64,000 nt of DNA, from NCBI GenBank assembly GCA_023053545.1, contig JAKZAN010000004.1, positions 2,480,001-2,544,000 of the forward strand, in the 5' to 3' direction. The first letter of the stretch is position 1. Each line of letters begins with the position of its first letter. The stretch is from Lepidurus packardi. Taxonomy: Eukaryota > Arthropoda > Branchiopoda > Notostraca > Triopsidae. The notes beneath the pieces are model-generated. The model worked only from the letters and a program-made list of their open reading frames with translations. It was not told the origin of the DNA and did not search any database. Position numbers and translations under genes: made by a program. Below, piece by piece: positions 1 to 64,000 of the stretch.

Positions 1-2651
1 AAGCCCGGATTGATCCCACTAGAGTTGCCAAAGCTGGATTTTTCTACACTGGCAAACGTAAGTCTTGTAAAGAACATAAAATATATTTTACGGGAAATAT
101 TTCCGAAAGGAAAAGTACCTTAACAAAGATATTTAAAAGAAGCATAGCAATCATACAGTAGAACAATACAGCTGGAAATTATAAGCAAATTTTATTTATT
201 GAATGATTCATTAATAGTCTATTAATTTTCACAAACATTAAATCAATATAATTAGCTTCATTAGTTTACTTGATATAATATCCTAATATTACTCTATGAA
301 TATAAAATTTCGTTATAAATAATTAATACATAAATATAACATAAATTATGGTTATAATATTTCGCAATTTTCTCATTCTGTTTAATGATATTCTTAAGCG
401 AATTAGAACTTGCATTCATCTTTATCGTGGCTTAAGCCATTACAAATTTATTTCTGTCCTAAATTGCAGAAGATGAAGTCCAGTGCTTTGCGTGCCGCGG
501 GAAGATCCAATGCTGGAATTACGGAGACCAAGCAATGGCTCGACATCGGCAAATGAACGCTAGTTGCCCTTTCGTTCTGAACCGCTCCAGCAATGTACCC
601 ACCACCAGCACACCTACGACTCCCTCTCAAAGTACCCCTATGGAAGTCCAGCCCCCTGGTCCCTCATCTCAGGTCTTCTCTGATTCTTTTCCTTCGCTAG
701 GACTCCCCTACACCTCCAAGTTGCCGTATAATTCTTCTCCCACTCAAGCTAGCGAAGGCTACGGCTCTGACGAAGCTCCCAGTTCCCATGAATCTAGCCC
801 TCGCTCTTCATCATCTGAACAAGAACCCCTCCTGCTACCATCAGCCGCTCCCACAACTTCTCTTTCGCTCCCTTTCCGCCGCGCGTACCGGAGCTTCGAG
901 GAATGGCAAGCGTTGCTGCGCGAAGAAGTGCGTTTTCGCACGTTTGGTGATTGGACTGTCCCGTTTCTCAACCCACGGGACCTGAGCCGCTGGGGCTTTT
1001 TCTATACCGGTGTAGGCGATTCAGTCCAATGCAACTTCTGCCAAGGCGTAGTCGGAAACTGGGTCCAAGGTGACAATCCCGAGACGCGACACAGAGTTTT
1101 CAATCCGTCGTGCCCTTTAGTACTGGGTCTACCCGTGGGGAACGTCACGGCGAGCGATAGACCAACGCAGCGACAAAATTTGGACTTGCTCCCGGTCAGC
1201 CCGCGTACAGAGAACGTGTCAAGCAACGAAGAAGAGAAGTGGGAACAACTGGGCATTACGGCGTACCGGGGACCACAAAATAAGCATTTTTCGACGTATG
1301 AATCCAGACTGAGTTCTTACGAAAATTGGCCAGTTGATCGGAAACAAACCGCGGATATTATGGCTCAGTCCGGTTTCTTTTATCTAGGTTAGTATTTATC
1401 TTAGAAATTCTTCTTAGATAAAGGAAAATATAAAGAAAAAAAAATAGTAAAATATAATCGCGATTGTGTGAATATTCCTTAGGAGTCAAAGATCATGTGA
1501 AATGCTTCCATTGCAATGGAGGATTGCGCAATTGGGAGGCGAATGACGATCCTTGGGTCGAACACGCACGGTGGTTTTCACGCTGTGGGTTTCTTAGATT
1601 GGTTAGGGGCGATCAGTTCATTAAAGAATGTTTGGAAAAATTACCGCAACAAGTAAAAAATTATTTTTGAAAATTTTTTGAAAATGATTGTCACATTTGC
1701 GTATTTATTTCAAGTTGGAGAGCAAAATGCAAGACCCGCCTTCCATGTCACGTACGGCAAGTGATGGTATGCTGCGAGACATGATGACGTCCCCTGTGGT
1801 AAAGGTAAAATTGACAAGAAATATTAGTTAAAGAAAATATATATAATTATTGTGGTTAAATCTTTCCAGGCGGTTTTGGAAATGGGCATTGATTCATCCC
1901 GTATTAAGCAAGCCTTGAGGCAAAGGTTTAGTTTCACAAGCGAAGCCTTCCCTTCGGTGGAAAGCCTTCTTAAAGCTGCCTTGGGTGTACAGCACGACGA
2001 TGAACACCGCCAGCAACTTGAATACGAGAACACGGATCAAATGGAATGGGAAACCAGACGTCGTCAGACAGCCCCCAGATACATTTCTGGGAGAGTAGAA
2101 GACGAATCGGCTGTTGTTCGTGAAATTGCTGAACCTGCTGAAGACATAGTAGTCGATGGCATAGAACCTCCGAGATCTTCGATTCCTGCCGTGAATGTGA
2201 ACGGAACCGAGACTTATGCCAATGTGGCGGTGTCTATAAGGTATTTCGTCGCATCTAACCGCCTTCTTTTCGAAATATTCGCTCTTGTTTTTGTAGCAGG
2301 AATGAAATTAACGAGGTTGAGAAGCTTGATACCGGACCTATTGAGCTAAGCGTGGAAACTTCGTCCATTTCTCGCAGTCAAGAGTTAGAAAAAGGTTCGT
2401 TTGCAAAGAATGTTTGTTGCAAAGCATCTGTTAACGTTGTGTTTTGCTTTTTTGTAGCGTTAGCCTTGGAAGAGGAAAATCGTCGCTTGAAGGAGGCTCG
2501 TTTATGCAAAGTCTGTATGGATAATGAAGTGGGCGTGGTTTTCCTACCGTGTGGACACCTAATTACTTGCGTCCAATGTGCACCTTCCTTGACTGATTGC
2601 CCCTTATGTCGACAGAATATCCGAGGAACTGTACGAACGTTTTTAGCTTGA
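1..2651 (+). CDS. Inhibitor of apoptosis protein, three BIR + UBA + RING (5' end missing)
   Basis: Partial gene; the N-terminus lies before the window. Coding exons read 1-57, 470-1387, 1483-1652, 1715-1804, 1870-2240, 2300-2394 and 2458-2651, with matching phases and GT/AG borders. BIR1 is split over the first two exons (KAGFFYTG, then CFAC...H...C). BIR2 lies at about 890-1130 (WGFFYTGVGD, CNFC, H, C). BIR3 crosses the next intron (SGFFYLG, then CFHC, WVEHARWF, C). A UBA-like segment follows (AVLEMGIDSSRIKQALRQ), and a C-terminal C3HC4 RING ends the protein (CKVCMDNE, FLPCGHL, CPLCRQ). This order matches XIAP and insect Diap2 and lacks the CARD of vertebrate cIAPs. The family binds caspases or immune-signalling partners through BIRs and ubiquitinates through the RING. 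A Ser/Pro-rich linker of about 100 residues between BIR1 and BIR2 is longer than usual. Family is certain; the exact orthologue is not. Confidence 0.95.
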
Positions 2652-3213
2652 TATTGTGAGGCAAGATCTAAGTGTACATATTCTTTAAGCGTTCAGGGCA
2701 TTTCTGAGAATATAACGTGATTCAAGTAAGGAATATTGATCCTATTGAAATTTGTGGCGGCTGCAAAACTTTAACTTGCTTATTATTCGGCGCTTACTAG
2801 GAAGATTAAAATTGTGAAAAATTATTACTACGATTCTGAATGTGTTCTAAATATTTATTTAATCTTAAAAACTTCTTTGACCAGCAGTTCAGTTCACTTC
2901 AGTTCCTATTTATTTTACGAGAAATTTCTGTCGAATGTCTGTTAACCAGATGCATTACTTGGTTTAGGCATTTGCCATGCGATGGCGTCTAATGTCTTAG
3001 AAACCAATTTTGTTGTTGGTTACCCTTTTCGATTATTCTGCCATTCAACGATATATAAACAAAGCGGAGAATTTGTTTGAGCAAGCGTGGTATTTTAATT
3101 TTGATTTCTGGAAACGTCTTTTGGACACTTTCTCGTGCTGCAGTGCTACTCACTAACCCGCACGGAATTGCAACCAGTTTTTGAAGTGCGTAGTTTTGAC
3201 GTTCATTGTTGCC
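2652..3213. other. Intergenic, IAP to NUDC
   Basis: About 560 bp holding the IAP 3' UTR and the NUDC promoter and 5' UTR. I see no ORF or repeat of note. No clear TATA box precedes the NUDC start. Confidence 0.6.
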
Positions 3214-6053
3214 ATGCCTTCAGATGATTCCGGAGCCTATGATGGGATATTGTTGTCCCTAGCACAACAACACGAAGGTGGAGTACAAGATGTAAGTAAC
3301 TTTGATTATTATTTATTAAATATGAATTTGTAAAATTTTTACAAACCGTTGGTAATTGGTTTCGATTGTTGCTCTAGCTCCTCGATACAATCTTCAGTTT
3401 CCTTTGCCGGAAAACCGACTTTTACGTGGGCGGAGGTCCAGGTTCAGCGGAAAAAGTATAAAATTTTTCTTAGAAAATTAGTCATCAAATGTTTTTAATT
3501 TTTATTTCTTCACTTCGTAGTTATTGTTGGAGAAATTTAAAAAATATCAAGGTAAAGCCCTAGAGGAACAACGGAAAAAGAAAGCTGAGCTAGAAGAAAG
3601 GGATCAGAAAAAGAAAGAAAAGTTGCGTAAAGAAAAAGCTCTCGAAGCCGCACCTAAAATTGTGGAACTCACTGATGAAGAAGCGCAAAAACTGGAAGAA
3701 GCTCAGCAAGCAGTAAACAAATCAAATAAAACAAATCTCTATTAGAAACAGTAACTTATTTTCTTTTTTTTTGTCCGTAGAAAACGGCTCAAGAACCTGC
3801 CAAAGTTGTCGAAGAAGAAGAAGAAGATCCTAAAGACAAAGGCAAACTCAAACCTAATGCTGGGAACGGCTGTGATTTGCCCAATTACAGATGGACACAA
3901 ACACTCGCCGACCTCGAGGTAAAAGCTTTTCCCTTTAAAACAGAAAAAGAGCATGTCAAGTTCCGATAACCAACTTCATATAGAGAATGGCGCCTATAAT
4001 TCCTAAGAGTATTAAGCAAGACATAACAAAAACTAAAATAGGCGTCGTAGAGCAAACTTTCTTGGTTTTAATTTGGTCGCCGGATCGTAAGGTGAGATTG
4101 AAGGGTGATGGAGAGCGAGAAGGTTCACTGTAGCATAAGGAACAAGGGCTGTTGCACCTCCACGCTTTACTTTTATTAATTTCGTCTGTAATGGGGTATT
4201 TGAAACTATCCAACAAGGCACCGGATCCGCAGTAGATTTCTTCGAGAGTAGCGATTTTGAGGACGTCATCAACTGAACAACCACTTTTCTTTCCCTTGGG
4301 AAAGCAAAGAAGGTTAGGTGAGCTGTGGGAGGTCACGTTCAAAATGGGGGTTTGCTTTGCTACCTGTCTGGCTTCGGAAATTGGTTTCTCTGAAAGGCCA
4401 ATGCGCGGTAATCGCCACAGAGGGTCCAAGGTGCTTTGGCTTCGTAACTAAAAGAAGTTTGAGAAAGGAAAAGGTCTTGGTCAAGGTTAGCATTAGTAGT
4501 GAAAAGCAAACAACATCGCAACTGGCTAAAAAAAAATCACGTTTTTTATTTCCGGCATTAAATCTGGTTGCGAGTTGTTGAAATATTCTGAAACACTTTG
4601 TTGAATAAGGAACGGAATGGTTCAGAATCCTTTAACCATTTAGGGGCCACACAATTTTGTATAAAATTGGCTAGAAATAGACATTTCCCAGGAATTCCGC
4701 AAAAAAAAGAGTAGGAAATAAGCAATTTGTGTTACTTGGTATTGTTGCAAGGGTCGAGTCCGGTTTTGGTCGAGTCTCTCCATTGTTATTAAACTGTACA
4801 GCACGTCTTTGGAGAAGCAGGAAACTCGAAAACACGAGATTTTTTGGTTTGGCAGGAGTGAAGACCTAGGCAGACTGTTGGCAGACTGGGTTTTCGACGG
4901 CGGAAGACGCTATACTTTAACCCTGTTGCTTAACAACCTACAAGGTCATGTTACGGCAACTTAACTGGGGGTTTCACCCCTCCTTTCGCTTATTTGTTAA
5001 AGGTACGTATTCCCTTGCCCATAGCGGTGCGCTCGCGAGATGTGCAGGTCGACATTCAGAAACGACATTTACGGGCTGGATTGAAGGGTCATCCACCCAT
5101 TATTGACGGAAATTTCCCTGCGGATGTGAAGAAAGAAGATTCTACCTGGCTACTTGAAGATGGGAAATCGCTTTTGATCACTCTTGATAAGGTTTGTTAT
5201 TTTTTTAGTAGCTCTTTAAGTCTTCTTTCTCAAATAATATTTCTTCTTTCTCAAATAGTGTTTTCTTAATAATTAAGAAAAATCAAGTAATTCACAAATT
5301 TTCAAGAGCATTTCTTATCACTTCTATTATGTTTGCACTTCGTACGTTTTCCTGTATTTTCATGTTTTTAACTAAAATTGCAAATTTTCATTCAGTTCTT
5401 GTAATTAAAGGACAAAAACTCTAAAATATAAAAATCTTCTTAATAATTAAAATTACTTTAAAAAAATTAATTGACGAATTATTTTGTGAATTTTGTAAAT
5501 TCACGAATTCATAACACTAATTTACAAGAGCATTTCTATTATATCAACCTTTTCTTCTGTTTTCTTACGTCTTCTAGTTTTTTGGATTAGAATTGCGAAG
5601 TTTTGATTAATTTTTTGCCATCAAACGACAAAAATTGGATATCTTCAATTGAAATGAAAAAGTTATAATTATTTTTGTTGGTTAAATGACGAAATATATT
5701 AAGTTTTGAATTTGCAAGGAAATTAAGGGCAGATTTTTTTTTAGGTGAATAAAATGGAGTGGTGGTCGCAGTTGGTAACTACGGATTTGGAAATTAATAC
5801 AAGGAAAGTGAATCCGGAGCCATCGAAATTGGCGGATTTGGATGGCGAGACAAGGGGAATGGTTGAGAAAATGATGTATGACCAACGGCAAAAGGAAATG
5901 GGTTTACCAACGTCGGAGGAGCAAAAGAAACAAGATATGCTGAAGAAGTAAGATATGCTAATTTTCATTGAGGTGAAGTTTTTACCTTTTTTTACTGAAA
6001 GGTTTATGGAGCAGCACCCCGAAATGGATTTCAGTAAATGCAAGTTTACTTAA
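3214..6053 (+). CDS. NUDC: Nuclear migration protein NudC
   Basis: Seven exons: 3214-3291, 3378-3455, 3521-3712, 3781-3918, 5003-5191, 5745-5947 and 6002-6053, all in phase. The protein follows animal NUDC from end to end: an N-terminal helix with [14 protein letters not shown], a charged coiled coil ([20 protein letters not shown]), an acidic stretch, then [10 protein letters not shown] and [14 protein letters not shown] opening the CS/p23-like domain. The domain continues through [14 protein letters not shown] and KMEWW, and the C-terminus is [15 protein letters not shown] to [18 protein letters not shown] is a cytosolic Hsp90 co-chaperone that works with LIS1 and dynein in nuclear movement and mitosis. 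The 1084-bp intron at 3919-5002 is much larger than its neighbours and contains an antisense ORF. Identification is secure. Confidence 0.97.
3956..4429 (-). CDS. Possible nested small membrane protein in a NUDC intron
   Basis: A 157-codon open frame with ATG lies antisense within NUDC intron 4. Its C-terminus has one strong hydrophobic segment ([19 protein letters not shown]) followed by a short tail, preceded by basic residues (QIKTKKVC). The rest is polar and rich in Ser, Pro and Cys. This fits a tail-anchored or single-pass protein. I do not recognise the family. Support is only the length of the frame, the membrane segment and the unusually long host intron. It could be chance or a decayed retrocopy. 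Confidence 0.3.
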
Positions 6054-6782
6054 GCTCGTACAGCTTCATTCTATTTTTGTCTGTCTACAACACACGAAGT
6101 TGGCAAGTGAAGTAAGCGACGCAAATAAATTTCCATGGGATTTTAGGCACTGCAACTTTCTCTTTTTCTTTTAAGTTGTTTGATGTATGCTGGGTACCTT
6201 TATTTTCCCACCCCGGATGCTAAAGAATGTCGTTTCTGTTTTCTTTCAATGTTAGCTATAAATAAAGTTTTTCGTAAGATAAATTGATCCTGGATAACTT
6301 AATTCCATCGTAATAAGTACTGTAAAAAGATTAAAGAAACACTATAAAATACCAAAGAAATGCTATAAAAACATTAAGAAATTATATAACAGGAATGGTA
6401 ATCACCATAATTAACACAAACATTAGATATAGCTATCGAAAGTAGCCACAAATTAGCAAAAGCTTTCGAAATAGATGAATTTGGATGGCAAGAAACTTAA
6501 TGAAAGAGAAAGTGGTAGTTTGGAAATTAATACAAGGAAATTCTGAATGCAATACAAGTTGAAAGTATTGCATTCAGTTTAAGTTGTGAAAGTTGGAGAA
6601 GGTTAAAATCATGCGAGAATCGAAAGTTTTGCGAAATTTACCATAAACAGTCTAACGGAAGACGAATTTGTTATAAAAATACACACGATAACTTGTATTC
6701 TGTTGTTTTTTTTGCATTCGTCAAAGGCTACAAAAGATAGGGAACACGATATAATAATAACAATAATTAAGGCTTAAAATAG
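6054..6782. other. Intergenic, NUDC and TMEM185 3' ends
   Basis: The convergent 3' ends of NUDC and TMEM185 flank this AT-rich stretch. It contains short pieces matching a NUDC exon (6479-6489 and 6519-6540) and a perfect 13-bp inverted repeat (6543-6577). No ORF is convincing. Confidence 0.6.
6543..6577. repeat. Perfect 13-bp inverted repeat (hairpin)
   Basis: CTGAATGCAATAC and its exact reverse complement GTATTGCATTCAG are separated by 9 nt. On either strand this folds as a 13-bp stem, between two convergent 3' ends. Confidence 0.8.
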
Positions 6783-8214
6783 TTAGTCAGGCGCGTCGAT
6801 TACTAATGCGGGCACTACAGTTTTCATTTCTAACTTGTTACCGCCAATACTGCTCTTTTTGACTCGGTGCTCCGTATTAGCTTGGCCCGAACTAACCGGC
6901 AACGCCGACCTTTCGGGCTCGCAAGCAACTGGTCGATGGCATGAAATGTTCCCATACAACGTCAACGACGGAAAGGCCTCGAGAAGAAATACAGAAAATT
7001 CTTTCCGCATGCCGCACCACCCTAACAATAAATATGAATTTTAGAACAACACAAGGCAAATCGAGTTTCAAATAAACGTACATGGATTACCACCTCGTGA
7101 TGTGAAAGAACGCAGAATCTGTGTAGCTAAAGAGATATATAACGGCAGACAAATTGCTACATAACTCAACTCCACATTATCGTCCAATTTGTTCGTAAGC
7201 AGTACCTATAAATTAACGCTGATTAATGCTTTCGAAAATGTCAAAAATTAAATTATAACTACTGAACAATAAAAATTACTAAATAAACAAGTTTTATAGA
7301 CGATAAAAAGAAGAAGTTTAAGGCATATATATACCTGAAAAATCACGGCAGGTACGACTGTAAAACTGTACGCTAAAACAGACCTCACAGAGGATCGTTT
7401 CTGGAGATCGCTGATTTCTCGCGTTCGTAGTAATACTGCGGCCAAAACGATGGCATAAATAAAGCCTACGAGTGCAATGCAAAGGGTGATCCATGCGGGG
7501 ATAAATACGACTTCCCACCGCCAGGTAATCAGATTGTCCAATTTGAGCGCCAAGAAGAGCGCCTGGAGTATATTAACTGCACAAACAAGCTCTATCTGAA
7601 ATCAACGAACGTTTGGGTTAGACTTAGAACGACCAATATACAATGCAAACCTCACAACATCGTTTGTGCCGCACTGCCCAAATGCAAATCGGTACCGAAA
7701 TGACCGACAGGAGAAAAAAGGGGATAAAAGTCAAAACCCAAAGAAGTCGATTCGACGTCAACTTATCGCAAATGAGCACCTCAAAGACACATAGTAGAAT
7801 ATGCGATATGAGAGATAAAAACATGGCTTTGTTGTGCACATACGCTTCCGCGTCCAACCTAAACGTACTGAACCACAAAAAAACGCATTATTTTCTAAAG
7901 CGAATCTTTGCAACGTAACTTGCCTGCTCCGCGAGAATTTCCACCAGAAATACATTCCCACTATAGTGGCGAAAATATTCGACATTTTCCATGCCCACAA
8001 AGGTGCAAAGATTGTCCAGTAATCCCAATGCAGTACGCCATCCAAATTCAAGGCAAGGAACAAAGAGAACAACAGGAGAGATGTGTAGACTAAAACTCTC
8101 CTATGAAATACAGAAATACAGAATAAATAACCAGCAATATGTGTGCTACTTTCTAATCAAAATTTTAGAAACTTACCCAGGATTGCAGTCTACTATAAGC
8201 ATAAATAAATTCAT
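6783..8214 (-). CDS. TMEM185: Transmembrane protein 185 (TMEM185 family)
   Basis: The start ATG at 8214 opens a 38-nt first exon (8177-8214) encoding MNLFMLIVDCNPG. It splices in phase to the exon at about 8100 giving VYTSLLLFSLFLALNLDG, which parallels the TMEM185 opening. Later exons give WDYWTIFAPLWAWK, then FEVLICDKLTSNRLLWVLTF, LKLDNLITWRWEVVFIPAW, CLPLYISLATQILRSF and the hallmark GMRKEFSVFLLEAFPSLTL followed by YGNIS. These alternate hydrophobic spans with conserved LDG/W motifs as in the family (about 350 residues, seven or so spans). The C-terminal tail differs from vertebrates but ends comparably (VPALVIDAPD). The molecular function of TMEM185 is poorly known. Identification rests on residue-level similarity over the whole length. 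Confidence 0.92.
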
Positions 8215-8694
8215 GCTCAACGTTACAGATTAACTAACACGACTTCGAAAGGAACCACAACCTTTGTCCTATCTAATCCATACCGAAAACAGTTGGAAGC
8301 TTTCCAGGAATAAATGCCCTTTCCTTCCCTGTAAATATGAATCAATATGAAACCATTCAATTAGCACACATTTGTTATGAAAAGTTGCAAAACAAACACA
8401 AAGGCTTTACCTACTGTATACAAAAGAGGGGAAAAGTAGGGAAATAATTTTATTTCTGAAATTTTTATACACGAAATGCCTCTACACGCCATCTATCAGT
8501 TATGCTATGCACTTATAACGCATTCAATGATGTAATTAATACGGTATTTCTTTCTAATAACCAAATTCACCGAAAAGAAACTTCAGAGAATTTGAAATCT
8601 TCCTAAGATGCGCGTTTGGGAAATTGGAATTTGGCAGTACGGGTCAGAAAGAAAGAGTAAACTCTGTTACATCTGTTTTTTTCAGCACCTTTTA
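8215..8694. other. Intergenic, TMEM185 to TIPRL
   Basis: About 480 bp of AT-rich sequence holding the TMEM185 promoter and the TIPRL 3' UTR. I see no other feature. Confidence 0.5.
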
Positions 8695-9738
8695 TTAATG
8701 AAACGACAGCAATTCGTTGTTAGTTTCAACCACTGGAAGGAATTTGGATATTTCGTTCGGATCACCCCAAAAGCAGCGTGGGACCTCAATGTCTGTAACT
8801 TTACTTTCCCGAGACGTATATTCTCGGATAATGTACTGCTTCCCGTTTTCATAATAGAGGCGTGTATCATTGACTCGCACGAGAACATCGTCAACTCTCA
8901 AATACAGACGTAGCAGTGCAAAAAATCCACTTGGCATAACTCTCTGTTAAAAAAAAATTAAGCAAAAAATTAATCGATAAAATTACCCTTCCATGGACTG
9001 GACTTATCTAAAAACGATAAGTTACCACTTTGATGGTGCACGTTGTACAACCATGATCAGCTAGTTCGTCTTCATACAAGTGGACTTCATCATAAAATAG
9101 CAAAGGTTCTTTTTCCTTTAATTTCTCCAGATCGATTTTCACATCCGTAGTCTCGACTTGGATACCTTCACCAAAAATAGATCCTTTGTAGTCGCTGGAA
9201 AATGTCCAATCAAAGGAAGCTTTCGAGCCCGAAATATTCAAGTCTGCTCTGCAACACGATTTCATCAAATATTGTAGATATGTTAATTAGTAATTCAAGA
9301 ACGCTTACCGAGCTTCGCTCCAAACATCTGTGACTGCAACTTTCAAGACATCCCTGTCATTAATGTTAACTCTTTTCAAGGCATCCAATGCATTAAACTC
9401 TATCCCGTGGCCCTTTTCGTGTTCAATTTGCAGAGAGTTTTCGGGGAACACCATATCTGGTAAATGTGGCAGGGCCAAATTCTTCGCATAGCTAAAATTG
9501 TACGATGATTACAAAATCCAAACTAATAATTTGTTTACATGTGAGACTCGCAAGAAACTTACTTGCAAAACGGACAAAGGGCACCATTTTCCTCACCATC
9601 TGCACCAGAACCGGCTTCAATACAAGCATCTGTGCATTTGGATGGCAAAATGTGACTTTTCTTGGTTGTGAGTTTCCATGGCCCAAACTGAATACTGCTT
9701 ACTTTAGGGGGAGGTGGTTTAGGCATAGTTTTATTCAT
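8695..9738 (-). CDS. TIPRL: TIP41-like protein (TIPRL), PP2A regulator
   Basis: The ATG at 9738 gives MNKTMPKPPPPKVSSIQ followed by the family signature FGPWKLTTKKSHILPSK. Downstream exons give LALPHLPDMVFPENSLQIEH, GIEFNALDALKRVN, FDWTFSSDYKGSIFGE, LLFYDEVHLYEDELADHG, MPSGFFALLRLYLRVDDVL, then VRVNDTRLYYE and IIREYTSRESK, ending PNEISKFLPVVETNNELLSF. All match animal TIPRL, which binds PP2A-type catalytic subunits and acts in TOR and stress signalling in the cytosol. One oddity is an insert of about 22 residues after ILPSK (CTDAC ... CPFC), rich in Cys and Gly, which the human protein lacks. It ends at an exon border and could be clade-specific. Overall identification is secure. Confidence 0.94.
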
Positions 9739-10443
9739 GATTATAACTGTTGTGACTCAAAAAACAAAGCTTTCGCAAACATAAACAAACCCGAAAACGA
9801 CGCCTGGGCTGAAAGACGCGAAGTGGGAGGAGCCAAATCATCGAACACGAAGGAAGTTTCTGTCGGCTTTCTCTACAACGGGATTCTGAAGTTTTCTCAA
9901 GATACATTGATTTTTTTTAATGCAGCATTCTTCAAAAGAATACACAATACAGAAGAAATTGACACGAAAACTAAGTGATCATTTCACACGATTTGTATAT
10001 ATACACGCAGTCATATTCCACATTTTCCTTAGAAAAATGTTCGACAAGCTGTGACTACCCTGCTGCGACTTTTATGATGGAACTAAAGAAATTACATTAT
10101 TTACTTTATTTATGGCAATACGTTTTGTTTGTAAAATGAAATGGACAGAAAGGTTTTGGATACACTGGAACTATTTAAAAGAGGGAAACGTGTTATTAAA
10201 CTAAAAATAAGAACATTCTCCGAATAATCGTCACAAAAATATACACATACCGTAGTGTCCAAATGATTCTTCCGCGGAGAACTGAGTGTTGTCATGTTTT
10301 GCCTATTCTTTGTGTTTTCCATCCGAATGTTTCGAAATTGGCTAAATTACATATTTAGCGTACCCATGAAAGAATGTTTGAACACTACAGTATTCCCTAA
10401 TAATAATACTGACGTCATGCTGTTAAAGTCGGTACCGTTGAGT
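9739..10443. other. Intergenic, TIPRL upstream region
   Basis: About 700 bp between the TIPRL start and the stop of the next minus-strand gene. It should include the TIPRL promoter and the 3' UTR of the membrane protein. Short frames here show no recognisable domain. Confidence 0.5.
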
Positions 10444-11925
10444 TTATTTGAAAGTACTCGCTACGGATGACGTCTCTTCGTAAATAACATTCAAAGCAGG
10501 ACTCGTAGACGTACTTCCCCCCATCGCACGTTGTCTAGACCGCATATATTCGCGTGGATCCCCCCAAATCCCCACGGGTCGGGGTTGTGTGTACCCAGGA
10601 ACCTGGGTTATGACCCCCGGCAAGGGTAAAGTAGGCCGGATGAACGTTCTGCTCCCAAAAAGTTGTCTGGTCACTGACGTCTCGTTATCAAAGGCATAAT
10701 CCGATGTGGTCCGTACGATCACATCGTTGTTGTCGTCATATGATGACCTTGGGGGTCTGCACGAGTTACCGGATAGTTCTGAGTACCCGGTCTGTTTAAA
10801 AACAAACAACATTTAGTTTTCTTTTCACCAACATAACTTAGCTTTCTCATATTTACGGAGTCTCGCGTCAAAGGAACAAGTATTATCACTTGGGCCAGTA
10901 CAGGCACGAGATACTTGAGAATATAAAACACGGAAAAGACTGACGTGTAGAGAACCTGAGCGTGCGAGAACACACCGCTGCATCCCATAGCTTCATCGCC
11001 CACTACAAAGAATACGATAACGAATTATAACCTTAAATGACACTTATATTAGGATTTTTTTTTACCTAAACGGAGGGTTATATCATAAGCCAAGGAAACT
11101 AACGATGAAATGATGTATGCCATGACAAGTAACCACGAGTGTTCTTCCAGAGAAACGCTACCGACGATCGCAGTACGTTTTAAATGGGTCATCCGAATAC
11201 CAGCATATAAAAGCAGCTGTGCGCCGATTACGTCAGCACCTGATAACAGTAACCAATATGGTTCTGTCAACGATGAAAAATGCGATTATTTGTCAAGAAC
11301 TATGCGAATTTTTGTTTTTAAATGCTGTAATAAAGTGAGAAGATAAATAAACCTACTGAAACATTCAGTCCAACTAGAACCAACATCAACGCTTCCCACA
11401 ACTGTAACAGCCAATATAAACGCCGAATATACGGCAACAATGGGAGCGACTACTTTGCTCGCTACTCCTGTAGACAAATGCCTCGGAATATTCGTCCAAT
11501 ACAAATGATTGAGAATCGCAAGTTGAACTAGCTTGAGGCCAGTTGCTACGATGTCTAACTGAGGGTATCTAATGTCGAGAAAACAACTTGATACTCTGCC
11601 AAATAGAATAATAACAAATTAAACTCCTCCAACCTCCATTCTTAATTGCATAATATAGAACTCGAAGATTAAATACTTACGAAGCTGCACACTGTAATAT
11701 GGCTGCAGAGAATAAAAAATACTCGTTCCATCTCGCATGTCGTTTCACGATAAATCTCACAAGTTTAATGACACATAGGAAGAAGGTAAAGGTCATTAAA
11801 AAAGCCAGAACACTTCGTCGCATACAGGCTATTTCGTCAAAACTGCCGAAACAATCTTTGGCTGTCACGTCAATTGAGTCATTGTGTAATGGGGTCGGAC
11901 TAGACCCGTTAATTTTTACAATCAT
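10444..11925 (-). CDS. Unidentified multi-pass membrane protein (seven-helix-like)
   Basis: Five exons appear to join: about 11925-11680, 11596-11354, 11270-11062, 11001-10868 and 10793-10444. The N-terminus has two potential N-glycosylation sites (NGS, NDS) and Cys residues, then hydrophobic spans: VLAFLMTFTFFLCVIKLVRF, EYFLFSAAILQCAAS, VAPIVAVYSAFILAVTVVG, SGADVIGAQLLLYAGI, WLLVMAYIISSLVSLAYDI and YILKYLVPVLAQVIILVPL. A cytosolic-looking C-tail of about 115 residues is rich in Pro, Ser and Arg and shows no membrane span. The exon 4 to 5 junction after TRDS is phase 0 and keeps the frame. The topology resembles GPR137 or TOM1/THH1-type seven-span proteins, but I cannot match motifs well enough to name it. 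Confidence 0.7.
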
Positions 11926-12776
11926 CGCGCACTTTTAAATCACACCAACAAAATGCAAGACAAGAGCATGGAACTTCGTGTCTTCTTGTTTACGTGGGAG
12001 ACATAAGTTTGGTCAACCCATTGATAAAAGAGAAAGACTGAAGCGGAAAGGACAAGCAAAGACAGAAGACTACGAAACAAGCAGAGGAAGCGACCTAAGC
12101 GTCCCCAAGCGTGGGTTAATGGAGTTAACGAATTAAATATCAAGGAAACAATGAATTTTCATAATTTAATCTCATTTGAAACATTAAAGGACGTATATGA
12201 AATCAATTTGCTGTTAAGAAGCCAATGAGAAAATTTGCTGTTAGGAAGCCCACAATTAACGAAATTACAGTTATTAGAAGCTTATGAATAGACTAGGAAA
12301 ACTTCGTTTTTCGCTTACATGAAAGCAAGACCCGATTCAGGACTAACAACGGTCAACATAACGTCTATTCTTGGAATAAACTAATGAAACAAAAACACCC
12401 TGGATTCTAATTTCATGATTCCCATATCTACGTCATTTCGGCGCTTTTAACCCAAGCATGACAGACACAAACCAAAAAAAAAAAAAACCGCGCTTCTCTT
12501 CTCGAGCAAAAAACTTGAACGAGTATTTGAGGTTCTTTTTCTAACATGGCACTCCCAGTAGCTGTGTTTCTAAGTAATTTCAGGGAAACAGCTAAAAGGG
12601 GTGTGTATAAGACTTAACAATTGGCACTAGCTTTCTTTCGAGGCCATTCCTATACTAGGCTACGGATCATTTTCGGGGCTTTGATCCTTCAGATTCGTCA
12701 CATACAGTTTTAATACCCATCTACTTTATGGCCCAATTCTTCGAGCTAAAGAGAAAAAATACAATTAAATTCAGGC
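11926..12776. other. Intergenic, no gene seen
   Basis: About 850 bp. A 67-codon minus frame at 11940-12143 has one hydrophobic stretch but no other support. The rest is AT-rich with an A-run near 12473-12487. Confidence 0.4.
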
Positions 12777-15700
12777 TTATGGTAAAAAAAAATAGTTTAA
12801 ATTTACTTCGCGCTGTTCATCAACTTCGTCATGATCATGTTCCTGTTCTTCATCAGAGCCTTCATCCGAAGGAGCCGGTGTGGTAGCTCGGGAAGAGGTC
12901 GGAGAAGGTGGCTCGGATATGGGTCGAGGGTAATTTAGCCTACCAACGCCTACTTCGTCAATCAACGCCAATTCGGGGTACACCGCGTGCAACGCTTGTT
13001 GGCGTGCTTGGCGATAGTACTGCAAAAAGTAAAGAGAAGGTTACACAAATTTAAACTATTGGGAAAAATCAGAAAGAAAAACATTACGATTCCCAAACTT
13101 CTCCAATCCAAAAGATCTGAGAGACGTTCCGTTCGGTTTCGCTGGATGATACGTTGGCGTCGGTTTAACCGACAGAAATCGAACATGTACTGCGCTAGTT
13201 GAGTAATGGTATCGTCCAGGGATATAAAACGACGATCAACAATGTAGATGCCGTAACTTTGTGGATCTGCGATGTGCTCCGCCATAAAACAACCAAAACC
13301 TACACAAAATGATTCGAATTAACGTTATTTCCAAAGTAATATAATTATTATAAGCTAGAAGTCATCAAGCTGTAACGAATACTCAATTTTTTCCAGTACT
13401 TGTTAACCAAAACTAAAAATCCGACTCAAACACTGAATAAACGCCACCTAATAAGCACTGAACGTTTTCCCGCCATACGTTGCTACGGAAATATGAGGTG
13501 TCATACGCCGTATACGTCATACAAAACCACGTGACTAGCCAACCAATAGCAAAAATTCCACTATTTGAAAAATTCCTCCAATTTCACAACAATCTTATAT
13601 AAAATCCAAAATATCTTTGGATACTAGAGTTTCAGTTTTGTTTTATGAATGCGAAAGTTTTTGGTAGCTCTGAGCCTTGTGAAAGTGCGTGTGCATTAGT
13701 GAATTAACAAGCTACGTAGAGGAAATGCGTAAATTACATGTTTTGTTTCTTTTCTTTTCCATTTTTTTTTACCTGAAAGATTTGTTGTCATGGAAGGAAT
13801 TCCCATAACAGTACATTCCGCTGGCGTATAGCCCCAGGGCTCATAATAGCTGGGAAATACCCCTAAATGGCAACCTCGGACGAACTCTTCATAATCTAAT
13901 CCGAACAGCGGGTTTGTCGACGACAAGAACTCGGGATGGAAAATTACCTAGATTAAAAGAAACCATACTGTATTTCTTATAAAAGGAATGAGCTCAATAT
14001 GGACTATTACTTTCACTCTATCACTGCGGGTGTTAAACAGAGCGCAGCGCCTCAAGGCATTTAAAACGGGATCCAGTGCATCGTCAACGACATTGTGCGT
14101 CGTAATAGGAGGCAAAGTTGAGCGCTGAGCAGCGTAAATACAACGCTTGAGCCGAATGACGTCATCTTTTGTCATCAGTTCATCTTGTTCGGGAATACGG
14201 CCACTAAGAAAAACGTCACAAATGAATCTTCATGTAAAACAAGAAGGAAGGACAAAATCTTACGTTAAACAGATCTCGTACATCCTTTTGCCAACTTTCT
14301 GTTGCACATCGTGAACTGTGTCACGCAAACTTTTTGCAATAGCCTGACCTCTCAAGCTATCGACATTAAAGTTGTTCGTCTTGGCAGGAAAGATAAGAAA
14401 CGCAATAACAGTCTTATCGGAATTACTCACCTAAAAGAATGAATAAAACTGAATTAATTAAATCCAAAATTGAAATAGAATTTAATTATTTAATTCTAGA
14501 TCGAAATATCTCAATCAAAATTTAAATACAATTGAATATTTTGATTCCAGATCGTAATAAAACTGAATTATTTAAATCAAAATTGAAAAAAATTGACCAT
14601 GTAAATCCAAACAGAAATAGAATTGAAATATTTCATTAATTGGCAGCATAGGTAATAAATTACTTTTAATAAATGGTTGAGCCTGGCTAAGCCCTCAATA
14701 AATATGTCCGCGCCCTTGTTGCCGAACTCGTAGCGCCCAGCAATGAAAAAGTACAATGTTTTGTCCAAGTCGAAGTCATAATGGCTAAAAAAGAACAAGT
14801 CGTTAAAGCATAATCTCAATGCGCTTAACTCTTCAACTTCTTACCCATAAAAATGTCCCCTGACAAAGTCGTTGATTTTCTCCTTGCTCACCGCGTGCAA
14901 GTTCTGGAACTCGTGAAGTGCGCTGAATTTTTTCACGTTCAAACCATTCGGCGTAAGCACATCCGCTTTGCGCTTTAATAGATGCTGCGCTTCCAGACCC
15001 GTAATTTCCGAAACCGTCGTAAACGTATGAGCCAGGTTCGTGGCAGCGCGTTCCATGCAGTAACGATGATAAATCTCGCGTTTTCCAGCTTCCTCGTCCA
15101 CGTTAAACTACGAAATTTCAACAAATAGATAAATAATAATAATAATAATTATTATTATTATTAAAGGTATTCATTGTACAATTGATGTAAAGGGACACCT
15201 TAAGCTCACCTTATCTAAATTGTTATAGAAATCCACGTTACCCGCACACAAATACCTTCCCAAAAGGGTTGCGTGGGTGGTAAAGACAGTCGCGACGTCA
15301 ACCCCCCACAGTCTGAGCATAATGAGCCCCACGCCAGCGAGCCATTCATGGAAATGCGCGACGATGTGCGGTTTACTATCAGAGGTTTCAGTGGCAGCGT
15401 GTCGGAACTCCGCGATGAATTGAGCTACCATGAAACCGAAGACGACTGCGTCATTCGATTCTACGTCATGGTGAGGGATCCCAATGCTACTCTTGTCAAA
15501 CAGCTCATGTTTGTACTGATCAAGCTTCCATGCCGCTGAGCCAATGTCAAATAAGATAATAAAAGGGTTTCCATCAACCAACCAATTCCCAGTGACCACC
15601 TAATGAATGTTTAAAATTATTATTATTTTTTATTCCTATTAATATGACAATTACTCACCTTGAAACCTTGCTCTCGAACTCGGTTCACCGCAATTCCCAA

Positions 15701-16105
15701 AGCTGAATGCTTGGGAAACTCAAAGAGCTCAACTTCTTGTCGAGCACAAGCTTCTTTATACGGACCAATCAGAACATATTGGTCGCCTAATTCTTCCACA
15801 GAAACGGCGGCTTTTGATCTGATAACCGTGTAGATTCCTCCCACTAAGAAAGCATAATCATTAATGAGTAAGTAGGCAGTCAATTTGCTAAAATGGAACT
15901 GAATTTATGACTATTGTATCTATATTGTCTTCGAAGGGTGGAAAAGCTGGAGAAAGTGAGAAGATTTACCTTTGTTTGCGGCTTCCCATGCAATTTCGAA
16001 AGTCCACCTGTTTTCCAAAGCTGCCGATTCTCCGCCATCCAAGTATGCGCCGAGATCATGTGCGCTTTCGACACGATAAAACCGGCGAGACATACGGGTA
16101 GACAT
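12777..16105 (-). CDS. GYS: Glycogen synthase (GT3 family)
   Basis: About ten short exons encode a full glycogen [starch] synthase, which transfers glucose from UDP-glucose to glycogen in the cytosol. I chose the start at 16105 ([18 protein letters not shown]). Landmarks in order: [12 protein letters not shown] | [101 protein letters not shown]; the active-site exon with [14 protein letters not shown]; and the arginine cluster used by glucose-6-phosphate ([20 protein letters not shown]). The C-terminus keeps the regulatory pattern [13 protein letters not shown] followed by an acidic S-E-D tract, matching GSK3 sites 3a-c primed by CK2 site 5. RVES near the N-terminus may be the site 2 counterpart. 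Introns are 60-110 bp except one of about 470 bp (13303-13773). Confidence 0.97.
13528..13637 (+). promoter_or_regulatory. Promoter-like motif cluster inside a glycogen synthase intron
   Basis: On the plus strand, antisense to the gene, are CACGTG (13528-13533), CCAAT (13543-13547), TATATAAAA (13596-13604) and an arthropod-style initiator TCAGT (13632-13636). The TATA-to-initiator spacing is slightly long. No downstream gene is evident; the next ATG (about 13645) opens only a very short frame. Confidence 0.25.
15131..15164. repeat. (AAT)n/(ATT)n palindromic microsatellite
   Basis: A run of AAT repeats turns directly into ATT repeats within a glycogen synthase intron, forming a near-perfect palindrome. 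Confidence 0.85.
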
Positions 16106-17039
16106 GGCGAGCAGCCAACTGAAAACCAAGCATTAAATTACACCTTGTACCTCTAAGGAAATTTAATTCGTCTCTTAAGGTAATCAAGAGAATCCCGGTC
16201 TTTCCATGCGGATTGGGAATTAATCTACAAAGGTTATCCAAGGCACGTTCAATTCAAGAACGCTCTGCATTTACATAGTAAGTTCATTGAACTTGACCAA
16301 TCTAGGTTCAAGTTAAGAGCGCTAGGGTTAATTTAGTTAATAAAGTTGAGTCTCTATATAACAAGTTTAATTTGAAAAAAATACATGGAAAAGATCACGT
16401 TTTTTAAGAATGTCATGTTCAGTAAGCGAGGAACTAAACAAGGTTAATATGATAGAAAAAGAAGTCGCTTAAGCTTCGCAATTCAGCCTTGCCACTATGT
16501 CAACAAATCAAATATAGAATGCATTTAAATATTAATCATTAGGATTCACTTGATTATATTGTTGGAATAAATCTGGTGAACAATGAAGCGATGACGTTAT
16601 AGAAAAGCTGGTTTGGGGGGAAACAAACCGGCGTTGTTAATAAGGAAATTGAAAATTGTATTGAGCAATTACTTACTGTATTTAAGTAGACAAAATGACA
16701 AACAAAGAATGAGACGTGCGAAACCTAAAGGTCAGTCCTTGAAGGAGAACCAGCACGAGACCTGACGATGAGTACGTCACATCGAAAATATCAACACAGG
16801 AATAGGCATCCGAAAAAGATTCGAGTGGCCTTAAAAGGCGAACAACGAACGTGGCAATTCAAAATTAGAGGAATCCTACGGTTAGCTATTCGCCACGGAA
16901 ACCTAAAAGGGAATTTCTCGGTACTTCGCAGAAATGTAAACAACGCTCAACCTAACTAATCTAGAGCAATAAAGGAATCCTAGTGCATACAATAAGATTA
17001 TTTAAGAGATTATTTATGTTACCTGATATTAAATAATAG
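16106..17039. other. Region upstream of glycogen synthase
   Basis: About 930 bp that should contain the glycogen synthase promoter and 5' UTR. A 63-codon plus frame at 16768-16959 is basic but unrecognisable. No repeat structure is obvious. Confidence 0.4.
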
Positions 17040-17900
17040 CACTAAATACGTAATACGTGTTGATTTTCTGGGTGTCATATCTAATAGACGCTTGAAATTT
17101 GAAGACCATATTAAAAATGTGCGAGAGAAAGGCATGAAAGCAGTCGGACTTTTAAACTGGCAGGGACAACATGTGGTGCGGATATAAATTTATTACTGAC
17201 AATTTACAAAAACTTAATCAGGTCAAAATTACAGTACGCATGTTTTGTGTATAAAAACGTAAATTCGCACAAACTTAAAGCTTTGGAAACAATTCAAAAC
17301 AGGGCATTAAGAAACATATTTGGTGCAACAAAAACAACCCCTATCGGTGTACTTCAATGCATATCGAGTATCCTGACACTAAGTCACAGAAGAACACTTC
17401 TTGAAAACATATATCTAAACAGAATAGTCGAGTGCCATAGAGATGACCCTATAGTGTTGGACATTGTTAAGAAACGATCCCCCATTGGGGATAGATATAT
17501 CGGAATCAAAACCTGGTTCAAAATATAAAAAACAAATAGTACCAAAGAGATTACAGTGCAATTATTTTTAGCTTATAATTATAATGGTTGTAAAAGAACA
17601 TACACCGACGGCTCAAAAGATAACGATGGCTTGGTAGGAAGTAGAGTTTTTATTAAAGAAACGAAGGAAACCCTGGGATACGCACTACAAACCCCACTCT
17701 TCTATTTTTACGGCAGAACTTACTGCAATCGAAAAAGCCATGGTGTACATACTGGAACAGCCAACGGGAAAATAGCTTATGTTGTCATACTCGCAAGCAG
17801 CGCTAACCGCATTAAAATGTGGGGAAATAGACATTACTATCAGATAATTCAAAAGATTCAAAGTGACGTAAGAAAATTGACAGATAGCAGTGATATATAA
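17040..17900 (+). mobile_element. Decayed non-LTR retrotransposon fragment (RT end and RNase H)
   Basis: The plus strand encodes, in shifting frames, the late reverse-transcriptase motif FLGVI followed by FEDHIKNVREKGMKAVGLLN, then LKALETIQNRALRNIFGATK and TLSHRRTLLENIYL. Next comes the opening of RNase H, RTYTDGSK. This order is that of the C-terminal half of Jockey/R1-type LINE ORF2. Several frame breaks and the missing upstream RT core show it is a dead fragment. Confidence 0.8.
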
Positions 17901-17974
17901 TAATCACGTAAAGTAAAGCTATATAGTAATTTGAACTTGTTTAGTATAATTATTTACCTAAAACATTTTGCAAA

Positions 17975-20307
17975 CTAAAATATTTTTTTGGGGGTGGACA
18001 AAATGGTGATGAATTTCTCGCTTATGAAGGCTAAAAGGGAAGCCAAGACACCAAGACCTAAAATGAGAAAAGCAGTTTGAACCTGGACCAGAGTTAGCGG
18101 AGGATCTTTGGATGAACCAACTAAATTACGCATATAAAAGCAACTAACTCGAGGCACATATAAAGTTTCGTAATACACAAGTAAACCGGCTTCGGTGGCA
18201 CACAAAACCCTAATAATTTCACTGAATAAACATAAGAGATTCAGAAGTCCTGCGATGTTACCATTTGTGTAAAATCTGCCTTAACGCTGGCACAAGTCTT
18301 GAAGCGTGCCAACCGACTAAATCCAAACCAACTCCTTTCTCCTGAGCCATGGTTATTCGGCACTTTCTAGTTCTCCGGAAGTCTGCAGAAATTGCGGATT
18401 CTGCCATTGGGATTCCCTATTTAAAACGAACAGTTACGCTATAAAGGAAAATTTGGTTGTATATTTTACTGTAATGAAAGCATAACGGCCTCCCAATACC
18501 AATTGAATGGCATCTCCATCAGTTTTGGCAAAAGACTCGGGATTGCTGCGAAATAAATCTCCAATTTCTTTGGCCAACCCAGATTCTGCTTCCTAAGAAA
18601 TACAACTTGCTTTTCTTGCTAAGAAATTAGTAACAAATTGTACCACAAAATAATCTGAAAATATTTGGCCTTTATACGCTACAGGTTTCAACGTCCGCTT
18701 TGTTACGAAGTCTTGTAGAGTGTTAATTAGCGGCTCTGGCATGGGCGCAGTAATAAACGAGATAAGAATAGATGTGTAAGAGAATACTACGACAAAAGCT
18801 CCAAGGTTCCATGTAGCAGCTAAAAAGCGCCCGGGCAAATACTTGGGACTAAACCCGCCTGCAATTACCTTCGTTAAAACTTGTGTACAAGATCAAAACT
18901 CTTGACAGTACCTTGCCCGGTAATTAAAGCAATATTATACAACACATCCAAGCCTAAATCTGTGGCATGACCCGAGATTCGAGCCACAAACCACATGGCT
19001 AGTCCTACACATATAATACTTGCAATCACGCAAAGCCATACCTACACAAAATGCACAACTAAATAATTCCAAGGTAATAAAGTAAAAATTCCTCGTACTT
19101 CAAAATTGAACGGTCTAGTATTTGAAAGTAAATCGTAAAGAATCATTGGTGGTGGGATTACTACTGCCCATCGACCATAATACGTTGGCCAAACAACGGC
19201 AAGGTTCAGCTGCAGATCATAGAGATTTGCATAAACGGCTACATCAATTTCCTAAACATATAAAAAGTATTTTCCTTTCTACGTTCGACCAACAGAGAAC
19301 ACGTGCTGAAACGTTCTCCAAACAATATAGGTATTGACCATCTAAGTAGTACGTACGTTCCTAGATGACAACCCTTTCAGTCCATTCGCTGTTCCGTTTA
19401 GTACCACACCATACGTACGCTCGGCTGGTTCAACAATGGCGTACCTAATCCACAAGATTGAATACTCCACAGTAATAAATCAAAGATAAGAATTGTATTC
19501 AATAAGCAGCAATAAGTTGTGGTCTAAAACTTACATGAATCCAATTCGCTTTGCAAGATCGGTAAAGAGATCGATATCTTTTCCGCTCCATTTTAAGACG
19601 CCATCTACTTCCGATCGTACCACAAACGGTCTTGCCTATTAGGATCACTAATGCATGTGGGATGTTTGTTAGCAGAAATTACCTCAGTTGTACCCACAAT
19701 AACCGCCTGGTTTTGCCATTGACTCTTACTGCAAAGCACGGTATTTGCTGAGAGCAAGCTTTTAGTCGTACCGTGAGCACTAACCATGAGATTTGATAGA
19801 ACTTCGATACCAGGTGATGGAGGTTTTAGTAGTCTGAAGCCTTTAGAGCACGAAAGTTCGATGTTCAGCGACCAAACGAGGGAGCCTTGTTCAAAACGAA
19901 TGGATGAACTGTGGAACTTGTCTGGAGGAGTGGGCTTAGTCGTTAAGATCATAAAATTCCGAGTCTGCGTCATATTTGGCTCTAGATTTCACGTTTATAA
20001 TCCTTACACTTCCTTAAAGAAAAGTTTGAATTTACTTTGACGCGGTCTGATGCTCGTAGGTACTAAAGGAAACAAATTATGCTTTAACTGCAAATCACGA
20101 ATTACTATTTTGACCATTTCCTGTTGGTTACTCGACAAGCTATGAAACCCGGCGTCATAAAAGATTGTTACTAAAAAAATCGAAAAATTCATCGAAATTC
20201 AATTATTAGTTAATTACAAGGTATACGCTATAAGAATTAATCGAACCTGAACTGTGGGTCTTGCACCCTCCAAAGAGCACAATTACGAGGATTACTACTT
20301 CGAGCAT
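17975..20307 (-). CDS. Ionotropic receptor (IR) / iGluR-like channel, copy 1
   Basis: The ATG at 20307 opens a signal peptide (MLEVVILVIVLFGGCKTHSS). The following exons give IFYDAGFHSLSSNQQEMVKI (partial amino domain), a segment at about 19985-19632 (PPDKF, SLVWSLNIE, CSKGFRLLKP), a lobe-1 ligand-binding exon (VLKWSGKDIDLFTDLAKRIG), M1 (VWLCVIASIICVGLAMWFVA), a pore/M3 exon with the receptor hallmark in the form FSYTSILISFIT (about 18740-18800), lobe 2 (LDLVGWHASRLVPALRQILH) and M4 (TAFLILGLGVLASLLAFISE). Introns are short and I saw no stop in the exons checked. IRs are ligand-gated cation channels used mainly in chemosensation. Ligand cannot be predicted. A close paralogue lies at 33847-36776. 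Confidence 0.88.
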
Positions 20308-21581
20308 AATTTGGAATGAGAACTCCTTACGAGCGTCTTTGAGAATTGAGGTTATATAGCAAAATGTATCATTATCTGCTACTAGCATTAGCAAGCCTGC
20401 TTCATGAATTTACAAGTTATTTGTTGGCTGAAATCCATTCAAAATTAAAGTAAACAATAATGAGTTCATTGATAATTTATAGCGTGTCCAGATTCAATAC
20501 AATTACGTCGACACAACTTCACAGTCAACAGAGGGGCGAGGCTGCACTATTAGATGGCGCGCAACCTATATATTGTGGGTGGCGCTGCTAAGCTTATTAT
20601 TAAAGAAATATTTTAAAGGAGTATTGCGTCTGCAAGGTGAAATGTAAAAGCGCTAATGCACTATTATATATATTTTCTTTTTTTTTTTTTTTTTACAAAT
20701 TATATCCTTTGATAATTTATAATTCTAAAGCAAAATCTCGTGTGTTAATTATTTTTCTAATTATTTTATCCTAGCGTGAAGCACGAACAGGTTAAGATAG
20801 ACCTAGGTTAGGTTAAGTTTAAGTTATTTTTTTTTTTCTAAATAACCGGCGTAGGCTCACGCCTACAGCCTCGAGCTTTATTTGGTATACGGTTGCACAG
20901 TACATCGTCACGGTTTTTCTTTAGGGTAGGGATAGGTGTAATACCAAGGTACTACCCCTTGGGGGGAAGAGGGGGGATACAGGACCAGGTTGCGGAAAGG
21001 AGGGGGTGGGGGAGTTAAGTTAGGTTATTTTAGAAGTCAGACTCATACTTTTGTGTTTGAACAATTTTCGCGTACACGAAAAAAAGCAAAACTACGAATA
21101 CGGAAACATACATATCCCAGACACTAATTTGTTCTATTTTTCTAAGGAAAATTTCATGCAAATTGGGTACAGTTATGAAGTTACCCTGCTTACCGTGTAT
21201 TGCGCAACTCAATGCGCGTTCATGTCCTAAAATGCAAAGCCTAGCGCGCCTTTTAGCGATTGCTTGTAAAACAAGCTAAGCTAAACGGGGGACTTATTTG
21301 TTATTTTTACAAATAGTTAAAAACTGCCATTGTCGGGTTTAATGTTTATTTACGATATGTTCTGTAATATTATGTATAATGTAAGTCAGGAACAATAACA
21401 AGTTTATTAACTAGAAATCAACGAATTACCCCCTCAGAACTCTTCACTCTATTGGTTATTCCTTTTTCCATAACAAGGACAGCATATTTGATCTATACTT
21501 GGACTAAAATTCCGAGCTCCTCTCGATCAGTAGTTTCTTTTTCTTTTCATGCAAATGATAATACAGTTCATCTAATTTGTT
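20308..21581. other. Intergenic with one dispersed-repeat copy
   Basis: Upstream of IR copy 1 and downstream of aminopeptidase P. About 20820-21015 is a copy of the dispersed repeat also seen split at 48.0 and 54.3 kb. Short T-runs occur at 20680-20695 and 20826-20837. Confidence 0.6.
20820..21015. repeat. Dispersed repeat, uninterrupted copy
   Basis: T-run, AACCGG, a small GTAGGC..GCCTAC hairpin, then TACGGTTGCACAGTACATCG, GGGATAGGTG and a G-rich tail. The same order appears at 48030-48126 joined to 54274-54365, where it is interrupted by a transposon. No coding potential seen. Confidence 0.7.
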
Positions 21582-24500
21582 TTACACACACACAAGGTAT
21601 TTGCCTAGATTTATGGCCATGACGATGAACGCTAACGTGGACCCTAGAGTTGGGTGAAGACCTGCTGACCGCGTGCAATCTTCAGAAATATGACCGGTTC
21701 TGGCCATGAGCCAGTAAAAGCCCTTCATGCGATTCTGCTTCTTGAGCTCCTCACCCACTTTGGTCCTCAACATTGCGTTGTATTCGTTCAACCACTTCCG
21801 CTAAAAATATATTAGGCTCTTTTCATTTCTCGAGCAAGATAGGTGAACAGAATTTCGTATTTTCTTACCTGTTTCACGCTCAAAAGTTCGGTCATAATCA
21901 GGTTAGGCTCGTAAGGCACGAGTGTGACCGTCTCGAACGTCATATACCTCCCATCAAATTTATGCTAAACGTGAAAAAAAGGAATAAATTAAGTTATTAG
22001 TAATCTAACTAGTTATTTAAATAAATATGAGAGCATTACGGCGGTGGCATGGAGAAGAACTCGTACAATGTTCTCAATACGGATCCCAAAGTTGTTATCT
22101 TCATAATAGCCCGGTTCTACCTTAACAAAATTTAACTTCAAAATCCTATTAAAAGAAACACTTTGCTAGCTTTTACCAATGGATAAGAAATAATTCTCTT
22201 CTAGTCGGTAAGGATCATTGGAATAAATCCTCACACGAGTTGGACTCTCATGGACACTTAAAAAAGCCCCAATACCATGGCCAGTACCGTGCCGGTAGTC
22301 TAGACCAATACTGAACAAGTGACTTCTCGCGACAACATCAATTTTGGAATCTTCGGTTCCTTCAGGAAAGATCAAACTTGATAAATCGATGTTTCCCATC
22401 AACACTCTCGTGTACGTCTCTTTATGCCAGTTCGTCGGAGTGCCAAAATGGAAGGTACGTGTCACATCCGTTGTGCCGTCTTCAAAAATAGAAAAAAATG
22501 CATAAGAAGATAAAATAGGAAGCGATGAACAATAAATTAAGCAAAAAATCTCACCAAAATACTGTCCCCCTGAATCGAGTAAGAATAATGACGAATTATC
22601 TATTTTGGCGTTAGTCTCAGGAGTCGGCGAATAATGTATGATGGCACCATTGGCCCCAAAACCGGCTATTGTCCCAAAACTAGCTCCTTTGGATAGCAAC
22701 TGACTGGACCGAAACTCCTGCAACTTGGAAACGACCTTTAACTCATCCCATTCTTTCCCAGCTTGAACCTGCACCACAAAACACAATTATTGTATTATTT
22801 TTCTATGAATTAACTAATTTACTTCTTCTTCCAAGAGCGCCATAAAATCACACAAGGCTACTGCGTCTTTCAAATGCGCGTTTTTCATGTTGCTTACTTC
22901 CAATGTGTTCTTTTTAGCCTTCAAGAAAATAATTGGCGATTGACCTAAGCTCCTTTGACCCTCAGGTATCTATAAAAACCGAATTAAAAGTCCCTCAAGG
23001 TACTTTTAAGCTGTTAACGAATTACTGTCCTATAGATGGCGTAGCTCGAACCTCCAGAATACGTGACCTTGCTAGGTACCAAAACAGTGCGTAAATCCTT
23101 CACCAAAGTCGGCAAATCTAGCCAAATGTGACCGTAATTCCTTATTCTGTTCAAACATTAACATAATCATGTTAGAAAGGACAATTATCAATTAATCTAA
23201 CAAATGTCTTACTGGGCGCAATCTGCAGAATCGCAGCCAATGCTTCCCAGGTGCTTTCGTACGGCATCACTTATTTTATCTTCGTCGACGTACAAAACAA
23301 TTAATTGAGTCGAAATAAAGGCATAGGAGTAAAACAAAGGGTTTTCTTCCACATCCGCGCCTCGAAGATTGAACAACCATGCGATTTCATCCAAGGCCGT
23401 CACAACCATACCGTCGCTGCCCATTTCTTGCAGTTCTTTCCGGACCATGTCCACTTTCGCCAACCAAGGTTGTCCTGTTGAAGGTAAGAAACAAAAAGTA
23501 CGTCACACAAAACCTTTCCATTATTTTTTTCTTTAAAAAACCCTAAAAAACATCAAGGAAATGAGACATAAAAGCGGTGAAAAGACATAATTTGTTACAA
23601 AATGTGGACAAATTGAATTAAAATGGATTTTACTATTTAATTATTTTTTTTTAAATTACCAGCAAAGTCAAGGGAGTGTACGTACACCGTTGCGTTGGAC
23701 ACTGGAGGACGACCGTCAGCCCACGTCCAAATCATATCTACTAAATTCTGGGTGACAGGTTCCAAATTTATCCCCGCTTCGTCTGAAATGAGAAAATACT
23801 ACAGTAGAATTTGACTGCAAGTTTGGAAAATTAACACTTCTTTTGTGTTTACTTAATTCCGCTTTCAATTGCAGCCATGTGCTCGCTCCCATGAGCTTAG
23901 GGTCCACCCCCACAGTATCGTTGAACTTGAGAACGCTTGTAAGCCATTCAACAATTGTAGGGACCTTTTAACAATTGCTTTTTATTAACGTTTTTATATT
24001 AAATTGACATTTGGTGTTTGTCAAGAGGTCGGCATTACGTTTTCTCGCCCTTCTTTCATGAGGAGCCAATTACAGTCCAGTTGTTGGTCGGCCTGCAAAT
24101 AATACCGGTTATCGGTCCATACTGCGGCCGAATCCATGATAACCACAGCCGTACCCGCACTACCAGTAAATCCACTCATGTAGGCGCGACGAGCATCCCG
24201 TAGTGACGTATATTCGCTCTTTGGAAGATAAATTATTGAATTGTTAATTATGAAAATATTTTTTCATGAAACAAAGAGGCGCCTTAATAGCTAAGCGAGT
24301 AATTAGTTGCCTTTATTTCTGTGAAGTACTTTACTTTTTTAAGTACATGCGTACTTAACTAGTGTAAACAGTAAGTACTATACAATTACATAACATAATA
24401 CTAAGGTGTAAATAGATAACGTATTGAGTAAGTAGGAAACTTATGGAATAAGTAAAATACATATTACAAAAGTACCTAAGTTCGAATGTACGTACTAATT

Positions 24501-25941
24501 TATAAGAACTAACGTAGGGCTTAGAACGTACGTGCGTATCGTATGAAAAAATCATTGTACGCAACCAAAGTACAAATGCATTTAAACATAAAAAAGTACG
24601 TAAAGTACCCTACGCAAATGAATAAATACATAAAGTACTTAAAGCTAATAAATACATACATAGACTCAAACTAATATATGGGTGCGCAACGTACTTTTTA
24701 TACGAGTAATTCTACGATGCACTTAAACGTATGAGTAAGCACGTTATGTACTTAAAGGAATGCATAGGTACATAACGTACGCAAAGGTAAAGGTGGGTTT
24801 GCGATATACTTAATGTACTTAAACGTACGACTAAGTATATAATGCGTTTTGATACGTACGGATAAATATGCAATGTATGAACTAGGTACTTAATGTAGGG
24901 TTGAGTGCATAACGCAAAGTTTAGTACGCAATGTAATGTAAAAAAAAAGAAATGTACGGATTGAGTAATAATGTGCGGACTAAGGAATGAGTTGTAGCGT
25001 ATGAGTAACAACAGTAACGTTCTTAGTCCATAACGTACAGGCTAATGTAAACTAGGTGTGTAGCGTACTTAGTCTATACTTTTTAAGAAATGTAACGCAA
25101 GTACATACACGTATTTAGTCAGTACGAACCTACATAAAGACACCTTTTTCTAGCTAAATATTATTAGGAAAATTGCTGGCTGAGGAGCTAAACTAAACAA
25201 TCAGGATAAACAATCATGATAAAACATAAACAGGGGTAAAATGCGTTTTTTTTAGACAAAAAGCTCAGTTAAGATAAAATATCACAAGTTATCTGTATAT
25301 TAGACAACACTCAGGAAAAAAAATTGCGATTACTTGATGCTCATCTTCAGAAGGAATGATATAGGCTTGGATGGGTTCCTGTTTGACGACTCGTCTGTTA
25401 CTCATGAGTCTCCGTATGGCCAGTAATTGCTGCGTCGAATTATAGCGCGTGGGTGGGACCGGATCGCCTTGACATCCCAATCTATCCGTTACTTCAGCTT
25501 GGCGAATTCTTCTGCTCCCTTGGATTTGGGGAAGTACAGCTAACATGACTGCCACTGAAGAAACACGTAACAGTAAACGAAAAAAAAAGCAAAAACAGGA
25601 TATGAGAATGAAACGCTTTTAACATGGTCCTAATGACCTGGCACGCCAGTTCGGGTTTAAGACAACTATCATCAATTATTTTTCTCCCCTCTTCCCTTTT
25701 TTGTGTTCCTTCGTTTTTTTTTCCTTACTCCCCCATTTAACTATCTTAAACTGCATGTGGCTTTGCTCGCCTAACGACTTTTGGCTTCTTTGGAGCTAAA
25801 TTTAGAACGCGGCGCTATTTCAAGCGTTTTTCTTCAAGTCGAGCTTTTTTTTAAACAGGATTTAACTTCATAATAGGATCACAGACGTTAGACTATGGAC
25901 AAGGAACAAGGCAAAGTACACTTACGGAAAACGAGTTTCAT
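21582..25941 (-). CDS. XPNPEP: Secreted or GPI-type Xaa-Pro aminopeptidase (aminopeptidase P)
   Basis: The N-terminus is built from a 16-nt exon (25926-25941, MKLVF) spliced in phase to 25289-25555, giving the signal peptide MKLVFLAVMLAVLPQIQG. Then come VKQEPIQAYIIPSEDEHQ, a region truncated on this reading by an intron of about 1.1 kb, VVTALDEIAWLFNLRGADVE, and the M24 catalytic core. Metal ligands are visible: Asp in LLDSGGQYF, Asp in DGTTDVTRTFHFG, His in GTGHGIG, Glu in VEPGYYED, and Glu in IRIENIV. The enzyme removes N-terminal residues next to proline using two metal ions. The C-terminus ends in a hydrophobic stretch (LGSTLAFIVMAINLGKYLV) like a GPI-attachment signal. Together these indicate a membrane-type (XPNPEP2-like) rather than cytosolic enzyme. 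Introns are mostly short. Confidence 0.93.
24310..25110. repeat. Degenerate GTAC/ACGTA-rich tandem array in an intron
   Basis: For about 800 bp the sequence is dominated by variants of GTACTTAA, ACGTAC, ATAACGTAC and GAGTA at roughly 18-22 bp spacing. It lies within the largest aminopeptidase P intron. It resembles an old minisatellite that has drifted. Confidence 0.6.
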
Positions 25942-26487
25942 TTGAACTTGCATAATGAGGCAAATGCAAATGATCTCCAGTTTCGAGGTTTTTAGCACGT
26001 TAGCCAAAACGTTTTCCACTCTGCGCTCGTTGGAAGTTCAGCATTCACTGCAGGGAGAGAATGGTAGACTAAGACCTGGCGATGGAAGACTGATTCCAGA
26101 ATACATTGGACCCAAATCGCTGCCCAGAACACGGAGATTTAGCCAAGAATTTCCAGTCTTGGACTGTTTAGTAAAGGACCATATCGCGCAAGTTATAAAT
26201 ATCACTCAACGGCGCCACCTTATACCACAGGGAAATATTACACGGTCAAAAAACAAGCACAAATTTGTTGACTTACGTTTCTTGTGTGGTTGGTGAGACA
26301 TGATTTGCTCTTTTGAGGTCATGCCAATAAAAAGCTCAAACATGCGAGCGCACCAAAAAGTCGTAAAACATTCATTCCCGAGCTGGTAATCTAGATAAAA
26401 ATGCAGGGATCAATAGCAAAAAAAGAGAAAAAAAATATTTTATGACATGTAAGAGAAACTAGCAATAAACGTGGGAGTTACCGAAGG
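25942..26487. other. Region upstream of aminopeptidase P
   Basis: Contains the likely promoter and 5' UTR. An alternative minus-strand 5' exon is possible near 26285-26340 (MSHQPHKK before a GTAAGT donor), but nothing proves it is used. A plus-strand frame at 25955-26296 shows no domain. The transposon target site follows at 26488. Confidence 0.35.
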
Positions 26488-26495
26488 GATACACG
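26488..26495. repeat. 8-bp target-site duplication, left
   Basis: GATACACG, repeated exactly at 32034-32041 on the other side of the element. Confidence 0.9.
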
Positions 26496-26639
26496 CAAGG
26501 GGTTCGAAACTTGACTGTAGCCTCGTACACCCTGCAAAGTCGGTTACAATTGTATCTCTTTGTAGCACGTGTAACTTCACTTGTGACTGAATAACTTAAC
26601 AATTACATAGATTGTAGCTTTGTACCACTACAATAACCG

Positions 26640-26770
26640 TTGTAACTTTAGTTTTAGCTTTGTAGCCGTACTTTGTAGCGTTGTAACCGTACTTTGTAGC
26701 GTTGTAACCGTTGTTTGTAGCTTTATTACCGTACTTTCTAATTTTGTAACCATATTTTGTAGTTTTGTAA
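26640..26770 (+). repeat. Subterminal tandem repeats of the transposon
   Basis: Includes two identical adjacent copies of GTACTTTGTAGCGTTGTAACC, with further diverged copies on both sides. Similar units recur near the right end in the same orientation. Such arrays are often transposase-binding sites in DNA transposons. Confidence 0.75.
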
Positions 26771-27049
26771 CCCAGTAGCCTTCCCTTCGGCCCTTGTTCA
26801 CTTTACTCCCCACATGCTAAACAGTAACCCAGGAATCTGCAAATTGTAGAGTATTTCCTTGGGTCAATCGCGAATGGAGTGAATCGCGGTTCATCATCCA
26901 AACCATGCCTGTTTCAATGACAATACGCCACAAATTGCAAGTTAAACTTGCAGTGCGTTAGTTCAAAGTCATTAGTTCAAAGTGCATTAGTTCAAAGCCA
27001 GAGCCGAAGCCCATAGTGTGGAAACAAACTACATTTTTATTTTGTTACA

Positions 27050-30000
27050 ATGTCTAAAGAAGTAGAAACGCAGACAGAAGACTGCCGAGAATACTGCCGA
27101 GACTATGTTTCAACTGCCGAGAAAGCTTTATTCGAAGATTTAGCAAAATCCTTTGTATTGCGACCGCATATTGCTCAACTGCTTAAGACTTCGGGGTATA
27201 ATAGTTGGCTTAGTTTATCGGAACTTGACAATGATGCGCTTAAGCAAATAGAGACGCTGGTAAGAACGAAAGTAGCAAAGCGCTGGATAAACGCGACGAC
27301 TTCCGAGCGAAAGTTAATTTTTGGAGATTTCTTTTGTACCATGCCGGAGGAATTCGAGTTCATGCCCGGTGAGCTAATACAGTTGAAGCATATTGTAGAA
27401 TACGCTAAGAAAAGGGTTGCTGGTTTTGAACCATTATCAAAGAAGCCCCGCTACAAAGATTCGGTAAAAAAATCAGCTGTACACGAGAATCTACATAGTC
27501 CAGGAACTTCTACGCAAACAGCAGATGCGTCTAAAACAATTTCTTCAGCAGCTTCTGCTGCGGCTGCGAAGTCTGTCCGAATTTACACACTTGCAAAAAA
27601 GGTAAACGCATGGGTTGAGGCAAACCAAGACAAAGTTCATTTCGTTTTGGAAGACTTCGAGTTTCCAAGCGAAGAGCAATTACTAGGCAAGACAATAGCT
27701 GTCATCAAGTGTCTGCGTTGCAAGGCCAACTTGAGTTGCCCGCGTGTAGGCAACGGCCGATACTGGAACATTGGATCGGTTTCGAGACATCTATCGCAAA
27801 AGCACCATAAGCAACTCGGCGAAGTTAAAGGCAACCCTACCAAATCCAATACCGTTAGAAATTACTTAGTCAAGAAACCCGACATGACCTTTAGTGCACC
27901 TGCCCAATCCGAAGAAGTCAACGAAATTCAAGCGTCACCTGGGTCAGCAGCAAATAATATGGATGCACCTGCTTTCACCATTGATTTGGATATTGAAACA
28001 CAAGAAAGAAGTACTACAATGGGGCAGGGTTTTTAACAGCGGGAGTTACTCAGACGCTAAGTACTCCCGCAAAATGGAACAGTCGGCATTACAGGCGTCG
28101 AATCAAACGAGAAAATGTGATAAGTAGCGATCTCTGTCAGACTCAGATGGACGACTACCTTGAAGTGTGTAATTCACTTAAGAAACTGGAAAGAGAAAAT
28201 TTAGCTTTGCAACGTATTTGTAAGGATCAGCATGACCGTACGGCCGCCATTGCCAAATGCTTCGGTTCTATAGAAAAACTGTCTTTCCTGTGTAAGGAAA
28301 GTGATCATGAGAGCTTGCTTGTTCGACTCTTGCATGCAGCCGTAAACAATTCTGGAAAAGATAGTCGTGGCTTTCGATATAATGATGAAAGTCTGAATCG
28401 GTTTGCTTCCTACGTATGGATCGTTGGAGGAAGGACACTATATGAGACGCTTGTTGCCAATATGAAAGGCAGTTTGCCTAGTCCTAGATTAATTGAAACC
28501 AAAGTTAGTCAACATGTGCGGCCTTTCCTTGAAGGAGAGGTTCAGGTCGAAAAATTGAAGAGCTACTTGGACAACAATGGATTTCCTTACATTGTTGCTT
28601 TATCTGAAGATGCTACCAGTATTACTGGAAAGCGAGAATACTCTTCAGATACAAATACCGTGATAGGCTTCAGTTTACCACTTGGGGAAACCGGAGCCCC
28701 AATAATTGGAGTCAATGAAGTAAAAAGTCTAGCGGATTTGGTCAGAATGTACAGAACATTAGACGTTGCATCAAACGTTTTTATCGTTATGGCACAGCCA
28801 CTATCGAACGAAGCTTCGCCTGTCTGCATTTGCGTTTTTGGAAGCAATAATCGCTTTACAAGCGAAGACGTGAAGAAACGATTGAACTATGTGTCAGACG
28901 TACTAAAACAATCTGGAATCGGAGTCCTCAGTTACGCCACCGACGGAGATAGTCGAGAGATGAAGCTAATGAGGCAAGAGCTGAAACTTGGAAGCAATTG
29001 TAAGAAAATTATTTGTAATTTAATTCAGCTGGTCTTAAACTTTATTTTTCTAAGGTGGCGCCCTAAATGGTTGGCACTGGTTTTACGCCGATCCCCTGAC
29101 GAGTATTATTCCACTGCAAGACAGTCCGCATCTCGGAGCAAAATTGCGAGTGCGCCTGCTAAAAAAGGAAAAAATTCTTCCTTTTGGAAACTACATTGCA
29201 ACTCCAATCGACGTCGAACAGCTTCGTGAGGCAGTCGGAAAAGATGTTCACATAATTCGTGACCGTGATTTAGATCTGCGCGACAAAATGAATTACGACG
29301 GCGTCGAAAGACTTAGTAGCCCCAAAACAATTTCCTTGTTGGAAACTCACGTACCTGCCTCGAAAGCCACTTGTTTCTATCTAAAACTGGTTCATTTTTG
29401 TACAAGTGCCTTCTTAGATAACAATTTAGATCCAACCGAGCGAATTTACCGAATGTGGTACGTAGTTTTCGGACTAAGACTTTGGCGAAAATGGATGCAG
29501 TGTGATAAAGTCTATTCTCTTCAAGATAACTTTATTACACTGAATGCTTATTTGTGTGCGGAGATCAATGCCCATAGCTTGATTCTCATAATTCGCAAGC
29601 TTCGCGATTCCGGTAGGCCACATCTTTTTTTGCCTCGTTTAATGAGCAGTCAGCCTTGCGAGCAGTTTTTTAGGTCAGCAAGGGCTTGTTCTACTGCAGG
29701 AAGCAGTCAAGTAAATTTCTCGCTCAAAGATTTTATCACTTCACGGTGCAAAAAAATTGACTGTACGTTGCTCCTTCATTCCACACGTGAAAGAGATTCC
29801 ATAAACTACCCAACGTTTGACCGCCATAAAAAGAAATATGGACAGAGGAGTGAAATTACCTGCCCAATTTTACCGTCAGACGCAGAGATTGAAGCTACAG
29901 CTTGCAAAGCCATGCAAGACAGTGAGGGTGATTTAGAACGCCTAGGAGTCTGTTTTGATATTGCGAGCCCTCAAACGAAGACAGACTTTGATAAAAAGCT

Positions 30001-30799
30001 GCAATATTCCTCGCAAGCTGCTCAGCCCACTCATGGAATCTTTGAGGACGAGGAAGCTGAAGAAATATCTTTTACATGTGATGAAAGCTCCACTTCACTC
30101 GAAACTATAGAAGATGATGACGACATAGATCTAGCCTTGCTGAGTTCGTTGAGTAAAATTCAGGTACGAGATTTCGGAGGAAGTTCTCTTGCAGGGCCTC
30201 TTGCAGGGCCTCTGAATACAGAGATTGATATTCGATCGCCCTTCATTAAGATTCCCGTAGGTGACGGATTCAAAGTGGTTCGAAAGAGCAGCCTTTGTTG
30301 GTATTTGGCAAGTGACCAAGTTCGCCTAAGCAGCGACAGGATTGTCCGCGTAACTCAGGCAAGCCAAATATCCAGATTAAGTCACAGAGAAAATAACAGA
30401 CGCAGGACATCACGAAGAGAAGATGATGTTCAAGTCGGTGATTGGTGTGCATTTAAAGACAAGGAAGGTGAAATACTAAAAGAGTTGTCAGTGTTGCTAA
30501 TGGGACGAATTCTGGGCTTTCGGCTTTTGCATGGAGACAGGAAAACTCAAAACTTGAATGACTCTTTTTTTCCGGTGAATGAACATAATGTGGGGGTCAT
30601 CTGTACATGGCATCGAATTAACATGAAAAATGGAGAGATTAGGGAATGCCATGTACATCAACATGGATACCATCCCTTAAAAACTTACTTGTGCACGATT
30701 CCAGTACCCGAAGTTAAAAGAGTCGAAGACGATGCTATGCTTTTTTTCTCGTCCGAGGATCTAATTAGGATACGAGAAGTGATAGAAAACGGGCAATAG
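27050..30799 (+). CDS. Transposase of the 26.5-32.0 kb element (frame change near 28020)
   Basis: Three frames form one protein of roughly 1,230 residues. The first (ATG 27050 to about 28010) has a BED-like zinc finger: CLRC ... RHLSQKHH. The second frame opens upstream of 28117 (reading TAGVTQTLSTPAKW) and runs to 28999. A 55-bp intron (29000-29054) then joins it in phase to 29055-30799, giving GALNGWHWFYADPLTSIIP and LQDSPHLGAKLR. Candidate acidic catalytic residues: Asp in ALSEDATSI, Asp in YATDGDSR, Glu in SSQPCEQFFRSAR. An acidic linker (EDEEAEEI) and a C-terminal part with VGDWCAFKDKEGEIL and GRILGFRLL follow. The switch from frame one to two has no plausible intron (the phase-matching GT..AG is only 29 nt), so a 1-nt indel is likelier. 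No hATC motif seen. Confidence 0.8.
29000..29054 (+). other. 55-bp intron in the transposase
   Basis: The donor GTAAG follows AGCAATT, and the acceptor TTTTTCTAAG precedes GTGGCGCC. Removing it keeps the frame exactly and joins two conserved-looking segments. Confidence 0.8.
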
Positions 30800-32033
30800 T
30801 AATTTGTGTTAAATAAACAGACTGAAAGCATTATTGAATTTTTTTTATTGAAGGTTCTAAATAACAAATTAGTTTAATGTTGGTATTCTTTAATCTATTT
30901 CTTAATAATAGCGTTGCTATTTGCAATTTCTCTTTTCCTTCTTTAACGATTGCCCTGTTTTATTCCCTTTGTAATCCAGAGCGTTTTCGTATTGTGTGTG
31001 TTTGATTATGGTCACCTATTGCCGATGAAAAGGTAGAATAAAAGAACTAATTTCAAACGTACTTACAATTACAAGATATTCCTATTTAAGATGCTCCTAT
31101 GCGAACATTAGACATGTGCATATGACAATGCATTTTATATTAGTGAAACTCAGGAGACTTCAACACTCGTTAAGTTTGCACATATAAGGAATCACGTTGT
31201 TTTCCCATCATTACAAAGTTTCAGCAAAGATTAAAAACAATTCACAAAAAAAACAAGATAAAAAGTCTGCACACTTGTGCGTCTGTCTGTTCGGTTGTAT
31301 CTACACTACCACGTAGAGACGTAGAGTCGGGTCATTGTTCCTGTCGATATCACGCTGGAAGTCAGTTAGTCAGAAACAAACGTTCGAAGTCGGAAACATT
31401 AGAGTAGGAAGCGGGAAACGTATTGAAGTCGTACAAAGTCAACTAAGGCAAAAGGCAAACCTCGAGGCAAACGTACAAAGGCAAACCTCGGGCATACTGA
31501 AATTTGGAAAATATGAGTGTCAAATTATGGGGAATTTGCTACTGATTTAAGGAATTGGTTACTGTGTTTTGTGAAAGGTTGCCAAAATTTAGAATGCCTT
31601 GCCAATAACTGGGGGATGCTTTCCGACTTCGGGAAACACCCACCGGTTTTAAGTGAAGAATGCCCATCATTTAGAAGGAACAAAACATCTTTTGATAGAG
31701 GTACAGCTTTTTTAGTGCCAACTACCGATTTTAGATAGAAAAAATTAACCTACTTTAGGGACCCATTTTTCTAGTGTGTACTTGCAATTATGCTTCACAG
31801 ATTTTATTTTTAACAGGTATCGAAATCTACAACATATATTGTTGTTATGTAAGCGAGATTCTAATTTTATAATATAGCTATTTATAATATGTGAAGCTTT
31901 GAAACTTTATATTTTGTAACCGTGGTTTGTAACATTGTAGCCTATTTGTAGCCCTTGTAGCTCTGCAATTTGTCAGGGTTACAAAATTTTTTGTAGCATT
32001 CGTACACCTGGAAACTGAGTTTCGAACCCCTTG

Positions 32034-32041
32034 GATACACG
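32034..32041. repeat. 8-bp target-site duplication, right
   Basis: GATACACG, identical to 26488-26495. Confidence 0.9.
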
Positions 32042-32429
32042 CGTTAACTCACTTTTGTAGTTTATACTGTTGATCACGTGGTGGAATACGGGCTGATAAA
32101 CACCGCTGTAGAAGTGCATAGCAATTTTCTAAGAAATGTTAAGATACTCGCTTGTAAAGTTTACTTTTATGTATCGCTTATTAGCCAACCATATCTTGCA
32201 TTGTAATTTTTTAAAAATTAAATTCTTCCATAATAGTTGCACGATTAGTTGTCATAAAGGTTTATGACATTATTAACTATTTTGTAATGTAATGTAATGA
32301 CAATGGGCACAGTTGTTCTAATGCCGGTAGAGACCACATAATTTTTAAAAAGGTAGAAAGCAACAGATGCGCCTCATACTTCGCAAGAGTTTTGTAAGTC
32401 AACAAGAAGTTGAAATTCATTCTGACTTG

Positions 32430-32890
32430 AATCCAATTCTTTGAGCCAAATCTTTAAGGAGATCGATAACTTTGCCTCTCCATACGAAAATCCCTCCCAA
32501 TTCCAATCGGAAAAGGACTTGTCTAATTATGATCGACTTTACGTACTGCGATGTTTATAAGAAACTTACCTCTGTTGTTCCTACAGTAACTTCTTGTCAA
32601 TTCCAGTGACTTTTACTGCAGGCCACAGTTCTCACTGGCAGCACGCTTTTCTTCATCCTACGAGTTGCAAGGATGAGGTTCGATAACTCGTCTAAAGCTA
32701 GTTGACCAGGTTTTGTCAATCCGAAGCTATTGGAACATGGGGGTTCAGCGTTCAATGGCCAAACGAGAGATCTTTGAACATCAACAACTGGCAAATGGCG
32801 TAACTTGTCTCGAGTAGTCGCGTTGCTTGTTGTAGCATGAAATCCATAGCGGTCGTGTAGTTTGCTCCTGTATACAACCCAATTAAGGCT
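32430..32890 (-). pseudogene. Broken ionotropic-receptor fragment
   Basis: The minus frame SLVWPLNAEPPCSNSFGLTK followed by PGQLALDELSNLILATR and RTVACSKSHWN aligns with IR copy 2 at 35607-35945, but stops after SHWN where copy 2 continues. The next piece (32440-32530) matches the following copy 2 exon at the DNA level, without an open frame. No pore or M4 exons follow. This is a partial duplicate of copy 2. It even shares the dispersed-repeat segment (CAGTCAYAGATGGCACTGAT) just upstream, so it was copied after that repeat entered the intron. Confidence 0.85.
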
Positions 32891-33846
32891 CCCGTCTACT
32901 TTAGCTTATTGATACAAAACAGTCATAGATGGCACTGATGTTTGTTATTGTTTTGAGGAAACCTTGCGTACCTTGTTGTATGTCTATAGGCTACTAGCTT
33001 ACTAACTTAGTAGAATTTAAAGGTTATTTTTTCGGGCCAAAAGGTGCTTCGTAAAAAGTAGTAGCTAAAGCATACTTAGCTTCACTTTTGCAACCTTTGG
33101 TATAATTTTGTTCTCATTCAAGGAAAAAATGCATAAGACACATGATTATAACATATGAGCACCAATTCCAAGTATGCAAAGTTGCAAAACTTATCTTCCC
33201 ATGAACCAATTTCTCCTTCCTAAAAAGTTAATTAGACGTCTGTATGACCTTCTCGCTTAATTAAATCAATTTAACCCTCCCTTGTGGGTTAGCGTGTTAA
33301 AGCCGCGCTACTACAAGGTAGCGCGCAGTTTTTTCGCATGGTTTGTTTTTAAGCGTGTATTGTTTCAGCGCATAAAATGACAAGCAGGATAACTTTACAA
33401 CCACGTATTCAATATGAACTCCACGTACTCAAGAGCTTAAAAACACAACTAAATAGCACGATTGCTACAACACAAGAAGATAAACCCAACTATAAAGCAT
33501 TTACAATAGCTCACAATAGTTACTGAAGCTTTCTTACGAACCTGGATCTCAAGCTGCAGACTGCAAATGACAAAACTATTAAAACGTAAACACTCAAATG
33601 AAGAGGTCCACCTTTTATACTATCCTTTTCGTGTCTGTTAATCTACGTAATGTATTGGAGGGCTTTCTTGGGCCGAAAAAAGTCATTTGTAACATTTAGA
33701 GCGATAATTCAAGAATGCTAATAGGTTTTTCATTTAATTTGAAGGCTAATATAAAGAAAGGCAATTACATGTTTGCAACCAATTAACCTTTTTGGTGCCT
33801 ATATAGCGAGACATCAACATATGAATGGATGGAATTTCAACTTTCC
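32891..33846. other. Intergenic between IR fragment and IR copy 2
   Basis: Begins with a partial dispersed-repeat copy (about 32890-32990). The rest is AT-rich without a supported gene. Confidence 0.5.
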
Positions 33847-36776
33847 TCATCCAAATCTTGTCGAGAAATTTAAATAATTCAACTTTTCTTGTTCGGGAAC
33901 AATGGCCTTGCATTTCTCTCCTATGAATGCTAAAAGCGATGCCACGGTACCGAGTCCTAAAACGAGGAAAGCAGTTTGCAACTGTACCAGAATCAGCTTC
34001 TGGTTCTCGTTGGACGAAGCTACCAAATTCTTCATATCAAAGCAACCAACTTGAGGCACGTACAGTCTTTCGTAGTAGATCAGCAAACCAGCTTCGGTCG
34101 CATATAAAATCCTAAAGAATGTTCAAATGGAGCAAAAATTGAAATATTCTCACGATGTTACCATTTGTGCAACACTTGGTTTAATGCCGGAGTAAGTTTT
34201 GACGTATACCAACCAACCAGATTCAACTCAACACCTTTCTCCTTAGCCATTGTCATTCTGCACTTTCTTGAATTCCTGAAATCTTCGGAAATGGCAGACT
34301 CCGCCATTGGGGCTCCCTATTTCGACTAAAAAATCACACTATGAAGGCCCAATTGCAACGTATTTTACGGTAATAAGAGCGTATCGGCCACTAAGCACCA
34401 TTGCAACACCTTCCTTGTCGGTTTTCACAAGAGACTCGGGATTGCTGCGAAATAAATCGCCAATTTCCTTAGCCATCCCTGTGGTCGCATCCTAGAACGA
34501 GAAAACGCGGTTTATTTCTGGGAGTTTTTCTAAAAATTACCAGGAAATAGTCCGAAAATACAAGTTCTTTGCATGCGACCGGTTTGACAGTCCCCTTGGT
34601 TAGAAAGTCTTGGAAAGTGTTAATTAACGGCTCTGGCATAGGAGCAGTAATAAAAGAGATGAGTATGGATGTGTAGGAAAAAACCACAATAAACGCGCCA
34701 AGGTTCCACGTCCCAGCTACAAAGCGGCCAGGCAAATATTTGGGACTAAATCCGCCTTAAAACAGTGCATGGTCAATACTCCTTAGAATAGACACAATCA
34801 GCGGATTTACCTTGTCCGGTAACTAAGGAAACGTTATAAAGCACATCCAATCCTAAATCAGTAGTAAGACCCGAGCTTTTACCCATAAACCACATGGCTA
34901 AAGCCACGCCTAGAATACTTGCAATCACGCAGAGCCATACCTAAATTTTCTCAGTTACGATCACTAATTTACTTATTGCTTTTTATTATTCTTACCGTAA
35001 AACTAAACGGTTTCGTATTGGAAAGGTAATCGTAAGTGATCATAGGTGGCGGGATCACAACAGCCCATTGACCGTAATACGTTGGCCAAACAAGTGATAG
35101 AAATGGTTCAGAGCCATACAGATTGGCGTACACAGTGACGTCAATTTCCTGCAGTGTAAAACGTTTTTCTCTGCTAAAATTGCATTTGAATAGTGCAGGC
35201 GTAATAATATTTTCCCTAAACATTGACTTTTTCCATGAGATTATTAGAATTAATATTATGTGGAAAATTAATTGGAATTAATTTGATTATTAATTAGTGT
35301 TTTAATTTATGATGATTTAATTTAGGAAATTACGTTTCTAAATGCCATTCCTATTAGACCATTTCCCGTGTCATTGCGTACATAGCCACTGCTACGGTCA
35401 AGAATACTTGGTTCAACAATGGTGTACCTATAATTCGCAAGTTTCGTAAAGCAGTAATAACTTGTAATTAATCCGACTTGAATCCAATTCTTTTAGACAA
35501 ATCTTTAAAGAGATCGATTTCTTTGCCTCTCCATTCTAAAACTTCGCCCACTTCAGATCGTACCACGAAAGGACTTGCCTAATTATGACCGAGTTTATGA
35601 ACAGTACTACGATTTTTGTGAGAAACTTACCTCTAGTGTTCCGACAATAACTTCTTGGCTGTTCCAATGAATTTTACTGCAGGCCACAGTTCTCAATGGC
35701 AGCACGCTTTTCTTCGTACTACGAGTTTCAAGGATGAGGTTCGATAACTCTTCTACAGCTAGTTGACCAGGTTTTGTCAATTTGAAGCTTTTAGAACATG
35801 AGGGCTCAACGCTCAAGGACCAAACGAGAGATTCTTGATCACCAACGACTCGCAAATGGCGTAACTTGTCTGGAATAGTCGCTGTGCTTGTTAGTAGTAT
35901 GAAATCCGTAGCAGTCTTGTAGTTTGCTCCTATAGGTAACCCCATTAAGGCTCCCGTCTATCTTAACTTATTAATGCCAAACAGTCACAGATGGCACTGA
36001 TATATATTTTTTTTTTTTTTTACAAAAGCCTTCATTGAGAAACGAACAGAAAAGGAAAAGGAAATAGATTCCCTAATTTCTGAGGAATTTTCTACGCTTG
36101 TTCTACTTCTGGAAAGTATGGCAACGAACTTATTGATCGCTACAAGGACTTTGCAAATTGACTAATCACATTGATTTTCGGTTGTTTAGGCCAATCTTCT
36201 CATCTGAAGCCTACTTCTACTCTTAGGTATGGTTCTCAACGCGGGATCCCTTCTAATATTCACCAGTCAATTAAAGGAGCAGGCCATTCGATTAAACAAC
36301 CTGATCATTTAATTAACTGGGGAGTTTAGAAAGAATTTCCCTACTTATATTAGTAGTTCGATACTGTACATTAAGGAGCATTTAATTGACTGACATGCTC
36401 CTTAATTAACTGGGGAGTTTAGAAGGGACAACATTTAATCGACTGACCCATACGGGGTAAATGGGGCAATTATCAGCGTTTAATTCATTAATGAATTGAA
36501 ACTTACTTGGGCGGGCTGGGATGCGGGCAACAATGAAAGATGAAAACCTAAGCTCCAGCTGTAAGTCACGCATTACAATCCCAATCAGCATACGCTGATT
36601 TGGGGGTACTTTGGTAAGACCACCATCGTAAAAAATGAATGCTACAAACAGGTCATTAAGAGCCATAACAATATTAGAAAATGTAACAGTAATATTTTTA
36701 AGCGTAACTGACCTGGGCCTCGAGACCGACAAACTCCAAATGACGAAACTATTAAAATCACTGACATGAGCTCCAT
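33847..36776 (-). CDS. Ionotropic receptor (IR) / iGluR-like channel, copy 2
   Basis: The start ATG at 36776 gives the signal peptide MELMSVILIVSSFGVC. Exon order and sequence parallel copy 1: AFIFYDGGLTKVPPNQRMLI; the 35945-35640 exon (ESLVWSLSVEPSCSKSFKLT); a ligand-binding exon with VLEWRGKEIDLFKDLSKRIG; M1 near 34870-34940; pore/M3 with MPGRFVAGTWNLGAFIVVFS and YTSILISFIT; lobe 2 (LNLVGWYTSKLTPALNQVLH); and M4 (TAFLVLGLGTVASLLAFIGE). Two copies in the same orientation 13.5 kb apart, plus a fragment between them, indicate local gene duplication, common for IRs. Intron 2 (about 35960-36508) has grown by insertion of a dispersed repeat and a small inverted-repeat element. No stops seen in the exons checked. 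Confidence 0.88.
36247..36428. mobile_element. 182-bp MITE-like inverted-repeat element
   Basis: The ends are imperfect inverted repeats of about 33 bp (TCCCTTCTAA..., CCAGTYAATTAA, AGGAGCA). The interior repeats AATTAACTGGGGAGTTTAGA directly. It also contains an 11-bp perfect hairpin (36371-36381 with 36395-36405). No clear target duplication. It sits in intron 2 of IR copy 2. Confidence 0.5.
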
Positions 36777-38967
36777 TTTAAAATGCCCTCCTCAATTGAA
36801 GCGTTCCTACCTTTTATATGAAATTCCCCGTGTCTTTTGAAAATCACAGATTTTGTGCCATGCATTTTAAACGTTCTTTGGTTGAAATAGACCACATTTG
36901 ATATCTAGTCTAAAGATCTGCTTTTTCACCACAATTGGCATACATCGAACGACATTTACTTTGGTCAGTCAAGTCACTTGACCTTTCGTTCTGTCCATAA
37001 CATTCCATTGTCCATTCTGTCCTTTTGCTGGGGCCCTAAGCTGACCTTTTTCATAACTCAATCTGGCGGCAGAACATAAAATGGTAATAGTTTCGCAAAA
37101 TCGGAGACAAAGCTTTGTTCATGTCATGACTACTTGCTTTATTCAGTTAAAAAACTTCGCCTGTAGAGAAAAGCTAAGATCAGAAAAAGCGTTTATCTCT
37201 CGTAGGTAAAACTAATCGTGAATGTGATGGCGACTAGCTCGATTAGTTAAATGGAGAAAAGAAAAAATATTTTATATAATTATTTAAAATGAACTGTTCC
37301 AAATATTAACTTATAATCATTAATTTCGAGCTCTTCCTATAATAACCATCATGACTTCCTATAGTAACTTTTCCTTTATTAACTGTGGTTACCAAAGAGA
37401 ACAGAACAGTAGAAAATAATAGACATACTGTAATAATAAAAAAAAACTATTCTGGGTTTTCTTTAAAGAATAGCAAAACGAAGAAAAATAATCATAAAAA
37501 ATAACAATAAGACAAACCCCCTTGTTCCCTGCCCCTCCACCCCCTTGTTCTCTGTCCCACGTTAAAGGGTAATGCGAAAGTATTGCCCTTAACAATCTCT
37601 AGTTGTGAGTTCTGTATATCCTTTGACATCGGTATAAGATACGAACAATAGGCGAGAGTCTATGCTGATTTTTTGTTTGAAAACAGAAGACCAATTCGAG
37701 GTGAAATGTTTGCAAATTTGATGCACTTTTACATGCAACCTTGGGTATATTTGTTTTCATTCAATGAAAAAACTCAACAGACACATGGCGATCACATTTA
37801 AGCTACAATTGTAAGTATGTGTTACAAAATGAAAGCACTATTTCTACGGCATTGTATTTTTTCGTTCAGTATATCCAAGGTAATTATTCGAAGCTTAAAT
37901 GCTTGGATGGCTAATGGCTTAAAAGTGTAGCTAAAAGTTTGCAGTGATTATGAAGCGCAGTGTGATAGTACGTCGTTCTTAGCCCCTCAGCGAGCCAAGA
38001 CGAAAAGTCGCCAAATCTCGGGATCTTCACCTGCCAGACAGATTGCTGCTCCAGGTTCCCAAGGTTCAGCCGCTCCTCAAGCAGAGCAACCAGCAGGTAT
38101 TTCTTCAATGTCGTTAAACAGTTCCAGATTACCAAACACTTCTAAGGAAGTGGTTAGCGAGAATTATGGTGTAGCATGCTCCTCCGCAGGGATTTCTTCT
38201 AAAGTTTTTTTGCAGACGATATTGGCAGGTGTTTAAGCCAATCTTCTGAGCTAGACTCGACGACAAAGCTTCAGCTACTTAGGTCTCCTTGGATAGTTTA
38301 GGTCTTCTTAGTTCCTTAGGTCGTTAGGTCTCCTTGGATAATTTGTACGTTTTTCCACTCCTGTCTCAGAGACAAGAAAATTAAAGGGCAATAGCCACCA
38401 AAAACTTTGTCTTTTTTTTTTCGGGGGGGGGGGGGGGGGGGCTTTGTCTTAAAAAGAAAGGAGTAACAAGTGCAGTTTCTGATTATACGTTCCTTTTTAT
38501 CATACGCGAAAAATACCTGAGATATTAAGAAATAAGACATCTAAAACTCAAATCGACCATTTTTACCCTTGGCCCCCGCGCGGTCACGTGGCCCTTTGGC
38601 GAGCCTTCTCAAGTATTGGTGAAAATTCACAAGTCCATAACTCGGGAACACCTACTCAGAAAAACTTGAAACGAAATTCTCCGTTCTTAGAAAAATGTGT
38701 ATAATAAGAATCCATCCCAATATCAATACGATACGATGTTGATGTCTATTGCCCTTTAAGGTTTCAGATTAGTTTGGCCACGGCGTTTTCCCTGGCTTTT
38801 CCCTGACTGCCTCCGTGGGTTCAAATCGAAATACGTAGTAATTGTCAGCACACTATATCTATTTCATGCTTTTCAATAAAGTTTTCAACAGCTTATGTTT
38901 CATCTATTGTTTTAGTCTTCTTACATTGTAACTACATATTTTAATTTCTTCGTTTAAAACTTAAATA
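36777..38967. other. Gene-poor interval upstream of IR copy 2
   Basis: About 2.2 kb. A plus-strand exon-like frame at about 37935-38097 (RAKTKSRQISGSSPARQIAA) has an acceptor-like TTTGCAG and a GTATTT donor, but no partner exons. A homopolymer tract lies at 38412-38441. Otherwise nothing recognisable. Confidence 0.4.
38412..38441. repeat. T10-C-G19 homopolymer tract
   Basis: Ten T, one C and nineteen G in a row, flanked on both sides by the direct repeat CTTTGTCTT. The G-run could form quadruplex and is prone to sequencing error. Confidence 0.8.
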
Positions 38968-40000
38968 TTAGCGTGGGGATCTACCTGCCCTCATCGCAGC
39001 AGTTCTCTCTGATATGGTTGTTGGTACGCTCTTTTTTTCAGTTGATGGGTTTACTGGTAAAATTGTCTCTTTCTGGATTTCTTCATTTCCTTCCCTTCCA
39101 GTTATTCGATTGGCCAGCGATTTCACTGGGGTTTTTAAATTTTCATATTCATATGTACGCATTTTTTTTAGCGGAAAGTTGAGTCCCGATTTTTCCTTAA
39201 CTTGCTGGTTAGTTGCTTTGGGTGATCGGCTTGGTGTCACCAGGCTTAGGATTTTCTCGATTTCGTTTGAATTTTTTTGTTCCGCTGTCAAAATCTCTTC
39301 GCTTTCCCGGAACCTCACGTCTTCTTCTCCTAGCGTTCCTAATAATTGGAAACGGTTTTTAAGTTCTAAGGTTGGCTCCTCGGCCTCCATCTCTTCTGTT
39401 GTAAAAACCGCTTCTGTACCCTGTACTTCGGTTGTGCACTCCTGCACTTCCATGTCTTGTGCTACTGGAGGCTCTAACTCTACTGAATTCAAAAACTTAT
39501 CTCCCACTGTTGACTGATATATCGACCTTTGATTGTCTTCTACCACGTTACCAGTGGGGGTCAAGGTTTGCCAATGTGCTATGACCTTCTCCCACTTTGG
39601 TCTTTCTACGTTAATACCGTTAACAACTAAAGGCAAGAAAATTTCCTCGAATAGTTTTTGTTTGGATGCTAGTTTAGGGCATCCATTACGATTATGGCCT
39701 TTTATGGCCGATTATGGCCTTATGGCCGATTTGGCCATACACTGCTCTTCTGGCCAGGGTTGTTGACTTGTACAGATGCACTCAGGATGTCTACGAAAGG
39801 CGGTATGTCTTTAGTCATTAAAAATTGTACCGTGGCTCTATACCTAGCTTCTTTGAAGATATTGCTTCCAGTGAAGAATTATCTGCGAAATTTTATGATT
39901 TTACCATATTCGTTAAGAGTTTATAAGATACGTTTCTCTTCGATTTCCAATGGGAGCTTGGATAGTAAAAGGATTCTATGGTTGCTCTCAGTTGTGCCTA
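38968..40000 (-). pseudogene. Retrotransposon gag-like ORF1 remnant
   Basis: A 222-codon minus frame (38968-39636) is acidic and rich in Ser, Thr and Lys. The same frame extends upstream to a zinc-knuckle-like GHNRNGCPKLASKQKLFEEI, then hits a stop within TATGGCC-type repeats (39693-39732), beyond which CICTSQQPWPEEQC continues. Cys/His knuckles before a low-complexity tail suggest ORF1 of a non-LTR element or a gag relic. No reverse transcriptase adjoins it. Assignment is tentative. Confidence 0.4.
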
Positions 40001-40517
40001 CTGACAAGTAGCAAGGTAGAAACCAAAAGGAAAAATCGATAGGGTACAAACACAGAACAAATTAGCTTCTATAGGAAATTGGCTTCTATTCCCATCAGAC
40101 GAGAAGTGGGAACACCTTTTTGCCCACGCCAGAAAACGCGTCCAAAAATTCGTCGGTGGTAAACCATTGTCTTCACCCCTGGGATGTTTGATTGGAAAAA
40201 AATTATCTTTATTATTGTACTTCTGCAGGGCAATGAGCAGCTACGCTGTGTATGATTCATAGAAACAATACCTCGCAACCACTTGGGCAAAATCCCACGG
40301 CATGCTTGAACCTTTGACGAACTAGGGATCTTCAGAAAGGAACTCAAAACCTCCCCAATATTTTTCTAAATAGCTCACAAAAGGCTAAAACATTTCATAG
40401 TGTGCGACGATTTCCTGTATTTATTCGCTATATTATTCAAGAATATGATATTGTTACGGTTGATTCAAGAACTCTAAAAACAACTCAAGTTTAAGATTTT
40501 TGTATTAATTTTTTTTC
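40001..40517. other. Intergenic, no gene seen
   Basis: About 500 bp between the gag-like remnant and the Maf gene 3' end. A 92-codon minus frame at 40069-40347 shows no domain. Confidence 0.4.
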
Positions 40518-41356
40518 CTATTGCTTCAGTAACTTAATAAGTTCCTTAGCGAACCGATGAACTGGAAGACCGACGACGTTGTAGTAGTCTCCCTTGATAT
40601 GCTCCACAAAACTACCGCCCATTTCCTGGATTCCATAAGCTCCAGCTTTTCCCCTAACACAACCAAATCATAAAGTGCATTCCATCTAATAATGACACTT
40701 ATAGTATTTTACTTATGTTCTCCTGTGGCGATATAAGCGTCAATCGTTTCAGAATCCAGAGTTGTAAACTTCACTTCAGTAGTTTCTGCAAAATCACAAA
40801 TTTCCAACGTATCGCCTTTAATCTCTATCAAACTCACGCCAGTGATAACATTATGGATTTGACCGCTCAGCCTGAACAAACAAAATACTAAATTAAAAAC
40901 TTTAGCACAACCTTAAGAGTAATTTTGACGATTTCAACATATCTTAACTTACGCCTTTAACGTTTCCCTGGCACTGTCATCATTTTCAGGTTTGCCATAC
41001 AATTTTCCTCCGAATGTTACAATGGAATCTGCTCCTATAACGAAACGAGGTGGATTCGATTCCTTCTTCATTTTTTCCGCTACTACTTTGGCCTTTTGGT
41101 GAGCTGTCCATATTGCAAATTCAACATAATCTTTAATATCTGGCCGGTTATTCTCCTCATCAAATGGGGAAGGAATCACTTCAACTGGAATGCCCTGTTG
41201 AAAAAAATCACAAATTACATTCGTGCGAAACCGTTTAAGTTAGGTTATAATTAATCTATTATGTACCAAAACTTTCATGATGTCCACACGTCGAGGAGAT
41301 TGGCTAGCGAGAATTATTCGAGTCGATTCAATCACTTTTTTGTACGGCTGCAGCAT
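40518..41356 (-). CDS. Maf/ASMTL-type nucleotide pyrophosphatase
   Basis: Four exons: 41356 to about 41268, 41193-40952, about 40872-40716 and 40655-40518. The N-terminus [20 protein letters not shown] is followed by PRR, the Maf-family S-Q-S-P-R-R signature. [42 protein letters not shown] and ETLKA follow, then [34 protein letters not shown], and the end [19 protein letters not shown]. Maf proteins hydrolyse non-canonical or modified nucleoside triphosphates (house-cleaning dNTPase). In animals the domain also forms the front of ASMTL, but no methyltransferase domain follows here. Length (about 210 residues) suits a stand-alone Maf protein. Confidence 0.92.
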
Positions 41357-41378
41357 TCTTGACAAATACAACAGGTTT

Positions 41379-42019
41379 CTAAAATGAGCAAGTTTGCACT
41401 TCGGACTCAACTGCACTGCTGGTTAATATTCTAGGAATTCTTGATTCCAGGGTAAATATTATTCCGGAAACGTCGCACGTTCGTTGAATGTTTTTATTTT
41501 GTTTATCTTGAGCATTTCCGTCATGTTCTTTGGGTCCTTTGTAAACAGTGAATTGTTGCCATCTATTGAAAACATTGGGAATGTTCTTATCTTGCCACCT
41601 ACTGAGCTTTTTGGACGTTATTTGAGGATTAACAAGAACCGAGCGCGATCCCACGAACAGTATGGGATAAGATGTCCTCGAAAGAAGCTACTCTACGCCC
41701 CTACTTTATTTTCCTTCATGTGCCTAGCTCAAACAAACTATGCTACCTTTGCCTTGGTGTTTAATAGTGCAGTAACGCAAACTGTGTACTCCAACGGAGT
41801 ATTAAATAGTGATATACCAGACTGTGCAAGTTCCATTGCGTTGTCGAATTTTTCTAGGTCAATAACCACTCCCGTGTTGGCTGTAACCCCTTCAAGCAAA
41901 AAGTTTCTACGATATACAGCTAGCGAAAAGTAGGAAAAGAATTTTATCGGAGTGTTTGTCCTTGCGGATCGTATTGCAAAAACTCTGTTTTGCCACCAGC
42001 AATTTATCGTGAACAGCAT
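41379..42019 (-). CDS. Unidentified minus-strand ORFs upstream of the Maf gene
   Basis: Two frames (42019-41738 and 41654-41379) lie head-on to INF2. The first ends LEGVTANTGVVIDLEKFDNA, faintly like the T-G-M-V-x-N/D-L segment of 6-pyruvoyl-tetrahydropterin synthase; the second has FTVYKGP, faintly like that family's end. The zinc-binding HxH motif of that family is absent. I do not recognise the gene, and it may be a decayed copy or chance. Confidence 0.2.
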
Positions 42020-42165
42020 CTAGAGGGTGGCGCTACACGATGTAGATTCCCACTGGCGAAGGTCATATACCCATAAGAACTGCTTTTACATCCTCTTGCG
42101 TACATAAAAAGTGAAAGGTCTTCACACTCGGAAAGACCCATCCACAACTGCCTGTACGCATTAAG

Positions 42166-45100
42166 ATGTCTGATGGTGCGTCGAATAAACGAAGACGGAG
42201 TCAGCGATGGGCCACGATTGCCGAGAAAGTTTTAGACCGGACTTCCGTAGATGATATCGCTATAGAGGAAACGTTCTCACCAGAAAACAGCTCATCAGGA
42301 CCCGAGCCACGAGTAAATGATGACTGTAAACCACAATTGCGTAAACGGATTTCTAGCCAACAATTGCTAAAAGATCTTAATGAGGGTAACCATCTTCATT
42401 TATTTGCATTCCTTTTCAATATTTTGCAATATTTTACACTCCTTTACATCTTTGTATTCTGTTTACAGTTATAATAAATGCGTATTCTTCACATCTTTCA
42501 AAAACTAATTTATTGCGAAGTAACAAAAATCATGCTATTTCTTGGTTTTGAAGGCAAGTGTGATGAATGGGATCCAGAATTATGTGTCCAATTGATTCGA
42601 CTACCTTCTGTTACAAACTATTCTGGAGTGCGAAAACTCGTAGCTCGTTCTTCACCGGAATGGATGCGCGAATTCTTAGACCGAGACGGTTTAAGCTTGC
42701 TTTTCGCCAGTTTAGAAAAGCTGTCATCTCGGACGACCACGTGCAGCATATCTGGAGCGATATTGTTATTGGAAGCTGTTTTGGCCGTCCGTTCTGTTAT
42801 CAATTCGAAAGCTGGACTGGAGTACTTACTTGCGGACCGACGATACACGCGCCAGCTGGTCAAAGGTAAACTTATCTTGCCATAGAGTAAACATATACCA
42901 CACACACACTATACGTAAACCTGTTTTCACACGTATACTTTAGACAATTCTTTCAAAGAAATTTTCAGCATTATTGCAATTATTAAAGCTTTCGAATTTT
43001 AAGAAATTTTTTTGCAGTGTTCTACTTTCTTAGATTTTCTTAATGTAAAGCAGTTTTAGTTTTACAATAATTCTTCAATTATTAATCGACTTTAAATATC
43101 TTTAATTGTAATTTTATCACATCTATTGTAACTTAAATTTTCTGCTGTAATTACCGTTATATTTTGCTATAACTTTAAAATTGTAGTCTCTTAATTTGCT
43201 TAAATTTCTATTAGACTAAATTTAATTGGCGTAAAATTTGCCACAATCTTTAATTGTACAAATTACGATGGAAAGTCTTGAAGTCCATAACTTCCTTGCT
43301 TTTTAACTCCATAGCGTTGGGAAACAAAAACCCCATGGTCAAGAAGCACGTTTTTGAATTATTCAGCGCAATATCTGTATATTCGAATCAAGGCCATTCA
43401 GCTACTATAGATGCGCTAGATTTCTTTAAGGTATTTAATTCTTTTCGTTTTCTTTTGCTTGATCATTTAATTCAGAAATCCTGTCTGGAATACGGAAAGT
43501 ATTAAAGGGCGCTTTACATTCCACTAGATTACCAACTCAAAACATGACTACCGTTGCAGCATTATAGTGACGGAATTGAAATCCGATGAATCCGCAACTT
43601 ACAAGTCTTCCGTGTTGGGCTTTGCTAATTGTTTAATCTTGGGAGCGGAACAAGCGCGAGTTCGCTTTTCAGTACGAAGCGAACTGATTGGGTTGGGAAT
43701 ATTGGATGTGTTAGCTGACTTGAGAGGTTTGGATGACGAGGAATTGTGCATTCAAATTGAAGTCTTTGAAAACAGCCGATTTGAGGATGAAGACCAGTTA
43801 GAGCTCAATGAAGAGAAATCGTTTCATGATCTGTTTCAAGAAATCTTCGTCAAAGTAATTGCCTTTTCCTCACCAAACTAGTTCTGATCTTTCTGATCCA
43901 AACACGATATGAACTTCAACAGGTTAGAGGCACACCTCGTGCTTGTACATTCCAGTCAGTTCTTCTCAATTTATCAAAGTTGGATGAACAATCTCTTATT
44001 GCGTAACTTCATATACAATCTCTTCCAGAATGCATCACTCTCTTATTTTTTTTGTTTAATCGCTTGTAAAGGGATCGTCTTTGGTCAGACTTGGAACACA
44101 TTAGCGCTGCTGCTCTCCAAGGCAACATTCTCTCTGCAAATCATTACGCTTTTACGAATACTGCATCTAAACTCACAAAATCTGAAGAAACAATAACTGT
44201 GCAAAGTTCCGAGAACATTCGACGTAATAATGTTGAAACAACCTACTCTTCTACCAGAAACGAAATTACTGCAGCGTCTAAGGGTAATGATAACAACATG
44301 TCTAAAAACCAGCAGCAGAAATAATATCTTTCTCCTAAGTAGTAGAAAAGTCAGAAGATGTCGTTTCGGCTCCTTTGCCGCTCGCAGTTCTTCCTGTAAT
44401 TGCAGGTGCCATTTTGAATCCTGGGACATCCGCGTCAAAACCAGTTACAACAATTCCACCACCTCCCCAGCCTCCACCTCTATTTCTGCCATCAGCACCA
44501 CCTCCTCCTCCACCTCTACCACCACATTCCGCAAACCATTTTATACCTACATCTATTCCTCCTACTCCTCCCCCTCCCCCTCCTCCGCCACCTTTAACTC
44601 TTACTGCTGGGAGTTTACCTCCTCCACCCCCTCCTCCACCACCTTTTGCTACCAATTCTGGGAATGCACTTAAGCCCCCACCCCCTCCTCCATCCTTCAT
44701 TGTAAGCACCGGGAGTTTACCTCCTCCTCCACCACCAATGGGTCCACCGCCTCCACCAGCACCAAGTGCTGTCATCACTTTGCGTGCACCGGGCGGTGTA
44801 CCCGCACCACCTGGCTTCCCAACTGCTTTGGCAGCCGTTCCGGTGGCGGCCACACCCACCATGCGTACTTTAAATTGGACGAAACTTAACCAACATCAAA
44901 TTAAAAACGAATCCATCTGGAAAGGCATCATTGCCAAGCTGGATACTCAACCTTCTGTCCACCACGACCGCATGTTAGAGCTCTTCGGTTTAAATCGCGA
45001 TAAAACCAACGCCAGTAATTTTACGACTAGTTCACCAGCTGCTAAGAAATTGTCTTCCGAAATTGCCTTGCTTGAAAACAAACGTAGTCTTAGCCTTAAT

Positions 45101-46830
45101 ATTATGCTGAAGCAATTCAAGTACAATCAGATGACGCTGATCAAGAAGTTGAGCACAGGTGATGTTGCAGATCTAGGTATAGAAAAGCTGCGATTACTGG
45201 AGAAGAATCTTCCGGATTCTGAAGAAGTGAGTCAAATTAATTCTGGGTTGTATTTTGTCTTTAAATGTTTAAATTAGGTGGCATTAATTCAAAACTATGG
45301 TGATGACGTCACCAAACTCGGCTCTGCTGAGCAATTCCTGTACCATCTCATTGCTACACCTCATTTCCGGTTACGAATCCAAGGAATGGTGCTGGTAAGA
45401 ATGTTGAAGACAGCCTTTCGTGTGTATTTTCTTTCTATTACTTCCTAATAATTTGGTTACAGAAGGAAGAATTTGCGCCAACCGTTGACGCTCTGCGATT
45501 GCAGTTAATTTCAGTTCTACAGGCAATTGAAAAGCTGATGAGGAACCTTTCTTTGAGGGATTTTTTTGCGGTGATCTTACTGCATGGCAATGCGTTAAAT
45601 GCGGTAAAAGCTTATACTTGTTTTAAATGAGATATCAACGACATTCTTTTGTCCAAACAGGGAAGTTACGCAGGAAATGCTGCCGGCTTTAAGTTGAGTG
45701 TTCTGCCTCGCTTGGCAGACATGCGAGCCAACAAACCGCGCGTGACATTGCTGCACTACGTTGTCGAAATTGTTCAGGCTGAAAATCCTAGCTTGCTAAC
45801 GTTTGTAACTGATTTCGAGAATCTCAAAGACATAAACAGGTTAGCAGTTATATACTGTTTCTACAAATACCTGCCTAAGCAATTGTCAGGCAGAAAAATG
45901 TCTGAAAACTTTGAAATGCCTAAAATCTACTTACAATCTGCAGGGTTAGCATAGAAGGCTTGCAAGCAGAAGTGAAGCAAATAAGTGGAAGAGTAACAAG
46001 CCTGAATGGTCAAATGAATTTTGTCAAAGAATCCGATTTGAGAGCCGTTTTTGAAACGTTCTTAAGGGATTCGACGACGAAGTGTCGTGAGTTAGAGTCA
46101 CTGGTACAGGACATTCAAGCGTCAACTACGAAGCTGGCGATTTATTTCAGCGAAGATCCGGAGAAATTCCATTTGGAAGAAATTCTTGGAATTTTCGTGG
46201 ATTTCATTGACAAAGTCAAAGCTGCTCTCAAGGTAGATTAATTGAAATAGTTTAACCTTAAATTGCGCTTTTGAACACTAAATTAATTGTTTCAAAACCC
46301 ATTCTGATTAAAAAGACTAAATTTCATTATTTAACACTAGAAATTATATTGGTTAACAGTCAAATCGATTGCTTAACTCTAAATTCGCATGTTTAACACT
46401 GAAATCGATTACGAAAACGCAATCTGACTGCTTGAAGTTAGATTCCCCGTTTTACGCTAAAGTCGAATGCTTAAGGTTAAATTTCTCGATAATTAAACAG
46501 GAAAATGAAGCTCGAAAGCGTCAGGAGGAAAAAGCGGCGAAAGTAGCAGTAGAAAAACAAACAATAGCCGCTGCTTCTGCTCTGAAGGCGACATCTGCCC
46601 GTAAAGCCGGAGTAGACTACACAGACGGAGCTTCCCTAGTCCTTCGCGAAAATAAACCCTCGAATGGCGTTGAAGCTGAAATGGAAGACGAGGAGGATTC
46701 CGTAATAGTTCGCCCCAAGAGGTCCTCGTATGCGATATACGAAGCGCAACGCCAAGTGTGCGTTGTGGATCGTCTTTTAGATGACATTCGTCGTGGTGAG
46801 TTCAAATTACGAAACGCTAGCAGAGCGTAA
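42166..46830 (+). CDS. INF2: Formin, INF2-like
   Basis: Exons include about 42166-42379, 42555-42866, 43312-43432, 43476-43498 (23 nt), 43560-43855, 43922-44000, 44072-44284, 44336-45226, 45278-45394, 45464-45603, 45661-45838, 45946-46234 and 46501-46830. The N-terminal GBD/DID armadillo region (DPELCVQLIRLPSVTNYSGV; MVKKHVFELFSAISVYSNQG; ELIGLGILDVLADLRGLDDE) leads to a proline-rich FH1 (44430-44770) and an FH2 domain (LNWTKLNQHQ; KRSLSLNIMLKQFKYNQM; GNALNAGSYAGNAAGFKLS; RVTLLHYVV). The C-terminal segment QVCVVDRLLDDIRRGEFKLR matches the WH2/DAD region of INF2. INF2 nucleates and also severs actin filaments, notably at the ER and mitochondria. Gene order of domains and the C-terminus favour INF2 over Diaphanous or DAAM. 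No CAAX end is present. Confidence 0.94.
43476..43498 (+). other. 23-nt microexon of INF2
   Basis: Between TTTAATTCAG and a GTATTAAAG donor lies AAATCCTGTCTGGAATACGG plus AAA. Splicing it in gives DALDFFK-KSCLEYGN-IIVTEL, aligning with human [20 protein letters not shown]. Skipping it breaks the frame. Confidence 0.8.
46240..46500. repeat. Degenerate 25-30 bp repeats in the last INF2 intron
   Basis: Variants of TTTAACACTAAATTCGATTGC recur about nine times (for example near 46250, 46275, 46333, 46355, 46373, 46393, 46450, 46470). The copies are too diverged to be a simple satellite. Confidence 0.5.
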
Positions 46831-47034
46831 TACCCGTAAAAATGTATTCGCAATGTACTCCCAACGTGCCAAACTGCACGCTGTCTTCCAAAATACATTT
46901 ACTTACTACTCAAAGAGTCTTACACACGCCACATCTTTCCCCATTTTGCTTTCTAGACTGCAATTAAAACCGTAAAGTTGTCGTTTTAAACATTCGAGCC
47001 AATTCCAAAAGAGTTTTACGGTCGTTTTCTAAGG

Positions 47035-50000
47035 TCATGCGAGTAACTCGTCTTGGATTTCTGTACCCCCATTGCCATGGTAAACACGAATCGGTCCTGG
47101 ACAGTAATGGAACACGTCAAAATTGTCAGCAAACGTCATTTTGGCATGAACGTCCAATTGTCTGTTCCACGTGCAGTTCAGGAGTCGAAACCAGTGTGGG
47201 TAAGCCATACTAATTAAGGTTAGGAAGTCTTGGTCGCCTAAAGAGCCGTTGAATTGAAAAGCAGCGTTGATGGTAGTCAGCGCAGGACCCGTTAGTTGCT
47301 GGTTGTAGAGTTTACTGCCTCGCATTCGTTCCAGGTTGTAAAGCACTACGCCCGAGTTGTAGCCCTAAACGCGTGCGCAGCCATAAAATAGTCAACATTT
47401 TTTAAATCAGTTAAGGTTATCAATGACCACGGCTTTACCTGGTGTCCTCCTTGAATATGGGGCAAACCGACTTTGGAATCTGGATGAGAGGTTCGGTATT
47501 TACTGAAAGCGAGCCAGTAATGCGGCGCTAAGTCGTGAGCGATTTCTATAAGAGTAGTGGAGGAAAAGTAGTTGAACTCGTCCTCCAAGTCGGCGATGTC
47601 TGACAAGAACCGAAGATCGGCATCGAGCATGATGAGTCGCTTAAAGGGAAAGATGCGATGATATGCCCCTCCAATGTAGAACAAATCATCACTATAGCGA
47701 GTATCTTGGGGATCATCGGACTGAAAGTGCTTCTTCATGACTTTAATAACGTCTCGCAGTTTGCCCGTTACGACGTTCAAGTTCAAATAATCCACCTGTA
47801 TATGAGAAATCACAAGTATTAAGTTGGGACATCAGATCTTCTGTTTATCAGACCTTCTGTCCATCAGACAGAAGCAACCTACATTTACGGGCTTTACGAG
47901 CTAATACCAACGCTTCGTGACCTTTTTTGTTATAAAAAAGTGTAACCTATATCTCGCTTTCGAAGAAGCTTCCGTTACGGCTCCCGTATACCTTAGTTCA
48001 TTGATGGGAAAGCGTCACAGATGGCACTGCTGTATGTTTTTTTTTTTTTTTTAATGGGAACCGGTCGGCTCGCGCATATTGCCTAAGGCTTTATTAGGTG
48101 TACGGCTGTACATTGTCACTGTTTAAGGCCACGGTGTAGTGTAACTCCTTATAGCGCTATAGCATGGCAAACTTAAGTTACACCTTTCTCAGTCCCTTTG
48201 CAATATAATCAAATTGTATTGTGACAGTAATGTATGGTATTTCTTTTTCAATTTAACTGGGTTGCTAGTTTTTAATATTTGGCTTCCATAAATTTTTTAC
48301 GTAGAAGAACATGTTAAAATATTGATATAGAAAAAAAAACCGAACCCAGATTTTTCGAGTTTATTATTATGATATTTTTAAAGAAAGAATTTTTCAATTA
48401 TCTCTTACTGTTTACTTGGAAAGGTGTACTAAAGTTTATGAAATTCGGATGAGAAATTGTGCTGCCACTCAGAAAATAACGACCAGGCAGGAAACTGCAT
48501 AGCTTGTGCAGAACTCAAGAATGAGGATGAAAAGGAGATACCGTAAAAGTAGGGGGAAGGATATGACAAGTCACTAATTGGGTTTGCTCGAGCCTAAAGT
48601 AACCCAAGGGCACAAATACCTTGTGGCATTTTACCCTTTTCTTTTTGTCTCCGAATGGCTTTTCTCGAACATTTTCCCCCTGTTAGCAAAGAGGGGAAAG
48701 AGGTCAAGAAAGCGAACCAAGTTGGGTCTAGAAAAGGTGAAAAGATTTCCGGCTTGGTTACGAAAGCTAAGACTATAAGTATAGCTGCAGATAGCTGCTT
48801 GGCGTGTAAATTTGGAAAATTTACAGTACAAATACATACATTTATTAAAGAAACTTACCTTACGTGTTGGTTTGTAATAATGAAAACTAGCTTTACTTAG
48901 GCATCAGTTCTAATTTGGTCATCACCGGATGCAAGTAACTCTTAGCTCAATGGTATATTTAAAAGATACCATTTCACGGTGGCATTTTATATTTGACATC
49001 TCACGAGAGGCTCAAACTATCCTTTACTCTCAGGCATTAGTTAGTATTGTCATCACCGGATGCAAAAAACTCTTGGCTCAATGGTATATTTAAAAGATAC
49101 CATTTCACGGTGGCATTTTATATTTGATAGCAACCTCTCGGATGTTTTTCATTGGTGAACTCAATGATTTCATGAAGGAAATCATCTCACGAGAGGCTTT
49201 GACGTGCATTTCATATAAGCTTTCAATAAGTTGACCTCACGGTACATTTATAATTTTAATCCATGTGCATGTTTGACCAACATAATATGTGCATCAGATC
49301 ACTAATCAAGTGGTCTCTTTGCGGCCTTTTTACCGTTTGTTTGGTCTGCGACCTTTTTAGCCTCTATAGCGGCCAAAACGTAAGGCGGCTCCCGCGGAGC
49401 CAACTTTTGTCCCATCCGCGGGTCTGCAAGTTCAAGCAACATACAGTCCATGAAAAAGGCTCTGAGTTTTGGAAGCATTGTGTCTTCCCAAAAAACCCTG
49501 TCAAACACAATCCGCTCAACTTGCAAACTGTTCTTTGTCCATGCAACAAAATCACACCACGCTCTTCCGGTCACGGCAAGCTGTCCTGTAACTTGGTAGT
49601 AGTGATTGTGCGTTCTCTTCAATCTCAGTTTGTCACCATCAATTAACTCTAGAAAGCAGTCCTTCGGTTTTGATTTTACAAATTCAATGAAGGAAGACGC
49701 TGTCTCTGCCTTTTGGGGACACTTTATCTCGATAAGTCCTTCGTCACCTACAAGGCCGTCGGGAGATGCTCCCAGGTAACCTAGCTCAGGATGCACCCAA
49801 AACCCTGATGGGACTACAGTCACACAGTTCTTTATTTCGTAGTCTTTCCTGGCATTTGGCTCATTGGCCTGTCCGTAACGAGTACCTTCTGTGCTAATGT
49901 TATTAGGACTTAGTATTGCTTGCAATGTATTTTGACGCAAAGTTGTATCTCTGAGCTTACACACTTTGCCAAAGTGAGAAGCGGTCAGTCTACTCGCCCT

Positions 50001-53000
50001 TGCATCAAACCAATCAGAAGAATCAGCCTGCTCTCTAGTTTTCTCTTCAAGGGCCACAATCTGCTCCCTGCTAAGCTGCTGTTGAGCAACAATCAGTTTG
50101 CACCTGTCACGTAAGATCTCCTCTGGCAAATCTGGCTTTCCATAATGGCAATCAGGTCCTGCGAAAGCTTCGCGACTCCGAGTCAAAGCTTGTCGTGGAG
50201 AAGCAATAGCATTATTTTCCCGTGACTTCTCTAACCGATTTCTGAACGAAAGAATATCGTCGTGACAATTCTTGGCAAAATTTTCTGTAGCAATGCTACA
50301 GGAACCATATTTTTTCAAAATAGCAGCCTGAAAACCTCGTCCATGGTGATATTCTAGAACAGCACCATAACATCGGTAATTATAAGATCCCCTTTGCGAG
50401 CGGAGAAATTGCTTGCCACCAGAGAATTTAGCCACCATGGACATAAACCGCTCTGCGAGGTTAGTCATAACTTCGGTAAGCAAACCTGCAGCTTTGCTCC
50501 TACAGCCCAACAAGATCTCCATTACTTCAGTGTACAAAGCAATGTGTACATTCTGTTTCAATTTCTGACCCACTGACTTACAACCCTTTCCACCATCGCT
50601 GGCCGCAGTGCAAAAAGTGTGGTCATTCAAAAGATAATGTCTGGGACCATTGCTCAGAAATGAACGAAGTTGATCAACATTTCCCTTCAATCTAGCGTTA
50701 CGATTGATTGCACCTCGTGCTGCACCGCCAAGTTTACGTATCAAAAGAGGGGTCAAAATTTTCTTATTGGCAGGGGTTTTGCCCTGAAGTTTATACAGAG
50801 CTTTCGGGAAATTTTTCATTACATGATTTGCACACTCAAGCTTGCGGACGGTTTTCTGAGTGCGAGGAGTATTAGCGAGGATAGCATTATGGGTCGAAGA
50901 GTCCCCGTCACCAATAAACGTTCGATAGCGCAAGCCGTGCTTGTCTTCAGCATCTCTAAAACCATCTACAATAATGGAGCTTTCCATTGCTGTAGACCAG
51001 GGGTCGGCAACCTTTTACCCAACGCGGGCCAGAACAAATGCATGGAGGGTAGTGGCGGGCCGGATTAATCCTTTGAACTACTAATTCAAAATTCAGCCGT
51101 AATAAAATTTTGGAGGATCAGGAAAGATGTTTATTTAATCCGAAATGTGCTTTATTGGAAGAATTGTCTGTATTTTCAATTTAAAGAGACAATAAGTTCA
51201 GTGCATTGCATTACTCTTATAATGGGTTCGATATTCGTTTTAACATTGATTTGACTTAGTTGAACTAGAATTAATGTGACGCTTGGTGCTGTTTGGCAGC
51301 TGAAAGTTTCTTCATATCACACGACATGCCAGACGATGCCAAGTGCAGTACGTCGCCCAAATGCTCGTCAGTAATTCGATTTCTCAAATGATTTTTTGTG
51401 TGTTTCATTTTTGAAAACAATTGCTCACACACGTAAGTGCTACCGAACATTGATGCCATCCTTTTGGCGTAATTAGTTAAGTTCGGGTGACTCCCGGACT
51501 CAAGAAGATACTTCTTGTAGAAATCTGTTAGTGGTACACCACCTGCATTGAATTTTGATTTCAACACATCATTACATTGCAACTCAATGAGCTCCATCTG
51601 AATATTATCCGGAACGTTATTTACGTCGACATCAAAAGGTGTACTAAACATCCTGAAATCGACTACGTGTGATCGGAGATCAGCAAAACGTGAGGCAAAC
51701 TCGCTTTTTAGAGTGCGGATCACTGCCACAAATTAGCAGCTTTCTTTTGGGTTTCTTTCCGCGAGTGTAGGAAAATGCGAATAATTAGACTTCTCAAGCT
51801 GGTTTTCCCACAATCGAAGCTTTGTTTCGAATGCAGTAACGTGGCTCCACATTTCATGGATCAGTTGATTTTTTCCTTGAAGCTGCAAATTCAGGCTGTT
51901 CAAATGCCTCGTTAGGTCGACTAGAAACGCGAGGCTTGAAAGCCACGTTTGATCCCGAAATTCTTTGGCGTTCATGTTTTTGCTCTCAAGAAAGCCAGCT
52001 ATTTCTTCACGGAGGGAATACACTCTTCCTAGCATAGCACCACGACTAAGCCAACGAACATCACAGTAATAAAGTAAGTCTCCATATTCATTCTCCGATT
52101 CGGACAAAAGTGTTCGAAATTGACGATGATTTAAACCCCGAGACAAGATTACATTGACCGTTTTTACAGCCACGTCCATTACTTCATTCAGATTCGATGT
52201 TTTGGCACACAGTGCTTCCTGGTGTATGATGCAGTGTATCTTTGTGACATCGTGAACGATTCCGAGGCCTTCCATATGTTTCCTAAGTAAGGCCACGACG
52301 CCTTTATTCTGTCCGACCATAGCCGGAGCTCCATCGGTTGTTACGGACACAAGCTTTGTCAAGTCCAAATCGAGATTCGAAAAACACTGAAGCAATGCTG
52401 CCAGAATGTCCTCTCCTTTGGTAGTACCCTTCATAGGTACCAGTTGTAGGAATTCCTCGACAATTTCGAAGGTTTCAGTAACTCCGCGTATAAATACTGC
52501 AAGCTGTGCAGTATCAGTGGCATCAGTGCTCTCATCAAGGGCTATTGAGAAGAACTGAAATTCCTTGCAACTCTTTCTTAAATTGCTTTTCAGGTCAGCT
52601 GATATTTCTTCAATTCGCCTCGTAACGGTTCTCGCCGAAAGGCTTACATTTGAAAAAAGATCCTTTTTCTCCGGACATACTATGTTTACAACGGCCATCA
52701 AACACTTTTTTACAAAATCACTATCTGTGAAGGGTTTCATTTCCTCTGCTATAAGTTTTGAGACAGCAAAACTCGCAAGTGTGTTTTTCTCAGATTCTGA
52801 GTTCTGATTCTTAAATACCAAGCTTTGCTTTTGCAGACTACGACTGAGTTTAGCAATTTCGTCTTTTCTTAGTTGACCGGTAAATTCAGCGTGGTTAGAA
52901 TGATTAGCCTCGTAGTGTCGCTTGATGTTGAACTCTTTATGAACGGCAACACTTGCCTGGCAAATGAGACATATAGGTTTTCCGAAATGCTGGACAAAGA

Positions 53001-56000
53001 AGTATTGATCAGTCCAGCACTCTTGGAAATTGCGACATTCGGTATCAACTTTTCGACGCTTTGCTGACATTTTCCCAGAAAGTGGAAGAATTTGCTACAG
53101 TATCACAGAAAGTTGGCTACTTTACTATCACGAAAGTGAAGCACAACGAGGCGAATCCACTATGAATAGCCGCAGAACGCGAACGTGGCAGCGTCAAGCT
53201 AAAAGTGGAACTGGAACAGCGAAATCAGTTCAAAATGCTAATAGTAGGCTTCACGGGCTACACTGTGCTGAGCAGACTAGACTAGGGTTGGATTCAGATG
53301 TTTTGCGAAAATCTTTTTAAAGGAACGACGTAGTCAAAACTTATATATTAGTTTATAAGGTACCGCGGGCCGGATGCATGTAATATTTCACCCGTGGGCC
53401 GCGGGCCGGATAAAATGGGCTGGCGGGCCGGATTCAGCACGCGGGCCGTAGGTTGCCGACCGCTGCTGTAGACGGACCGTCCCAGTTTTTGAAACATTCG
53501 TGGGGGCGAGGATCCACTTGTTTGTTCTTAGCTTGTTGACAAATGGAACAATATTTGTTACGAACTCCTACATGCAATATTTTCTTGGTCCGCGCACCAA
53601 TGATTACGCCCACACCTGACTTGGCTGTGTACCTGGTGCCGTGGCTCCTTTGAGACCACCCACCATCGCCAATTACGGTTATGTACGGCGTGTTGTCTTC
53701 GTCGATTTGTTCAGCCCGTTCAGCCGATTCACGTTCTTCCTTCCCTGCATTTTCTATTTCTAGCTTTGCCTCTTTCTCCCATATTTTCCCAACTTTACGT
53801 TCCTGTTCAATAAATGAGTTGCGGTTCATTGAAGGAACGCCAACGGTTGCCATGAATTCTTCTAAGTGGTTATGGGCTGCACCAATTTGCATAATTCCCA
53901 TTGCAATTTTTGTGTTGACGGACAGAGCCTGAACTTTATCTGACCTCAAGCGTGCAGCATGCGGCGAAATGTTCTTTTGGGTAGGCCTTACATGCGCATA
54001 TGGAGAAACCTGGTCAGTTGTTATAAAAAATTTTTTTGTTAAATTGGTATTCCCTCCCATTCTCAAGCGAACATAGGGAGGAAGTTCCTTAGCATAAGCT
54101 GACCTTTTCCCTTTACCCCATACTTTACCCTAATTATTGTGTGCAGACCTCTAGTGCGAGAAATTAGTCATAGGTGTATATTTATTTGTAGCATTCTCAG
54201 GATATAGGGGTCTATGCCAGCGACATCTTTTGACGGAAAATAGTCAACTACTTACACCACACCGTGGCCTTAACATTGTGCTATAACAAGGGTGGGGATA
54301 GGTGCAGAACAAAGGTACAACCCCGTGAGGGGGAGGTACAGGAGCAGGTTGGGGGAAGGAGGGGGGTTTGATGTTTGCTATTGTTTTGCGAAAGCCTTGC
54401 GCAAGAACTTAAGAAAAGAAACAGATAGCTAATTGCCGGCAAAGTTTCTACGCTTGTTTCGCTTCTGAAGGAGTAAGCATTTATATAATTTTTTATTTAC
54501 TTGTGGGGTCTCCAGAACGAATTAATCAAACTCCCATTAAATCTATGGTAAATCGATGATCGGTTAACGAACAATTCGGGTAGTGGACATCTTTTGGGAA
54601 CGAATTATGTTCGTTAACCGATCACCCACTGTATTTGAAAGCCCGAATCGATTTCCTTTTATAATTTTGTCACAGTAAAAATGAAAACCGTGTTTCTCCT
54701 ATAGGAAAGCCTACACTGAAGCCTCATAAGGCACCCGTATGCCTTAGCTTATTGATGGGAAAGAGTCACAGATGGCACTGTTGTTTGCTCTTGTTTTGCG
54801 AAAGCATTGCGTAAGAAAGTAAGAAACGCAATAGAGAGATAATTGCCGGCAAAGTTTGTACGCTTGTTTTGCTTCTCAAAAGTACAATTTGTCACCACAG
54901 TTTGCTGTAGCAATACAATGTCTCAAATTAAGTCGTCAAACTTTCGGAACAAGGTTTCTCGAAAACGGCTTGTCGGGTTTGACAGCAAACTAAAACAAAC
55001 GTTTTCTTTTATTAGCAGCTAATGCACAACCAAAGGACAGATTTTCAGGAAACGTATATCTCATAGTTGCAAAATTCATTTGGATATTGCTACTTTATTA
55101 CTCATTGGAAAGAAAATTTGCATAGGTTTATTACAACCTGTTAGTAAGCTCAAGATTACTGTCAAAGAAGTTTTTCATTAAGTGCACTACTTTCCCAAAA
55201 AGTTGTTCCGAAATATCCCATGCTAACCGCCTATCTTCCGAGCTAAACTTCCGAGCTCAAGTATACTGGAGCAATTCCATTAAGCCAATCAATTTCTTGC
55301 CAACCATACCTATATATACAGGTACTAAAGCAGATCCCACTGCGGTAGCTTCTGTACCAGAATTTCCAGGAGTTTTAGCCATGTCAGCCCACGTGACCTC
55401 TTCAACTTGATCTTCGTTTGGCAGCAATTGTTGTACAATTTGCAAACGGCATTTGGTTTAGTCGCTTATCTACTCGCTAATATAAGCTATTTACCTTACT
55501 CGTCCCTTTTTCTGAATAAGACCCACGATTCCCTGTTCTGTCTTTGGTTTGTTGAAATCGGTAGTACGATTTTACAGTGTGGGACGTTGGAGGAGGAAAA
55601 TGTTCGGCACTGCTGTGGGTAAAAGCGCCCTTACCGCTCGTTTTGATGGAATCCAAGCGCTAACTTATTATCCACAATTTTGTAAAAGTGATCTTGAAAA
55701 TGAGCATCAGATACTCGCATATTCGTAGTCAATACAGTCGGCCCTTGGACGACGAATTTGCAGTGTCCATTGGCGGCGACGACTTGGATCTTAGGGTAGT
55801 TATAACCCTCTACTAAAGGTAAAGGTAACTTCGTTCGAACAATTAAAAGCAATATACCTTGAAGCTCCTTTCATTTGATCCTGAAAACTGTGAGCACTTT
55901 ATTTCATTTCGTCACAAAATAATACCTTATTTTAAGATTCCTTTTCACCAAAATATAACCTAAGAAGTCGCCCCTCCTATTTCGTGACGTCATGCAATTT

Positions 56001-57700
56001 GGTTAAAGACAAAAGTACCAAGAACATTTGAAAAATCAAATTAAAACAAATATTGGTCGGGAAAATTGGAATAATTTTTTTTAATGTAAAAGACGTAACA
56101 TTTTATAAGAGCTAAAAAGAGATAGTTCATGTTGGCGATTATTTTTAGATATTTTTTTACATTATTAAAATATATTTTTTTCTAGTATTACGTTTCAACG
56201 ACAACTGGCTGGTTGATAGCGCAGTTAACGTGTTTTCGATCCCTCAGACGCGGGGTTTTGTCCGGAATTAGTTCGGACAAAGGAAAGTCCGGAATTAGTT
56301 ATAAGTGAATCGTTTTATCATGGAAAAGCATAACTTGTCATTTAGTGCTTTTATCTCCTTGTCGTAAAGTGCAGTGAAAGACACGCTGTTCTCGTAAAAG
56401 CAGTTTTAATGTCGATTAAGGCCGCTCATAGCAGTTTGGGTGTTTCACGTATTTCAGCCGACGAGTCCGAGTTCTGTGTTCATGCACAAACACTGTGACC
56501 ATCTTAAGTTTATTTCGGTATCTTAAGCCTCCTTTATGACCCTACTAACTTCCTACACTAGAATTTCGTACACGTGTCTTGTTTTAGCTCATGAAACACC
56601 TTTCAAACCAACTCGGTCCTTGTTATTGTTTACCCTTAACCTTAAATAAACTTATTAGTCGCTTATAAGTGAACAGACCCTAATAACAACTTTTTTCTTA
56701 TTACAGATCAATATCAAAAGCTTTTCCTGAGCTCGAAACTTCGTGGAAAGCCAACTGTATTCGCTGGACCATGGCCAGTACACTAGCACAACCCTTCAAG
56801 GTACATCTCTTTCCATCCTCTATTACGCGAAACTAGCAAATAATACCCCCGCTTTATGAAATCCACTAGCCGTTATTTCATCAAGCTAAAGTTCCAGCCT
56901 TCTATTCTGACCTCCAGTCCTAGTTATTGCTCTAGAACATAATCTTGCGGTACAATCATGCCGTTTGCATATCCAGAAACCCGTAAGGCAATAATTCTCG
57001 TCTAGAAGTAACGACTGTTCAACAATTCGAACCTTATTTCGGCAAAGTTATAGCTAGCTTTCTGAGATTCAGCATCACGTTCCGTAATGCTTTTGGATAC
57101 GTTTAAAACTAGGACACATTCGGGTACTTTCTGGCTGGCTAATCATGCGTTAGGTGCCTCGTGTACAGTAACGGTTGTACTATTTGCATTGCCAGCTGAA
57201 AACTCCCCCTAAAGCTGTAACTCTAGAACCCCTACGAATTTTATGTCTATTTCTCATTTTCCTGCAACTTATCCAACCATTAAAATTCTAAAAGGGGCTA
57301 TATACGTTAACTACGTAACTCACTCGCATGTTCAGTGAAGAAGAGAGAGGCGAAAAAAAAATGAAAAGCGACTTACTTCCACAGGAACCTGAGCAAATTT
57401 ATTCACAAGTTTCTCAACCATGAAATGGAGCACATTGGCGTCTTCTGTCTCACACAGTATAACGAAATGCAAAGCTTTTCTACGCGCATGGAGTAGCACA
57501 CTTTGGAACATGGCACCAAACTTGCCCATCAAGTCGTTCTGTTCTCTTACTTTCTTCGCAATGATGCCGATATGAATAGGTTCCTTTCCTGGTAGTTTAC
57601 TGTGATTAAAACGAAAATCTTCTTCACCAGTACTACTCAATACCATCCATAGCATCACAATCCAAAGTCCGAAACACCACTTCACTTCCCGAAACACCAT
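47035..57700 (-). CDS. XXYLT1: Xyloside xylosyltransferase (XXYLT1-like, GT8)
   Basis: Three coding exons: 57700-57374, 47796-47439 and about 47366-47035. Exon 1 starts with a signal anchor (CFGLWIVMLWMVLSSTG), then IHIGIIAKKV and FGAMFQSVLLHARRKALHFV. The donor after PVE and the acceptor before VDYLNLNVVTGK are in phase. Exon 2 has the GT8 metal-binding LIMLDADLRFLSDIADLEDE and ends PHIQGGHQ. Exon 3 gives GYNSGVVLYNLERMR, LGDQDFLTLISM, CTWNRQLD and the closing FHYCPGPIRVYHGNGG. XXYLT1 is an ER enzyme adding the second xylose to O-glucose glycans on Notch-type EGF repeats. Total about 340 residues, close to the family. The first intron (47797-57373, about 9.6 kb) is filled with transposons and is far larger than any other intron here. 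Confidence 0.93.
48000..48126. repeat. Dispersed repeat, left half (split by transposon)
   Basis: CTTTATTAGGTGTACGGCTG and CATTGTCACTGT resemble 20870-20920. The repeat resumes at 54274 after the TTAA-flanked element. Confidence 0.7.
48918..49127. repeat. Two 79-bp direct repeats inside the TTAA element
   Basis: 48918-48996 and 49049-49127 are nearly identical (start GTCATCACCGGATGCAA, end TTTTATATTTGA), 131 bp apart. Each contains the near-palindrome GGTATATTTAAAAGATACC. CATCTCACGAGAGGC also recurs between and after them. Confidence 0.85.
50998..53465 (-). mobile_element. hAT transposon (2,468 bp) nested in the TTAA element
   Basis: The termini are CAGGGGTCGGCAACCT at the left and the complement of CAGCGGTCGGCAACCT at the right, one mismatch in 16. 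An 8-bp duplication CTGTAGAC lies at 50990-50997 and 53466-53473. Both are classic hAT features. Subterminal GCGGGCCGGAT units occur at both ends. The interior encodes a BED-finger hAT transposase on the minus strand. Confidence 0.95.
51271..53070 (-). pseudogene. hAT transposase (ZBED/GTF2IRD2-like) with one in-frame stop
   Basis: The ATG at 53070 starts MSAKRRKVDTECRNFQECWT. A BED-like finger follows (CLICQASVAVHKEFNIKRHY, EANH). The RNase H-like core has FSIALDESTDATDTAQLAVF (first Asp), LVSVTTDGAPAMVGQNKG (second Asp), KIHCIIHQEALCAK and DVRWLSRGAML. The frame stops at a single TAA (51730-51732) after NPKESC and continues in the same frame with VAVIRTLKSEFASRFADLRS to the hATC region, MFGSTYVCEQLFSKMKHTKN and DEHLGDVLHLA. 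About 600 codons. One nonsense change is the only break I see, so the copy is young. Vertebrate GTF2IRD2/FAM200/EPM2AIP1 genes derive from the same branch. Confidence 0.92.
54274..54900. repeat. Dispersed repeat, right half plus a second partial copy
   Basis: From 54274 the repeat split at 48126 resumes (GGGATAGGTGCAGAACAAAG, G-rich tail). It continues to TTGCCGGCAAAGTTTCTACG near 54435. A second partial copy begins near 54725 (AGTCACAGATGGCACTGTTG) and repeats TTGCCGGCAAAGTTTGTACG near 54843. Related pieces lie at 32890, 35945 and 48000. Confidence 0.7.
54885..55250. repeat. Long repeat, inverted copy at 63630-64000
   Basis: GTCACCACAGTTTGCTGTA, GTCAAACTTTCGGAACAA, GCACAACCAAAGGA, TCTCATAGTTGCAAA and CATGCTAACCGCCTAT occur in this order here and in reverse complement at the window end. 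Overall similarity looks like 80% or more. Confidence 0.85.
55257..55852 (-). pseudogene. Exon-like ORFs of unknown identity in the XXYLT1 intron
   Basis: An exon bounded by TTACCTTTAG and a GTAAGGGC donor (about 55825-55634) encodes GYNYPKIQVVAANGHCKFVV followed by QGPTVLTTNMRV, SDAHFQDHFYKIVDNKLALG and FHQNER. A second frame (55445-55257) encodes VEEVTWADMAKTPGNSGTEA and ends ELLQYT. Codon texture and splice borders suggest a real gene fragment, but I do not recognise the family or find more exons. Confidence 0.35.
55860..57331. other. Rest of the XXYLT1 intron, no gene seen
   Basis: About 1.5 kb of unremarkable sequence between the exon-like ORFs and XXYLT1 exon 1. No repeat or long frame is supported. 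Confidence 0.4.
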
Positions 57701-58744
57701 AATTACGCTTGTTTAACCTATTCGAAGAAGTGGAATTTACAAGTCTAATGCTGTTTTTTCAATAGAAAGTTAGTACAACATTATGACAATGGTTGTAGTA
57801 CCGAACAACGCAAAAGTAGCAAACCAACTGCCACAACTTCCTTACCAATATCACTATATCTATAGCGTTAGACAATGTGAGCAAGGCGGAAATGACATGA
57901 CACACACCTCATCCTTTTCTTCTTTCCCTCAAACCAAAACCAAAACCGCGTTTTCCAGGTGGGGAACCATCAAGCACCGTTCGGAAGCTATTCAGGTGGA
58001 AACTCTTGGAAAGGTTTTATGCTCATATCTCCGAAATTCCTAAAAGTAGGCGGTAAATGAAACTCGTACTTAAAACTAACAATGTGTACCGTTCATTTTA
58101 ATTAACGACATGCTAAACCTCTTTCAGGATAGTGTAATTTCACATTGTTTGTAAAGGAAAATTAAGCACTTCAGACCAATAAGGGAAATTGACTGAAACA
58201 ATTCGAAGAAAAATGTAGTGCATTTTAAGATGATTTTATAAAGCAAACTTAAAACAGTTATAGCAAAAATCTAATATAATAATCTAATCTAATAAAATCT
58301 AAATAGACACTCAACTGGTTCATGTAATTACTACAAATTCATCTAGTCCCCCAATTTATAAAAGAAATCATTAAAGAAACTAAAACTTCGAAATTAAGAG
58401 ATTTATTTCTTACAGCTTGTAAAAGAATTAACCTTAACTTAATTAATTAATTTAAATTAATTGCCATTCAAGGTAAGTTGGCGAGACGTAAAGCTTTTAT
58501 TTCGTATAAAAATTCCAACAGGATTAAACGTATTTCTACACAAACACACTTCATAATAAAGTAATCTGGACACTTTTTAAGCGGAAGGAAAGTATTATAT
58601 ATACAGCCGTGGACTAACTTCTTTTTCCTTCGTTTCACGAATGAAAGTTAGTAGAAACAGTAAACCAAAGTATGAAAAGAATATTTAATAAAAGTTGCAA
58701 TTTGAAAACGCCAGAATTGAGAAATCTTAAATCGCACTCGTGGA
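57701..58744. other. Intergenic, XXYLT1 upstream to WDR45 3' end
   Basis: Contains the XXYLT1 promoter and the WDR45 3' UTR. The 57783-58043 plus frame shows no domain. AT-rich, with TTAATTAATT-type runs near 58440-58460. Confidence 0.4.
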
Positions 58745-61701
58745 TTAGAATTCTTCGTCTTCGCAAATATCCAAATAAACGTCGTAGGATTCTCGGTTGC
58801 AATTGCCCGTTGGTGTGAATACGTACTTGTGGAAAGTTCCATCCAAACACACGGCTAAAAAGAAAAAAAATTTAATATTTTCCTTTTTTAAGGAAGAAGT
58901 TTATGTCCGGGAAAAAGGACGTTTTGTTATTTAATTTTTTTATGATTTACCCACAACGGCACTTCTAAGGCCGAAAGCACACACACAGGCACATTCGGGC
59001 GGGAGAGTAAAGTTGGCAAGCGCCCATTGTGATTCCACATAGGTCCCCAAGAAACTCATTTTGTTAAAACTGCAAGATTGAAAGAGCAAAAATGTAAGAC
59101 TCGTGTTATTTGCAAATTTGGAAAGAATTTTTAAATTTACGTGGATCTTCGATTGAGACGAGTTTCTTTCAAGGCGAAAATGTGGATCGTGCCTTTGTCA
59201 CTGGAGCAGCATAGAAAGTCCGAATCACGACTGAAATTGATACTGCAAAAAAGGAGAGGACAGATAAAAGATTTTTTTTTCCTTTCAGACCTTTGGAATT
59301 AATCTCCAGGACATTTCATGGACAGGTTTCATATTGCTATTATTGACTGCTGCTTATCTTCAATTGTAAAGCTTGTCTCTAACATAGTTACAAAAGTCTG
59401 GGCAATCTTAGGAATGTTTTCCAACTATCATATTGCGAAAAGCTCTAAGATTGGAATCGTTTTTTTTTTCGTCCCCACCCAAGAAGAGGTATTTTCTTAT
59501 AACTAAGAAGAAATGTTATCAAGGAAACTTTTTTTTCCAACTTTTACATTTACAAAACAAAAAACAGAAGCTTGCGGGGTTGAAGAACTCCTTTTGTTGA
59601 GCAAATGAAAGGTTTCCTCAACCCACATACTAGTATTTCAAGAGTAATACGAAAGGTAATTATTAGGCAAAGCCAAGATCGACTTTGTGGGTCAATGAGG
59701 TTGTGTACTGCTTTTTCTTGGAGTCTTTGAGCTCAGTTCGTCTGACAGATTAAGATTACAGCCTTCCAATTAATGAACAGAATCCCTAAGTGTCACTATT
59801 TCAAACCTATGGACTTTTAAACAATTAAATTGAATGTAAAAATTGAAATTAAACTAGATAAACGTTGGTTTAGAATCAGCAATGGAAAATAAGTTAATCA
59901 CATGAAATTAGACATGAACGAAATTACTATTAAAAGTAACTAAAAAAATGGAAGTAAACTAAATAACGGAGTTAATTTTAGAAATTCCAATATTATTTTA
60001 AGTAAGAAAGTATGTTTGCACTAAAACGGGCTAAATTTATCAAATACTTTGTTAAAATTAACTGGTAATTAATAGGAATATTACTACTTAGTGATACATA
60101 TTAATAGTTTAGAAAAATAATATATAATAATTAGAAATAAATAAATTTGGAGCTAGAATTCTTTAAAAATGAACGGTTGACCTCATAAAATGAATCTATA
60201 GTCGCAAAAAAAAGAATGAAGAAATAATTAATTAATTACTTTACCAATGGAGAGTGGCAGGATCCGAACCTCGTCTTAATTCCACCAAAAGAACTTTTTT
60301 GCTAGTATCCCACACTCTTACCAATGTGCCTTTTTCAGATGAAGTGGCTACCATAGTTCCGTGTGCATTTAAGGATAAACAAGCTAATTCTCCTTGGTGA
60401 GCATTCAAAGTTTGAGGGGCGCTAGAAATTCCCATTTCCGTAACACTCAGATCCTAAAATAAAAATACAAAAGTAAATCACGACATACTTCCTTTTCGCC
60501 AAGCTTTTGGACAGCTTGGTTCAGAAATTAAGAAAATAAACAGTACCACCAACTGGATGCTTCCCATTTTGTGTCCAATACAAGCCATGAGTTTTTTCTC
60601 GGCGGATAATATGGAAGTGACTTCACATAAGCCTTTCGGGTTGTCTCGAGTGTCTAACGTAAAGAGCTTTTGGGGGTTTTGAGGGAAGGAAAACACATGG
60701 ATCTGTCGCCTAATTACTGCAATCAGCCTACAATAAACCAGACGTTCATTATTGAACGTAGCAATGTTTATAGAGTGTATACTAATGTAAAAGACAAGAA
60801 AAAAAGAAAACGACAGTGATAAAAGAAACCTGTCTCTGCGCAGTCTCACAGCAACGACGGGTGAACTGAATGTGAATTCTAATACAAACGCCTTCTTTTC
60901 GTCATCGTAGACGAGAATCGTATTGTCGGCGTATTTGGGTTGTGGACCGCCGCCTACAATGGCCAGAAGGTTAGTCCGATGCAACATTTCGCATTGTGAA
61001 ACACTCCCAAATTGGCTGAGATCTTAAAAAAAAAAAAGAAGAAATAAATTTCAAGAATATTTTAGTTTAAAAAAAATAAAATCTTACCATAATGGGCTTT
61101 TTCTGCCAAAGGATCGACGTTAAATATTCGCAGACCAGCATCAGTGCAACATATGAAACACCCTGAAAAAAATCAAAACAAAATTAAATTTTAAAAAATC
61201 AATAATAACTAAACTTAACAAAAAACATTATTTTAGTAATTTAAAGTACTAGGTTAATTTCTTCAAGAATACTTTATAGAATACGTTATAGAAACAAAAA
61301 ATTACACTTCTATTTTCAATGGTGCTCCCTAAAGGTTAAAGTTCTGTAGTGTGTTTACTAAATCATTAATTGCGTTAACTCTGTGTTCTATCCAAATTCT
61401 ACGTTAATTTTATAAAAATGTAGTAGCGTTGACCACTTAAGTCTTTCTTTGAGTGTAAGAAACTTTCTTTAAACCGAATAGTTAATGTTAATAGAAATCT
61501 AGGCCAGAATAACTGTAAATTAAACTATCTATGCAACTCCTTGGCGAATTTTTTTCAAAATTATATTGATATAATTCCGTATTAGTTGGGGCAAACTGGT
61601 ACAAGAAGTATATTTAACTGGTAAAAGAGCTCTGTATGTTTACCTTGGTCCTGATTAAATCGGAGACTGAGCACTTTTGCTTGGTCTCTGCCTGAAGACA
61701 T
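58745..61701 (-). CDS. WDR45: WIPI4/WDR45 autophagy beta-propeller
   Basis: The ATG at 61701 gives [19 protein letters not shown]. Later exons give [67 protein letters not shown], and [20 protein letters not shown] followed by [16 protein letters not shown]. The PI3P-binding motif is [13 protein letters not shown] (about 60240-60285). Then come [35 protein letters not shown] (about 59140-59240), [20 protein letters not shown] and the end [18 protein letters not shown]. The NPKGLC and terminal DVYLDI-acidic features match WDR45 (WIPI4) better than WDR45B. The protein binds phosphoinositides at the phagophore and works with ATG2. The intron around 59250-60240 is about 1 kb, AT-rich, without other features. 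Confidence 0.94.
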
Positions 61702-63629
61702 CCCTAAAAGTCCTAAAATGTAACTCAAATTAACTGATAACTCAACTGCGACTTGGATTCTTTGTTTTGGTCAACAAGCGTGCCTACCCACTAACCTTTG
61801 TTTATTTTGCTCTTTCAGAGCCACCTATAGCCGTTCAAACACACTACACAGTACCGTCAACTTCAAACAGTTCAAAAATCAAGTTAAAAAATTGCTTAAC
61901 ATGCGAAGATTTTTCTTCAAAATCTAAAAAACAAAAGCCAGTGCAATACTATAAAATATTCATCGTTAGGGGTATCTTGACTTTAAATTCACTCAATGCC
62001 ATGAAAAAGAAACTAATTTCCTACTTCTTCGTACAGAAGTAGCCTATTGAACTTCTTTTTCATTCTGTTTTTGAACACGTCTTCTGGGCTTATGGCTGTT
62101 ACCATCGTTTATTTATTCATTAAAAGGATTGGGTATAATCCACTCAATACCAAGAAAAAAAATTCATTTCCTATTCTTCGTACATAAATAGCCTACTGAA
62201 CTTAATTAGGCTAATTTTATTCTCTTTTACTTTCGTCTTAAAAAAATTATTCATTTGTATAGTCTTCCTCTATTTGTCTCTAATGGTTAAAGAAATGCGC
62301 TGGGTCGAAGTCTCTAATTTCCACTTAAGCATCTCGTCGCTTTTTTTTAGTGGACATTTTTTTTTATGTTTGTCTTGTATCCAATTAGGAGTTCTCGACG
62401 CGAATATATATCTTACACTGGCCTGTAAACATGTCCAGAAAGCGCCGTAGAAAACCAACAACATCCACCTCACATACACGCTGTATATGTTACTTATTAG
62501 GAACATATCTCTGCAGCAGCAGGGCCCAGACACTTAATATTTCTGTGCCCATTTCTGCATCGTCTAAACCCCTTTTTCAGCCTCTCGTAGCCCATAAACG
62601 CGCTGACGTTCTTCCAGACAACCCCGGCATAAAAGGTTTCTGTCATGTCAAGATGCGAACTAAGAAGCCGAGCAGAGGATTACGCGAGAGGGAGAGACAG
62701 ACAGAGATGTTATACAGGAGTCTCATTGTCAATAGACATGTAGATCCCTTGATCTTGGTCGAACTGAACGAAAGACTCACCCCCTTTCCCGAGTCCCTCG
62801 AGCCAAAGGAAAGTCAACTAACAGTATTTGGACTTTTGGTTCTATTCACAGTCCAAAGCTTGTTAATGGTTTCAAACTCGTGTTAGGATTGTCAGCAAGT
62901 TTGTACGAAACCTTCAAACCTGTCCTTAATTCAATGCAAACGGGATATATACCCTTGTGCGGGCTATCTTTCATAGTCGCCCAATATGAGCCAATGTGAT
63001 TATAGGTACACTACACATAGGCGTGAAGCTCGAGAAGTTAGGATAAATCCTCGAACGTTTTGTAGAAACTCGCAAATGTGTAACTTTCCAGCTATGAAAT
63101 CCACTTCCGAGGGACTTATTACCCCAAAAGGCTCTTTTGGTCAACTGTGTTAAGGGATGACATGAAGTACTCGGGAAGGTTTTGCTGGCCGGAGATTAAT
63201 GGGACTCGCTGTGATTCTCAGCTGTGGTTAATGACTTGATTTACAGACTGAAACTTCTGGTAAATGCTAGATTAGGGTTCACTAGATTGTAGAAGCCTGA
63301 AATTCCAAGTTTTTTATTGTAAGTTATTTCTTATTATTATTTGTATTTTTTCCCCTCCGTTCTTGTGGATTGACTTTCGCATTGAAATGCGTTGGAGATC
63401 ATTATAATCACTTTTGCGGTATGTTTATTAATGCCTTTCTATGGAACCCATAGCTTTATTGACGTATTTATAGGCTTCTATGCTTAAGCTATAGAATGTA
63501 TTGAATACGTTTTTTTTTATTCGAGTTTCTTGGAATTCAAGTCAATTCCAGCAATTCTAATCTGATTTTACGTCTTTTTTATTGGGAATATTTGTCCGTG
63601 GCAATGGGTTTTGTTTTAAAGCTCCCGTA
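61702..63629. other. Gene-poor tail of the window
   Basis: Frames at 61767-62042 and 62431-62886 (+) lack recognisable domains and splice support. A 65-bp degenerate duplication lies at 61990-62054 and 62141-62202. Nothing else is supported. Confidence 0.4.
61990..62202. repeat. Diverged 65-bp direct duplication
   Basis: CACTCAATGCCATGAAAAAG ... CTTCGTACAGAAGTAGCC at 61990-62054 is repeated with a few changes at 62141-62202. Confidence 0.75.
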
Positions 63630-64000
63630 TTCTCGGTATAGGCGGTTAGCATGGGGAAATTTGGAGCAAGTGTTTGAGAAAACCAGTACATTTAATGAAA
63701 AATTCTTTGACAGTAATATTGAACTTGCTAACAGGTAGTGCACAACCAATGCACAATTTTCCCAATGAGTAATAAATTAGCAATACTCAAATGAAGTTTG
63801 CAACTATGAGAAATACGTTACCTAAAAATAGTTCCTTTGGTTGTGCACTAGTTCCTGAAAAAAAAGAAAATATTTGTTCTAGATTGTTTTCAAATCTGAC
63901 AAACCGTTTACAAGAAATATTGTTCCGAAAGTTTGACGATTACATTTGGGACATTGTGCTATTACAGCAAACTGTGGTGACACTTTGTACTTTTGAGAAG
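63630..64000. repeat. Inverted copy of the 54885-55250 repeat, running off the window
   Basis: The reverse complement of this segment matches 54885-55250 along its whole length, with scattered differences. The copy continues to or past the window edge. Confidence 0.85.

Follow-up and report, generated by a model that had tools for sequence, protein, structure and literature searches.

A distantly P-like DNA transposon in Lepidurus packardi with a predicted -1 ribosomal frameshift between its two open reading frames

Organization of the element

The window analyzed is a 64,000-nt stretch of Lepidurus packardi DNA (assembly GCA_023053545.1, contig JAKZAN010000004.1, positions 2,480,001 to 2,544,000 of the forward strand). 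It contains a DNA transposon, here termed element A, the features of which are summarized in Table 1. An initial sequence-only reading had described a complete transposon with an exact 8-bp target duplication, and both claims were borne out by the exact 16-bp ends and by GATACACG on either side of the element. The motifs SEDATS, YATDGDS, QDSPHLGAKLR and PCEQFF, which had been assigned to one large spliced transposase, are all present. Of that assignment, the splicing stands, in that one intron joins exons 2 and 3, whereas the single frame does not: ORF1 and ORF2 are in different frames, with a -1 slippery site where they join, a more unusual feature that the initial reading did not include. 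The proposed BED-like finger was not recovered: ORF1 of element A and of its sister family B matched no Pfam family at E-values up to 10, and only a Cx2C...Hx4H pattern was recognized by eye. The catalytic glutamate was likewise assigned by eye, the candidate being E535 of the ORF2 protein, with a D2-to-E spacing of 221 residues.

Table 1. Features of element A; positions are those of the window.
Feature	Position	Strand	Basis
Complete DNA transposon (element A), 5538 bp	26496..32033	+	Terminal inverted repeats, target site duplication, other copies
Left target site duplication, GATACACG	26488..26495	.	Sequence
Right target site duplication, GATACACG	32034..32041	.	Sequence
Left terminal inverted repeat, 16 bp	26496..26511	+	Exact match to right end
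Right terminal inverted repeat, 16 bp	32018..32033	-	Exact match to left end
Left subterminal array, TTTGTAGC / TTGTAACC-type repeats, mostly + strand	26559..26771	+	Motif positions
Right subterminal array, TTTGTAGC / TTGTAACC-type motifs, mostly oriented as in the left array (direct)	31914..31996	+	Motif positions
ORF1, 328 codons + stop, Cx2C...Hx4H zinc-finger pattern; predicted DNA-binding / repressor product	27050..28036	+	Open frame; family B identity
-1 slippery heptamer G_GGT_TTT in ORF1 frame, abutting the stop codon	28027..28033	+	Sequence; intact at 10 of 11 related places
ORF1 stop codon TAA	28034..28036	+	Sequence
Hairpin with a stem of 8 bp and inner pairs, 5 nt 3' of heptamer; predicted frameshift stimulator	28039..28070	+	Fold z, covariation, MFE rank
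ORF2 exon 2, read in the -1 frame; a predicted long helix is followed by the first half of the RNase H-like core, with SED and ATDGD	28033..28999	+	
55-bp intron, GTAAGA...TTCTAAG	29000..29054	+	Removal joins frames of exons 2 and 3; frame change at same point in family B
ORF2 exon 3: QDSPHLGAKLR, PCEQFF (candidate catalytic Glu), C-terminal part to stop	29055..30799	+	
AATAAA, possible poly(A) signal	30812..30817	+	Read from sequence

Copies and related families

Second copies with the same termini, which the initial reading had proposed to look for genome-wide, are present. In the host assembly there are 18 occurrences of the left-end 20-mer and none of its reversed control pattern, so the ends are not a product of chance. 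A right end with at most 2 mismatches was located within 7.3 kb at 10 of the 17 other left-end places, and none was found within that distance at the remaining 7. Besides the window copy, 8 of the 10 other copies with both ends carry a perfect 8-bp duplication, the exceptions being L025 and L031. Internal-deletion derivatives are seen in the host genome, and many copies are decayed or deleted.

Family B includes two copies that are 99.94% identical over 4765 bp, and the lineage has therefore been mobile recently. An 8-bp duplication was read from the flanks in 4 of the 5 family B copies with both ends, and its ORF1 shares 45% identity with that of element A. Family C (L050), decayed and now lacking the heptamer, contributes no covariation; it was set aside as a third test, and a possible 1-nt deletion at the heptamer is alignment-dependent, appearing as a gap in one alignment and not in another. 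The match between element A and family D (L052) ends just before the ORF1/ORF2 junction. The same genome also contains a full-length, THAP-bearing P-type copy (L053). A COX1 search showed only numerous copies that contain TGA.

The ORF1/ORF2 junction

The junction reads CAG GGT TTT TAA in element A and CTG GGT TTT TAA in family B, with ORF2, the catalytic part, in the -1 frame. The heptamer matches the canonical X_XXY_YYZ pattern in the zero frame and lies inside the ORF1/ORF2 overlap. Structures that stimulate -1 frameshifting typically start 5-9 nt after the heptamer, a range that includes the spacer found here. With mammalian ribosomes G_GGU_UUU is among the most shifty -1 heptamers, according to a large review (PMC5009743).

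Over 41 nt the hairpin has a fold z of -5.58 in element A and -6.14 in family B, and the signal is weaker over 60 nt (-3.15 and -2.81, respectively). Its minimum free energy is the lowest among the 975 canonical heptamer-plus-41-nt sites in the window. Two compensatory pair changes, with both sides altered, distinguish the stems of A and B; 96.4% of the cells of the stem alignment are paired, compared with 29-61% when it is slid, and the covariation is reached by 21 of 500 shuffles, a moderate excess given the few rows. Loop GACGC in element A could, by eye, pair with a downstream GCGTC, and a pseudoknot is not claimed because this pairing is not kept in B. A search of the window with Rfam at gathering scores returned no matches.

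Heptamer and stop codon are unchanged in 10 of 11 related genomic places, the eleventh being a decayed fossil; a protein search with the ORF2 start and a search for the cassette pattern gave the same set, and these counts are lower bounds. The signal is intact in two families only, A and B. The ORF1 proteins of the two families align up to the slippery site and the ORF2 proteins from it onward, GGGTTTTTAA is identical in both, and pS is 0.61-0.77 over the three coding blocks. At the slip site pS is 0.38 over 25 codons, a dip that is unspecific, as codons 20-40, mostly beyond the hairpin, have a pS of 0.34 and a higher pN of 0.44. The arrangement suggests programmed -1 ribosomal frameshifting, with a 1231-aa transposase and a protein from ORF1 alone as its expected products.

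Classification of the transposase

The only Pfam family matched by A and B is PF21787 (TNP-like_RNaseH_N), with E-values of 0.0046 (17.7 bits) for the joined ORF2 of A, 0.00048 (20.9 bits) for exon 2 of A and 0.0024 (18.6 bits) for exon 2 of B, all below the cut-off of 24.6 bits and covering only positions 63-134 of 137. In a comparison of A plus B with three P proteins of the same genome, hhalign gave an E-value of 0.0009 at a probability of only 22.8%; alignments of two and three rows were compared, so the result is of moderate strength. SED is paired with FDE, ATDGD with FDG, and QDSPHLGAKLR with PDPSHMLKLVRN of the P proteins, and the score of 37.8 compares with a maximum of 30.5 in 100 column shuffles and with 21.8 for the reversed control. 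These values agree with the earlier remark that the motifs look closer to P elements. The superfamily, previously called unclear, can be narrowed to a distant relative of P elements, a sequence-based assignment of moderate strength for the core.

Exon 3 of A and B has no Pfam match, neither to the P GTP-binding family nor to the RNase H C-terminal family. When exon 3 alone was compared with the P proteins (hhalign E-value 0.059), the candidate glutamate was not aligned to the P glutamate, and the stretch was not taken as homologous. The GTP-binding family PF21788 is matched by L053 at 2.6e-38 and not by exon 3 of A or B; this absence is not telling, because the A/B core itself matches Pfam so weakly. 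No THAP domain was detected by Pfam in ORF1 of A or B at E-values up to 10, compared with 1.1e-13 in the control L053, and the element is therefore termed P-like rather than a canonical P element.

AlphaFold models reached a pLDDT of 56.8 for exon 2 (weak) and 29.8 for exon 3 (useless). With the low-confidence exon 2 model, no transposase was named among the best 50 of 567 Foldseek matches or among the 50 VIA-align matches listed, a result that has no excluding value. A PDB sequence search at E-values up to 10 gave no matches for the single protein and one irrelevant match for the profile. Scans of viral contigs (joined ORF2; exon 3) and of genome contigs (exon 3) confirmed no relatives outside the host.

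Alternative explanations

Assignment to hAT instead of P is quite improbable. The 8-bp duplications would fit it, and the terminus of element A, CAAGGGG..., looks like those of hAT elements. However, the absence of an hATC domain reported in the initial reading was upheld, as neither hATC nor any other hAT family of Pfam was matched in A or B at E-values up to 10, and hhalign gave 0.56 against a hAT-like single sequence from the window (and likewise against a Mutator-like one), compared with 0.0009 for the P proteins. Ordinary pseudogene decay is scarcely credible as the cause of the frame break in what was once one ORF: decayed and deleted copies do abound in the genome, but the identical break is found at 10 of 11 places in two families with near-saturated synonymous sites, the recently moved B copies included, and fused frames were seen at none of the 11 places (a lower-bound count, the eleventh being decayed). 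It is very improbable that ORF1 and ORF2 are separate proteins acting together, produced by reinitiation or from separate transcripts. Both A and B have ATG codons in ORF2 downstream of the junction, but the first of these lie at different places in the two, and conservation of ORF2 residues begins ahead of them, at the slippery site (GAGFL..G.T.T.S.P.KWNSR.YRR).

The main rival to frameshifting is an intron with weak sites across the ORF1 stop, the removal of which would join ORF1 to ORF2; the hairpin would then be incidental or splicing-regulatory. The stretch searched contains 35 frame-restoring GT-AG pairs in A and 36 in B, and by our own reading four donors correspond between A and B, at heptamer offsets of -248/-212, -173/-143, -158/-128 and +2/+2; the first three share acceptors at +27 and +114 and the last shares one at +139. 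With 5 of 9, the best rival donors fall one point short of the donor of the accepted intron, which itself reaches only 6 of 9. Against this, animal donors prefer a purine at +3, a position that is T or C in every one of the corresponding donors; these score 3-5 of 9, and the acceptors at +27 and +114 have no clear pyrimidine tract. Protein conservation continues past the -173 donor (NTVRNYLV / NTVKNYFV), and a modest signal comes from 48 codons of the ORF1 tail, where pN (0.441) is below pS (0.677). Nor would splicing lead one to expect a hairpin with covarying pairs 5 nt past a canonical heptamer that directly precedes the stop. P elements are known to be regulated via intron retention, that of intron 3 in Drosophila P (PMC7776569), and such an intron here is nevertheless judged unlikely.

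Proposed expression and significance

Element A is quite likely a recently mobile cut-and-paste transposon with a DDE/RNase H transposase distantly related to that of P elements, a Cx2C...Hx4H finger pattern in the place of THAP, and expression by -1 frameshifting. Under frameshifting, most ribosomes would terminate at the end of ORF1, giving a 328-aa protein that lacks the catalytic core, a likely repressor that would compete for the transposon ends. The hairpin would stall a minority of ribosomes, which would slip back one base on G_GGU_UUU and produce the transposase (328 + 903 residues, counted from coordinates), so that the ratio of the two products would cap transposition. Transcripts terminating at the ORF1 stop might also face nonsense-mediated decay, because the intron lies approximately 960 nt after that stop. 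On balance we favor the view that the DDE transposase of this animal DNA transposon is under the control of a conserved -1 frameshift of the viral/IS type, with the ORF1 product as built-in repressor, in a P-like lineage in which another finger has replaced THAP and recoding has replaced regulated splicing.

With P element / THAP9-type transposons (Drosophila P; L053) element A has in common the 8-bp duplications, the internal-deletion derivatives, a distant homology that takes in the D-P-x-H motif as well as the two Asp motifs, and, in a weak model, a long helix predicted ahead of the RNase H-like core. It differs from L053, which has Pfam matches to THAP, P-HTH, GTP-binding and RNase H C-terminal families, in having none of these, and its ORF1 has the Cx2C...Hx4H pattern where P elements have THAP. 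Drosophila P is regulated by retention of intron 3 (PMC7776569), whereas the frames of element A are joined by a predicted -1 frameshift. In PMC5009743, frameshift control of transposase is described as widespread in bacterial insertion sequences, in which overlapping upstream and downstream ORFs are joined by -1 frameshifting, the fusion being the transposase, and low frameshifting limits transposition. Unlike these, element A has an animal host, a P-like transposase and an intron, and the likeness is drawn without a claim of homology. Like element A, some ciliate transposons (Euplotes Tec2 and the telomere-bearing elements of Oxytricha) are eukaryotic DNA elements with a gene that needs a frameshift (PMC5009743). 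These are not known to have a -1 heptamer-plus-hairpin cassette; in Tec2 the gene encodes a tyrosine recombinase, by the title of a paper cited in PMC5405496, and Euplotes shows frequent +1 shifting in contrast to the -1 shift predicted here. No report of frameshift control in an animal DNA transposon was found in the open-licence literature searched or in the excerpts of the review PMC5009743.

If the proposal is true, related enzymes would answer the same need, for low transposase and a repressor, in two ways: Drosophila P through splicing and element A through recoding. The cassette of about 50 nt is directly testable in a reporter, and annotators may split such transposases or dismiss them as pseudogenes.

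Transposon copies and a sister family

The transposon recognized from the sequence alone (element A, 5538 bp) is real; it has perfect 16-bp inverted ends and is flanked on both sides by GATACACG. The host assembly (108,557,554 bases, 344 contigs; window on contig C3) contains further copies, the left-end 20-mer being present 18 times exactly versus 0 times for the reversed control. The 17 places other than the window copy were fetched and inspected for right ends, which (≤2 mismatches, within 7.3 kb) were present at ten and not found at seven. Eight of these ten copies have a perfect 8-bp duplication, the exceptions being L025 and L031. Seven of the ten are internal-deletion derivatives of 1.4-1.7 kb, with aligned pieces ~92-99% identical to element A; because some have an identical deletion junction, they are regarded as amplified non-autonomous elements. 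The short derivative at L025 (602-1287) carries two tandem right ends and is a composite element.

A protein search of the host genome with exon 3, the second catalytic exon, gave 16 matches; five of these are copies of a sister family, B, that match without interruption at 81-82% identity. The copy at L042 is 4765 bp long, with ends CAAGGGGTTCGCAA... and ...TTACGAACCCCTTG. The printed flanks show an 8-bp duplication in four of the five B copies with both ends and none at L044; at L047, a sixth copy, the right end was not found. The L044 copy is damaged by a TGA within ORF1, and the ORF1 match at L046 is split in two pieces. L042 and L043 are 99.94% identical, and the left end of B was found at 18 places (≤2 mismatches). 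By their sequences, the B copies show signs of recent movement.

Features of the window
Feature	Position	Strand	Remarks
Element A	26496-32033
Subterminal repeats of A	26559-26771, 31914-31996		mostly direct orientation at both ends
ORF1 of A (zinc-finger part)	27050-28036	+	ends CAG GGT TTT TAA
ORF1 tail motif	27977-27997		acidic, hydrophobic
ORF2 of A (catalytic part)	open from 27997		-1 frame
Intron between exons 2 and 3	29000-29054		55 bp
Mutator-like transposase fragments	49302-51014, 53434-54129	-	
453-aa frame	51733-53094	-	Spin-doc type zinc finger, sub-threshold DUF4371 match
Host-type gene pieces	463-1392, 22166-22786, 44339-45277		BIR (apoptosis inhibitor), peptidase M24, formin FH2 domains

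Gene structure and a predicted frameshift signal

The sequence-only reading had claimed one large transposase. The intron does join exons 2 and 3 of ORF2, but ORF1 lies in a different frame. Family B has the same arrangement, with ORF1 ending CTG GGT TTT TAA and ORF2 opening 18 nt upstream of the heptamer, so that the shift window is ~25 nt. The ORF1 proteins of A and B (45% identity) align as far as their final two residues, Gly-Phe, and the ORF2 proteins (71%) align starting at that same Gly-Phe; the conserved protein thus continues across the slippery heptamer, where it switches frame. The ORF1 tail motif is kept as TIDLDIE (A) or NIDIDEE (B) and resembles a SUMO-interaction motif.

The heptamer G_GGT_TTT matches the X_XXY_YYZ pattern, and G_GGU_UUU is among the most shifty -1 heptamers on mammalian ribosomes, according to PMC5009743. 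Five nt 3' of it a hairpin starts, formed in A by GCGGGAGU / ACUCCCGC plus inner pairs (MFE -17.2 kcal/mol, z -5.58) and in B by ACGGGAGC / GCUCCCGU plus four inner pairs (MFE -19.5, z -6.14); 0 of 200 shuffles reached either MFE. Over 60 nt the fold gives z -3.15 (A) and -2.81 (B), each reached by 2 of 200 shuffles. Among 975 canonical heptamers with the following 41 nt (window, both strands), the A site has the lowest MFE (next -16.1); when only the 52 followed directly by a stop are considered, the runner-up has -14.8. An alignment of five sequences (A, B, two relatives of A and the decayed fossil relative C) has standard pairs in 96.4% of hairpin pair cells, versus 29-61% with a slid partner. 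Both-sided changes occur at two pairs, both in B (reached by 21 of 500 shuffles); the four underlying nucleotide differences, read by eye, change the ORF2-frame amino acid, so the pairing was kept at positions where the protein changed.

The cassette of heptamer, stop and hairpin occurs at at least 11 places in the host genome (≤3 mismatches). A protein search from the first ORF2 residue hit the same 11, so the count does not depend on the pattern alone. GGGTTTTTAA is kept in 10 of the 11 (six B, four A), the remaining one being fossil C, and cleanly fused ORF1/ORF2 frames were found at none of the 11; these counts are lower bounds. For A against B, ORF1 has pS 0.77 and pN 0.36, exon 2 pS 0.61 and pN 0.17, and exon 3 pS 0.68 and pN 0.16. 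In the first 25 codons of exon 2, where the slip site and hairpin lie, pS drops to 0.38, an unspecific dip, as it is 0.34 (pN 0.44) in codons 20-40 and 0.40 in codons 220-240.

Splicing across the ORF1 stop was weighed by listing frame-restoring GT-AG pairs of ≥30 nt, with donors from -250 to +12 nt of the heptamer start and acceptors to +150. Such pairs exist (35 in A, 36 in B), and the best donors match 5/9 consensus places versus 6/9 for the donor of the accepted 55-bp intron. On our reading four donor positions correspond between A and B, three having acceptors +27 and +114 in common and one, within the heptamer, +139. The residues directly beyond the -173 donor are nevertheless conserved, the ORF1 tail shows a lower pN than pS, and the placement of the hairpin speaks against an intron, all of which makes a GT-AG intron spanning the stop improbable. 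Programmed -1 ribosomal frameshifting joining ORF1 to ORF2 is preferred.

Relationship of the transposase

The sole Pfam family found for A and B is TNP-like_RNaseH_N, always under its 24.6-bit cut-off (17.7 for joined A ORF2; for exon 2, 20.9 in A and 18.6 in B); the Pfam search gave nothing for ORF1 or exon 3 of either. The host genome has 29 matches to this family, 28 above cut-off. At L053 (200-3217) an uninterrupted 1006-aa P-element frame has THAP, P-HTH, RNase H N- and C-terminal and GTP-binding domains, all above cut-offs; canonical P and P-like lineages therefore coexist in this genome.

A profile of A and B compared with three P proteins of the host genome gave E 0.0009 (probability 22.8%, 234 columns), with the two Asp motifs and the D-P-x-H region aligned. 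The rerun comparison scored 37.8, whereas the best of 100 column shuffles reached 30.5 and the reversed control 21.8. Control comparisons with single window proteins gave E 0.56 for both the Mutator-like protein and the 453-aa frame, which we take to be hAT-like. The candidate third acidic residue, assigned by eye, is the Glu of PCEQFF, giving a spacing of D203-D314-E535 in the ORF2 protein. A weak model of exon 2 (pLDDT 56.8) has a long helix, further helices and then a mixed strand-helix part, a predicted order in keeping with the P type. The earlier leaning towards P elements is partly supported; because THAP was not found, element A is called a distant P-like element rather than a canonical P element.

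Neighbouring sequence and host genome

A YqaJ-type exonuclease domain follows the Mutator-like fragment at 49302-51014 in the same frame. COX1-like stretches interrupted by TGA are numerous on large host contigs and are, by inference, nuclear mitochondrial copies; stop-free COX1 on contigs C52, C214 and C43 is possibly bacterial.

Proposed expression and function

Frameshifting in bacterial IS elements, yeast retroelements and ciliate elements is covered in PMC5009743. Among the open-licence papers listed by full-text searches, none described a -1 frameshift for a DNA transposon of an animal in its title or at the beginning of its abstract. In families A and B the mobility marks, split frames and conserved frameshift signal are observed. 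By itself, the ORF1 product would bind DNA and could occupy the transposon ends, with the subterminal arrays TTTGTAGC / TTGTAACC in A and the differing AGTTTAAC in B (frequent on the + strand at both L042 ends, + strand count) as candidate binding sites, and the ORF1-ORF2 fusion would be the transposase enzyme. The scheme would parallel that of bacterial IS elements (PMC5009743) and, in outcome, the Drosophila P 66-kDa repressor made via intron retention (PMC7776569).
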